The notes beneath the pieces were generated by a model, which made no database searches, had not been told where the DNA came from, and was given only the letters and a program-made list of their open reading frames with translations. This document shows positions 1 through 36,480 of a stretch of DNA of 36,480 bases, in pieces. How positions within the stretch are numbered: the stretch's first letter is position 1; every line of letters starts with the position of its first letter. Source of the stretch: a bacterium (GTDB lineage: Bacteria > Latescibacterota > Latescibacteria > Latescibacterales > Latescibacteraceae); the NCBI GenBank assembly GCA_021372535.1, contig JAJFUH010000039.1:1-36480 (forward strand), written 5' to 3'. The translations under genes and the position numbers were made by a program.

Positions 1-2
1 GC

Positions 3-98
3 AATGAAGAAGTGATACGCAACTATGTTGAAAAACAAGGTAAACAGTACAAACAAATCTATGATGCACAACTCTCATTTCTTGATGGCCTTGGGTGA
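3..98 (+). CDS. C-terminal end of an IS200/IS605-like (Y1) transposase, partial
   Basis: An open frame runs from the window edge to a TGA at 96-98 and encodes the last 32 residues (begins NEEVIRNYVEKQG). The pattern VIRNYVEKQ followed by a short polar tail resembles the C-terminal helix of IS200/IS605-family HUH transposases, which carry out single-strand transposition. A terminal hairpin follows directly, as expected for the end of such an element. The catalytic HUH and Tyr residues lie outside the window, so the family call rests on the tail and the hairpin only. Confidence 0.45.
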   Translation, partial: NEEVIRNYVEKQGKQYKQIYDAQLSFLDGLG

Positions 99-106
99 GA
101 GTTTGA

Positions 107-131
107 TACCTCGCAGCTCTGCTGCGGGGTA
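107..131. mobile_element. Right-end hairpin of the IS200/IS605-like element
   Basis: An 11-bp stem (107-117 pairing with 121-131, one G-T pair) with a 3-nt loop sits 8 bases after the transposase stop. Subterminal hairpins that are bound as single-strand DNA by the Y1 transposase are characteristic of this family. The following TTCATT (133-138) would be a reasonable cleavage-site sequence, but the exact end cannot be fixed without the left end. Confidence 0.5.
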
Positions 132-145
132 GTTCATTTGATCCG

Positions 146-241
146 CACAAGGCACAAGGCATAAGGCATAAGGGGAAATACACGCAGAGCAATAATTCGG
201 GGATCACTCCTGTGTCCCCTCTCTAAAGGTTAGAGAGGGGA
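146..241. repeat. Short tandem AAGGCA/AAGGCAT repeats and a GA/CT-rich palindrome
   Basis: Between the IS end and the first gene are four short tandem units of the AAGGCA(T) type (about 146-173) and a perfect palindrome whose arms are 215-224 and 232-241 (CCCCTCTCT paired with AGAGAGGGG). The palindrome has no T-run on either side, so it is better described as a dispersed repeat than as a terminator. No gene is seen here. Confidence 0.4.
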
Positions 242-280
242 ATCAAAGGGGTGAGTTGGTGCAGTGTGGCGGGGTGCATT

Positions 281-322
281 AAAAAACCCGCACAGCAGTT
301 TGCCGTACGGGCTTTGTTTTTT
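281..322 (-). terminator. Rho-independent terminator of the beta-propeller gene
   Basis: On the minus strand, about 30 nt after the stop of the upstream gene, CCCGTACGGCA pairs with TGCTGTGCGGG around a 4-nt loop and is followed by six T residues. The opposite flank is also T-rich on the plus strand. Confidence 0.75.
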
Positions 323-350
323 CTTCCGACAGATCGTTATTACGGTGTTG

Positions 351-1649
351 TTACCGCACGAGTGTCATACGCTGCGATGCGGTGATCGCTCCTGCCTTTA
401 TGCTGACGATATACACACCGGAAGCCGACACAGCGCCACTTTCGTCTTTCCCGTCCCAGACCGTGGAGTGCGCGCCGGCGTTCATGCTTTGAGCGACGAG
501 CGTCCGGACTTTCTGGCCTGCGAGATTGCGGATGTCGACAGTCACATATCCCTGTGCTGGCAGGGTGAAGCCGATGGTCGTCGAGGGATTGAACGGGTTC
601 GGATACACGCCGGTGATGGTGATGAGCGTGGGAAGCTCATCCGGTGTATCGACCGCCGATATGGTGCCGCCGAACCGCGACACGCCGCCATCCGTAGCGA
701 ACCAGAGGGCGCCGTCAGGATCGAGCGCGATGGCGTTCACTTTGTTCGATGCGAGGCCGTCCGCGACTGTGTAGGTTTTCCAGCTCGTGCCGTCAAACCG
801 CGATACTCCGTTGATCGTGCCGAACCACATGACGCCGTCCCTGTCCTGTGAGATGGCTTTGACGACATTGTCGGCGAGGCCGTCTTCGGTGGAATAGGTC
901 GTCCAGTCCTTCTTTGTCTCATGCCCCTGGTGACGCGACACGCCCTTGTCGGTGCCGAACCACTGGTCGCCGTTCATCGCGATGTATGCGACATAGACTG
1001 TGTCGGACGGTATTCCGCTCCAGGCGATATCGTACGGCGATGCTGCGGTGATACCATCCACGCGCGACACGCCGCCGCCCTTGGTTCCGAGATATATCCA
1101 GCCGTCCTCGGCAGCGGCTATGGAGAGGACGGTGTTGTTCGAGAGCATGTCCTCGACCGTGTGGGTCGCCCATTCCTGGCCGGAGAACGTGGATACGCCC
1201 TTGTCGGTGCCGAACCATTTCACGTGGCCGGTATCGACAGCGGCCGAGTAGACTGTCAGCGATGCAAGCCCCGTGTTCTCAGGGGTATAGGGTGTCGCGA
1301 CAGTTATGGCGTCAGGTTTCTCCACACCCATGACCGAAACGCCGCCGTTGGTTCCGACCCAGATTTCGGGGCCGTGCGAGGTTACCTCGTCGGCGATTAC
1401 GTTGACGGTGTTATGGGCCAGCTTTAAATCGACCGTATATGTCGTCCATGTTAAACCGTCGAAACGGCAAAGACCGTTCACGGTGCCGAACCACCGGGCA
1501 TTGGTGGCATCGATGCCTATAGCCCGGACCTCGTTAGCGGCGAGGCCGCTGTTGGCGGCTGTGTACGATGTCCATGTCTGTGCGCCGGAATACCCGGTAA
1601 AACAAGCCCCCATAAAAAGCAGAACCACCCATTGTGCTACTGACTTCAT
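351..1649 (-). CDS. Secreted two-component-regulator-propeller protein with C-terminal sorting (FlgD-like/T9SS) domain
   Basis: This 432-residue protein has a Sec signal peptide (MKSVAQWVVLLFMG...). It is followed by about seven repeats of about 40 residues with the pattern WFGTxxGVSRFDGxxWxTYTxxDGLxxNxVxAI, the Reg_prop beta-propeller repeat usually seen in hybrid two-component sensors. There is no kinase domain. The last 80 residues carry the YPNPFNPSTTI motif and a beta-sandwich ending in MTLVR, as in type-IX-secretion substrates and FlgD-like Ig domains of the FCB group. The start at 1649 is chosen over an upstream in-frame codon because AAAAGGAG lies 8 nt before it (1657-1664) and it begins exactly at the signal peptide. 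It is likely a cell-surface or released protein; its ligand is unknown. Confidence 0.85.
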   Translation of the reverse strand: MKSVAQWVVLLFMGACFTGYSGAQTWTSYTAANSGLAANEVRAIGIDATNARWFGTVNGLCRFDGLTWTTYTVDLKLAHNTVNVIADEVTSHGPEIWVGTNGGVSVMGVEKPDAITVATPYTPENTGLASLTVYSAAVDTGHVKWFGTDKGVSTFSGQEWATHTVEDMLSNNTVLSIAAAEDGWIYLGTKGGGVSRVDGITAASPYDIAWSGIPSDTVYVAYIAMNGDQWFGTDKGVSRHQGHETKKDWTTYSTEDGLADNVVKAISQDRDGVMWFGTINGVSRFDGTSWKTYTVADGLASNKVNAIALDPDGALWFATDGGVSRFGGTISAVDTPDELPTLITITGVYPNPFNPSTTIGFTLPAQGYVTVDIRNLAGQKVRTLVAQSMNAGAHSTVWDGKDESGAVSASGVYIVSIKAGAITASQRMTLVR

Positions 1650-1785
1650 GGAAAAACTCCTTTTGCAGATAAATCGCCGATTGAGTTGTATTCGAACAGA
1701 TAACATTGTTAACCGTTGTGACTCAAAGAGGGCTGTGAAAAAGCATATTTTTCACGAGCCCCGGGACGAAATGTGTTGTTTTGTT

Positions 1786-1832
1786 GCTGTCAAGGGCATG
1801 TAAATCGGCACTTCGTGCCGACCCTTGACAGC
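1786..1832. repeat. Two-stem palindromic repeat, copy 1
   Basis: The outer stem GCTGTCAAGGG (1786-1796) pairs perfectly with CCCTTGACAGC (1822-1832). Inside it, TCGGCAC (1805-1811) pairs with GTGCCGA (1815-1821) around a 3-nt loop, with an unpaired 8-nt stretch on one side only. The same architecture and sequence recurs at 25074-25117 and, inverted, at 25174-25220. Confidence 0.75.
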
Positions 1833-1875
1833 GTATATCACATAATATGGTGTTTATCACAACGCTTTTAAAAAA

Positions 1876-1937
1876 GATGCTGAAACACGTTCAGCATAAC
1901 GGCGCTCATGTCACCCTGAATTTATTTCAGGGTCTAT
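1876..1937. repeat. Composite double-hairpin dispersed repeat
   Basis: Two adjacent hairpins, ATGCTGAA...TTCAGCAT and CCCTGAA...TTCAGGG, are separated by about 16 nt. Double-palindrome sequences of this kind are frequent intergenic repeats in many bacterial genomes. It occurs once in the window, so repetition elsewhere in the genome is assumed, not seen. Confidence 0.45.
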
Positions 1938-2130
1938 TGCACACTCTTATTACTTCATTGAACGCAACTATGCAAAGCTGTATGAATTATAGTTTATACC
2001 AGAGATTCTCTCTTTGCCGGGATTCACACGGGCGAATCGATGATCGGTCAAACGAAATTCCCGTAACTCAGCACGGCATCCTCCCGATGGAAGATGCCGC
2101 GCTCCGGAAAAGATATCCGGGTAATAAAAT

Positions 2131-3747
2131 CTACTTCAGCAATACCATCCGCTTCGTTTCGGAGAAGCCACCGAACGTGAGACGGTATAAATATGTTCCC
2201 GATGCCCGCCTGGAGGTATTCCACACCGCCATGTGCGAACCGGCGGAACGGTAACCGTCCACAAGCACATCCACGAGCTGTCCCGAAGCGCTGTAGATTT
2301 CGAGACGGGTGTATCCGTAGGTCGGAAGCGAGAACTCGATCGATGTATTCGGATTGAACGGATTCGGGTAATTCTGGCTGAGAACGAACGCCTCGGGTTT
2401 TGTCTGCTCCTTGACACTTGTAATCGTGCCGTAATCATAGGGCTCGTTCAGTAAATGATAGTACGGTTCGTCCTGGCCGTTGTAATCCCTCGGGAGGTAG
2501 TACGTTTTAAGTGGCGTCCGTTCGAAATCGGTCAGAGGTGTCAGTACCGCTTCCCCGTTTTTCCACTCATAGACCGGGATGGCATGGGGATTGATCGTTT
2601 CGGAAAGGCCGCGCTCCATGGCTATGTGGAAAAGTCCCATATTTCCGGCTTCGTGACCTCCGAGCCAGTGGCCGATGATATCCGTGTAAAAGGGATTTTT
2701 TCCGAAAATGATGACGTTGGTCATATAATCCCATGCCTCGCCGTTTGGATTGTTTTCGTTCCCCTCCGGATTCGGGCCGAGCAGGAATCCGTTGCCGTCG
2801 CGGCCATAGATACCCTCGATAATGCACAATCCCGTATTGGTCACCGAATGGTTGTCGACCGTACGCTGAACCCATACTTCCATGCCGAGACCGCTGTTCC
2901 ATGTCGTACCCGGTCTGTCCCAGCGCGGGATGCCGTCCGCAAGGTGACGTTCGAAGCTTGCGGTGATGTCGGACTTGGCATTCGGGTTTTTGTGGGTCAG
3001 TTGCAAAAGCCCGCTCATGGCACCGCAGAACCCGCAGTACCCGAGTGCAATACTTCCCTGATTGTTCTTGGCGGCGAGAGTCAGCCCCATGCCGTGGGAT
3101 TTGAATTTTGAGATATTGAGGAGCCATGTGTCGGGCGCGTTTATCGGCCAGATATAGGGTATTTTCCTGAAAGCCATACCTTCGGGAGTATCGACCCACT
3201 GAAGGTAATCGGCCGAACTCGATGAACTCACGCCTCCCAGAAGATCGGCGCCGGTGCGTTCTGCCATCGCCGTGAAGCCCCGGGGCCCGAAATCTTCTGG
3301 GCAGTTTGCCTCGCGCATGTAAAACTGGCTTCCCGAGAAACCGAGTTCTTTCATGCTCTCGATGACACCTTCGACAAAATAGGGGTCGGTAATAATTCCC
3401 ATTCCGTATTCAAGCGTATAATTCTTGTTGGAGGTGGAACTGCATGTCAGGTTTGGCTTGATTGCTATTTTATGGGTCAGCGGAATCCCGCCGTCCTCTT
3501 CCGCCTTCGGAACGATAACGCTTCGGCCGAAATCAAGACCGACTTTCAGTTTTGCTTCAGAGTTGGTCTTTACATCCACATCTGTCCGCATAATGAACAC
3601 CGCTTCAGGATGGTTTTCGACGAAAGGGTGCAATCCGAAGAAACCCGCTGAATCCTGAGAGCGTTTTGCGAGTGTGCTGACAGTTCCGGTAAGACCAATT
3701 CCTCCGACTGCCGAGGCTGTTTTAATAAAATCTCTGCGACTGAACAT
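2131..3747 (-). CDS. Tat-exported DUF362-family protein with C-terminal sorting domain (paralog 1)
   Basis: This 538-residue protein begins MFSRRDFIKTASAVGG, a twin-arginine signal, so it is exported folded and probably carries a cofactor. Residues about 60-400 match the DUF362 pattern: IAIKPNLTC, a TDPYFVEGVIESMKELG helix, the NISKFKSHGMGLTLAAKNNQG segment and a GRDGNG loop. The tail carries NYPNPFNPNTSIEF and a FlgD/T9SS-like beta-sandwich ending in KRMVLLK. The start at 3747 is chosen because GGAAGGA lies just before it and it places the RR motif at the N-terminus. It is closely related to the next gene downstream in coordinates. DUF362 enzymatic activity is not established; some members sit next to ferredoxin-type domains, which this one lacks. 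Confidence 0.85.
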   Translation of the reverse strand: MFSRRDFIKTASAVGGIGLTGTVSTLAKRSQDSAGFFGLHPFVENHPEAVFIMRTDVDVKTNSEAKLKVGLDFGRSVIVPKAEEDGGIPLTHKIAIKPNLTCSSTSNKNYTLEYGMGIITDPYFVEGVIESMKELGFSGSQFYMREANCPEDFGPRGFTAMAERTGADLLGGVSSSSSADYLQWVDTPEGMAFRKIPYIWPINAPDTWLLNISKFKSHGMGLTLAAKNNQGSIALGYCGFCGAMSGLLQLTHKNPNAKSDITASFERHLADGIPRWDRPGTTWNSGLGMEVWVQRTVDNHSVTNTGLCIIEGIYGRDGNGFLLGPNPEGNENNPNGEAWDYMTNVIIFGKNPFYTDIIGHWLGGHEAGNMGLFHIAMERGLSETINPHAIPVYEWKNGEAVLTPLTDFERTPLKTYYLPRDYNGQDEPYYHLLNEPYDYGTITSVKEQTKPEAFVLSQNYPNPFNPNTSIEFSLPTYGYTRLEIYSASGQLVDVLVDGYRSAGSHMAVWNTSRRASGTYLYRLTFGGFSETKRMVLLK

Positions 3748-3830
3748 TATCTCATCCTTCCTGCTGTAAATATAACGAATAATTATACAAAATATATGAA
3801 AACTTATCCAAGTAAACAACTGTTAAAGTG

Positions 3831-3879
3831 CAAAAAATAAGGTCAACTGCTGCCGGCCCTATGCCGGGAGCAGTTGACC
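3831..3879 (-). terminator. Strong rho-independent terminator after DUF362 paralog 2
   Basis: GGTCAACTGCT (3841-3851) pairs perfectly with AGCAGTTGACC (3869-3879), with a further GC-rich pairing inside. On the minus strand it begins 8 nt after the stop codon of the gene at 3887 and is followed by TTATTTTTT. Confidence 0.9.
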
Positions 3880-3886
3880 TCCGGGA

Positions 3887-5494
3887 TTACTTCAACAGCA
3901 CCATCCGCTTCGTTTCGGAAAATCCCCCGAAAAGCAGCCGGTAAAAATAGGTTCCCGACGAGTAGTTGCCTGTATTCCAGACCGACATGTGCGAGCCGGC
4001 TTGATAGTAACCGTTCGCGAGAACATCCACAAGCTGCCCTGAAGTATTGTAAATCTCGAGACGGGCATATCCGTTTGAGGGCAGAACAAACTCGATGGAT
4101 GTGTTCGGATTGAACGGGTTCGGATAGTTCTGGCCGAGAATGAACACTTCGGGTTTTCCGGGGGTTTTTACATCCGTTATCGTGCCATAATCGTACGGCT
4201 CGTTGACAAGGTGCCACTGGGGTTCGGTCTGGCCGTTGTAATCGCGCTGAATATAATATGTAAGGAGCGGGGTACGCTCGAAGTCGGTCAGCGGAGTGAG
4301 TTTTGCCGAGCCGTCCGGAGTCCACTCATAGACGGGAATCCGCATCGGATCGAGCACCTCGGCAAGACCGCGTTCGATCGCCATGTGGAAGAGGCCGAAA
4401 TTGCCCGGTTCATGTCCTCCGAGCCAGTGGCCGATAATATCCGTGTAAAAGGGATTTTTACCGAAAATGACGATGTTGGTCATGTAATCGGTTGCCAGCC
4501 CCTGGGGATTCGGGCCTTCCACGAAGTTACCGTCACGGCCGTAAATACCCTCGATGATATGGATGCCCGGTTTGGTGACCGAATTGTTGTCGAGACAGCG
4601 GCTCGCCCATGTCTCCATCCCGAGGCCGGCGTTTGTGGAGTTCCCCGGCTTGTCCCACCGCGGAATACCGTCCGCGACATGACGGTTATAATTGTTTCTG
4701 ATGTCGGTCTGCGCGTTTGGATTCCTGTGGCTGCTGCTCATGTCCATGCTGGAACCGAATGATGTGCAGTGCTCCTGGTAATTGTGAGCAATGGTTCCCT
4801 GGAGATTTTTAGCGCACAGGGTAAGACCCATGCCATGCGCCTTGAATTTCGCGACGTTGATGAGGAACGAATCGGGAGCGTTGATCGGCCAGAGATAGGG
4901 TATCCTCGTGAACCAAACCCCTTCCGGAACATCCATCCACTGGAGGTTGTTGGCGCTGATTTCGCCGACTTTTGCCTCAAGGTCCCTTACTTCTGCGCCC
5001 GTGCGTTTGCCCAGATCGATGTAGCCGCCTTCGGCAAAATCCTCGAAACAGTTGACTTCCCGGATAAAAAACTGACTACCCGAAAAGCCGAGCTCCTTCA
5101 TGCTCTCGATAATACCCTCGACAAAAAAGGAGTCGGTCACAACGCCCATTGTTCCTTCGGTCGTGTAGCCTTTCATCCACTTGCCTCTGCAGGTGAGATT
5201 GGGCTTTATGGGAATATTGTATGTCAGAGGGATTCCGCCGTCACTTTCGCTTTTAGGGATTAACACACTCCTTCCGAAATCGACACCGGCAAGACGTTTT
5301 GCATCCGAGTTTGTTTTGGTATCGACAGTGGTCTTCATGATGAACACCGCTTCCGGATGAGATTCAATGAAGGGATGAACCCCGAAAAAACCGCTCGAAT
5401 CCTGATACCGTGAATCGAGAGCATAGAGAGTACCGGTTAATCCAAGACCGCTCACTGCTGAAGCTGTTTTAAGAAAATCTCTGCGGCTGACCAT
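3887..5494 (-). CDS. Tat-exported DUF362-family protein with C-terminal sorting domain (paralog 2)
   Basis: This 535-residue paralog of the gene at 2131-3747 has the same order of parts: RR signal (MVSRRDFLKTASAVSG), KPNLTC, TDSFFVEGIIESMKELG, NVAKFKAHGMGLTLCAKNLQG, GIYGRDGN, then a NYPNPFNPNTSIEF sorting domain ending KRMVLLK. The ATG at 5494 is preferred over an in-frame TTG at 5506 because the GGGG Shine-Dalgarno core lies between them. The two genes are tandem duplicates, each with its own expression signals (a terminator separates them). A cysteine-rich variant loop (EHCTSFG) replaces the GYCGFCG loop of paralog 1, so the pair may have diverged in substrate or metal use. Confidence 0.85.
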   Translation of the reverse strand: MVSRRDFLKTASAVSGLGLTGTLYALDSRYQDSSGFFGVHPFIESHPEAVFIMKTTVDTKTNSDAKRLAGVDFGRSVLIPKSESDGGIPLTYNIPIKPNLTCRGKWMKGYTTEGTMGVVTDSFFVEGIIESMKELGFSGSQFFIREVNCFEDFAEGGYIDLGKRTGAEVRDLEAKVGEISANNLQWMDVPEGVWFTRIPYLWPINAPDSFLINVAKFKAHGMGLTLCAKNLQGTIAHNYQEHCTSFGSSMDMSSSHRNPNAQTDIRNNYNRHVADGIPRWDKPGNSTNAGLGMETWASRCLDNNSVTKPGIHIIEGIYGRDGNFVEGPNPQGLATDYMTNIVIFGKNPFYTDIIGHWLGGHEPGNFGLFHMAIERGLAEVLDPMRIPVYEWTPDGSAKLTPLTDFERTPLLTYYIQRDYNGQTEPQWHLVNEPYDYGTITDVKTPGKPEVFILGQNYPNPFNPNTSIEFVLPSNGYARLEIYNTSGQLVDVLANGYYQAGSHMSVWNTGNYSSGTYFYRLLFGGFSETKRMVLLK

Positions 5495-5676
5495 GATTAT
5501 CCCCAATCGTTTTCAGATAAACTTATTGCAGTCACCAGAATTAACCATCATTACTATCGGAGTAAAAACAAATCATGCTCCGATGAGGTTTTTTAAAACG
5601 CTGGTCACTCTATAAGACGATACATCCGCTCTATTGTTCCGTACTTTAAGAAGAATACTTAACAAGCGGGGGAAAA

Positions 5677-6624
5677 TTACCGTTTTGTGAGATCATCACC
5701 GAGCGGGGTTCCGTCATATTTCCCTTTTTCCAGCGGCACCGCAATACTGAGAAGTTCCATGTCTTTACCGGAATTGTTATAAAGACCATGAGCCCCATGG
5801 AGGAGACATGTTGCGGCATCCCCGGCTTTGACATTGTATGTGGCATCGTCGACAGTCATCCGTCCCTCGCCCGACAGGATGTAATAGACCTCTTCCATGA
5901 CCTCGTGGCGGTGATATCCGACCGAGTTTCCCGGCGGGAGGAGGTAGTGGTTGACAAATCCCCATTTTGTTCTGAAGCATTCGGTCGGCATGACAACCCG
6001 CCGGTACATATCCCCTTTGCCGTTGTAGAAGCTTGGAACCCGGTCGAGAAGCCGCTTGTCGAGCACAGTCCAGATGAACGGCGGCGGCGATTCCACGATT
6101 GCATCGGCGAGATCGTTCTGCTTGGCAAAATCGAGGGCATCGTAGGTACGGTTTTCATAACTGACGCCGATATTCATGAACTCCACCGGTTTGTCGGTGT
6201 GGTTATAGATGCCGTGTGACGATCCCATCTGGCAGGGCGCCATCCCCGGTGCGGGAATCGCGGCGGTTCTGCCGTTGACCGTGTATTGTGCGCAGCCATC
6301 CAGGATAATGTACATCTCCTCCATTCTACGGTGCACGTGTTCGCCGAGCCCGCTTTTGGGCATGAGGACGCCGCGGTGCAGGAACAGGAACTGCGTCTTG
6401 AACTTGTCACGGGGTGTCAGCTCCATATAACTGACCGTTCCGGCGCCGCCATGGGGGAATTGTGCCGACATGTATTTTGAGGGATCGTTACGGCCGAAAA
6501 GGGGATTGTTGTTGAATGCCGCATCCTCCGCGTGACAAAGAGATGGCATGTTTCCCTGAACAGCGCCCAGGCCGACCGCAGCCGAACCCGCGAGAAATGT
6601 CCGTCTCGAAATACTCCAATTCAT
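5677..6624 (-). CDS. Tat-exported double-cupin protein
   Basis: This 315-residue protein has a twin-arginine signal (NWSISRRTFLAGSAAVGLG). Two cupin domains follow. The first has motif 1 GEHVHRRMEEMYIILDG and motif 2 PAPGMAPCQMGSSHGIYN (about residues 90-150). The second has GYHRHEVMEEVYYILSGEG and AGDAATCLLHGAHGLYN (about 235-295). Each has the His-x-His...Glu...His set that binds one metal ion. Bicupins include oxalate decarboxylases, quercetinases and sugar isomerases; nothing here singles out a substrate. GGAGGC precedes the start. With the two Tat-exported DUF362 proteins next to it, it may belong to one periplasmic catabolic group, although about 180 bp separates it from them. Confidence 0.85.
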   Translation of the reverse strand: MNWSISRRTFLAGSAAVGLGAVQGNMPSLCHAEDAAFNNNPLFGRNDPSKYMSAQFPHGGAGTVSYMELTPRDKFKTQFLFLHRGVLMPKSGLGEHVHRRMEEMYIILDGCAQYTVNGRTAAIPAPGMAPCQMGSSHGIYNHTDKPVEFMNIGVSYENRTYDALDFAKQNDLADAIVESPPPFIWTVLDKRLLDRVPSFYNGKGDMYRRVVMPTECFRTKWGFVNHYLLPPGNSVGYHRHEVMEEVYYILSGEGRMTVDDATYNVKAGDAATCLLHGAHGLYNNSGKDMELLSIAVPLEKGKYDGTPLGDDLTKR

Positions 6625-6884
6625 GACGTCGCCTCCTGTATCGTTGTATGAAAGTGGGTTGTTGCTTTCAATATATAAAAAAACAGGATGAAACTCCGGT
6701 AATTTTTTTATTCATGAACCACCACAGGTATCGGCGATACTGTACTATGGAAAAATAAAGGTATGGAAAACGGTGAATGTTTACAGAAGCTTATGCTCCA
6801 ATATCATGAAAGACAAGGCTCGCATGATATTTACATTTGACCTCATGGTGAATCGGCGTTATTTTATGATACGGGAGGAATAAA

Positions 6885-7106
6885 TTGTCAGGTTCGGAAT
6901 TCATCAAAATCGGGAAAAACATGTGCAGGGTGACGATTCGGTCAAAGTCGAAACGAGAACGCCTTGCGCGCATACCCGGAGTTCAGGTCAGCGGAACGAG
7001 GGTGATTTTCCCGGAGTGGATTTCCGGAAGTATCCGGAATATTCTTCATCCCTCTGCCAAAAATACCGGTCTTCTGCCCGAGCAGACCGATCTTTTCCGG
7101 AAGTAG
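6885..7106 (+). CDS. Possible small protein of unknown function
   Basis: A 73-codon frame starts at TTG 6885 with a very good Shine-Dalgarno (GGGAGGA, 4 nt before). The product is basic and begins MSGSEFIKIGKNMCRV. The stretch ARIPGVQVSGTRVIFPEWI faintly resembles short beta-strand modules that precede SNF2-type helicases, but I would not assign a family. It would be the only plus-strand gene in the first 17 kb. A 84-codon minus-strand frame (6988-7242) overlaps it and lacks a good ribosome site, so at most one is real. Confidence 0.35.
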   Translation: MSGSEFIKIGKNMCRVTIRSKSKRERLARIPGVQVSGTRVIFPEWISGSIRNILHPSAKNTGLLPEQTDLFRK

Positions 7107-7303
7107 GAAAGCGAAGCTCGTGATTAAGCCCGGACAGTAAAATCACTTCATCGCGTGATAATTTCATCCATCCCCGAATCGTTTTCGTGTCAGTTCCCCA
7201 ATACACTGCATGGGATTTTCTTTTTCGGGCGAGAGGATTCATCCAATCCCCCCATCGATGCTGTCAAAGCGCCAATATATGATATAATAACCGGATTTTT
7301 CGG

Positions 7304-8350
7304 TCACAGCAGATCGAGCTCCGACAGCGAAGACATGCATGCCTTGAATATTTCGTGGGGCAATAGTTCGTTCATACAGGAGGTTGTCGCATAAGGGCAA
7401 TGATTTTTATTACAGGGAGCGCATGACAGTTTCTTTCGGATTACCGGAAAACGACGAAGATCGGGAGGATTCCATTTTTTTTCATCCGATGCGCCGAACA
7501 CGGTGAGTGTGGGAATATTCAGTGCGGTGGCAATATGTTTGGGACCGGTATCCCCGGTTATGAGAAAAGAAATTCCGGACAGCAGCGCGCCCAGTTCACC
7601 CAGACGGGTGGTCGGCTCACGGTAAAATATTCTGTTGACATACTGAGTACAGTTTTTAACTGAATAATATGTCGGGTAATCACCTTTTCCGAACAGAAAC
7701 AGGATATTATATGATGTTGACTCCGCAAGCAAACTGGCGAGCTCCGAAAAAAAGTGAGCCGGATATTTTTTTGAAGGATATTTTGCGGACGCGAATATTC
7801 CGATATATTTTCGACGATTATCGATTGAGGTATAAAACGTATCGGCTGCTTTCAGATCATCGTTTGAAATCGTAATTTCCGGGAAATAATCATCGAACGA
7901 GTCAAGCCCGATAATATCGAGTTTCTTAAGGCATCGTATGGCGCTGTATGTTGCGCTCTTATCCTGAAGACGGTAATCGTAGAAGAAGTTTCTCTTCTTG
8001 TTGTTTCCAATTCTTACTTTGGACCGTGTCGATAATGCAATCATGAATGAAGTCGGATTGTTGATGTAATCGATAATGACATTATATCTTGAGAAAAAGG
8101 ATTTGGTATAAAAAAACATCTTGTCGAAGAAAGTTCTTTTTAAAACAATTATTTTATGTAAATTCGGATCGTTTTTAATGATGTCGTATACATCGGGATA
8201 TATTATGATATCAATTATCGCATCCGGATATAACCGCTTGATGTTTCTGAAAACGGGTGACAACAGGACAGTATCGCCTATCGGTTTCAGACGGATTATC
8301 AGGAACTTCGGTTTATCGATCGATTGCAGATATAACTTCAGTGATTGCAT
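7304..8350 (-). CDS. Glycosyltransferase family 9 (ADP-heptose:LPS heptosyltransferase-like)
   Basis: This protein has about 348 residues. It begins with a GT9 N-terminal Rossmann strand (KFLIIRLKPIGDTVLLSPVFRNIKRLYP) and carries the C-terminal nucleotide-sugar site GDTGPKHIATALNIPTLTVFG followed by KKWNPP. GT-B fold enzymes of this family transfer heptose or similar sugars to the LPS core at the inner membrane. Cys-rich CAPCNKNHCP is typical of the C-terminal part. The upstream gene ends immediately before it (stop at 8366), so both are co-transcribed. An in-frame TTG at 8365 touching that stop is an alternative start; neither has a clear ribosome site. Confidence 0.85.
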   Translation of the reverse strand: MQSLKLYLQSIDKPKFLIIRLKPIGDTVLLSPVFRNIKRLYPDAIIDIIIYPDVYDIIKNDPNLHKIIVLKRTFFDKMFFYTKSFFSRYNVIIDYINNPTSFMIALSTRSKVRIGNNKKRNFFYDYRLQDKSATYSAIRCLKKLDIIGLDSFDDYFPEITISNDDLKAADTFYTSIDNRRKYIGIFASAKYPSKKYPAHFFSELASLLAESTSYNILFLFGKGDYPTYYSVKNCTQYVNRIFYREPTTRLGELGALLSGISFLITGDTGPKHIATALNIPTLTVFGASDEKKWNPPDLRRFPVIRKKLSCAPCNKNHCPYATTSCMNELLPHEIFKACMSSLSELDLL

Positions 8351-8365
8351 GGCAGTGCTTTTCAA

Positions 8366-9484
8366 TTAAGAATGCAATACGTTATAATAGATGCTTTCTA
8401 CGGCATCGACCCTGATTGAATTGCTCATGTGTGTCACGATGAATTCCCTCGCCCGTTGACCGAATGTCCGCGCGTCATCATGGTTCTCAAGCATATACGA
8501 GAGCGCCGCAGTCAATGCATCGGTATCTCCCGGCGGGATAACAAGACCGTTATACCCGTCGACGATCAGTTCCCCGTTACCCGCAACGTCCGTTGTAATC
8601 ACGGGCAGCCCCATACAAGCCGCTTCCCTGAGCGATCCGGTCAGACCTTCATCCCGTATCCCCGGGAAAACATATACATCGAACGACGCCATACAGTTTG
8701 GGACGTCTTTCCTGAAACCCACCGGGAAAACACGGTTTCTCCGGGTAATTTCTGTTTCATACTTCATGAAATCTTTTTCAGAAACGCCGAGAAGAACCAG
8801 TGCAACATTTTCATATGTTCGGCAGAGATTCTCGAATGACCGGAGAAGATATCGAAGACCTTTACGGGGATGGGAATTTCCGACAAATCCGATGATTCTG
8901 ATATCGTTGTCAAGCGCGAGTTCGTCACGGAGTGACGAGGATATTTCGGGATTGAAACGATCGGTGTCGACGCTGCCATATATGACAGCTATTTTATCGA
9001 GAGAAATATGCCCGGTTTTTACCATGACTTCTTTGACTGCCTGAGACACGGCAATTATTTTTTTCACTTTATGTGTCCGGTATTTCAGACTTTGAAAGAA
9101 ATGCAGGGGTATGTTTACACCTCGGTTGGTGACAATGGGCATGTTCATTCCCAGAGTGGCGCATACAACGAGATCGACTGCGTTTCCTTTGTGTGCATGA
9201 ATAATATCAAAATCATATTCACGGATAAGCCGCCGAAGCGAAAGAACGGCGGAAAGTGACCGGGTTGTGGGAGCGAGCCTGCCCATCTCAAGGAAACGAA
9301 GATCGATGCCCGTATTATCGAACACGGTGAAATCCTCTTCGATAAGCCCCTTTTTATTGTAAACGGCGCACACACGATGTCCCCTCCTGCTTAATTCCTT
9401 TGCGAGGTGAAACATCTGGATAGCCCCGCCGCTTCGTAATTTGTTCTGCACGATGATTTGCAGAATTTTCAGGGGATTTTTCAT
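8366..9484 (-). CDS. Glycosyltransferase family 4 (GT-B)
   Basis: This 372-residue protein has the GT4 layout: an N-terminal acceptor-side domain (RSGGAIQMFHLAKELSRRGHRV), then IIHAHKGNAVDL, the mid-protein IIGFVGNSHPRKGLRYLLRSF strand-loop, and the C-terminal EX7E region (GSLREAACMGLPVITTDVAGNGELI) that binds the nucleotide sugar. The ATG at 9484 is chosen because it has GGAG upstream and starts right before the first beta strand. A longer in-frame start at 9565 would add 27 residues with no clear role. With the adjacent GT9 gene it probably builds a lipopolysaccharide or other surface glycan. Confidence 0.88.
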   Translation of the reverse strand: MKNPLKILQIIVQNKLRSGGAIQMFHLAKELSRRGHRVCAVYNKKGLIEEDFTVFDNTGIDLRFLEMGRLAPTTRSLSAVLSLRRLIREYDFDIIHAHKGNAVDLVVCATLGMNMPIVTNRGVNIPLHFFQSLKYRTHKVKKIIAVSQAVKEVMVKTGHISLDKIAVIYGSVDTDRFNPEISSSLRDELALDNDIRIIGFVGNSHPRKGLRYLLRSFENLCRTYENVALVLLGVSEKDFMKYETEITRRNRVFPVGFRKDVPNCMASFDVYVFPGIRDEGLTGSLREAACMGLPVITTDVAGNGELIVDGYNGLVIPPGDTDALTAALSYMLENHDDARTFGQRAREFIVTHMSNSIRVDAVESIYYNVLHS

Positions 9485-9651
9485 TATTGCCCGCTCCGGG
9501 AAATTAAAATGCGGCCAGTACACCGCGACACGACTGCATCCGTTTGTAGTGCGCTTGTTAACCATCCTGTCGATAGTCTACGATTGATTCTGGTGCGGAT
9601 TATACCGGCCCGGGAATAATTCATCTTGTCCTCATTAAGTGTGTTGCCGGA

Positions 9652-10215
9652 TCAGCCCGGCAAACCGTGACCGAAAATCGTTTTCACAATCAGAAAGACG
9701 AGAACCGATACAATACCGACAAGGGTTTTTCCCTCTTTGTTATTGAATGATTTCGCGCTTGACATTTCTCTCAGAATGAGCCGAAAATCGATTCTTTTCG
9801 GGAAAATACGCGGTACCGTCCGGAAATAATCGAGGTATACATCTCCATAATTACTGAGAAGAAACGCCTCCTCCCGTTTGATGACACTGCGATAGACCGG
9901 AATGAAAACAAGCACAAACAAAACGGAAAATAGAACATCGCGACCGATGATACAGAAACCTGCCCCCAGGAGAAAAGAACCGATATACAGGGGATTCCGG
10001 GAAAACGCATAAATGCCGTTACGGGAAACGACCCCCTTGTATTTTTTCAGCGTTCCGGCGCTGACAAACCGTATCGTCTCGCCGAACAGGACAACAACCG
10101 TTCCGATACAAAAACTTGTTGCAGTGGGATGAGCCCGAAACAGATAGATTATTGCCATGATATAGCCTATCGGACGCCGTATATTTTTTTTCATATTCAT
10201 AATTCTTTTAACCAT
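9652..10215 (-). CDS. Isoprenylcysteine carboxyl methyltransferase / phospholipid methyltransferase family membrane protein
   Basis: This protein has about 187 residues and several hydrophobic segments. The family signature is in the second half: RNPLYIGSFLLGAG, then the conserved E in REEAFLLSNYGDVYLDYFRTVPRIFP. In this family these bind S-adenosylmethionine at the membrane face. Bacterial members methylate lipids or unknown small membrane substrates. Three candidate ATGs (10215, 10200, 10194) lie close together without a clear ribosome site. The first abuts a strong hairpin (10222-10260), so expression may depend on it. It lies next to glycosyltransferases, which suggests a lipid or glycan role. 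Confidence 0.8.
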   Translation of the reverse strand: MVKRIMNMKKNIRRPIGYIMAIIYLFRAHPTATSFCIGTVVVLFGETIRFVSAGTLKKYKGVVSRNGIYAFSRNPLYIGSFLLGAGFCIIGRDVLFSVLFVLVFIPVYRSVIKREEAFLLSNYGDVYLDYFRTVPRIFPKRIDFRLILREMSSAKSFNNKEGKTLVGIVSVLVFLIVKTIFGHGLPG

Positions 10216-10221
10216 TTTCAG

Positions 10222-10260
10222 GGCGCCTGCGGAATGTGGAATCCGCAGACCGCAGGCGCC
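10222..10260 (-). terminator. GC-rich hairpin between the barrel gene and the methyltransferase
   Basis: An 11-bp perfect stem (GGCGCCTGCGG with CCGCAGGCGCC) lies 18 nt after the stop of the outer-membrane gene. A second pairing (CTGCGG with CCGCAG) inside competes with it. There is no T-run after it on the minus strand, so it may serve as an mRNA end-stabiliser or a partial terminator ahead of the methyltransferase gene. Confidence 0.5.
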
Positions 10261-10277
10261 GTCTTAAGATTAATTGA

Positions 10278-10778
10278 TCAGAAATACCAGTGAACGCCGA
10301 CGCTTCCCCAAGCACCGAGATCGGTCGAGCCCGAATCGTCGATGCCGTCATAGCCTTGATCCATATATATCTGGAGGCCGGCTTTCGCGGAAATGCCAAT
10401 ATGGTCGGTTACCATCGTTTCCGGTTCGATGCCCAGCCTGACTGTGAAGTCCAGCTCTTTGTCGTAGGACTTTAAGCCGACCGTCGTCGTTTTGTTCGTG
10501 GGAATCAGGCCGAATCCTCCGAATGCATTGAAATTGGATTTGTCGTATTTCATGACCGGATACATGACATAAACCGCGACCTCGGCGTCTGTTTCCGTGT
10601 CGAGGTCGTCGTTTTCGGGAATAATGCTGTCGAATTTTCCGGTCAATTGAATACATACGGGGGCGGCGGGAAACTTGATACTGTACCCGTTATCCCAACC
10701 GATGCCGATTGTGTCCTGCGCATACACAGCCGGAACAAGGGTAAGGGCAACCAGTGCGACAAAAAATAACTTTTTCAT
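10278..10778 (-). CDS. Small outer-membrane beta-barrel protein
   Basis: This 166-residue protein has a clear Sec signal peptide (MKKLFFVALVALTLVPAVYAQ). The rest has alternating polar/hydrophobic beta strands (FGGFGLIP, TVRLGIEP, ISAKAGLQIYM, AWGSVGVHWYF) and a terminal aromatic residue (YF), the pattern recognised by the BAM outer-membrane insertion machinery. It has AAAGGAG 6 nt before the ATG. No specific family is recognised; the size fits an OmpW/OmpX-like eight-stranded barrel. Confidence 0.75.
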   Translation of the reverse strand: MKKLFFVALVALTLVPAVYAQDTIGIGWDNGYSIKFPAAPVCIQLTGKFDSIIPENDDLDTETDAEVAVYVMYPVMKYDKSNFNAFGGFGLIPTNKTTTVGLKSYDKELDFTVRLGIEPETMVTDHIGISAKAGLQIYMDQGYDGIDDSGSTDLGAWGSVGVHWYF

Positions 10779-10991
10779 GATCGACTCCTTTAGAATGAAA
10801 TAATTTTTTATTCAGCCATCAGCAGTGTCCGGTTAAAATTGTAATAAAAGTTTGAAATATTTGGTAAATAGGGCTTTTACCGGACAGCGCTGTTCAGCCA
10901 TAACCATTTTCACGTTCACTGGTAATTCACATCACCTCCCTTCATAAAGTGGCGACGAACCACGTTTCTCCGACGGTATGGTTATATGCTG

Positions 10992-11186
10992 TCAATCGTT
11001 CATGAACATGGCGACAAGAAAACCGATAAAGAATCCGCCAAAAACACCTATAATTGTAGCGAACAGAACATCCCCGGAACTTTTACCGACAAATCCGCCT
11101 GCCAGGCCGCCGGAAAGCATACCCGCAGCGAGGCAGTTTCTGAAGAGATTTCGTTTGAACCACCCTTTTTCTTCGACTTCCAGCAT
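10992..11186 (-). CDS. Small glycine-zipper membrane protein
   Basis: This 64-residue protein has two transmembrane helices. Glycines are spaced as in a glycine zipper (AAGMLSGGLAGGFVG and IIGVFGGFFIGFLVAMF), and a charged N-terminus precedes them. The ribosome site AAAGGAGGTGA is a near-perfect match to the anti-Shine-Dalgarno, so it is probably well expressed. Upstream (11232-11260) there is an inverted repeat ATTCGTA/TACGAAT followed by ATGTTCGATTT, which resembles motifs in front of the RND operon. Function unknown; small proteins of this type often tune envelope complexes. Confidence 0.75.
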   Translation of the reverse strand: MLEVEEKGWFKRNLFRNCLAAGMLSGGLAGGFVGKSSGDVLFATIIGVFGGFFIGFLVAMFMND

Positions 11187-11231
11187 GTTGTCACCTCCTT
11201 TCCCTAAAAACGTATATAGAGAGAATAGACT

Positions 11232-11260
11232 ATTCGTACATATTATACGAATGTTCGATT
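11232..11260. promoter_or_regulatory. Operator-like inverted repeat upstream of the small membrane protein
   Basis: ATTCGTA (11232-11238) and TACGAAT (11246-11252) form a 7-bp inverted repeat with a 7-nt spacer, overlapping ATGTTCGATTT. The GTTCGAT part is shared with repeats before the RND operon (17008-17016), so the same TetR protein might bind both. This is an inference from short motifs. Confidence 0.35.
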
Positions 11261-11357
11261 TTACGCAAAAAATTAAGTTCTTTTCGTCTCCGTTTTCTTA
11301 TGATTCAAGCATTCGTATGGCAGTTTCACCATACAATGCGACCGGTGCTGCCGACGG

Positions 11358-12680
11358 TTACCGGACAGTATCGATTCGTCCGACCGTCAGCTCCCAGTCT
11401 GAATATGCCGCCATGTAATCGTACACTGCTGCATAGTAACCGATGACCGCCTGGTCGAAACCGAAACGGGCGTCCTTGAGCTGCAGTTGAGTCGTCAGTC
11501 CTTCACGGGTTGTCGTTTCCGCTATGATGAACGCCTTTTCCGCCGTGCTTCGGGTTACTTCGGCGGATTCCATCCGCAGTTTCGCTTCCCGCATGCGCAG
11601 GTAGATATTTTTCAGGTCGATCGATATGGTTTCACGGGTTTTTTCCATCTTTACGGTGGTTTTGTCAAGCTCCACCCGTGCTTTCTGAACATTAGCGTCG
11701 ATTGCCCCGCCGGTGTACAGCGGAACCGAGAGCTTGACCCCGGCGAACAGGAACTTATTTTCCTCGGCGAGCTTGAATTCGTTGGACTGTCCCGAATAGG
11801 TATAGGCAATCGTGCCCGTCAATGTCGGCTTGTAGGCATCGTGGGCTGCGTTCATCGCGGTCTTGCGGAGCCGTCCCTCCCATACGAGCGCCTGAAAATC
11901 GGGCCGTGTACCCACCACGGCATCGACGGTGACACTGTCGGGCAGTTCCGGAATCTCATCAAGTTTGCCGGCGAGATCGATCTCCCGGTCGAGGTCTATT
12001 CCCGCGAGGTTTTTGAGTGTATAAAGGGCGAGACTCAGGTTGCGCTCGGCTTTCAGGGTTTCGGGGACAGCGTTTCTCCAGCGGGTCTCGGCCAGAAGGA
12101 GCTCCAGCTGCGAAACCTGCCCGTTATCGTATTTGAGCTTCATATCGCTATAGTTATCGTGGGCGTTTATCTCCGAAGCCCGCGATACTTCCACGACTTT
12201 TTCGATGAGGAGACACTGGTAGAACAGCTTTTTCGCCCCGGCCATCACATTCTGAATGGAGGCTTCATACACGAAATCGGTCACATTCCGGTACTGGTCA
12301 GCCGCTTCTATCGCCTTTCCCACTATGGGACTGTACAAGGTCTGCTGCAGAGCGACCGAGGCGCTGTACTCGTTGTCTCTTTTGAAGGGCGCCTTGGCGA
12401 CTCCCGATGCATCGGGCATCAGCGCGGACTTGTCGAAATACATATAGTAATCGGTAAAGTTGTAATTGTACCCCGTTTCGATTCCCACTTTTGGCAGGGC
12501 GGCCGATACAGCTTCCTTTTTCTCGAATGTCGCCATCTCCCTGTCTTTTGCTGCCAGCTTCAGGTCCTTGTTATGGTTCCTGACCGCTTCGAGATAGCCC
12601 TCCAGGCTGTAGGTTTCAGCCATGACCACCCGCCCCGTAGTCACGAGCATGAGCACCAGAAATAGTATATTTTTTTTCAT
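11358..12680 (-). CDS. TolC-family outer-membrane efflux protein
   Basis: This 440-residue protein has a signal peptide (MKKNILFLVLMLVTTGRVVMAE) and the two-fold repeated OEP layout of long coiled-coil helices and short beta segments (first half about 22-220, second half about 225-435). Features include QQTLYSPIVGKAIE, KLSVPLYTGGAIDANVQKA and long Glu/Lys/Ala-rich helices. Such trimers form the outer-membrane duct of tripartite pumps. It is the third gene of the adaptor-pump-duct operon, 29 bp after the pump gene. GGGAGC precedes the start. Confidence 0.92.
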   Translation of the reverse strand: MKKNILFLVLMLVTTGRVVMAETYSLEGYLEAVRNHNKDLKLAAKDREMATFEKKEAVSAALPKVGIETGYNYNFTDYYMYFDKSALMPDASGVAKAPFKRDNEYSASVALQQTLYSPIVGKAIEAADQYRNVTDFVYEASIQNVMAGAKKLFYQCLLIEKVVEVSRASEINAHDNYSDMKLKYDNGQVSQLELLLAETRWRNAVPETLKAERNLSLALYTLKNLAGIDLDREIDLAGKLDEIPELPDSVTVDAVVGTRPDFQALVWEGRLRKTAMNAAHDAYKPTLTGTIAYTYSGQSNEFKLAEENKFLFAGVKLSVPLYTGGAIDANVQKARVELDKTTVKMEKTRETISIDLKNIYLRMREAKLRMESAEVTRSTAEKAFIIAETTTREGLTTQLQLKDARFGFDQAVIGYYAAVYDYMAAYSDWELTVGRIDTVR

Positions 12681-12709
12681 TACATCGCTCCCGATTATTA
12701 TATGTACCT

Positions 12710-15700
12710 TTATGGTTTAATCCGCTTTTTTCGTGATATCATGTTGTACACCACAGGGATGAAAAACAACGACAACATGGTCGAGACAATCAGTCCCCCG
12801 ATCGACACGACGCCCATCGGCTGCCGCATCTCCTTGCCCGATGAGCCTATGCCGAGAGCCATCGGCAGCATGCCGAGAATAATGGCGATATTGGACATGA
12901 GAATCGGTTTGAGCTTGGTCGGGCAGGCTTCCAGCAGGGCGGCGCCGATGCTCATGTTCCGCTCCCGCACGAGGGTATTGGTGTAATCGAGCTGGAGAAT
13001 GGCATTGTTGACCACGATTCCGATGAGCATGACAATCGAGAGCATGGATATGATATTCATGGAAATCCCTGTGAGCACGATGCTCCAGATGACGCCGATC
13101 ATTCCCAGGGGAACCGTCAGAAGAATAATCGCCGGCTGGGTCATATTCTCGAGGATCGCAGCGAGAAGCATATAGGTCAGAACGACAGCGATAATGAAAG
13201 CCATGGCGATTCCACGAGTTGTTTTATCCATCTCTTTTACTATTAATCCCCAGTCCAGTTCATATCCGGGCGGCAACTGTTGTGCTTCCGTGACCCGCTG
13301 GATTTCGTTTTTGATGTCGCCCATGGCGTAACCTCCGGCGATATCGACACCGAACTTGATTTCCTTGGATCGGTTTTTGTGCATGATCTTGTCATATCCC
13401 TCGGAAAAAGTTATATCGGCGAGCTGGGAAAGCCGGTATGTTCCCGAATGTCCGATTATGGGCATGTTTCCGATCTTTTCGGGACTGTCCACCGTCTCCC
13501 TGCTCATCTTGACACGAATATCATATTCCTCTCCGCGATCTTTGTAGTGGGTGTATACGAGCCCGTCGATTCCGCCTCTGACCGCCAGTGCGATATCGGT
13601 TGTGGTCAAACCGGCATCGGCAAGTTTCTCGCGGTAGGGGGCAATGGATATTTCCGGTTTTCCCGACCGCGAGCTTGTGGTGAGATTGATCAGTCCGGGT
13701 ATTTTCCTGTAACTGTCTGCCAGTTTGTCGCTGACAATCATCAGGGAATCGATATCATTTCCCAGCAGATCGAACTCGAGGTCCTGCCTGCCGCTTGTTA
13801 TCGAAAAAACCGAGGAGACCCGAATATCCGCATTCGGAATATCCATCAGCTCGCGTGTCATAATTCCGACAAGGCTCTGGGTTGAGATTTTCCGCATGGT
13901 CTGGCCGACAAGCTTCACATTCATGGCAGCGAGATTGATTCCTGTGTTCGTTTCCCCCTGAGTTCCGAGCGTTGTCCATGTATGCGATACTTCCGGATGA
14001 TGATGGACACGTTCGCCGATTGTCTCCATGACCCGGGCGGTTTCATCGAGCGTGGAACCGCTCGGTAGTTCCACCATGATGCTGATCCTGCCCTCGTCCA
14101 TCGGTGGAACGAAACTGATGCTGATGGTCTTTGCGGCTTTCAGGCTGAATGCGAGCAGCGCGACGGTTATCACGACTATTATAAGTCCGCGTAACCTGCT
14201 TTTAAACACCCACGAAAGGATAGCACGATAAACATTTTCCCACGACCGGAAGACACCTTCGAGCCATTTCCCGATAGGATGTTTTTTGGTGTCGTGATCC
14301 GGGAGGATGAGCGACGCGAGCATGGGAGTCAGCGTGAAGGACATGATCAGCGAGAATATCGTCGCGAACACGACAGTGAGGCTGAACTGCTTGAAAAGCC
14401 GGCCCGCGATCCCCGGTATGGTCGCAATTGGAAGAAACACAATCAGATTCGTCAGCGTGGATGCAAGAACTGCGATGGCGATCTCTGATGTACCCTTCGA
14501 GGCACTCTCGATTCTGTCATGCCCGAGAGACTTATGCCGGAAGATATTCTCGAGCACAACAATGGAATTTGTGACGAGGACGCCCACCGCGGTGGAGAGA
14601 CCCATAAGACTCATGATGTTCAGCGTGAATCCCGATATTCTCATGAAAAGAAACGTCGAAATAATAGACATCGGCATGGAAAGCGCCACGATGATCGTCG
14701 ACTTGTAATCGTGGAGAAATAACAAGATTAGAAAGGCTGTCAGAATGATACCGGCAAGTATGTTCGAGACCGTATCGCTCACCGCTCCACGGGTGAATGT
14801 CGAGCTTTCGTTGACAATATTGAGCCTGCACCCTTCGGGCAGAGTTTTTTCGATTCCCGGAAGCGCCTCGATGATGGCGTCATAAATACGGACAGCGTTG
14901 CTTCCCGAGCTTTTCATGATGCTCAGCTGGATGACATTGTCATCGCCGCGCCCCGCGATCCTGTCGTAAAAGGTCGTGCGTTCGCGTACCTCTGCTCCGG
15001 TGTCGCTGATATTAGTAATGTCACCGAGCTTCTTAATCCCATGGGATGTGGGTATCTCGATGTTCCGTATGGTCTCTATGTCCCCGAATTCGCCCTTGAG
15101 CCGGACCGAATACTCCCGGTTGCGGCGCTCGATGTTTCCGCCGGGCATGTCGATGTTCTGGGCTGCGAGCACGCCCGCAATCTGCTGGAGCGTGACCGAT
15201 TGCTGAAGAACAGTCTTGCTGTCCGCTGTCACGGTGATTTCGCGTTCCTGTCCGCCGGTAAGGTTGACGGTTGCCACGCCGCTGATCTGGGCGAACCGGC
15301 TTTTAAGATCCTTGTCGGCAAGATCGTAAAGATCGATTATGGGAACGGGACCGGAGAGGATAATATCCACTACCGGCAGCACCGTCGGATCGTAGCGCTG
15401 GACGAGGGGTATCTCTGCATCAGTGGGAAGATCGTTCAGAATTCCGTCGACCTTGTCCTTGACCTCCTGCAGCGCGATATACACATCCTTGTTCAGGTCA
15501 AAGTTGATCAATATGTACGAAACATTTTCCATGGAATAAGATTGAGTGAAGTCGATTTCGCTTACGGACGATATTGCGTCCTCGATTTTTTTTGATACCT
15601 GAACCTCGACTTCCTGCGGGCCGGCACCCGGGTACACCGTTTGCACCGTGATGATCGGCATGGCTATCTCGGGCGTCAGCTCGAGGTTCAGGTTTTTATA

Positions 15701-15784
15701 GGACAATACCCCGAAAAATACGAACACAAGCAGTATCATGCTCATCATGATGGGGCGTTTAATGGATATATCGGAAAGAAACAT
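12710..15784 (-). CDS. RND-family inner-membrane efflux transporter (AcrB/HAE1-like)
   Basis: This 1024-residue protein is of normal RND length and begins MFLSDISIKRPIMMSMILLVFVFFGVLSY, the typical first transmembrane helix. The large periplasmic loop opens with YPGAGPQEVEVQVSKKIEDAI. The helical core after residue about 335 includes RND motifs (SMPMSIISTFLFMRISGFTLNIMSLMGL with ENIFRH), and the second half repeats the pattern. These pumps use the proton gradient to export drugs, detergents or lipids. It lies between its adaptor and TolC genes in one operon and has AAAGGA before the start. Confidence 0.95.
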   Translation of the reverse strand: MFLSDISIKRPIMMSMILLVFVFFGVLSYKNLNLELTPEIAMPIITVQTVYPGAGPQEVEVQVSKKIEDAISSVSEIDFTQSYSMENVSYILINFDLNKDVYIALQEVKDKVDGILNDLPTDAEIPLVQRYDPTVLPVVDIILSGPVPIIDLYDLADKDLKSRFAQISGVATVNLTGGQEREITVTADSKTVLQQSVTLQQIAGVLAAQNIDMPGGNIERRNREYSVRLKGEFGDIETIRNIEIPTSHGIKKLGDITNISDTGAEVRERTTFYDRIAGRGDDNVIQLSIMKSSGSNAVRIYDAIIEALPGIEKTLPEGCRLNIVNESSTFTRGAVSDTVSNILAGIILTAFLILLFLHDYKSTIIVALSMPMSIISTFLFMRISGFTLNIMSLMGLSTAVGVLVTNSIVVLENIFRHKSLGHDRIESASKGTSEIAIAVLASTLTNLIVFLPIATIPGIAGRLFKQFSLTVVFATIFSLIMSFTLTPMLASLILPDHDTKKHPIGKWLEGVFRSWENVYRAILSWVFKSRLRGLIIVVITVALLAFSLKAAKTISISFVPPMDEGRISIMVELPSGSTLDETARVMETIGERVHHHPEVSHTWTTLGTQGETNTGINLAAMNVKLVGQTMRKISTQSLVGIMTRELMDIPNADIRVSSVFSITSGRQDLEFDLLGNDIDSLMIVSDKLADSYRKIPGLINLTTSSRSGKPEISIAPYREKLADAGLTTTDIALAVRGGIDGLVYTHYKDRGEEYDIRVKMSRETVDSPEKIGNMPIIGHSGTYRLSQLADITFSEGYDKIMHKNRSKEIKFGVDIAGGYAMGDIKNEIQRVTEAQQLPPGYELDWGLIVKEMDKTTRGIAMAFIIAVVLTYMLLAAILENMTQPAIILLTVPLGMIGVIWSIVLTGISMNIISMLSIVMLIGIVVNNAILQLDYTNTLVRERNMSIGAALLEACPTKLKPILMSNIAIILGMLPMALGIGSSGKEMRQPMGVVSIGGLIVSTMLSLFFIPVVYNMISRKKRIKP

Positions 15785-15857
15785 CGAGTTTTCCTTTCAA
15801 TACTGTTACGACGTACTCTGAAATCTTTATTATATCTGCCGGGTTAATTCATATGTA

Positions 15858-16889
15858 TCAGTCAGTGATGATGCGGATTTTTTTCCTGTCCGCAAGCAAT
15901 TCCAGCCCTTTGGTTATAAGCATATCGCCGGGATTCAGCCCCTGAAGAATTTCCACATCGACATCGTAGTGTCTTCCGACAAGAACTTCGCGCCTCACCG
16001 CAAGGCTGTCCACGGCTACATAAACATACCATGTATCCCCGTCCCTCCGGAGATTGCTCCGCGCAACGATGATCGAGGGCTTGTCGTTGCCTGCGCCGAT
16101 GGTGATATCGGCGTTAACTCCGTTCATGACCTGCTGTCCGGGATTATCGAACTCAATTACAACTCTGAACGCCTGGCGCTTTTCATCGAGCGACTGATCG
16201 ACCTGAACGACCCGTCCTTCTATTTTCCTGTCGCGCCAGACCGCAGATGCCGCCTGACCTTTCGAAATGCCGCCGATCTGGTCTTCACCGGCCCACACCT
16301 CGGCTTTCAACCTGTGCGTTCTGGAAACCGTGAAAAGTTTGTCGCCTGCTTTGACGTTGTCTGATTCGCGTACATTGATCCTGGTGATGACGCCGTCGAT
16401 AGGCGCTTTGACCATGACTGTCTGACGGACCGCATACCAGTTTGCCTCGGCAACCTTGAACTGGGTTCTCGTGTTGTCCAGTTCCTGGAGGGAGATACCT
16501 CCCTCGGCATAGAGCTTTTCGATACGGCTGAGTGTGGTCTTTGCGAATTCCATCGCGACGCTTGCCTGATGATACCGTGCCTGGGGATTATCGGTCGGGA
16601 AGGTGATCACGATCTGATCTTTGGCGACATGATCGCCGACCTTGAACTTTACGGATTCGACTTTATCCTCCACAAGAGAGGTGGCATCGGTTTCCTCGGC
16701 TCCGGTCAGTATTTCATTGAATGTATACTCTCTTCCCAACTGCTTCAAAACGACAGGTTCCACCCTGACCGGAACACCGTTTTCTTCATGCAGACTGTCC
16801 ATGCTCAGGGTTTCGACATTTTCCTTGCCGCAGCCAGCAGCAAAAACCGTCAAAGCCGAAAGAAGTAACCGTGCAGCTGTCCTTTTCAT
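15858..16889 (-). CDS. RND efflux periplasmic adaptor (MFP/HlyD family), lipoprotein
   Basis: This 343-residue protein has a lipoprotein signal (LLLSALTVFAAGC, lipobox Cys at about 20), so it is anchored by lipid in the inner-membrane outer leaflet. It follows the adaptor order: barrel-sandwich half (VEDKVESVKFKVGDHVAKDQIV), alpha-hairpin (ASVAMEFAKTTLSRIEKLYAEGGISLQELD), second lipoyl half (VKAPIDGVITRINVRESDNVKAGDKLF) and beta-barrel. It joins the pump to TolC. It is the first gene of the operon, just downstream of the TetR gene. AGGAG precedes the ATG. Confidence 0.93.
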   Translation of the reverse strand: MKRTAARLLLSALTVFAAGCGKENVETLSMDSLHEENGVPVRVEPVVLKQLGREYTFNEILTGAEETDATSLVEDKVESVKFKVGDHVAKDQIVITFPTDNPQARYHQASVAMEFAKTTLSRIEKLYAEGGISLQELDNTRTQFKVAEANWYAVRQTVMVKAPIDGVITRINVRESDNVKAGDKLFTVSRTHRLKAEVWAGEDQIGGISKGQAASAVWRDRKIEGRVVQVDQSLDEKRQAFRVVIEFDNPGQQVMNGVNADITIGAGNDKPSIIVARSNLRRDGDTWYVYVAVDSLAVRREVLVGRHYDVDVEILQGLNPGDMLITKGLELLADRKKIRIITD

Positions 16890-16973
16890 ATGATCTCCTC
16901 ACGATTTCTGATTTGCAGTTTATCCTTTTCCCGCGGTTCCTGGCCGCCCTCGGGAAGTAAATAACGGTAAAAC

Positions 16974-17016
16974 AACGTTCGAATAGTACAATAGAATTAT
17001 TTGTTAAAACGTTCGA
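16974..17016. promoter_or_regulatory. Promoter/operator region of the RND operon
   Basis: Two direct copies of AACGTTCGA (16974-16982 and 17008-17016) flank a 25-bp A+T-rich core that also contains ATTTGTT, the half-site of the palindrome in front of the TetR gene. This spacing suits a TetR-family dimer pair that blocks the operon promoter. The exact -35 and -10 boxes are not clear. Confidence 0.5.
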
Positions 17017-17045
17017 TTTCCGGGTAAAAAAAAACTCGATTTATA

Positions 17046-17651
17046 TTACCGTGAAATTTCCTGTTTCGACATGATCCCATGCAGCGCAATGTCCAGAAAC
17101 GGATCTATGCTGTCCAGAACCGCACGCCCTGTCCCCGTGAAACTGCCAAATGGCATTATAAAACCAAATAAGGCAATCTGTATCGCTTTCGCCTTACTCT
17201 TAGGATTATCAATTGCAAAAACACCCGTACGATTCCCCTCGTTAAATATTGATATAAACATGTCCGCGAGATGCTGTTCGTTTTTAATCCTCACCTCGGT
17301 TGTGAAATCGAAGATATGGAACCATTCATCCTTGAGAAAACGATAGTAATTCGAGGTTTCCTCTATTTTTTCGCACAGGAATCTGAAACAGGTCCTGAAT
17401 TTCATAACGGGAGATTGCTCGGCATCGACCGCTTCACGAAGAGACTGTAACATATGGGAAGCTTCTTTTTCGATAACCGCCCGGAAAATATCGTCTTTCC
17501 CGCTGAAATAGTGGTAAACAGAGCTTTTTGCCTTGTAGACCGATGAAGCGATATCTTCGATTGTCGTTTTTCGGTAGCCGTATTTCGCGAATACCTCGCG
17601 CGCCGCCTCGATGATCTGGTCTCTCATATCCTGATATTCGTTTGATGCCAT
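17046..17651 (-). CDS. TetR/AcrR-family transcriptional repressor
   Basis: This 201-residue protein has an N-terminal TetR helix-turn-helix: IIEAAREVFAKYGYRKTTIEDIASSVYKAKSSVYHYFSGKDDIFRAVIEKE, at about residues 13-63. The C-terminal helical part is the ligand-binding and dimer domain. The ATG at 17651 is preferred because AAAGGA lies 8 nt before it. The gene is directly upstream of, and co-oriented with, the RND efflux operon, so it most likely represses that operon and itself until an exported compound binds. Confidence 0.92.
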   Translation of the reverse strand: MASNEYQDMRDQIIEAAREVFAKYGYRKTTIEDIASSVYKAKSSVYHYFSGKDDIFRAVIEKEASHMLQSLREAVDAEQSPVMKFRTCFRFLCEKIEETSNYYRFLKDEWFHIFDFTTEVRIKNEQHLADMFISIFNEGNRTGVFAIDNPKSKAKAIQIALFGFIMPFGSFTGTGRAVLDSIDPFLDIALHGIMSKQEISR

Positions 17652-17674
17652 TGTAATGTCCTTTAAACCATTCA

Positions 17675-17693
17675 AACAAATTGGTCATTTGTT
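17675..17693. promoter_or_regulatory. Perfect inverted repeat upstream of the TetR gene (autoregulatory operator candidate)
   Basis: AACAAAT (17675-17681) and ATTTGTT (17687-17693) form a perfect 7-bp inverted repeat with a 5-nt spacer, 24 bp before the TetR start. Size and position match TetR-family operators. The ATTTGTT half-site occurs again in the RND promoter (16999-17005). Confidence 0.6.
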
Positions 17694-17787
17694 CGATAAA
17701 ATAACCCTGCTTGTATCTTTTGTCAATACTTTTTTTTACGTTTTAGCCCGATTAATTCATAAAAATTATAAAAGAACGCCGATTTTC

Positions 17788-18035
17788 ATGGATTGGGCGA
17801 ATATACACGTTTGCGTTAAAACGCTGAAAAAGTACGTTTCAGAAAAGGGTATAATGACCGAAGACCATGTATGCGGAATAGAAAAGTTTATGGAAGAAGT
17901 CAAAATAAGGTATATTTCTACTATGGGGCAGGTTCGCCTTTAATTGTCAAGGGAGGGCAGACCTCTTCACGGGATAATGGCTCTTTTGGGCATTCCAATT
18001 TATCGGCGACGCAGTGATATTTACTGCTATTGCCT
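17788..18035 (+). pseudogene. Decayed tyrosine integrase (integrase 0)
   Basis: The stretch 17788-17935 translates as a diverged version of the core-binding/catalytic junction of the other integrases here. GIEKFMEEVKIRYIST aligns with GIKSFAEDRKIKYIPS and GIKKFAEDFKIKYIST. After a large internal deletion, 17970-18035 aligns with the C-terminal end (EIMALLGHSNLSTTQRYL) but needs a frameshift and has an in-frame TGA. The catalytic Arg-Lys-His-Arg segment is gone. It lies directly before the first tRNA-Arg half, in the same arrangement as the other two integrases, so it marks the end of an older element now mostly lost. Confidence 0.7.
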
Positions 18036-18115
18036 TGATAAATCCGGTTAAAGCTGCTACAAAACGGGCAGGAAGTATTAAAATACATCCGCAATTCATT
18101 CTGCAGCAACAAAGT

Positions 18116-18155
18116 GCGCCAATAGCTCAGCAGGATAGAGCAACTGCCTTCTCAT
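18116..18155 (+). pseudogene. 5' half of tRNA-Arg(UCU), attachment site 1
   Basis: The sequence from GCGCC at 18116 through the acceptor strand, D-arm (AGCTCAGCAGGATAGAGC) and anticodon stem stops matching a tRNA right after the anticodon loop TTCT (18149-18152). No 3' half follows. Two other copies lie at 23488 and 29895. This is what integration into the anticodon loop of a tRNA gene leaves behind at the end away from the restored gene. Confidence 0.8.
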
Positions 18156-18274
18156 ATCGACAGGCAGATTATCGTAAATTGCTGATAATCAATAATCTGT
18201 CGTAATTACAATAAGATACGTTTGTAGAAAAAATCCGAATAGTATCTCGTTTCTCCGAGTTTTTACTCTTTACC

Positions 18275-18294
18275 TGCCAGAGAACTGCCAGAGA
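18275..18294 (+). repeat. Left arm-type direct repeat pair of element I
   Basis: TGCCAGAGA occurs at 18275 and again at 18286 (11-bp period, one helical turn). The pair starts 126 bp after the TTCT of attachment site 1. Identical pairs occur at the right end of element I (23418, 23429) and the left end of element III (30054, 30065). They are likely integrase arm-binding sites. Confidence 0.7.
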
Positions 18295-18545
18295 AATTCC
18301 GCAATTGACCCGAAATATCGAAGCTGACCCATGACAACACATCTTACAGGTAAACTGCTTGTTAGCCGCAGGTTATACGATATAAAAAATTGTTGTAGGG
18401 TAGGACAATGTATGATGTAATTGCGGTAAAAAACGGGTAGTGTCCGATGGGGATGTAATCCGAGGTAGAGCAGGTAAATTATGGCGAATTCATGTGAGTG
18501 TCACCTCACCAGACCGTGGAAAGCTTACAACAGACATACCTGGAA

Positions 18546-18578
18546 TAAAAAACGCCTGCATGGGAGCAGGCGTTTTTT
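18546..18578 (-). terminator. Terminator of the GNAT gene (bidirectional form)
   Basis: AACGCCTGC (18551-18559) pairs perfectly with GCAGGCGTT (18566-18574) around a 6-nt loop, flanked by A-runs on one side and T-runs on the other. It lies 28 nt past the GNAT stop on the minus strand. Confidence 0.85.
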
Positions 18579-18605
18579 CGTAACACTATGAGAATATCAA
18601 ACTCT

Positions 18606-19148
18606 TTATTCCACCCAGTGTTCCGGGTGATCGAGCGCGTCGGCAATCAGGACTTTACCGGCAACTGCGCCTAGAATACCGGGACGCAGCGCCTGAACCA
18701 TCCATGCATCAGCGTATTCGGATGGAATGGGATAGGGGGCTTCGAAGCCCAGCGAGCCGACCGTATGGAACCCGGAGCGCGGATAATAGGTGGGATGGCC
18801 GAGGACGAAGACGATATCGGCACCCGCCTCTTTCAGCATGTCCAGCCCTTTGGCAATGAGGAGACCGCCAATGCCTTTGGACTGTGCTTCGGGGACGATG
18901 GCAAGCGGGGCGAGGATCGATCCGGTGATTTCGGGTGCACCATCGATGGCGACCCTGGTGAAAAGGATATGCCCGACCGGCTTACCGTTATCGATCGCGA
19001 GAAGCGAGATGAGGGGACGGGCGGTCGGATCGACGAGCAGATCGTTGACCAGTTTGGCGATCACCGGTCCTTTTTCGAGGCCGAATGCCAGTGTTTCGAC
19101 GTGAAGAACGTCGTGCAGATCTGAGGCGATAGATTCTCGGATTGTCAA
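18606..19148 (-). CDS. GNAT-family N-acetyltransferase (YhbS-like)
   Basis: This 180-residue protein has the GNAT core: an N-terminal IRESIASDLHDVLHVETLAFG segment, GHILFTRVAI (beta 4), and the acetyl-CoA loop LAPLAIVPEAQSKGIGGLLIAKGL with the Q/R-x-x-G-x-G/A pattern, then VFVLGHPTYYPRSGF as in YhbS-type acetyltransferases. The TTG at 19148 is chosen because GGAG lies 7 nt before it and it starts at the first strand of the fold; a longer frame upstream has no ribosome site. The substrate is unknown. It sits alone on an apparent insertion inside element I. Confidence 0.8.
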   Translation of the reverse strand: MTIRESIASDLHDVLHVETLAFGLEKGPVIAKLVNDLLVDPTARPLISLLAIDNGKPVGHILFTRVAIDGAPEITGSILAPLAIVPEAQSKGIGGLLIAKGLDMLKEAGADIVFVLGHPTYYPRSGFHTVGSLGFEAPYPIPSEYADAWMVQALRPGILGAVAGKVLIADALDHPEHWVE

Positions 19149-19660
19149 TGTATTTCTCCAAATAGGTATGATTTCACACAGGCACATCAGTTGACGGACG
19201 TACAACCATGCCACACGTACATCGGGACTGAGGTGCGTAGATAAAGGAACGGATGGCAGTTGGACTGATTTCGACCGGCCATTGACAGGTGCGCATACCT
19301 GTTCGGTACGCTTCTGACACGAAATGCTTTTACCGGGCCATTGTCGTTGCCAAACGTCATGTATGAAACATGAATGAGATCATGTTTATCTGGTTACACT
19401 GACTCGCCGATTATCCATGGGGTTCTCCATGTAGTATAATATCTCACAAGTAAAACAGATGATTCTTTAGGGAAATCCAATATAAGAAATGCTTGTTTGA
19501 AGAGCAATGAAGATTATATCAGAAAATGAAGACTTGCACGTAACTGACCGCTCTTTGGCCATTCTTTAGCGAGAATTGACCCGTTTCATACTATCTGCTA
19601 TGCTATCGATATGCAATTCCCAACCGATAGTTCCCCCGATACCATCCGGTTTCCGCTCGC
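19149..19660. other. Intergenic stretch upstream of the GNAT gene and element I left arm remainder
   Basis: No gene is seen. Bases 19149-19573 hold the GNAT upstream region. From 19574 the sequence resumes the element left-end sequence that is shared, in diverged form, with 30080-30170 of element III. Confidence 0.5.
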
Positions 19661-19830
19661 AATAATTTCACGCCGATTTTTACGGCGTTATCATAGTGTG
19701 CAATCTATGCCCTTTTACCTCCGGCAAAAAGGACAGCCCACTCTCTCAGAACGCTAATAATAGCCAAATCGCTTTTCATGAGAGACCGGGCTGTCCTTTC
19801 AGGACAAGATTGCACGCAATAAAATAATAA
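19661..19830 (+). ncRNA. Conserved structured leader upstream of Replic_Relax gene, copy 1
   Basis: This 170-bp non-coding stretch is almost identical to 30170-30339, although flanking sequences differ. It folds into a hairpin ACGCCG/CGGCGT (19670-19688), an outer stem GTGCAATCT/AGATTGCAC (19698-19706 with 19807-19815), a 12-bp stem AAAGGACAGCCC/GGGCTGTCCTTT (19728-19739 with 19788-19799) and CTCTC/GAGAG inside it. CCTTTT...AAAAAGG (about 19711-19732) and GTCC...GGAC (19793-19805) are competing pairings. It could be a structured 5' leader (attenuator-like) or a double-strand DNA element such as an origin bound by the downstream protein. The gene start that follows has no Shine-Dalgarno. Confidence 0.6.
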
Positions 19831-20640
19831 ATGCCGCGAAATCCCGACGCCAAACTCTGGCTCTTGAAGGCAATCTACGACCTCAAGTTCGCCACCATCT
19901 ACAATCTCGCCTTCGAGAGCAGGGGAACGACCAAGGACTCCTGCCTTGTCGGCACAGGCCGTCATATCCGCCAGCTCGAAAAGGCCGGGCTGATTCTTCC
20001 GGTCAGGCAATACGGCTACCTGCGCCATGAAAAATACCGCCATACCTTCTGGCAGGTGACGAAAGACGGCGCTCAAGCCCTGGGCTATGAGCGGTATACG
20101 CCTGTCGGCGAGAAATCGGTGCGGAATTTTCCGCACCAGTTCGGGCTGGTCGATGCGCTGTGCGGGCTGTACTACCCGTTTCGGGACGAATACGACATAG
20201 CGATAACTTATCCATCCACTGCTGATTCGCTGGATGGGTACAAGCCGGATGCGGTAGTGAAGTACCGTCACAAGCTCAATGGTAGGGAATACGATTTCAT
20301 CCTGGAATTCGAAAGGACGCGGACACCGAAGGAAATCATGGAGGAGAAGATACGGGTAAGCGAGAAGGTTAAGAATTTTAGGAAATTCGGGCTGTCGAAG
20401 CAAACGAAGATTCTGTATGTGTTCACGACGGAGAATTTTGATGTGACGAAGAGGCCGGTTGAGTATGAGGATTGCAGGCCGGTGATGGAGAGGGTGGAGA
20501 AGCAGTTCGGGCAGCTTTTGAGGTTGGCGGGAAAGTTACCTGGGTATAGATATAGGTTTTTGATTTTATACCAATATAGGAGTTATAAGAACGCAGTATG
20601 GGTGATACCGGGAGGAGAATTGGTGAAAATAATAATTTAA
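19831..20640 (+). CDS. Replic_Relax-like protein (winged helix plus PD...E..K-like domain), copy 1
   Basis: This 269-residue protein begins MPRNPDAK. Residues about 8-80 form a winged helix (LLKAIYDLKFATIYNLAF, then RHIRQLEKAGLILPV and HTFWQVTKDGAQALG). Residues about 150-215 carry GYKPDAVVKY, then FILEFERTRTP and EEKI, the pattern of Replic_Relax (replication-relaxation/relaxosome accessory) proteins, resembling a nuclease fold. It is probably a DNA-binding replication or mobilisation factor of the element. A second copy lies at 30340-31149 and a 3' remnant at 33590-33881. The first 115 residues of the two full copies are nearly identical and the rest much less so. There is no ribosome site before the ATG. 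Confidence 0.65.
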   Translation: MPRNPDAKLWLLKAIYDLKFATIYNLAFESRGTTKDSCLVGTGRHIRQLEKAGLILPVRQYGYLRHEKYRHTFWQVTKDGAQALGYERYTPVGEKSVRNFPHQFGLVDALCGLYYPFRDEYDIAITYPSTADSLDGYKPDAVVKYRHKLNGREYDFILEFERTRTPKEIMEEKIRVSEKVKNFRKFGLSKQTKILYVFTTENFDVTKRPVEYEDCRPVMERVEKQFGQLLRLAGKLPGYRYRFLILYQYRSYKNAVWVIPGGELVKIII

Positions 20641-20648
20641 CGAATACT

Positions 20649-21332
20649 TCAATCGCCCGGCGTAGCCGGGTCGACTGGAAGCACGGTGTTATCTGCTGGC
20701 ATCAGTGTTATTCTCTTCCAGTACACCACTCCTCGAATGAGAAAGCCAGAAAAGAATAAAAAAGCCCCCAACACGCTCATATAGTAAGAAATTATACATG
20801 ACGAGCGCTGACCAAGGAGGAACCCAAGACAAAAGAAGATTGCCGCCCCACCCAATGTCCATGCCTCGGCAAGTAAAGGTAGACAACCGAGGACGGCAAA
20901 AACGTCCACATTCTCGGGGTGCTTGCGTGCAGAGTAGAACATGTTTAAAAATGCTATGTAGCCGAACAAACAGAAAACACCTAACGAGTAGAACCAAAAA
21001 AAGGCAGGAGAGAATACAGATCGAATAACAAATAACTCGGAGATTCCGAGGAGGAAGGGAATAAATGAGTCTTTCAGGGAAGGGATCCATCTCAGCACAG
21101 TGGAGCCCATCATATATTCATTCCACGTAGTAACAATCATGATGAACGTAGTGATCAGAGGTATTATATCTTTGAAAACAATATTCCCTATCTGTTTGTC
21201 CAATAAAAAGATGAAATATCCGAGAACCCCAGCTTGAATGACGCTGATAAGGGTCAGGTAGACAGACGAGAAACTTGTCTTGATACGCTCAATTGTCGCT
21301 TCCGTGTTCTTTCTTTGCTGGATTGTATTCAT
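20649..21332 (-). CDS. Multi-pass membrane protein of unknown function
   Basis: This 227-residue protein has about six hydrophobic segments (VYLTLISVIQAGVLGYFIFLL, IIPLITTFIMIVTTW, FIPFLLGISELFVI, FFWFYSLGVFCLFGYIAFL, AAIFFCLGFLLG, SVLGAFLFFSGFLI). It has a basic, polar N-terminus (NTIQQRKNTEATIERIK) and a short soluble tail. The ATG at 21332 is preceded by AAAGA. No family is recognised. It is convergent with the Replic_Relax gene, 8 bp apart, and is cargo of element I. A membrane protein in such an element could be an abortive-infection effector, but nothing in the sequence proves it. Confidence 0.6.
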   Translation of the reverse strand: MNTIQQRKNTEATIERIKTSFSSVYLTLISVIQAGVLGYFIFLLDKQIGNIVFKDIIPLITTFIMIVTTWNEYMMGSTVLRWIPSLKDSFIPFLLGISELFVIRSVFSPAFFWFYSLGVFCLFGYIAFLNMFYSARKHPENVDVFAVLGCLPLLAEAWTLGGAAIFFCLGFLLGQRSSCIISYYMSVLGAFLFFSGFLIRGVVYWKRITLMPADNTVLPVDPATPGD

Positions 21333-21773
21333 TGTCTTTCTTTCAGATAACAATAATTATATGGTTTTTTTATAACACACTTTAGCCGCGAAGTTGCAAT
21401 AGAACAACTCAACACACAATTAGGCATAAATATTTTGATTGCAAGTCATTAGGTCGGCTATAAATTTGTTGGCGGAGTGATATATTGTTTCTTTATAATA
21501 CTCCTTATAGTTATAAAAACATCAGTTTGACCACGGTTCAACTTATGATGTCAATATCTTATAGTCAAAACTAATAGAATTAATAATAACTTCGCCAAAA
21601 ACAACTGTTTCTGACGCACTCAAATCCGCCCCTCAAAATCCCTGTTTTTTCAGGGATTTTTTATTGCCGTTTTTCACAGGTTTTTGGCGCACAGGGAAAT
21701 ATGTGATATGATGATATAATAAATACATGCTCTTTTAAAAATGCAATACTTTTTTGCGCAAAAAGTGAACATT
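21333..21773. other. Intergenic region of element I
   Basis: No gene is seen. The region holds A+T-rich sequence upstream of the membrane-protein gene, an imperfect long-range pair TTGGCGGAG/CTTCGCCAA (about 21470 and 21587), the terminator at 21636-21664 and a TATAAT box (21715-21720) about 60 bp ahead of the DUF2958 gene. Confidence 0.5.
21636..21664 (+). terminator. Rho-independent terminator
   Basis: AATCCCTG and CAGGGATT form an 8-bp stem with a TTTTTT loop, followed by TTTTTA on the plus strand. No plus-strand gene ends just before it, so it may insulate the downstream DUF2958/integrase transcription unit from upstream reading. Confidence 0.7.
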
Positions 21774-22095
21774 ATGGAACACACCGACAAAACAACAACT
21801 TGACCGAATTCCACGGCTGTATGAGACCGAACACATACCAGCAGAGGAGAAGATTATACATCTCCATTTTTTCATCGGCGCATGTGACTGGTTCATTACC
21901 GAGTATGATGGCGATGACCTGTTCTTTGGATTCGCTATCCTCAATAGCGATTATGAAATGGCCGAGTGGGGATACATAAGCTTTGCCGAATTGAAGTCTA
22001 TCCGGATTCACGGCCTCGAAATTGACTGCGAAATGAACTGGACTCCGAAACCCGCCCGCGACATCGACCTCATCAAACGCTGCCTTGCTATCTAA
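21774..22095 (+). pseudogene. DUF2958-domain protein with a +1 frameshift
   Basis: Starting at ATG 21774, the frame reads MEHTDK and would stop at TGA. Removing one A from the AAAA run at about 21789-21792 gives one frame of 106 residues that continues QQLDRIPRLYETEHIP and then EEKIIHLHFFIGACDWFITEYDG. It goes on through DDLFFGFAI, EWGYISFAELKSI and a MNWTPKP ending. This is the layout of DUF2958 proteins (about 110 residues), which are common on plasmids and integrative elements; their function is unknown. The frameshift lies in a homopolymer, so a sequencing error, true decay or slippage are all possible. Confidence 0.65.
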
Positions 22096-22290
22096 TCCCA
22101 ACCGTTTCTGCCTTCCTCTTCCATTGTAGCAAGGGAACCCGCCTTTCCTGTAAAGGCGATGGACAGCTTTGCGCTAAAGCAATCTGCCCACACCATTGAC
22201 AGGAGGCAACAGACCTCTGCCTGGCTATGAGAGAGAAGTCAAGAAGACGGTTTGGCTCTCATCTAACACGACCGTCACCAAGGAAATAAT
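22096..22290 (+). promoter_or_regulatory. Structured leader before the integrase
   Basis: This 195-bp region contains a run of stem-loops: GCCTTT/AAAGGC (22143-22159), GCTTT/AAAGC, and ATGAGAG/CTCTCAT (about 22226-22262). The last competes with GACGGT/ACCGTC closer to the start codon. AAGGA precedes the ATG at 22291. The mutually exclusive stems near the ribosome site suggest control of integrase translation, but this rests on inspection only. Confidence 0.35.
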
Positions 22291-23386
22291 ATGACCAAAA
22301 ACAGATTGGTTGTCGGCGACGCAAGCTGGGCCGACATGATCCCGGACTGGCTCTTAGAAGAAATCAGGCACGAACGGCTCATTTACGGCCTTGCCGGAAT
22401 TTCCAATCCGGATGCACCCAAAGTCGGAGACGCGGAAGTGGCCGCGTATCTCATGACCGCCTCGATGCGCGCGCCCATGCCCGGGGAATACGCGGAAGTT
22501 TATGTCTACCTGACAGCACGGCTGATGAAACGGCAAGGCACGGAATTGCCGGACTTCATGGCCGAGAAAGCCAAAGTCCTTAAAATTGAGAAAGAACTGA
22601 AGAATCCCAGGAAGGATATGAAACTTCTTGCGCTGATGAATGACCGGCTGGATGTTGTTAAAATCAGGAACAGCGACCGTTATTATCAATCCACAATGAG
22701 ATTTTTCAAGCTGTTTATTGCTTTTTCCGGTGATGTTTATGCTTCCGAAATATCAAGGAGCTAGGTGAGCCGGTTTCTGCTTGATTTATCCAGAGTATAT
22801 GAAAAGCACGGCAGGGGAAACAGAAGTGTAAATGTGGCCCTGACCATCCTTAAAGCCCTTTTTAATCATGGCATTAAGATACACGAGCTTGACATTAAAA
22901 AATCCGGTGGTTGGCATAAAATCTTTTGCCGAAGACAGAAAAATTAAGTATATTCCTTCCGATGAAGATATTAAAGCTGTTCTTGCCCTGTGCGACAGGC
23001 AGGAGGCTGCTTTAATTCATTTGGTAATGGAAACCGGCGCCAGAATCGGCGAGGCCCTGAATTTATTGCCGGAGGATATACACGATGGCTTTGTGGTTCT
23101 TTATACCCGCAAAAGCCAGTATGAAAGCTGGATACCGCGCAAGGTTCCTTATGACACCAGCCGGTTAAGAAAATTCAAGCCTTTCAATATACGCTGGAAA
23201 AAGGAGCCGAGATTTCTTGAGAAGTATGTCCATAAACTTGGGCAGAAATCTTGGAACTGGCATTCGCTCCGGCATCGGTACGTTTCAAAATTATTTAAAA
23301 ATGGAGTGCCAATTTTTGAGATAATGATGCTGCTGGGCCACAGCTCTTTAATTACAACACAAAGATATTTGGCCTTGTTGCCATAG
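22291..23386 (+). pseudogene. Tyrosine recombinase/integrase 1, interrupted by a TAG and a +1 frameshift
   Basis: The frame starts at ATG 22291 (AAGGA upstream). A core-binding domain (SDRYYQSTMRFFKLFIAFSGDVYASEIS) is cut by TAG at 22762-22764 and continues in the same frame (VSRFLLDLSRVYEKHGRGNRSVNVALTIL). An extra A in the A6 run at about 22897-22902 then shifts the frame. The rest is intact to 23386 and has the catalytic set: Arg in ETGARIGEAL, Lys in YTRKS, HSLRHR, LGHSSL and Tyr in TTQRYL. The first about 110 residues (MTKNRLVVGDASWADMIP...) are not integrase-like and may be a separate small protein fused by deletion. It would integrate element I into the tRNA-Arg anticodon loop. Confidence 0.8.
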
Positions 23387-23417
23387 GGGATAGTCAAACA
23401 CTATCCTCTTTAAAATT

Positions 23418-23437
23418 TGCCAGAGATTTGCCAGAGA
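23418..23437 (+). repeat. Right arm-type direct repeat pair of element I
   Basis: TGCCAGAGA occurs at 23418 and 23429 (11-bp period), 103 bp before the TTCT of attachment site 2 and just after the integrase stop. It matches the left-end pairs of elements I and III exactly in the 9-bp unit. Confidence 0.7.
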
Positions 23438-23487
23438 AAATTGAAAAACGAAAAATATCCTCATAACCTCTTCTGCCGCAATGAGGT

Positions 23488-23527
23488 GCGCCAATAGCTC
23501 AGCAGGATAGAGCAACTGCCTTCTCAT
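23488..23527 (+). pseudogene. 5' half of tRNA-Arg(UCU), attachment site 2
   Basis: This is the same 5' tRNA half as at 18116, identical through the anticodon loop (TTCT at 23521-23524) and a few bases beyond (CATATCG). It is preceded by a conserved integrase-side stretch (TTCTGCCGCAATGAGG) shared with the third copy. It forms the junction between elements I and II. Confidence 0.8.
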
Positions 23528-23590
23528 ATCGCCGGGCAGATTATCGCAAAATCATTATAAACAGGCTATTTGCAAGAATAACAAGTATAT

Positions 23591-23640
23591 AACCCGTGGA
23601 AGAAACCGGAGAAAACCTCTCCTTTTTTCACGGGTTTTTA
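23591..23640 (+). terminator. Two-tier hairpin with T-run at the left end of element II
   Basis: ACCCGTG and CACGGGT form an outer stem, GGAGA and TCTCC an inner one, and the outer stem is followed by TTTTT. It lies between the attachment site and the arm repeats and may stop transcription from entering element II from the neighbour. Confidence 0.75.
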
Positions 23641-23647
23641 CTTTTTC

Positions 23648-23666
23648 TTGTCCCGGATTTTGCCCG
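23648..23666 (+). repeat. Left arm-type direct repeat pair of element II
   Basis: TTGTCCCG (23648) and TTGCCCG (23660) form a diverged tandem pair, 127 bp after the TTCT of attachment site 2. The distance matches the left arms of elements I and III (126 bp), while the sequence instead resembles the right-end pair of element II (29823, 29834). Confidence 0.5.
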
Positions 23667-23706
23667 ATTTCATCATTAAAATTTAGAGCAGAGTAAAATA
23701 TTATAC

Positions 23707-23733
23707 TTGACAATGCGTCCATTGTTGTATAAT
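23707..23733 (+). promoter_or_regulatory. Sigma-70-type promoter of the radical SAM gene with overlapping inverted repeat
   Basis: TTGACA (23707-23712) and TATAAT (23728-23733) are consensus boxes with a slightly short 15-nt spacer. The spacer contains CAATG/CATTG (23711-23724), an inverted repeat suited to a repressor. A related CCATTGA follows at about 23752. Confidence 0.6.
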
Positions 23734-23776
23734 AGTATATACACAATTCATCCATTGATACCCGGGATTAACCAAC

Positions 23777-24955
23777 ATGTTTGAACAACAGCTCGATCTC
23801 TTTCAACCGGGTAATAAGTCTTTCGGGAATATATATGACTATCAATTACACGGTCCCATTTCCCTTGATTTCTCACCTGAGCGCATTATTCTCGCCAAAG
23901 GCAGCACCGACACACCCGAAAGGCGGAGTATAGTCCGCCATATTTGTTCTCTATTCCCTGAGGTAACAATAGATGAGTTTCTCGATACACCCCATAATCG
24001 TATTAATATAGATAATCCAAAAAATGCATTCAGACGCCATGTGCAAGGGAAAAAGACGCTGGTACTCGGCGTGATGAAAAGCCCGGTGAGGTTGTCGAAT
24101 GAATCGGGGAATACCTGCCCGAATTACTGGCACTATTCAGTATTCGGTTTTTGCCCGTATGGATGCACCTATTGCTATCTTGCGGGAACGCCGGGAGTTT
24201 GGTATTCGCCGGCGGTAAAAATCTATGTCAATCTCACGGACATTATCGATGAAATCGACAAACAGGCCCGTAGAACCGTCGTTCCCATCTCATTCTATCA
24301 CGGCAAATTACAGGATGGTCTGGCCCTGGAGCCTATCACCGGATACATGCGGTCGCTGATTCCGTTTTTTGCCTGGCATCCCTATGCCCGTAACATCGTC
24401 CTCACAAAATCGGCTGTCGTCGATTCCCTTCTATCGCTCGATCATGAAGGTCACACGATTCTCAGTTGGAGTGTCAATCCGCCGGAAATCGCCTCCCTGT
24501 TTGAGCCAAATACACCACCCGTCGATGCACGCATCCGGGCGATGAAATTATGCGCCGATGCCGGATATCCCATCCGCGTAGTGCTTATGCCGGTCATTCC
24601 CGTCTCCAACTGGAAAAAATTGTACGGTGATTTTCTTGAGCGTCTGCTGATAGAAATTCCTCTAACCCGTTTGACAATCGGGGGGATATGCAGTTATTCT
24701 CACGCTCACCGGTTGATGATACAACGTCTCGGGCACCACAATCCTATTTCTAACCACATGTCAGGACGCACTTCCAAAGGCGATGGACGCCGTCGCTATA
24801 ATCCTGAATTCAGGATCGGCATGTACCGCTTTCTTGCAGGTAAAGCCAAGCATATCAGACCGGATCTACCCATCGGACTTTGTCTTGAAGAGACCGATAT
24901 ATGGCATGAGGTTGATCCGTCATTGAATCCGGGAGTGTGCAACTGTGTTTTATGA
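23777..24955 (+). CDS. Radical SAM protein of the spore photoproduct lyase (SPL) family
   Basis: This 392-residue protein has the radical SAM cluster motif C126-x3-C130-x2-C133 in FGFCPYGCTYCYLAG, which holds a 4Fe-4S cluster and S-adenosylmethionine. The surrounding layout fits SPL-like proteins: the N-terminal RRHVQGKKTLVLG region before the motif, YVNLTDIIDEIDKQ after it, the LTKSA strand, then SWSVNPPEIA, RIRAMKLCADAGYPIRVVLMPVIP and a late RYNPEFR. SPL repairs UV thymine dimers in spores; homologues in non-spore-formers have unproven roles, including DNA repair. It is cargo of element II with its own strong promoter; the ATG has no clear ribosome site. Confidence 0.85.
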   Translation: MFEQQLDLFQPGNKSFGNIYDYQLHGPISLDFSPERIILAKGSTDTPERRSIVRHICSLFPEVTIDEFLDTPHNRINIDNPKNAFRRHVQGKKTLVLGVMKSPVRLSNESGNTCPNYWHYSVFGFCPYGCTYCYLAGTPGVWYSPAVKIYVNLTDIIDEIDKQARRTVVPISFYHGKLQDGLALEPITGYMRSLIPFFAWHPYARNIVLTKSAVVDSLLSLDHEGHTILSWSVNPPEIASLFEPNTPPVDARIRAMKLCADAGYPIRVVLMPVIPVSNWKKLYGDFLERLLIEIPLTRLTIGGICSYSHAHRLMIQRLGHHNPISNHMSGRTSKGDGRRRYNPEFRIGMYRFLAGKAKHIRPDLPIGLCLEETDIWHEVDPSLNPGVCNCVL

Positions 24956-25073
24956 AAAGAGGATCATCTCCAATTTGGCTGGTCAAGATTTTCATAAATG
25001 ATTATTCAATTAGTTGTGGATAAAGAGGAGAGAATCTTAATCCACTCTGTTATGAAATATTATTGTAATATGG

Positions 25074-25117
25074 CTGTCAAGGACAGGACAAGTCGGCTAA
25101 TGGCCGACACTTGACAG
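25074..25117. repeat. Two-stem palindromic repeat, copy 2
   Basis: The outer stem CTGTCAAG (25074-25081) pairs with CTTGACAG (25110-25117). The inner stem GTCGGC (25092-25097) pairs with GCCGAC (25103-25108). It shares the outer stem, ACAAGTC and the inner-stem type with the copies at 1786 and 25174. Confidence 0.7.
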
Positions 25118-25173
25118 ATCAAAGTATATTAAAGATTACATCGTATGACTTATAGCACAACGCATGGATTAAC

Positions 25174-25220
25174 GTCTGTCAAGCCTTAGCCGAAGGCTGA
25201 CTTGTATGGGCTTGACAGAC
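25174..25220. repeat. Two-stem palindromic repeat, copy 3 (inverted)
   Basis: GTCTGTCAAGCC (25174-25185) pairs perfectly over 12 bp with GGCTTGACAGAC (25209-25220). Inside it AGCC pairs with GGCT around a GAA loop. The unpaired arm lies on the opposite side from copies 1 and 2, which shows it is in reverse orientation; its reverse complement contains CATACAAGTC, close to the ACAAGTC of copy 2. Confidence 0.7.
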
Positions 25221-25252
25221 AATAAGTTAACAAATTTCACAACAAGGGTGAT

Positions 25253-25762
25253 TTAAGAGCTTTTTCTCAAACCACCCATTATAAGTGAATTTTCATACCA
25301 GCTTTTTCGGAAGAGAACCATAATAATGTAATTAGCTATGTTAATATATTTCTTTCGTGTCGGCGCGCCGACATCGGCGTCGGACTTGCTCCATGCTTCA
25401 AGGGATGGAATAGCGGCCAGTTTCGCCAGTTTGTTATTAAGGGCTATTTCTGCGAGTTTTTCATGCATGGGATTGTTCTCACCGTATTTTTCGGCAACCT
25501 CTTCTCTCACCTCGCTTTCTATCCTCTGGAATTTCTTCTCAGACAGGCCCTTCCTAAAGGTTTCCAGCATGTTCCGCCTGAATATACCATAGTCGTCGCG
25601 CTCACGCGCTTGAGAGAGCCGTTTTTGAGCCTCACACGCAGCGTTATTCCAGCGTTCCTGCTCCTTGTCGATGTCAAACCGGCTTTTTTGTATCCGGTAG
25701 TCTTCTTTAATGGCTTTCAAGGTATAGGTGCCGATATTCTTGCTCACGATTTTGCCGGGCAT
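25253..25762 (-). CDS. Hypothetical protein, probably N-terminally truncated
   Basis: This 169-residue frame is rich in Lys and Glu and predicted helical (KAIKEDYRIQKSRFDIDKEQERWNNAACEAQKRLSQARERDDYG...). A moderately hydrophobic end follows (YINIANYIIMVLFRKSW). No family is recognised. It has no ribosome site and its start overlaps the coupling-protein fragment on the other strand by 18 bp, so the true 5' end was probably lost when the two remnants were joined. The content fits the C-terminal part of a plasmid-type replication or mobilisation protein, but that is a guess. Confidence 0.4.
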   Translation of the reverse strand: MPGKIVSKNIGTYTLKAIKEDYRIQKSRFDIDKEQERWNNAACEAQKRLSQARERDDYGIFRRNMLETFRKGLSEKKFQRIESEVREEVAEKYGENNPMHEKLAEIALNNKLAKLAAIPSLEAWSKSDADVGAPTRKKYINIANYIIMVLFRKSWYENSLIMGGLRKSS

Positions 25763-26050
25763 TCGCTCAAGCAGGTAGACGGTAAGCTCTCATCAATGAT
25801 ACTTTCTAACTGCCATGTGAAGGTAGCGCTCAATTGCGGAGCCGAGGATGCTGAACTGATGGCCCGGGAAATCGGCATCAATCCCCAGGAAATCCAGAAA
25901 TTGAAACCTTTTGAAGCATATATCGGCATTGGGAAAAAGCCGCATAAGGTGCTGACGTTTCCGGGACCGCAGATTCAACCGTATCAGGCGGAACCTGTGG
26001 TGAAGCCAAAGGAGATTGATTTTCTGTGGGATGGATGGATTGAATTATAA
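25745..26050 (+). pseudogene. 3' fragment of a VirD4/TraG-type coupling ATPase
   Basis: About 101 codons up to TAA 26048-26050 read HDFAGHSLKQVDGKLSSMILSN and then CHVKVALNCGAEDAELMAREIG, with a KLKPFEAYIGIGKKPHKV segment. This is the pattern at the C-terminus of type IV secretion coupling proteins, where a QL...il.N strand is followed by a G..DA..la.ef helix and an L..f.ay.k strand. The Walker A and B parts are missing, so it is a relic. It indicates that element II, or an ancestor, was once conjugative or mobilisable. Confidence 0.55.
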
Positions 26051-26128
26051 TTAACGATCGCCTTGACCGGCAGTTGACCGCGTAGCGGGACACTGTACGT
26101 TCGGAGGTGTTTTTCGACTGTCTGATTT

Positions 26129-28585
26129 TTATTCATGCTGCCCCAACCCAAGTCTCTTCCGCAGCTTCTCCATCAACCCTATCAGTTGTTCCACCTGTGG
26201 TAAGATGCCCGTGTGGTGGGCTCTCAAGTTCTCGTGCACAAGCTTTTGCAAATTGGATAGCCTGTTTGCGAGGTAAACCATTGTTAGTTCACTATTGACC
26301 GTGGCAAAACTTCTTTTGATCGTATCCTCCTTGGTGGCCAACGCCTTCACTCCAGCAGCAAGGAGTTTGCTTCCTTCATATTCATGCGCAAAAGAGGCGA
26401 GTTTCTCTAAGGCATTTAATAAGGGGATTGGTTCAAAATTTGATAGAAGAGCGCCACTGCTAAACAATATGGATTGCGAGCGATCCGAGTTGAGTGTAAG
26501 GAGAACCCGAAAGAAGTTCATCAAGTTACCGTGAAAACCTTTGCTGGAAACAACGTTGTACAGCGAGTCGATGATTTCGTCTCCAACCCGCATGCAAACG
26601 GCGAGTTCGGCTTCAGTGACGTCTTTACCGTAGAGAATATCATGGCAGAATACCTTATAGATTGCCTGACGCGTGTCACGAAGCGTATACTCGGCCTCGG
26701 CTAGATACTCAAGAAGAGTCAGCCCGATCCGGGTTTTTCTGGTCATGCGAGATGGCCACGAGAAGCCGTCCATTGTCCCGATAAGACCGAAATAGAACCG
26801 CAGAGAATTCCGCCACCAGTCATCTAGAAAGATAACATGGGTAAACATCCCGCCCAACCTAACCAACCGCTTTGCGGCAAAGAATTCCTGAAATGAATGA
26901 TGAACGAATTCAAAAACATCTTTCTCCGGTTGTCGAAGGAGCGAACTCCTGAAGTACACCTCATCCAGTATTTCACGAATGGTCTCACTCCCCCCAAAGG
27001 AGTAATGCTTCTGGTCGCGACGCCGTTCTAACACCTTCTCGACGCTGGCTGAGAAGTCAGAGAGATGGAACCACCGACGGTTCTTTACCATATTATCGTA
27101 AGCGAGAACTTCAAGAACATGCGTCTTCAATTCTACGCTGAACTGATTGACAACGCCTCTTATTGTGTCCCACTTACCCAACAACAGATCAAGTATACGG
27201 TCGTAGACGGCACTCCGAGTTGTTGGAAGTTCGCTCGTTCCAAAACGTCGAGCAAGGATGACGTAGATTGTGAGCATAAGTGGAGTCCGGCAGAATGCCC
27301 CTAGGTCTGGGGTGTCAAGGATCTTGCGGGCAACTTCTTCCCTTCGCGCTTCTGAGTCAGGAAACCACTTGGTAATGAACTCGCGTATTTGCGTGTCAGT
27401 GAATGGGCATAGGCGGAAGTACCTGAACGAGGAGCCTAATTGCGGAACACGTGAAGGACGTGAAGTAACGACCACACCTGCAGTATAGCGTTGACTCAGA
27501 TTTGTCAGGTACTTCGCCACGGTCGTATAGTCCATGTCCCTGAGACCGTGCAGATTGATCTCGTCGAATCCATCAAGGAGCAGAAGTAGTGACATTGCTG
27601 GGTGTCGCCGAAGGTATTCGCGTCCGACTTCGTGTTCAACATGTTCATCTATAGCGTTCACGAGACTCTCATATGAAGCAAAAGCAGATGGTGGCAAAGA
27701 GGACATTGGCATGAAGATGGGCATACACATACGGAGGCGTACGGGAAGAGGGTCCGCAACGGCACCGCCTATTGCCAGCACTAGTCTCTGCAACAACGTT
27801 GTCTTGCCGGAACCAACGTCTGCGATCACGACCAGACGGGTGTGATGTTCCATCACGTCAGGAAGTGACTGAGTCGCCGAATCGGGTATCGGGTTGGCAA
27901 AATTGAGCAGTCGGGCGTCTTCGGCATTGGTGGGCACGACATCGCCACCAGTATACACCTGGTCCAAGCGTAGCGTTTGTTCCCCACCAAGCAGAGATAG
28001 GGTTTTAGTTCCAAGAAACCGTTGGCAGATGAGGTACAGGTACCGCGAGTCGGGAGCAGGCATGGTGCGAAAAAGTCCCGGTGCGTACTCGTTCAGCATG
28101 GAAATCAGTTTGGGACCATCCACGAAATTGATCGAATCCTGCGGGGTGTCTCCCATCTCACCACTAATACTCCTGATGCAGGCTTGGGAAATATCGTGCG
28201 GCGTGAAGACAAAAACCTTGGTGATATGCAGTTCCTTACCGTCAAAGGGGTCGCGAAAGGGAGTCTTCATTGCTTGCCGGATCTGGAAGTACAGAGATCC
28301 AATTGACTGTGAACTAGTAACCGACCCGGAAAGACGATTCATCTTGACAACAGCGCAGTAGTGTCTTGTTCCTTCAAGCGGAGAGTGATACTGGAATACG
28401 ATGTCCTTACCAAGTTCGTCCCGACCGTGCAGGTACCGAATGTCCGTAAATCCCATGGCTTGCAGTAGTGGGATCAGCACGAGCTCGCAAAGTTCCCGCT
28501 CAGAGAGGCCTTGCAGAAACTCGGAGTCTGCGGCGAAGTCGCCTTTAACTTCTTGATGGCCAGTGCCGATGTTCTGGTCAGCCAT
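26129..28585 (-). CDS. NACHT-family NTPase with N-terminal nuclease-like domain (bNACHT-like antiphage protein)
   Basis: This 818-residue protein has three parts. Residues about 25-130 resemble a restriction-endonuclease (PD-(D/E)xK) fold: ELCELVLIPLLQAMGF, then ELGKDIVF with Asp61 and YCAVVKMNR with Lys81. Residues about 245-480 are a NACHT NTPase: Walker A ADVGSGKTT (255-263), Walker B LLLLLDGFDE (333-342), VVTSRPSR sensor, and the CRTPLMLTIYVIL helix typical of NACHT modules. The rest is helical and probably senses the trigger. Such proteins (bNACHT, distant relatives of animal NLRs) defend against phage. GGGGGA precedes the ATG. It stands alone as cargo of element II and occupies most of it. 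Confidence 0.85.
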   Translation of the reverse strand: MADQNIGTGHQEVKGDFAADSEFLQGLSERELCELVLIPLLQAMGFTDIRYLHGRDELGKDIVFQYHSPLEGTRHYCAVVKMNRLSGSVTSSQSIGSLYFQIRQAMKTPFRDPFDGKELHITKVFVFTPHDISQACIRSISGEMGDTPQDSINFVDGPKLISMLNEYAPGLFRTMPAPDSRYLYLICQRFLGTKTLSLLGGEQTLRLDQVYTGGDVVPTNAEDARLLNFANPIPDSATQSLPDVMEHHTRLVVIADVGSGKTTLLQRLVLAIGGAVADPLPVRLRMCMPIFMPMSSLPPSAFASYESLVNAIDEHVEHEVGREYLRRHPAMSLLLLLDGFDEINLHGLRDMDYTTVAKYLTNLSQRYTAGVVVTSRPSRVPQLGSSFRYFRLCPFTDTQIREFITKWFPDSEARREEVARKILDTPDLGAFCRTPLMLTIYVILARRFGTSELPTTRSAVYDRILDLLLGKWDTIRGVVNQFSVELKTHVLEVLAYDNMVKNRRWFHLSDFSASVEKVLERRRDQKHYSFGGSETIREILDEVYFRSSLLRQPEKDVFEFVHHSFQEFFAAKRLVRLGGMFTHVIFLDDWWRNSLRFYFGLIGTMDGFSWPSRMTRKTRIGLTLLEYLAEAEYTLRDTRQAIYKVFCHDILYGKDVTEAELAVCMRVGDEIIDSLYNVVSSKGFHGNLMNFFRVLLTLNSDRSQSILFSSGALLSNFEPIPLLNALEKLASFAHEYEGSKLLAAGVKALATKEDTIKRSFATVNSELTMVYLANRLSNLQKLVHENLRAHHTGILPQVEQLIGLMEKLRKRLGLGQHE

Positions 28586-29220
28586 TTTTCCCCCGGTGTC
28601 GAACTCGGGATTATATGGTTTCTAGGCTAAGGACTTATATATAGCTATTTGAGATATATATGATCCAAATGAAAAAACTTAAAAATTCGTGTATTATTAT
28701 TAATTTCAATTTGTTGTATTTTCACTATCACTAATTTTGTTGGAATCTTATACAGTCTAGATATGATCCCAATTCAATATCATTTCCTATACATTAATCA
28801 ACAGTACTTCTTATTTCCTTTCCACCACTGTTTAGAATACTCTTTTTTAACATAACTGCACTTGAAATATACATACTTTCAAATCTTCTCCAATACATTT
28901 TTTTATCATATATAACATCTCAAATTTTAATAACACATCCAACCTCAACAAAAATATGCTACAATATAAAAATCTGGCTACTTACGGAGCTATGGGCACA
29001 AGCCAGCCGTAAGACGCGGCGCTTTACTTTTTCCTGTTTGCGCTATCGAAACAGATGGCGACACTCGTGTGGTTTTTCAGAACAGGCGGAGGAACGACCT
29101 AGGGCCGCGCCGTAACGATTGGGGAGTGAGGTCGAGACTTTTCAACGTTATTGTAGTCAGACGGCACATTGAAAAAGGGGGGTTTTTGACAGTTCCCTTT
29201 TTTCAATAATAATATTATCA
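28586..29220. other. A+T-rich intergenic region with folded segments
   Basis: Bases 28620-28975 are strikingly A+T-rich and hold no gene; the NACHT promoter should lie here. Bases 28981-29207 contain three hairpins: CTTACGG/CCGTAAG (28981-29013, with AGC/GCC pairing inside), CGCTATC/GATGGCG (29041-29060) and ATTGAAAAAGGG/CCCTTTTTTCAAT (29168-29207). TACAAT at about 28970 could be a -10 box on the plus strand. The position ahead of the integrase matches the structured leader of element I, although I see no sequence identity. Confidence 0.4.
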
Positions 29221-29821
29221 GATATGCACAATAATTAATCAAATAGACAAGGCGAATTACCGGGTAAACAACTGCCTGACCTGCCTCAAGGCGATGTTCA
29301 ATTACGACATCATCATCCATGAGCTTCCTGTCCGGAATCCCGTGGTCGGGATAAAAAAATTTGCGGAGGATTTTAAAATTAAGTATATTTCTACCGATGA
29401 GGATATAGAAGCGGTGTTACACCTCTGCGACAGAGACGAGAGCCTTCTGGTGCGATTTGTCATGGAGACCGGGGCGAGGATAAACGAGGCTCTTGCTTTG
29501 GACCGTAAAGACACCTATGAAGGGTATGTCGTTTTTTAAACGAGAAAAAGCAGGAACTCAAACCTGGTGCCCCGCAAGGTACCGTTCGACACCGGCCTGT
29601 TCGGGAGATTCAAACCCTTTCATCAGCGCTGGACAGCCCATCCGAGATTTCTTGAAAAGTATGTCCGGAAGCTGAAACAGAAAAACTGGGGCTGGCACAA
29701 CCTCCGGCACCGGTTTGCGTCCAAGCTGTCGAAAGAGGGAAGACCGCTGTACGAGATAATGGCTCTTCTGGGTCATTCAAATTTATCGACAACGCAACGG
29801 TATTTGCAGCTTTTACAATGA
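29221..29821 (+). pseudogene. Tyrosine recombinase/integrase 2, 5'-truncated and with an in-frame TAA
   Basis: From about 29250 the translation NYRVNNCLTCLKAMFNYDII aligns with integrase 1 (NRSVNVALTILKALFNHGIK). It is followed by RNPVVGIKKFAEDFKIKYIS and ETGARINEAL (catalytic Arg), then TAA at 29537-29539 where integrase 1 has Tyr (VLYTRKS versus VF*TRKS). The same frame continues with NLRHRF, LGHSNL and TTQRYL to 29821. The core-binding domain is missing upstream. The gene would have served element II. Confidence 0.8.
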
Positions 29822-29822
29822 T

Positions 29823-29840
29823 TTGTCCCAGATTTGTCCG
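29823..29840 (+). repeat. Right arm-type direct repeat pair of element II
   Basis: TTTGTCC occurs twice with an 11-bp period (TTGTCC at 29823 and 29834), 105 bp before the TTCT of attachment site 3, just after the integrase stop. Its position equals that of the TGCCAGAGA pair in element I (103 bp), with a different sequence, as expected for a different integrase specificity. Confidence 0.55.
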
Positions 29841-29894
29841 AAGCACAAAAAAGAATAAAAAACATCTTCATAACCTTTTCTGCCGCAATGAGGT

Positions 29895-29935
29895 GCGCCA
29901 ATAGCTCAGTCGGATAGAGCAACTGCCTTCTAAGC
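29895..29935 (+). pseudogene. 5' half of tRNA-Arg(UCU), attachment site 3
   Basis: This is the best-preserved half. It matches tRNA-Arg through the anticodon (TCT at 29929-29931) and on through the loop and two 3' stem bases (AAGC). The next bases (CCGCC) no longer pair and there is no T-arm. Its D-loop reads AGTCGGATA, closer to a functional tRNA than AGCAGGATA in the first two copies. It forms the junction between elements II and III. Confidence 0.82.
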
Positions 29936-30053
29936 CCGCCAGACCTATTATCGTTAATTATTGATAATCAACAATCTGTCGTAATTACAATAAGATACGC
30001 TTAAGAGAATTTTCCGGATTACACCTCATTTTCCCGTATTTTTACACTTTACC

Positions 30054-30073
30054 TGCCAGAGAACTGCCAGAGA
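30054..30073 (+). repeat. Left arm-type direct repeat pair of element III
   Basis: TGCCAGAGA occurs at 30054 and 30065, 126 bp after the TTCT of attachment site 3. Sequence, period and distance are the same as for element I. Confidence 0.7.
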
Positions 30074-30169
30074 ATTTCCGCAATTGACCCTCTTTTTCGT
30101 GTCTGCTATACTATCGGTATAGACATCCCGGCCGATACTTTCCGCGATATATTCTGACCTCTTCCTCTA

Positions 30170-30339
30170 ATAATTTCACGCCGATTTTTACGGCGTTATC
30201 ATAGTGTGCAATCTATGTCCTTTTACCTCCGGCAAAAAGGACAGCCCACTCTCTCAGAACGCTAATATTAAAATGACCGCTTTTCATGAGAGACCGGGCT
30301 GTCCTTTCAGGACAAGATTGCACGTAATAAAATAAAAAA
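30170..30339 (+). ncRNA. Conserved structured leader upstream of Replic_Relax gene, copy 2
   Basis: This is a nearly base-for-base copy of 19661-19830: same hairpin ACGCCG/CGGCGT, same GTGCAATCT/AGATTGCAC outer stem, same 12-bp AAAGGACAGCCC/GGGCTGTCCTTT stem and CTCTC/GAGAG. Most differences lie in the loop (about 30263-30278) and just before the ATG, which is the pattern expected if the stems matter. Confidence 0.6.
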
Positions 30340-31149
30340 ATGCCGCAAAATCCCGACGCCAAACAAAGGCTCCTCAAGGCCATCTACGACCTCAAGTTTG
30401 CCACAATCTATAATCTCGCCTTCGAGAGTGGAGGAACGACCAAGGATTCCTGCCTCGTCGGCACAGGCCGTCACATCCACCACCTCGAAAAGGCCGGGCT
30501 GATCCTTCCGGTCAGGCAATACGGCTACCTGCGCCACGAAAAATACCGCCATACCTTCTGGCAGGTGACGAAAGAGGGCGCTCAAGCCCTGGGCTATGAG
30601 CGATACACGCCTGTAGGCGAGAAGTCGGTGCGAAACTTCCCGCACCAGTTCGGGTTGATCGACTCGCTGTGTGGACTGTACTACGCATTCCAGGACGAGT
30701 ATGATATACTGATAGCATATCCTTCTACAGCGAGTTCTTTTGACGGATATAAGCCGGACGCGATTATTCGGTATCGGCACAAGATCACTGAAAGGGAGTT
30801 CGACTTTCTCGTAGAGTTTGAGCGAACAAGGACACCGAAGGCAATATTCAACGAAAAAATCCGGCTGAACGAAAAGATAACGAATTTTCGGAAGTACGGA
30901 TTATCCAAACAGACTAAGTTCCTGTATGTGTTCACGACGGAAAACTTCGATGTAACCACACGGCCCGTGGAGTATCACGGATACCGGCAGATGATAGCAA
31001 GAGTAGAGAAAGAATTCGGCCAGCTTTTGCGAATGGCCAAGAAACTTCCTGAGTACCGCTACCGGTTCGCTCCGCTCCACCAGTTCAAGGAGTTTGAGAA
31101 ACCGGTCTGGTTCAGCCCTACCGGTCATAAAGTGACGATCATCAATTAA
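30340..31149 (+). CDS. Replic_Relax-like protein, copy 2
   Basis: This 269-residue homologue of the gene at 19831-20640 begins MPQNPDAKQRLLKAIYDL. The winged helix (to about residue 115) is nearly identical to copy 1. The second half (GYKPDAIIRYRHKI, FLVEFERTRTP, NEKIRL) is clearly more diverged, and the last 60 residues most of all. No ribosome site lies before the start (an A-run instead). It heads element III, in the same position after the leader as in element I, and is followed after 11 bp by two surface-protein genes. Role as in copy 1: probable DNA-binding replication or mobilisation factor. Confidence 0.65.
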   Translation: MPQNPDAKQRLLKAIYDLKFATIYNLAFESGGTTKDSCLVGTGRHIHHLEKAGLILPVRQYGYLRHEKYRHTFWQVTKEGAQALGYERYTPVGEKSVRNFPHQFGLIDSLCGLYYAFQDEYDILIAYPSTASSFDGYKPDAIIRYRHKITEREFDFLVEFERTRTPKAIFNEKIRLNEKITNFRKYGLSKQTKFLYVFTTENFDVTTRPVEYHGYRQMIARVEKEFGQLLRMAKKLPEYRYRFAPLHQFKEFEKPVWFSPTGHKVTIIN

Positions 31150-31160
31150 CATTAACCAAT

Positions 31161-32372
31161 ATGCAAAAACAAACTTTTCAATCTATCAAATGGCTTCTCC
31201 ACCACGCCATTACCGTATTTTCCTGCGTCGTAATCATTATTGTAGGGACGGCAGCCATAGCGTATTCAAGCACCACTATCGGGGAAAACATAAGCACGAA
31301 TAACCTGACCGCAGCAGGAGACCTTACGGTTGACACGAACACGCTTTTTGTCGATTCCACAAATAACCGGTTAGGAATTGGCACCACCTCGCCCTGGGGC
31401 CTTGTATCAGTCAGTTCCGGTGGCGTTGCCGAACCGGGATTTGTTATTGGCTCCTCCGCGGCTACCCAGTTTTTAGTCAATAATGACGGGAAAGTGGGAA
31501 TCGGGACAGAAAATCCGTCTCAATCTCTTGAGGTGAATGGCGCAGTCAAGGCATTGAATTTCAGAGTTGCCTCCGGCGGAGGAGCATTGTTGAATGACGC
31601 TTCTCCAAATTATTCAAGAATCAGACCACTTTCCACAGGGACGGTGATAGACAGAAATATATCCGATGCAAATGCCGCTCTTATCGTCCAGCAGGTGAAT
31701 CCAGGTTCAACCGGAGATATTCTCCAATTAAAAAATGATTCGGGCACGAAAATGGTGGTAAATCAACAGGGGAAAGTCGGTATCGGCACGACAAATCCAT
31801 CATTGGCGCAATTGCAGGTTGTCGGAAATATTTATACTTCAAATGGAATCAGCTTTTATGAATCGGGAGAAAATTCCGCAAAAAATTCTTTCTATAGAGG
31901 TTCAACTGATTTTCAAATACTCAGAAATTATAGTCGAGTCTATACGATATTGGAATTATTGTCTCCGCCGGGAGTTCTTGGTTCAGCATCATCTTCTGAA
32001 GCTACTATCGCTTTAGTAAGAGGAGAAAACCCAGATCGGGAATTCATTGACATTTACAATAATGGTTATGCTTCGGAAACACAATTCGGCATCAGGATTC
32101 AAAAAAGAGGAACAGGAAGTTATCGTGACTTTGTTTTTGACCAGTATGACGGAACAACGAAGACACCCATACTGGTGTTGAAATCTTCCCGCAATGTCGG
32201 CATTGGGACTTTTTCCCCAACAACGGCATTGGATGTTGCAGGGGTCATTAAAACCAGGCCGACAAGTACGGCAACCTGCGATACCGATGTGGCAGGCGGG
32301 ATTTATTTTGACAGCGATGATAATCATTTTTACGGATGCAACGGTACCGCGTGGGTCCAGTTGGATAATTGA
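31161..32372 (+). CDS. Membrane-anchored tail-fibre-like/stalk repeat protein, Patescibacteria-like
   Basis: This 403-residue protein has one N-terminal transmembrane segment (VFSCVVIIIVGTAAIAY). It is followed by repeats built on (N/G)KVGIGTTNPS and NRLGIGTTSP with LxVxG, as in phage-tail-fibre and trimeric surface stalks. The C-terminal ATCDTDVAGGIYFDSDDNHFYGCNGTAWVQLD is a cysteine-containing tip motif often found in predicted surface proteins of Patescibacteria (CPR); I recognise the style from memory, without a search. There is no Shine-Dalgarno. It is followed after 8 bp by another secreted protein, so the two form an operon. Confidence 0.6.
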   Translation: MQKQTFQSIKWLLHHAITVFSCVVIIIVGTAAIAYSSTTIGENISTNNLTAAGDLTVDTNTLFVDSTNNRLGIGTTSPWGLVSVSSGGVAEPGFVIGSSAATQFLVNNDGKVGIGTENPSQSLEVNGAVKALNFRVASGGGALLNDASPNYSRIRPLSTGTVIDRNISDANAALIVQQVNPGSTGDILQLKNDSGTKMVVNQQGKVGIGTTNPSLAQLQVVGNIYTSNGISFYESGENSAKNSFYRGSTDFQILRNYSRVYTILELLSPPGVLGSASSSEATIALVRGENPDREFIDIYNNGYASETQFGIRIQKRGTGSYRDFVFDQYDGTTKTPILVLKSSRNVGIGTFSPTTALDVAGVIKTRPTSTATCDTDVAGGIYFDSDDNHFYGCNGTAWVQLDN

Positions 32373-32380
32373 TATAACGT

Positions 32381-33589
32381 ATGCGTTATATGACTAAGCA
32401 TAGAACATCGATCATAACCCTCGCCCTGCTGTTGACCTTTTCTCCTGTTTCCGCGACTGCGAGTTTTACCGCCGATTCCAACATCACGGTTTCCGCTGTC
32501 ACCTATGGCACTACTGTCGTTGACATGACAATCCTTGACGGTTCGACTGCCGAAAGTCTTACCTATGATCAAGGAGCTTTCAGAGTGACCAATCCGGATA
32601 ATTTCATGGTATCATGTAATGATGCTTCCGTTCATGGTATCCGCGCCACCCTGTCCGGGAAAACCGCGTCCTGTGTCAGGAATTCCAATCCGGGAACGAC
32701 ATATCTTGCTCTTCGGAATATGACCGGAGAATACACGATTGAGCCAATCACCACAGATATTTCCCACGCTCTTACCTATAATTCCTCCTGCGGCGCGGCA
32801 AGTTGCGAAACCGGCTATATGGTTTCCGGTGCAGGATCAAGTGCTGTTTGTATAACGACTCCCAGCGGAAGCGCACCAGGCTGGATGTTGCAGCAACCGG
32901 CAACCGAAAAGCATACGGTTCCCGCTGATGAAGCGGGAATCCCACCCTTTGATTCCCAAGATATCTCAGACAAAGACGCTCCTGACTCAGGTGTCGAAAA
33001 CGCATGGAAACGAATTCTATCTGACGGTGACATTACAGCCATCGGTGATGTTGACCAACTCATGTGTGAAACCGGCCAGAAAAGAGACTTAGAAATTGAA
33101 GCCAAATATAACCGGACTCTTGTGGAAAGTATTGTCAAAGGAGTGGAAACAAGTAAGGAGACCAGATACGCCATCACCAATTTTGTTACCTACGGCACTC
33201 AAACCACCCGGATTCTCGGAGCCGGGGAAAGAGCCGGAGTGGTCAACAGCTTCAAAACTGCGTTTGGGAAATTACCGACGACTGACACCGACTGGCAAGA
33301 TGTCATAAAGATCGCCAATGGAAGATGGCCCGGACGAACCAATCCGGAAACAGAGAAAAAAGTAGAATCTGCCTTCAGGAAAATTTATCTTCGGAATCCG
33401 GATAGAACCAATCCTCATGACGATGCAGCCCTTGTCGTAATGGCCTATGGATTGAGGCCTGAACAGAGAAATCTTGAGAGCGAGAAAATAGCCATTGGAT
33501 ATTTTATGAGCATTTACGGTTCTGCGCCAAAGTCGGTTTTTGCATGGGATGTGGTGAGAGCGATTGCATATTCAGGGGCGACAAGATAA
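32381..33589 (+). CDS. Secreted protein with C-terminal helical repeat domain, Patescibacteria-like
   Basis: This 402-residue protein has a signal peptide (TSIITLALLLTFSPVSATA) and an N-terminal beta-rich part of about 130 residues with paired cysteines (SCGAASCETGYM). A Pro/Asp-rich linker follows. The C-terminal domain of about 120 residues begins AGERAGVVNSFKTAFGKLP, then TDWQDVIKIANGRWP and later ending DVVRAIAYSGATR. The last domain resembles one in S-layer or cell-surface proteins of Parcubacteria-type genomes (recognition from memory). A second ATG at 32390 is possible; neither has a ribosome site. The stop merges into the remnant of a Replic_Relax gene. Confidence 0.55.
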   Translation: MRYMTKHRTSIITLALLLTFSPVSATASFTADSNITVSAVTYGTTVVDMTILDGSTAESLTYDQGAFRVTNPDNFMVSCNDASVHGIRATLSGKTASCVRNSNPGTTYLALRNMTGEYTIEPITTDISHALTYNSSCGAASCETGYMVSGAGSSAVCITTPSGSAPGWMLQQPATEKHTVPADEAGIPPFDSQDISDKDAPDSGVENAWKRILSDGDITAIGDVDQLMCETGQKRDLEIEAKYNRTLVESIVKGVETSKETRYAITNFVTYGTQTTRILGAGERAGVVNSFKTAFGKLPTTDTDWQDVIKIANGRWPGRTNPETEKKVESAFRKIYLRNPDRTNPHDDAALVVMAYGLRPEQRNLESEKIAIGYFMSIYGSAPKSVFAWDVVRAIAYSGATR

Positions 33590-33881
33590 AAAAACGCTGA
33601 ATGAGAAGATCAAAAATTACCGGAAGTATAGGCTTTCAAAACAGACTAAATTTTTGTATGTGTTTACGATGGAGCATTTTGATGTGACGACGAGGTCGGT
33701 GGAGTATGGTGATTGTCGTGAGGTGTTGGAGAGGGTGGAGAGACAGTTTGGGCAATTAGTGAGGTTGACGGGGAAATTGCCCGGGCATAGGTATCGGTTT
33801 GCGATGTTGCATCGGTTTAGGGCGTTCGAGAGAACGGTGTGGAAGACGACTAAGGGAAACACAGTAATTCTCATTGTCTAA
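33590..33881 (+). pseudogene. 3' third of a third Replic_Relax-like gene
   Basis: The frame from about 33590 encodes LNEKIKNYRKYRLSKQTKFL, then YVFTMEHFDVTTRSVEY and a GQLVRLTGKLPGHRYRF segment ending VILIV. It aligns over its full length with the last about 95 residues of both complete copies. It starts abruptly at the last codon of the preceding gene, with no winged helix. The two surface-protein genes thus lie between the 3' ends of two related genes, which form direct repeats of about 290 bp. The coding strand is G/T-rich, like the 3' end of copy 1. Confidence 0.8.
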
Positions 33882-33910
33882 AACAAGTACGAAATATCTA
33901 TAATCTCTTT

Positions 33911-34243
33911 TCAGTGTTTATAAATCATTTGTGATGCAATTTTCTTTGACGTGTGGACATCTTGGATAAATACATCCCATTTTTCGTTTTGAGTAATGTT
34001 GTTCAGTGTTTCTCCTCCAAGGTTTTCCAAATTTCCAGATAGATTATCTCCAATTTCAGGAGAATAGCCGCCGAGAAGCTCTATCAGGGAGAACTCATCA
34101 TGTTCAGTTCGAACAGCGATCAATGCTTGATTGAAATCAATAAATTCTATTATTCCTTTCATATAATAATCCTTTTGCTCTAAGTTGAATGGAAGCGGCA
34201 TAAATTTTCCATCCAGAATGCCGATTTTTATTTGAGAAATCAT
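33911..34243 (-). CDS. Small protein downstream of the helicase, unknown function
   Basis: This 110-residue acidic protein begins MISQIKIGILDGKFMPLPFN. No family is recognised; beta-rich segments (IIEFIDFNQALIAVRTEHDEFSLIELLG) suggest a small beta-barrel. The start lies 4 nt after the helicase stop, so the two are translated from one mRNA. A longer in-frame start within the helicase gene (34303) is less likely. As the last gene of a Gabija-like operon it could be an accessory or immunity factor, but this is inference. Confidence 0.55.
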   Translation of the reverse strand: MISQIKIGILDGKFMPLPFNLEQKDYYMKGIIEFIDFNQALIAVRTEHDEFSLIELLGGYSPEIGDNLSGNLENLGGETLNNITQNEKWDVFIQDVHTSKKIASQMIYKH

Positions 34244-34247
34244 CCGT

Positions 34248-36173
34248 TTACAATTCAATCCCCATTTCGCTAAGGAATCTTGAAGGTTGTTTTTTCCATC
34301 CAAAAACTTTTTCTGAGAAAGTTAAAGTTAAACTCTCTTCGGCTCGTGTTATTGCCACGAAACAATTACGACGTTCTTCTTGCATTTCAAGGGAATTGTC
34401 ACCTTTTTTTACGGCAGCCCAACTTGGAAGTTGGTCCTCTACAAGCCCCATAAGATATACATGTCGAAACTCCATACCCTTTGATGCATGTATTGTAAAA
34501 CAAGGAATTGCGTTTGGAGGTTTTGGCGGCGTCTTGGATGTAAGATCGAGTTCATGTAGTAATTGGTAAAGACTAATTTCTTCTCCTTCAAACTTCTTCG
34601 TTATTTCTGACAAAATCTGATTCCAAACTTCGCATTCTTCTTCAAATTCATCGAAAGTTTTTTCAGCCTGTTGTACTCCACTTTGCAGTTCTTCTGCCCA
34701 TTTTAGTAGTTTTTCGGCAAAAAAACGATAATTTAACGAATTTAATAACGGTTTGATATCCGTTTCAAGCAAAAATCGAGTTTTAATTTCAATTTCTTTT
34801 CGACTTTTCACCTCTTCAAGCCAAGAATGTAGCAAATCCTGTCCATCCGCTGATGCACGAGATAGAACTGGGGATAATTCAATACTGATCCCTTCAAGTT
34901 CAAAAAAAGCTTTTGATAAGCGCGCAAGAGACTGTTTATCTTCTTTTGAATTGACCAGACGAAGAATTGCATGTAACATTCGCAAGGGAGCACTCTTGAA
35001 TTCATCTTTGCGAGCTGTGAAGTAAATTGGGACACCTGCTTCTTCAAGTTTGTGACCAATTAAGTCTAAAAGTTTTTTTGTCCGTGATAAAACAGCACAG
35101 TTTTTACGGTCTTGAGTTTTCCTCTTTGCAATATCTTGGGCTATCCACTCAGCCTCATCATCAATATTACCAAAACTATAAACTCTAACAACATCTTCAC
35201 TCACTCCTTGTTTGACAGCCTTCAACGGCCTCTTACCTGCAGAACGATTGAGATTTTTCTCAATTAAAGCATTAGCCATTTCTATAACAAGGGGAGGACA
35301 ACGATAATTTTCTGGGAGTTGTAGTTCAGTGACATTGAAGTCATCCCGTAATGATTGGATTCGTTTGGGACTTGCACCATTCCATTGATAAATAATCTGA
35401 TCATCGTCCGCCACGACAAATAATGTGGAAGGATCGGGATTTGTAATAAGTGAAAGAATCTTGTATTGTGAATGATTGGTATCCTGAAACTCATCCACAA
35501 GGATATGCTTATAAACCTTCCGAATATGTTTTACAAGGAAAGGATGTTTAATTAGAAGATCGAGTGTTTCAGCGATAAGACTAGAGAAATCGAGGGAATT
35601 TGTTAGGCGAAGGGCATCTCTATAGGCTGTATACACCTGTGCCAATGGAATTGCATTTCTGACATTGGATTGCTGAAGCAATTCCTCTGCTTGATCAGGT
35701 GAAACACAACGGTCTAAAAGTCTCGTAACCGCAGGAAGGAGTTGGGCTGCATTGAAGTGTTTAGGCAGAGAATAGTTAATATCCTTTTTTAACTGCCCTA
35801 AAACATCATCTAGCAAGGCTTCTCTATCGGCATCATTTGTAAGTATCTGAAAATCCGGACGGAAACTGAGATGAATACCATGCTGCTGAAGAAGTTCAGA
35901 CGCATAGGAATGAAATGTTGTCAGTCGCACACGACTGAGTTCCTTCGGAACAAGTTCTTCAACTCTTCCGCGCATTTCTGCGGCGGCTTTATTTGTAAAA
36001 GTTAGTGCAAGGATTCGGAAGTGCTGGCCTTCTGATTCTTCAAGAATTCGGGCAATGCGATAAGTAAGAACCCGTGTCTTGCCAGAGCCTGGACCCGCTA
36101 GTACAAGGAGAGGTCCCTTGTCCCACAACACTGCCTCACGCTGATTTTCGTTAAGTGAGGACAGATCTATCAT
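34248..36173 (-). CDS. UvrD/PcrA-type superfamily 1A helicase (Gabija GajB-like)
   Basis: This 641-residue protein has all SF1A motifs: Q-motif LNENQREAV, motif I AGPGSGKT (26-33), Ia LALTFTNKAAAEM, II VDEFQDTN, III ADDDQIIYQWNGA, IV QLPENYRCP, V TIHASKGMEFRHVYLMGL and VI RRNCFVAITRAEESL. The start at 36173 has GGAGG 6 nt before it and overlaps the end of the upstream gene (TAATATG). A UvrD-like helicase directly behind an OLD-type nuclease is the gene pair of the Gabija antiphage system. GajB proteins are usually somewhat shorter (about 500 residues), so a related two-gene system is also possible. Confidence 0.85.
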   Translation of the reverse strand: MIDLSSLNENQREAVLWDKGPLLVLAGPGSGKTRVLTYRIARILEESEGQHFRILALTFTNKAAAEMRGRVEELVPKELSRVRLTTFHSYASELLQQHGIHLSFRPDFQILTNDADREALLDDVLGQLKKDINYSLPKHFNAAQLLPAVTRLLDRCVSPDQAEELLQQSNVRNAIPLAQVYTAYRDALRLTNSLDFSSLIAETLDLLIKHPFLVKHIRKVYKHILVDEFQDTNHSQYKILSLITNPDPSTLFVVADDDQIIYQWNGASPKRIQSLRDDFNVTELQLPENYRCPPLVIEMANALIEKNLNRSAGKRPLKAVKQGVSEDVVRVYSFGNIDDEAEWIAQDIAKRKTQDRKNCAVLSRTKKLLDLIGHKLEEAGVPIYFTARKDEFKSAPLRMLHAILRLVNSKEDKQSLARLSKAFFELEGISIELSPVLSRASADGQDLLHSWLEEVKSRKEIEIKTRFLLETDIKPLLNSLNYRFFAEKLLKWAEELQSGVQQAEKTFDEFEEECEVWNQILSEITKKFEGEEISLYQLLHELDLTSKTPPKPPNAIPCFTIHASKGMEFRHVYLMGLVEDQLPSWAAVKKGDNSLEMQEERRNCFVAITRAEESLTLTFSEKVFGWKKQPSRFLSEMGIEL

Positions 36174-36174
36174 A

Positions 36175-36480
36175 TTAACCTCCGGCCAACTGGACAACGC
36201 GGGTAATTATGTCCTGAACAGTTTGGGGAATTGTACTTATACTACGTTGCTGTATTTCTGTCGCTAGTAATTGAGCAAACGCCGGTTTTCCCCCAGCCTT
36301 CTTAATAGCTGCTTTAATTAGTAACTTCGTCTTCTTGATGGTATTGCCAGAAGCTTCAGTATTGATCTCATTATGACGCTGTTTTGGTACCATTTTAGTT
36401 ATAAAATCATTATATCCATTATGCCAGAACTCATGCTCAATATCGGCATGAGTCAATCTCCTGGCACGATCTGCAATATT
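36175..36480 (-). CDS. C-terminal part of an OLD-family/TOPRIM nuclease (Gabija GajA-like), partial
   Basis: The frame is open from the window edge and ends 1 nt before the helicase ATG. The visible 101 residues include LTHADIEHEFWHNGYNDFI (the DIE...G pattern after a TOPRIM domain) and GKPAFAQLLATEIQQ with TIPQTVQDIITRVV, which fits the end of OLD-family ATPase-nucleases (a K..FA..La helix followed by IP..i...I). With the coupled helicase this points to Gabija. The ATPase and TOPRIM catalytic residues lie outside the window, so this is a likely but unproven call. Confidence 0.5.
   Translation of the reverse strand, partial: NIADRARRLTHADIEHEFWHNGYNDFITKMVPKQRHNEINTEASGNTIKKTKLLIKAAIKKAGGKPAFAQLLATEIQQRSISTIPQTVQDIITRVVQLAGG

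Follow-up and report, generated by a model that had tools for sequence, protein, structure and literature searches.

A nested inverted repeat ahead of a MOBC relaxase-like gene: a candidate origin-like DNA site in mobile elements of Latescibacterota

A long, foldable non-coding leader directly in front of a Replic_Relax gene raises the question of whether it works as a structured RNA in the transcript of that gene or as a DNA site of the encoded protein. The window, the whole stretch of 36,480 nucleotides analysed here, carries such a leader twice, at 19661-19830 and 30169-30338. The two copies are 94% identical, as the initial annotation had described with a coordinate one base off for the second, and they are the only ones within the 5.35-Mb genome. 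The leader is read here, with little better than even confidence, as an oriT- or ori-like DNA site of the adjoining protein that possibly also serves as its operator. The elements that carry it are, by the best reading, most likely integrative mobilizable elements that form a family within Latescibacterota. Coordinates are collected in Table 1.

Table 1. Features of the leaders, the adjoining genes and the element ends in the window.
Feature	Position	Strand	Evidence or remark
Tyrosine integrase, catalytic part only	22868..23386	+	PF00589 3.3e-15
Tyrosine integrase remnant, two frames	29294..29821	+	PF00589 3.1e-12 (second part)
tRNA-Arg 5' half, third left end	18114..18152	+	Truncated shortly after -35 box (about 18310)
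tRNA-Arg 5' half, left end of next element	23486..23524	+	First gene radical SAM, no leader
tRNA-Arg(TCT) 5' half	29893..29933	+	att core upstream of copy b
Direct repeat TGCCAGAG x2	23418..23438	+	Integrase side of att core
Direct repeat TGCCAGAG x2	30054..30074	+	Between att core and promoter; possible arm sites for the integrase
Sigma-70-like promoter, copy a	19576..19604	+	TTGACC-17-TATGCT; conserved in 6/6 copies
Promoter, copy b	30084..30112	+	TTGACC-17-TATACT; TG before second hexamer
Small hairpin, copy a	19670..19688	+	Fold; ACGCCG/CGGCGT; 4-bp core GCCG/CGGC in 6/6 copies
Small hairpin, copy b	30178..30196	+	Fold
Nested hairpin, copy a (origin-like)	19696..19815	+	Inverted-repeat search and fold; outer arms 19698-19705/19808-19815; inner 12-bp arms 19728-19739/19788-19799; extension to 19748/19779; variable loop ~30 nt
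Nested hairpin, copy b	30204..30323	+	Inner arms 30236-30247/30296-30307; outer arms 30206-30213/30316-30323
Replic_Relax/MOBC-like protein, copy a	19831..20640	+	269 aa; PF13814 24.9 bits, E 2.6e-5
Replic_Relax/MOBC-like protein, copy b	30340..31149	+	PF13814 19.9 bits; 77% identical to copy a
Truncated third Replic_Relax copy	33564..33881	+	C-terminal ~99 aa, no leader; E 1.3e-35

The hairpin is nested: an 8-bp outer stem (GTGCAATC/GATTGCAC; 9 bp in the window copies) encloses a linker stem of 4-5 bp, a 12-bp inner stem (AAAGGACAGCCC/GGGCTGTCCTTT), an extension of 5-7 bp (CTCTCTCA/TGAGAG) and a variable loop. Among the inverted repeats of the window with spacers of up to 130 nt, the two leader dyads share the top score. 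The minimum free energy is -62.4 kcal/mol, compared with -31.3 +/- 3.9 for dinucleotide-preserving shuffles (z -7.9, 0/200), and the excess stability is found for RNA and DNA, in the case of RNA on both strands (z about -8). In each of the six known leader copies, the fold of the antisense strand is 7-14 kcal/mol more stable than that of the sense strand. Most of what was first reported of this architecture is borne out: the 9-, 12- and 5-bp stems are present in the window copies, the competing hairpins GTCCTTTT..AAAAGGAC and GTCCTTTCAGGAC reuse arms of the nested fold, and the differences fall mostly in unpaired columns. Over six copies, 6/70 paired columns vary against 26/48 unpaired ones (Fisher p 1e-7; p 0.003 without the apical loop). 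The distance from the -10 box to the hairpin is 90-91 nt in all copies, and the site is probably transcribed within a predicted 5' UTR.

Beyond the window, four further leader copies occur in three related genomes (G003:C147, G002:C618, G002:C801 and CSMAG_1171); G002 and G003, which hold three of them, belong to the same family as the host. The leader was not found in the same-genus genome G001 or the other relatives searched, covariance model included; that search, proposed at the outset as a check, recovered only the known copies. Profile and protein scans found no relatives in viral contigs, phages or plasmids, and pattern matches in viral sources (L029/L030 and L041) were rejected as lacking the remainder of the hairpin. 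All six complete leaders lie directly 5' of the gene for the 269-aa protein; the ATG comes 12-22 nt after the hairpin, and none of the searches, that with the covariance model included, found a leader without the relaxase-like gene.

Comparison between copies separates the hairpin from its surroundings. Pairwise identity is 79-98% in the hairpin region against 42-67% at four-fold degenerate sites of the adjacent gene, and 53-83% in the upstream part; within the relaxase-like genes it is 83-92% at codon positions 1 and 2 and 51-62% at position 3. When copies from different genomes are compared, the four-fold sites are at 42-62% and the hairpin at 79-98%. Judged by these figures, the hairpin is a real feature under strong purifying selection. 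The possibility that its conservation is a mere footprint of recent duplication or gene conversion draws on the window copies, whose genes are 0.88-0.96 identical in 81-nt blocks of the 5' part, a value that drops to 0.47 by the 3' end. Over its first ~300 nt the gene is ~91% identical, so the shared block comprises the leader and the 5' part of the gene; the claim that the neighbouring sequence is unrelated holds downstream but not for this gene start. Local exchange between the window copies is probable, given this unusual similarity. Between genomes, however, synonymous sites are close to saturation and the hairpin is nonetheless conserved, which excludes a recent duplication, the circumstance named initially as one that could undo the case, and leaves the footprint explanation with almost no probability.

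The protein encoded after the leader is probably a MOBC-type relaxase-like protein with a winged helix and a PD-(D/E)XK nuclease fold, as far as alignment and a structural model indicate. The two full-length window copies score 24.9 and 19.9 bits against PF13814, below its curated cut-off of 25.3 bits; the relaxase of plasmid pAM373 itself scores 27.1. D140, E159 and E161 align with the corresponding residues of the pAM373 relaxase; H102, D140 and E159 are invariant across 20 family members, E161 is shared with pAM373, and the putative catalytic residues are retained in all six leader-linked genes. The predicted structure, built on 20 diverse family members, consists of a winged helix-turn-helix followed by alpha-beta-beta-beta-alpha-beta (pTM 0.71, mean pLDDT 68; an earlier model from a shallow alignment had pLDDT 40). 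Its top PDB matches are restriction endonucleases, together with winged helix-turn-helix proteins, all at E >= 0.008 and none below 0.001. MOBC relaxases have been grouped with PD-(D/E)XK endonucleases, and TraX has an N-terminal winged helix (PMC12857230). The direct profile-profile match to a set containing pAM373 is weak (probability 11%, E 0.003), so membership in MOBC is probable rather than proven. The model also resembles Bacillus phage proteins, and papers on Bacillus phages mention Replic_Relax; some family members therefore need not be relaxases. Pieces of the relaxase-like gene of ~30-38 aa occur elsewhere in G000 and G003 (L016, L011 and L014, C-terminal; L015, internal) and suggest past element ends or recombination there.

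The closest parallel to the leader comes from the enterococcal plasmids pAD1 and pAM373. The relaxase of pAM373 is Orf8, related to TraX of pAD1 (PMC7117660); PLSDB types this plasmid as MOBC, and its relaxase gene is annotated as replication-relaxation family. Upstream of that gene lie perfect inverted repeats of 18 bp (outer) and 25 bp (inner) around a 27-nt loop, after which come five direct repeats of 12 bp. The nested plan recurs in four more plasmids whose relaxases are related, among them a Carnobacterium plasmid with different repeat sequences. Since five direct repeats are described as the binding site of TraX (PMC12857230), the nested-repeat regions of these plasmids are taken to be oriT. 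The nested plan, as read in this analysis from the five plasmids, is found in the leader as well. The likeness is a resemblance by analogy to relaxase plasmids; the leader is smaller and lies nearer to its gene. Like pAD1 and pAM373 (TraX/Orf8), the Latescibacterota elements have nested inverted repeats upstream of the gene for a Replic_Relax protein that carries a winged helix at its N-terminus and PD-(D/E)XK-type residues; in the plasmids the repeats enclose a loop of ~27 nt. Unlike them, they have shorter stems and a repeat 12-22 nt from the start codon, in the predicted 5' UTR; the leader has no adjoining direct-repeat array or coupling-protein gene and is found in a Latescibacterota chromosome. 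No direct-repeat array is conserved in all six copies; a TGCCAGAG pair occurs in some, but not in G002a or G002b. No comparable nested repeat was found within 1.5 kb of 15 other PF13814 loci from diverse genomes, so the association of hairpin and gene is not a general rule of the family.

Two other systems share parts of this arrangement. In pMV158 (oriT/MobM, MOBV), the relaxase gene likewise follows directly after overlapping, mutually exclusive hairpins; these lie at or beside the relaxase promoters, and the relaxase represses its own gene (PMC5863519). MobM, however, belongs to an unrelated relaxase family, and the pMV158 hairpins are much smaller. Streptococcal Rel_PF13814/MobC integrative and mobilizable elements also join an integrative element to a PF13814 gene (PMC5357655). 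They differ in phylum; here the 5' half of tRNA-Arg serves as att core and the cargo includes GIGT-repeat surface-type proteins.

The elements are stacked in the window as degenerate remnants, as their repeated ends indicate. A tyrosine integrase remnant precedes each tRNA-Arg(TCT) 5' half (18114, 23486, 29893). In G000:C160 a full 314-aa integrase adjoins a complete tRNA-Arg at the int end, and in CSMAG_1171 an apparent native tRNA promoter and 5' half adjoin the left end of the element; together with the tRNA halves of the window, these junctions indicate that the elements use the tRNA 5' half as crossover region. The integrase lies, by sequence, at the opposite end of the element from the leader, and insertion is beside tRNA genes; the G002 leader copies follow a tRNA-Leu and a tRNA-Ala-like 3' half. 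An intact left end has the order tRNA 5' half, direct repeats, promoter, hairpin, relaxase-like gene and variable cargo. Where a left end opens with a radical SAM gene (e.g. at 23777), att is present but the leader is missing, so the leader belongs to the relaxase-like gene and not to att/int.

Several further features of these elements were observed. The third left end (18114-18310) carries a tRNA-Arg 5' half, TGCCAGAG repeats and a -35 box, and a C-terminal integrase remnant lies at about 17960-18040. The radical SAM gene (23777-24955), the first of the neighbouring element, is similar to spore photoproduct lyase, and a remnant of a similar gene lies beside an intact tRNA-Arg in G002:C731 (L082). 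The gene after the relaxase-like gene often encodes a secreted, tail-fibre-like GIGT-repeat protein (window 31161-32372; L017:2-949; L018:2953-4896; L026:4813-6732); these proteins are alike at the N-terminus but differ by exchange of the middle domains (L018 has a polysaccharide deacetylase, L026 a GDSL lipase) and appear to be modular surface-protein cargo. An 818-aa NACHT-domain protein (26129-28585, minus strand) is weakly like antiphage EruA (NCBIfam, 32 bits) and has no PADLOC match. Upstream of the full integrase of G000:C160 (L081), a protein resembling CHC2-type primases by eye is encoded at about 512-1294 on the reverse complement.

Conjugation genes were not seen in the window. No TraG-D_C match to a TraG-like coupling protein was found in G000 or G003, and no PF03135 match to VirB4-like proteins in three genomes, a profile that matched only 1 of 14 controls. 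Since no coupling or VirB4-like genes could be recognised in the host, transfer, if any, would need a helper, or the system has decayed; the helper conjugation system may be one absent from the sequenced host.

Against this background the leader might instead be a cis-regulatory RNA, a ~200-nt 5' UTR whose nested hairpin and alternative pairings control expression of the protein, which perhaps binds its own mRNA. The conserved promoter at a constant 90-91 nt from the hairpin fits such an RNA, as do the stability of the sense-strand fold (z -7.9) and the mutually exclusive pairings. The pattern of substitution fits less well: 30 of the 35 pairs never vary and one covaries, by a C-G to A-T change in the inner extension that is the sole double change and would count for an RNA, so covariation cannot support one. 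At such divergence a structured RNA might be expected to show compensatory changes, which had been proposed as a check. A register-based census of pairing departures found no excess of G.U over A.C (7 against 5 in sense orientation, 6 of the 7 from one invariant pair), the antisense is the more stable strand throughout, and the window has no Rfam match at E <= 1. RNA control is judged unlikely, yet it is the main alternative to the DNA site and keeps an appreciable share of the probability. More doubtful is a functional RNA to which the PD-(D/E)XK protein binds or with which it cooperates; the two would be a new protein-RNA pair on a mobile element. An antisense RNA was rejected: the bottom strand folds better, yet no G.U bias emerged from the census, and a minus-strand promoter was looked for at copy b and not found. 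An upstream reading frame (ATG-AGA-...) runs for 13-14 codons in four copies. The G003 copy has no ATG for it, and in G002b it runs on into the gene; it was judged incidental.

Both arms of the 8-bp and 12-bp stems are letter-for-letter invariant in 6/6 copies, which, with six sequences, is suggestive but not decisive evidence of sequence-specific recognition of the dyad. A dyad used as operator only, for autorepression by the winged helix with no role in nicking or as an origin, would suit a regulator or nuclease kept by decayed elements: the window elements are degenerate with genes still under selection, a promoter is near, and conjugation genes were not found. Nevertheless, a plain operator would not usually be a nested dyad of ~120 bp whose arms are shared and which lies 90 bp downstream of the promoter, and the putative catalytic residues are kept in every copy; this explanation is judged unlikely. 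The nearness of the leader to an att core in mobile elements also recalls an integrase recombination site (att or an attC-like folded site). The att core, however, consists of the tRNA 5' half and direct repeats and lies ~270 bp upstream, the radical SAM left end has att without a leader, and the leader was never found apart from the relaxase-like gene, all of which makes an integrase site highly improbable. Between the RNA and the DNA site first put forward, the MOBC-like gene, the nested plan and the invariant arms give the DNA site the better support.

As an origin-like DNA site, the leader could work as follows. After excision of the element, the protein would bind the repeat, which would probably be extruded into a hairpin or cruciform, and would nick within or beside it, initiating transfer (oriT) or rolling-circle-type replication. 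Binding to the repeat may also restrain the promoter of the protein's gene, which lies ~90 bp upstream. The shorter, overlapping hairpins are a possible switch between a bound and a nickable state, as for pMV158 oriT/MobM (PMC5863519).

No MOBC-type relaxase structure had been solved as of a 2019 paper (PMC6499999), and the DNA-joining chemistry of these enzymes is called unresolved in a 2025 review (PMC12857230). If the reading as an origin-like site is right, the leader would be a concrete candidate origin of transfer or replication, and the protein encoded after it the matching nuclease, in mobile elements of a phylum, Latescibacterota, that is mostly uncultured. Together they would also offer a testable system for MOBC-type relaxases, compact at ~170 bp.
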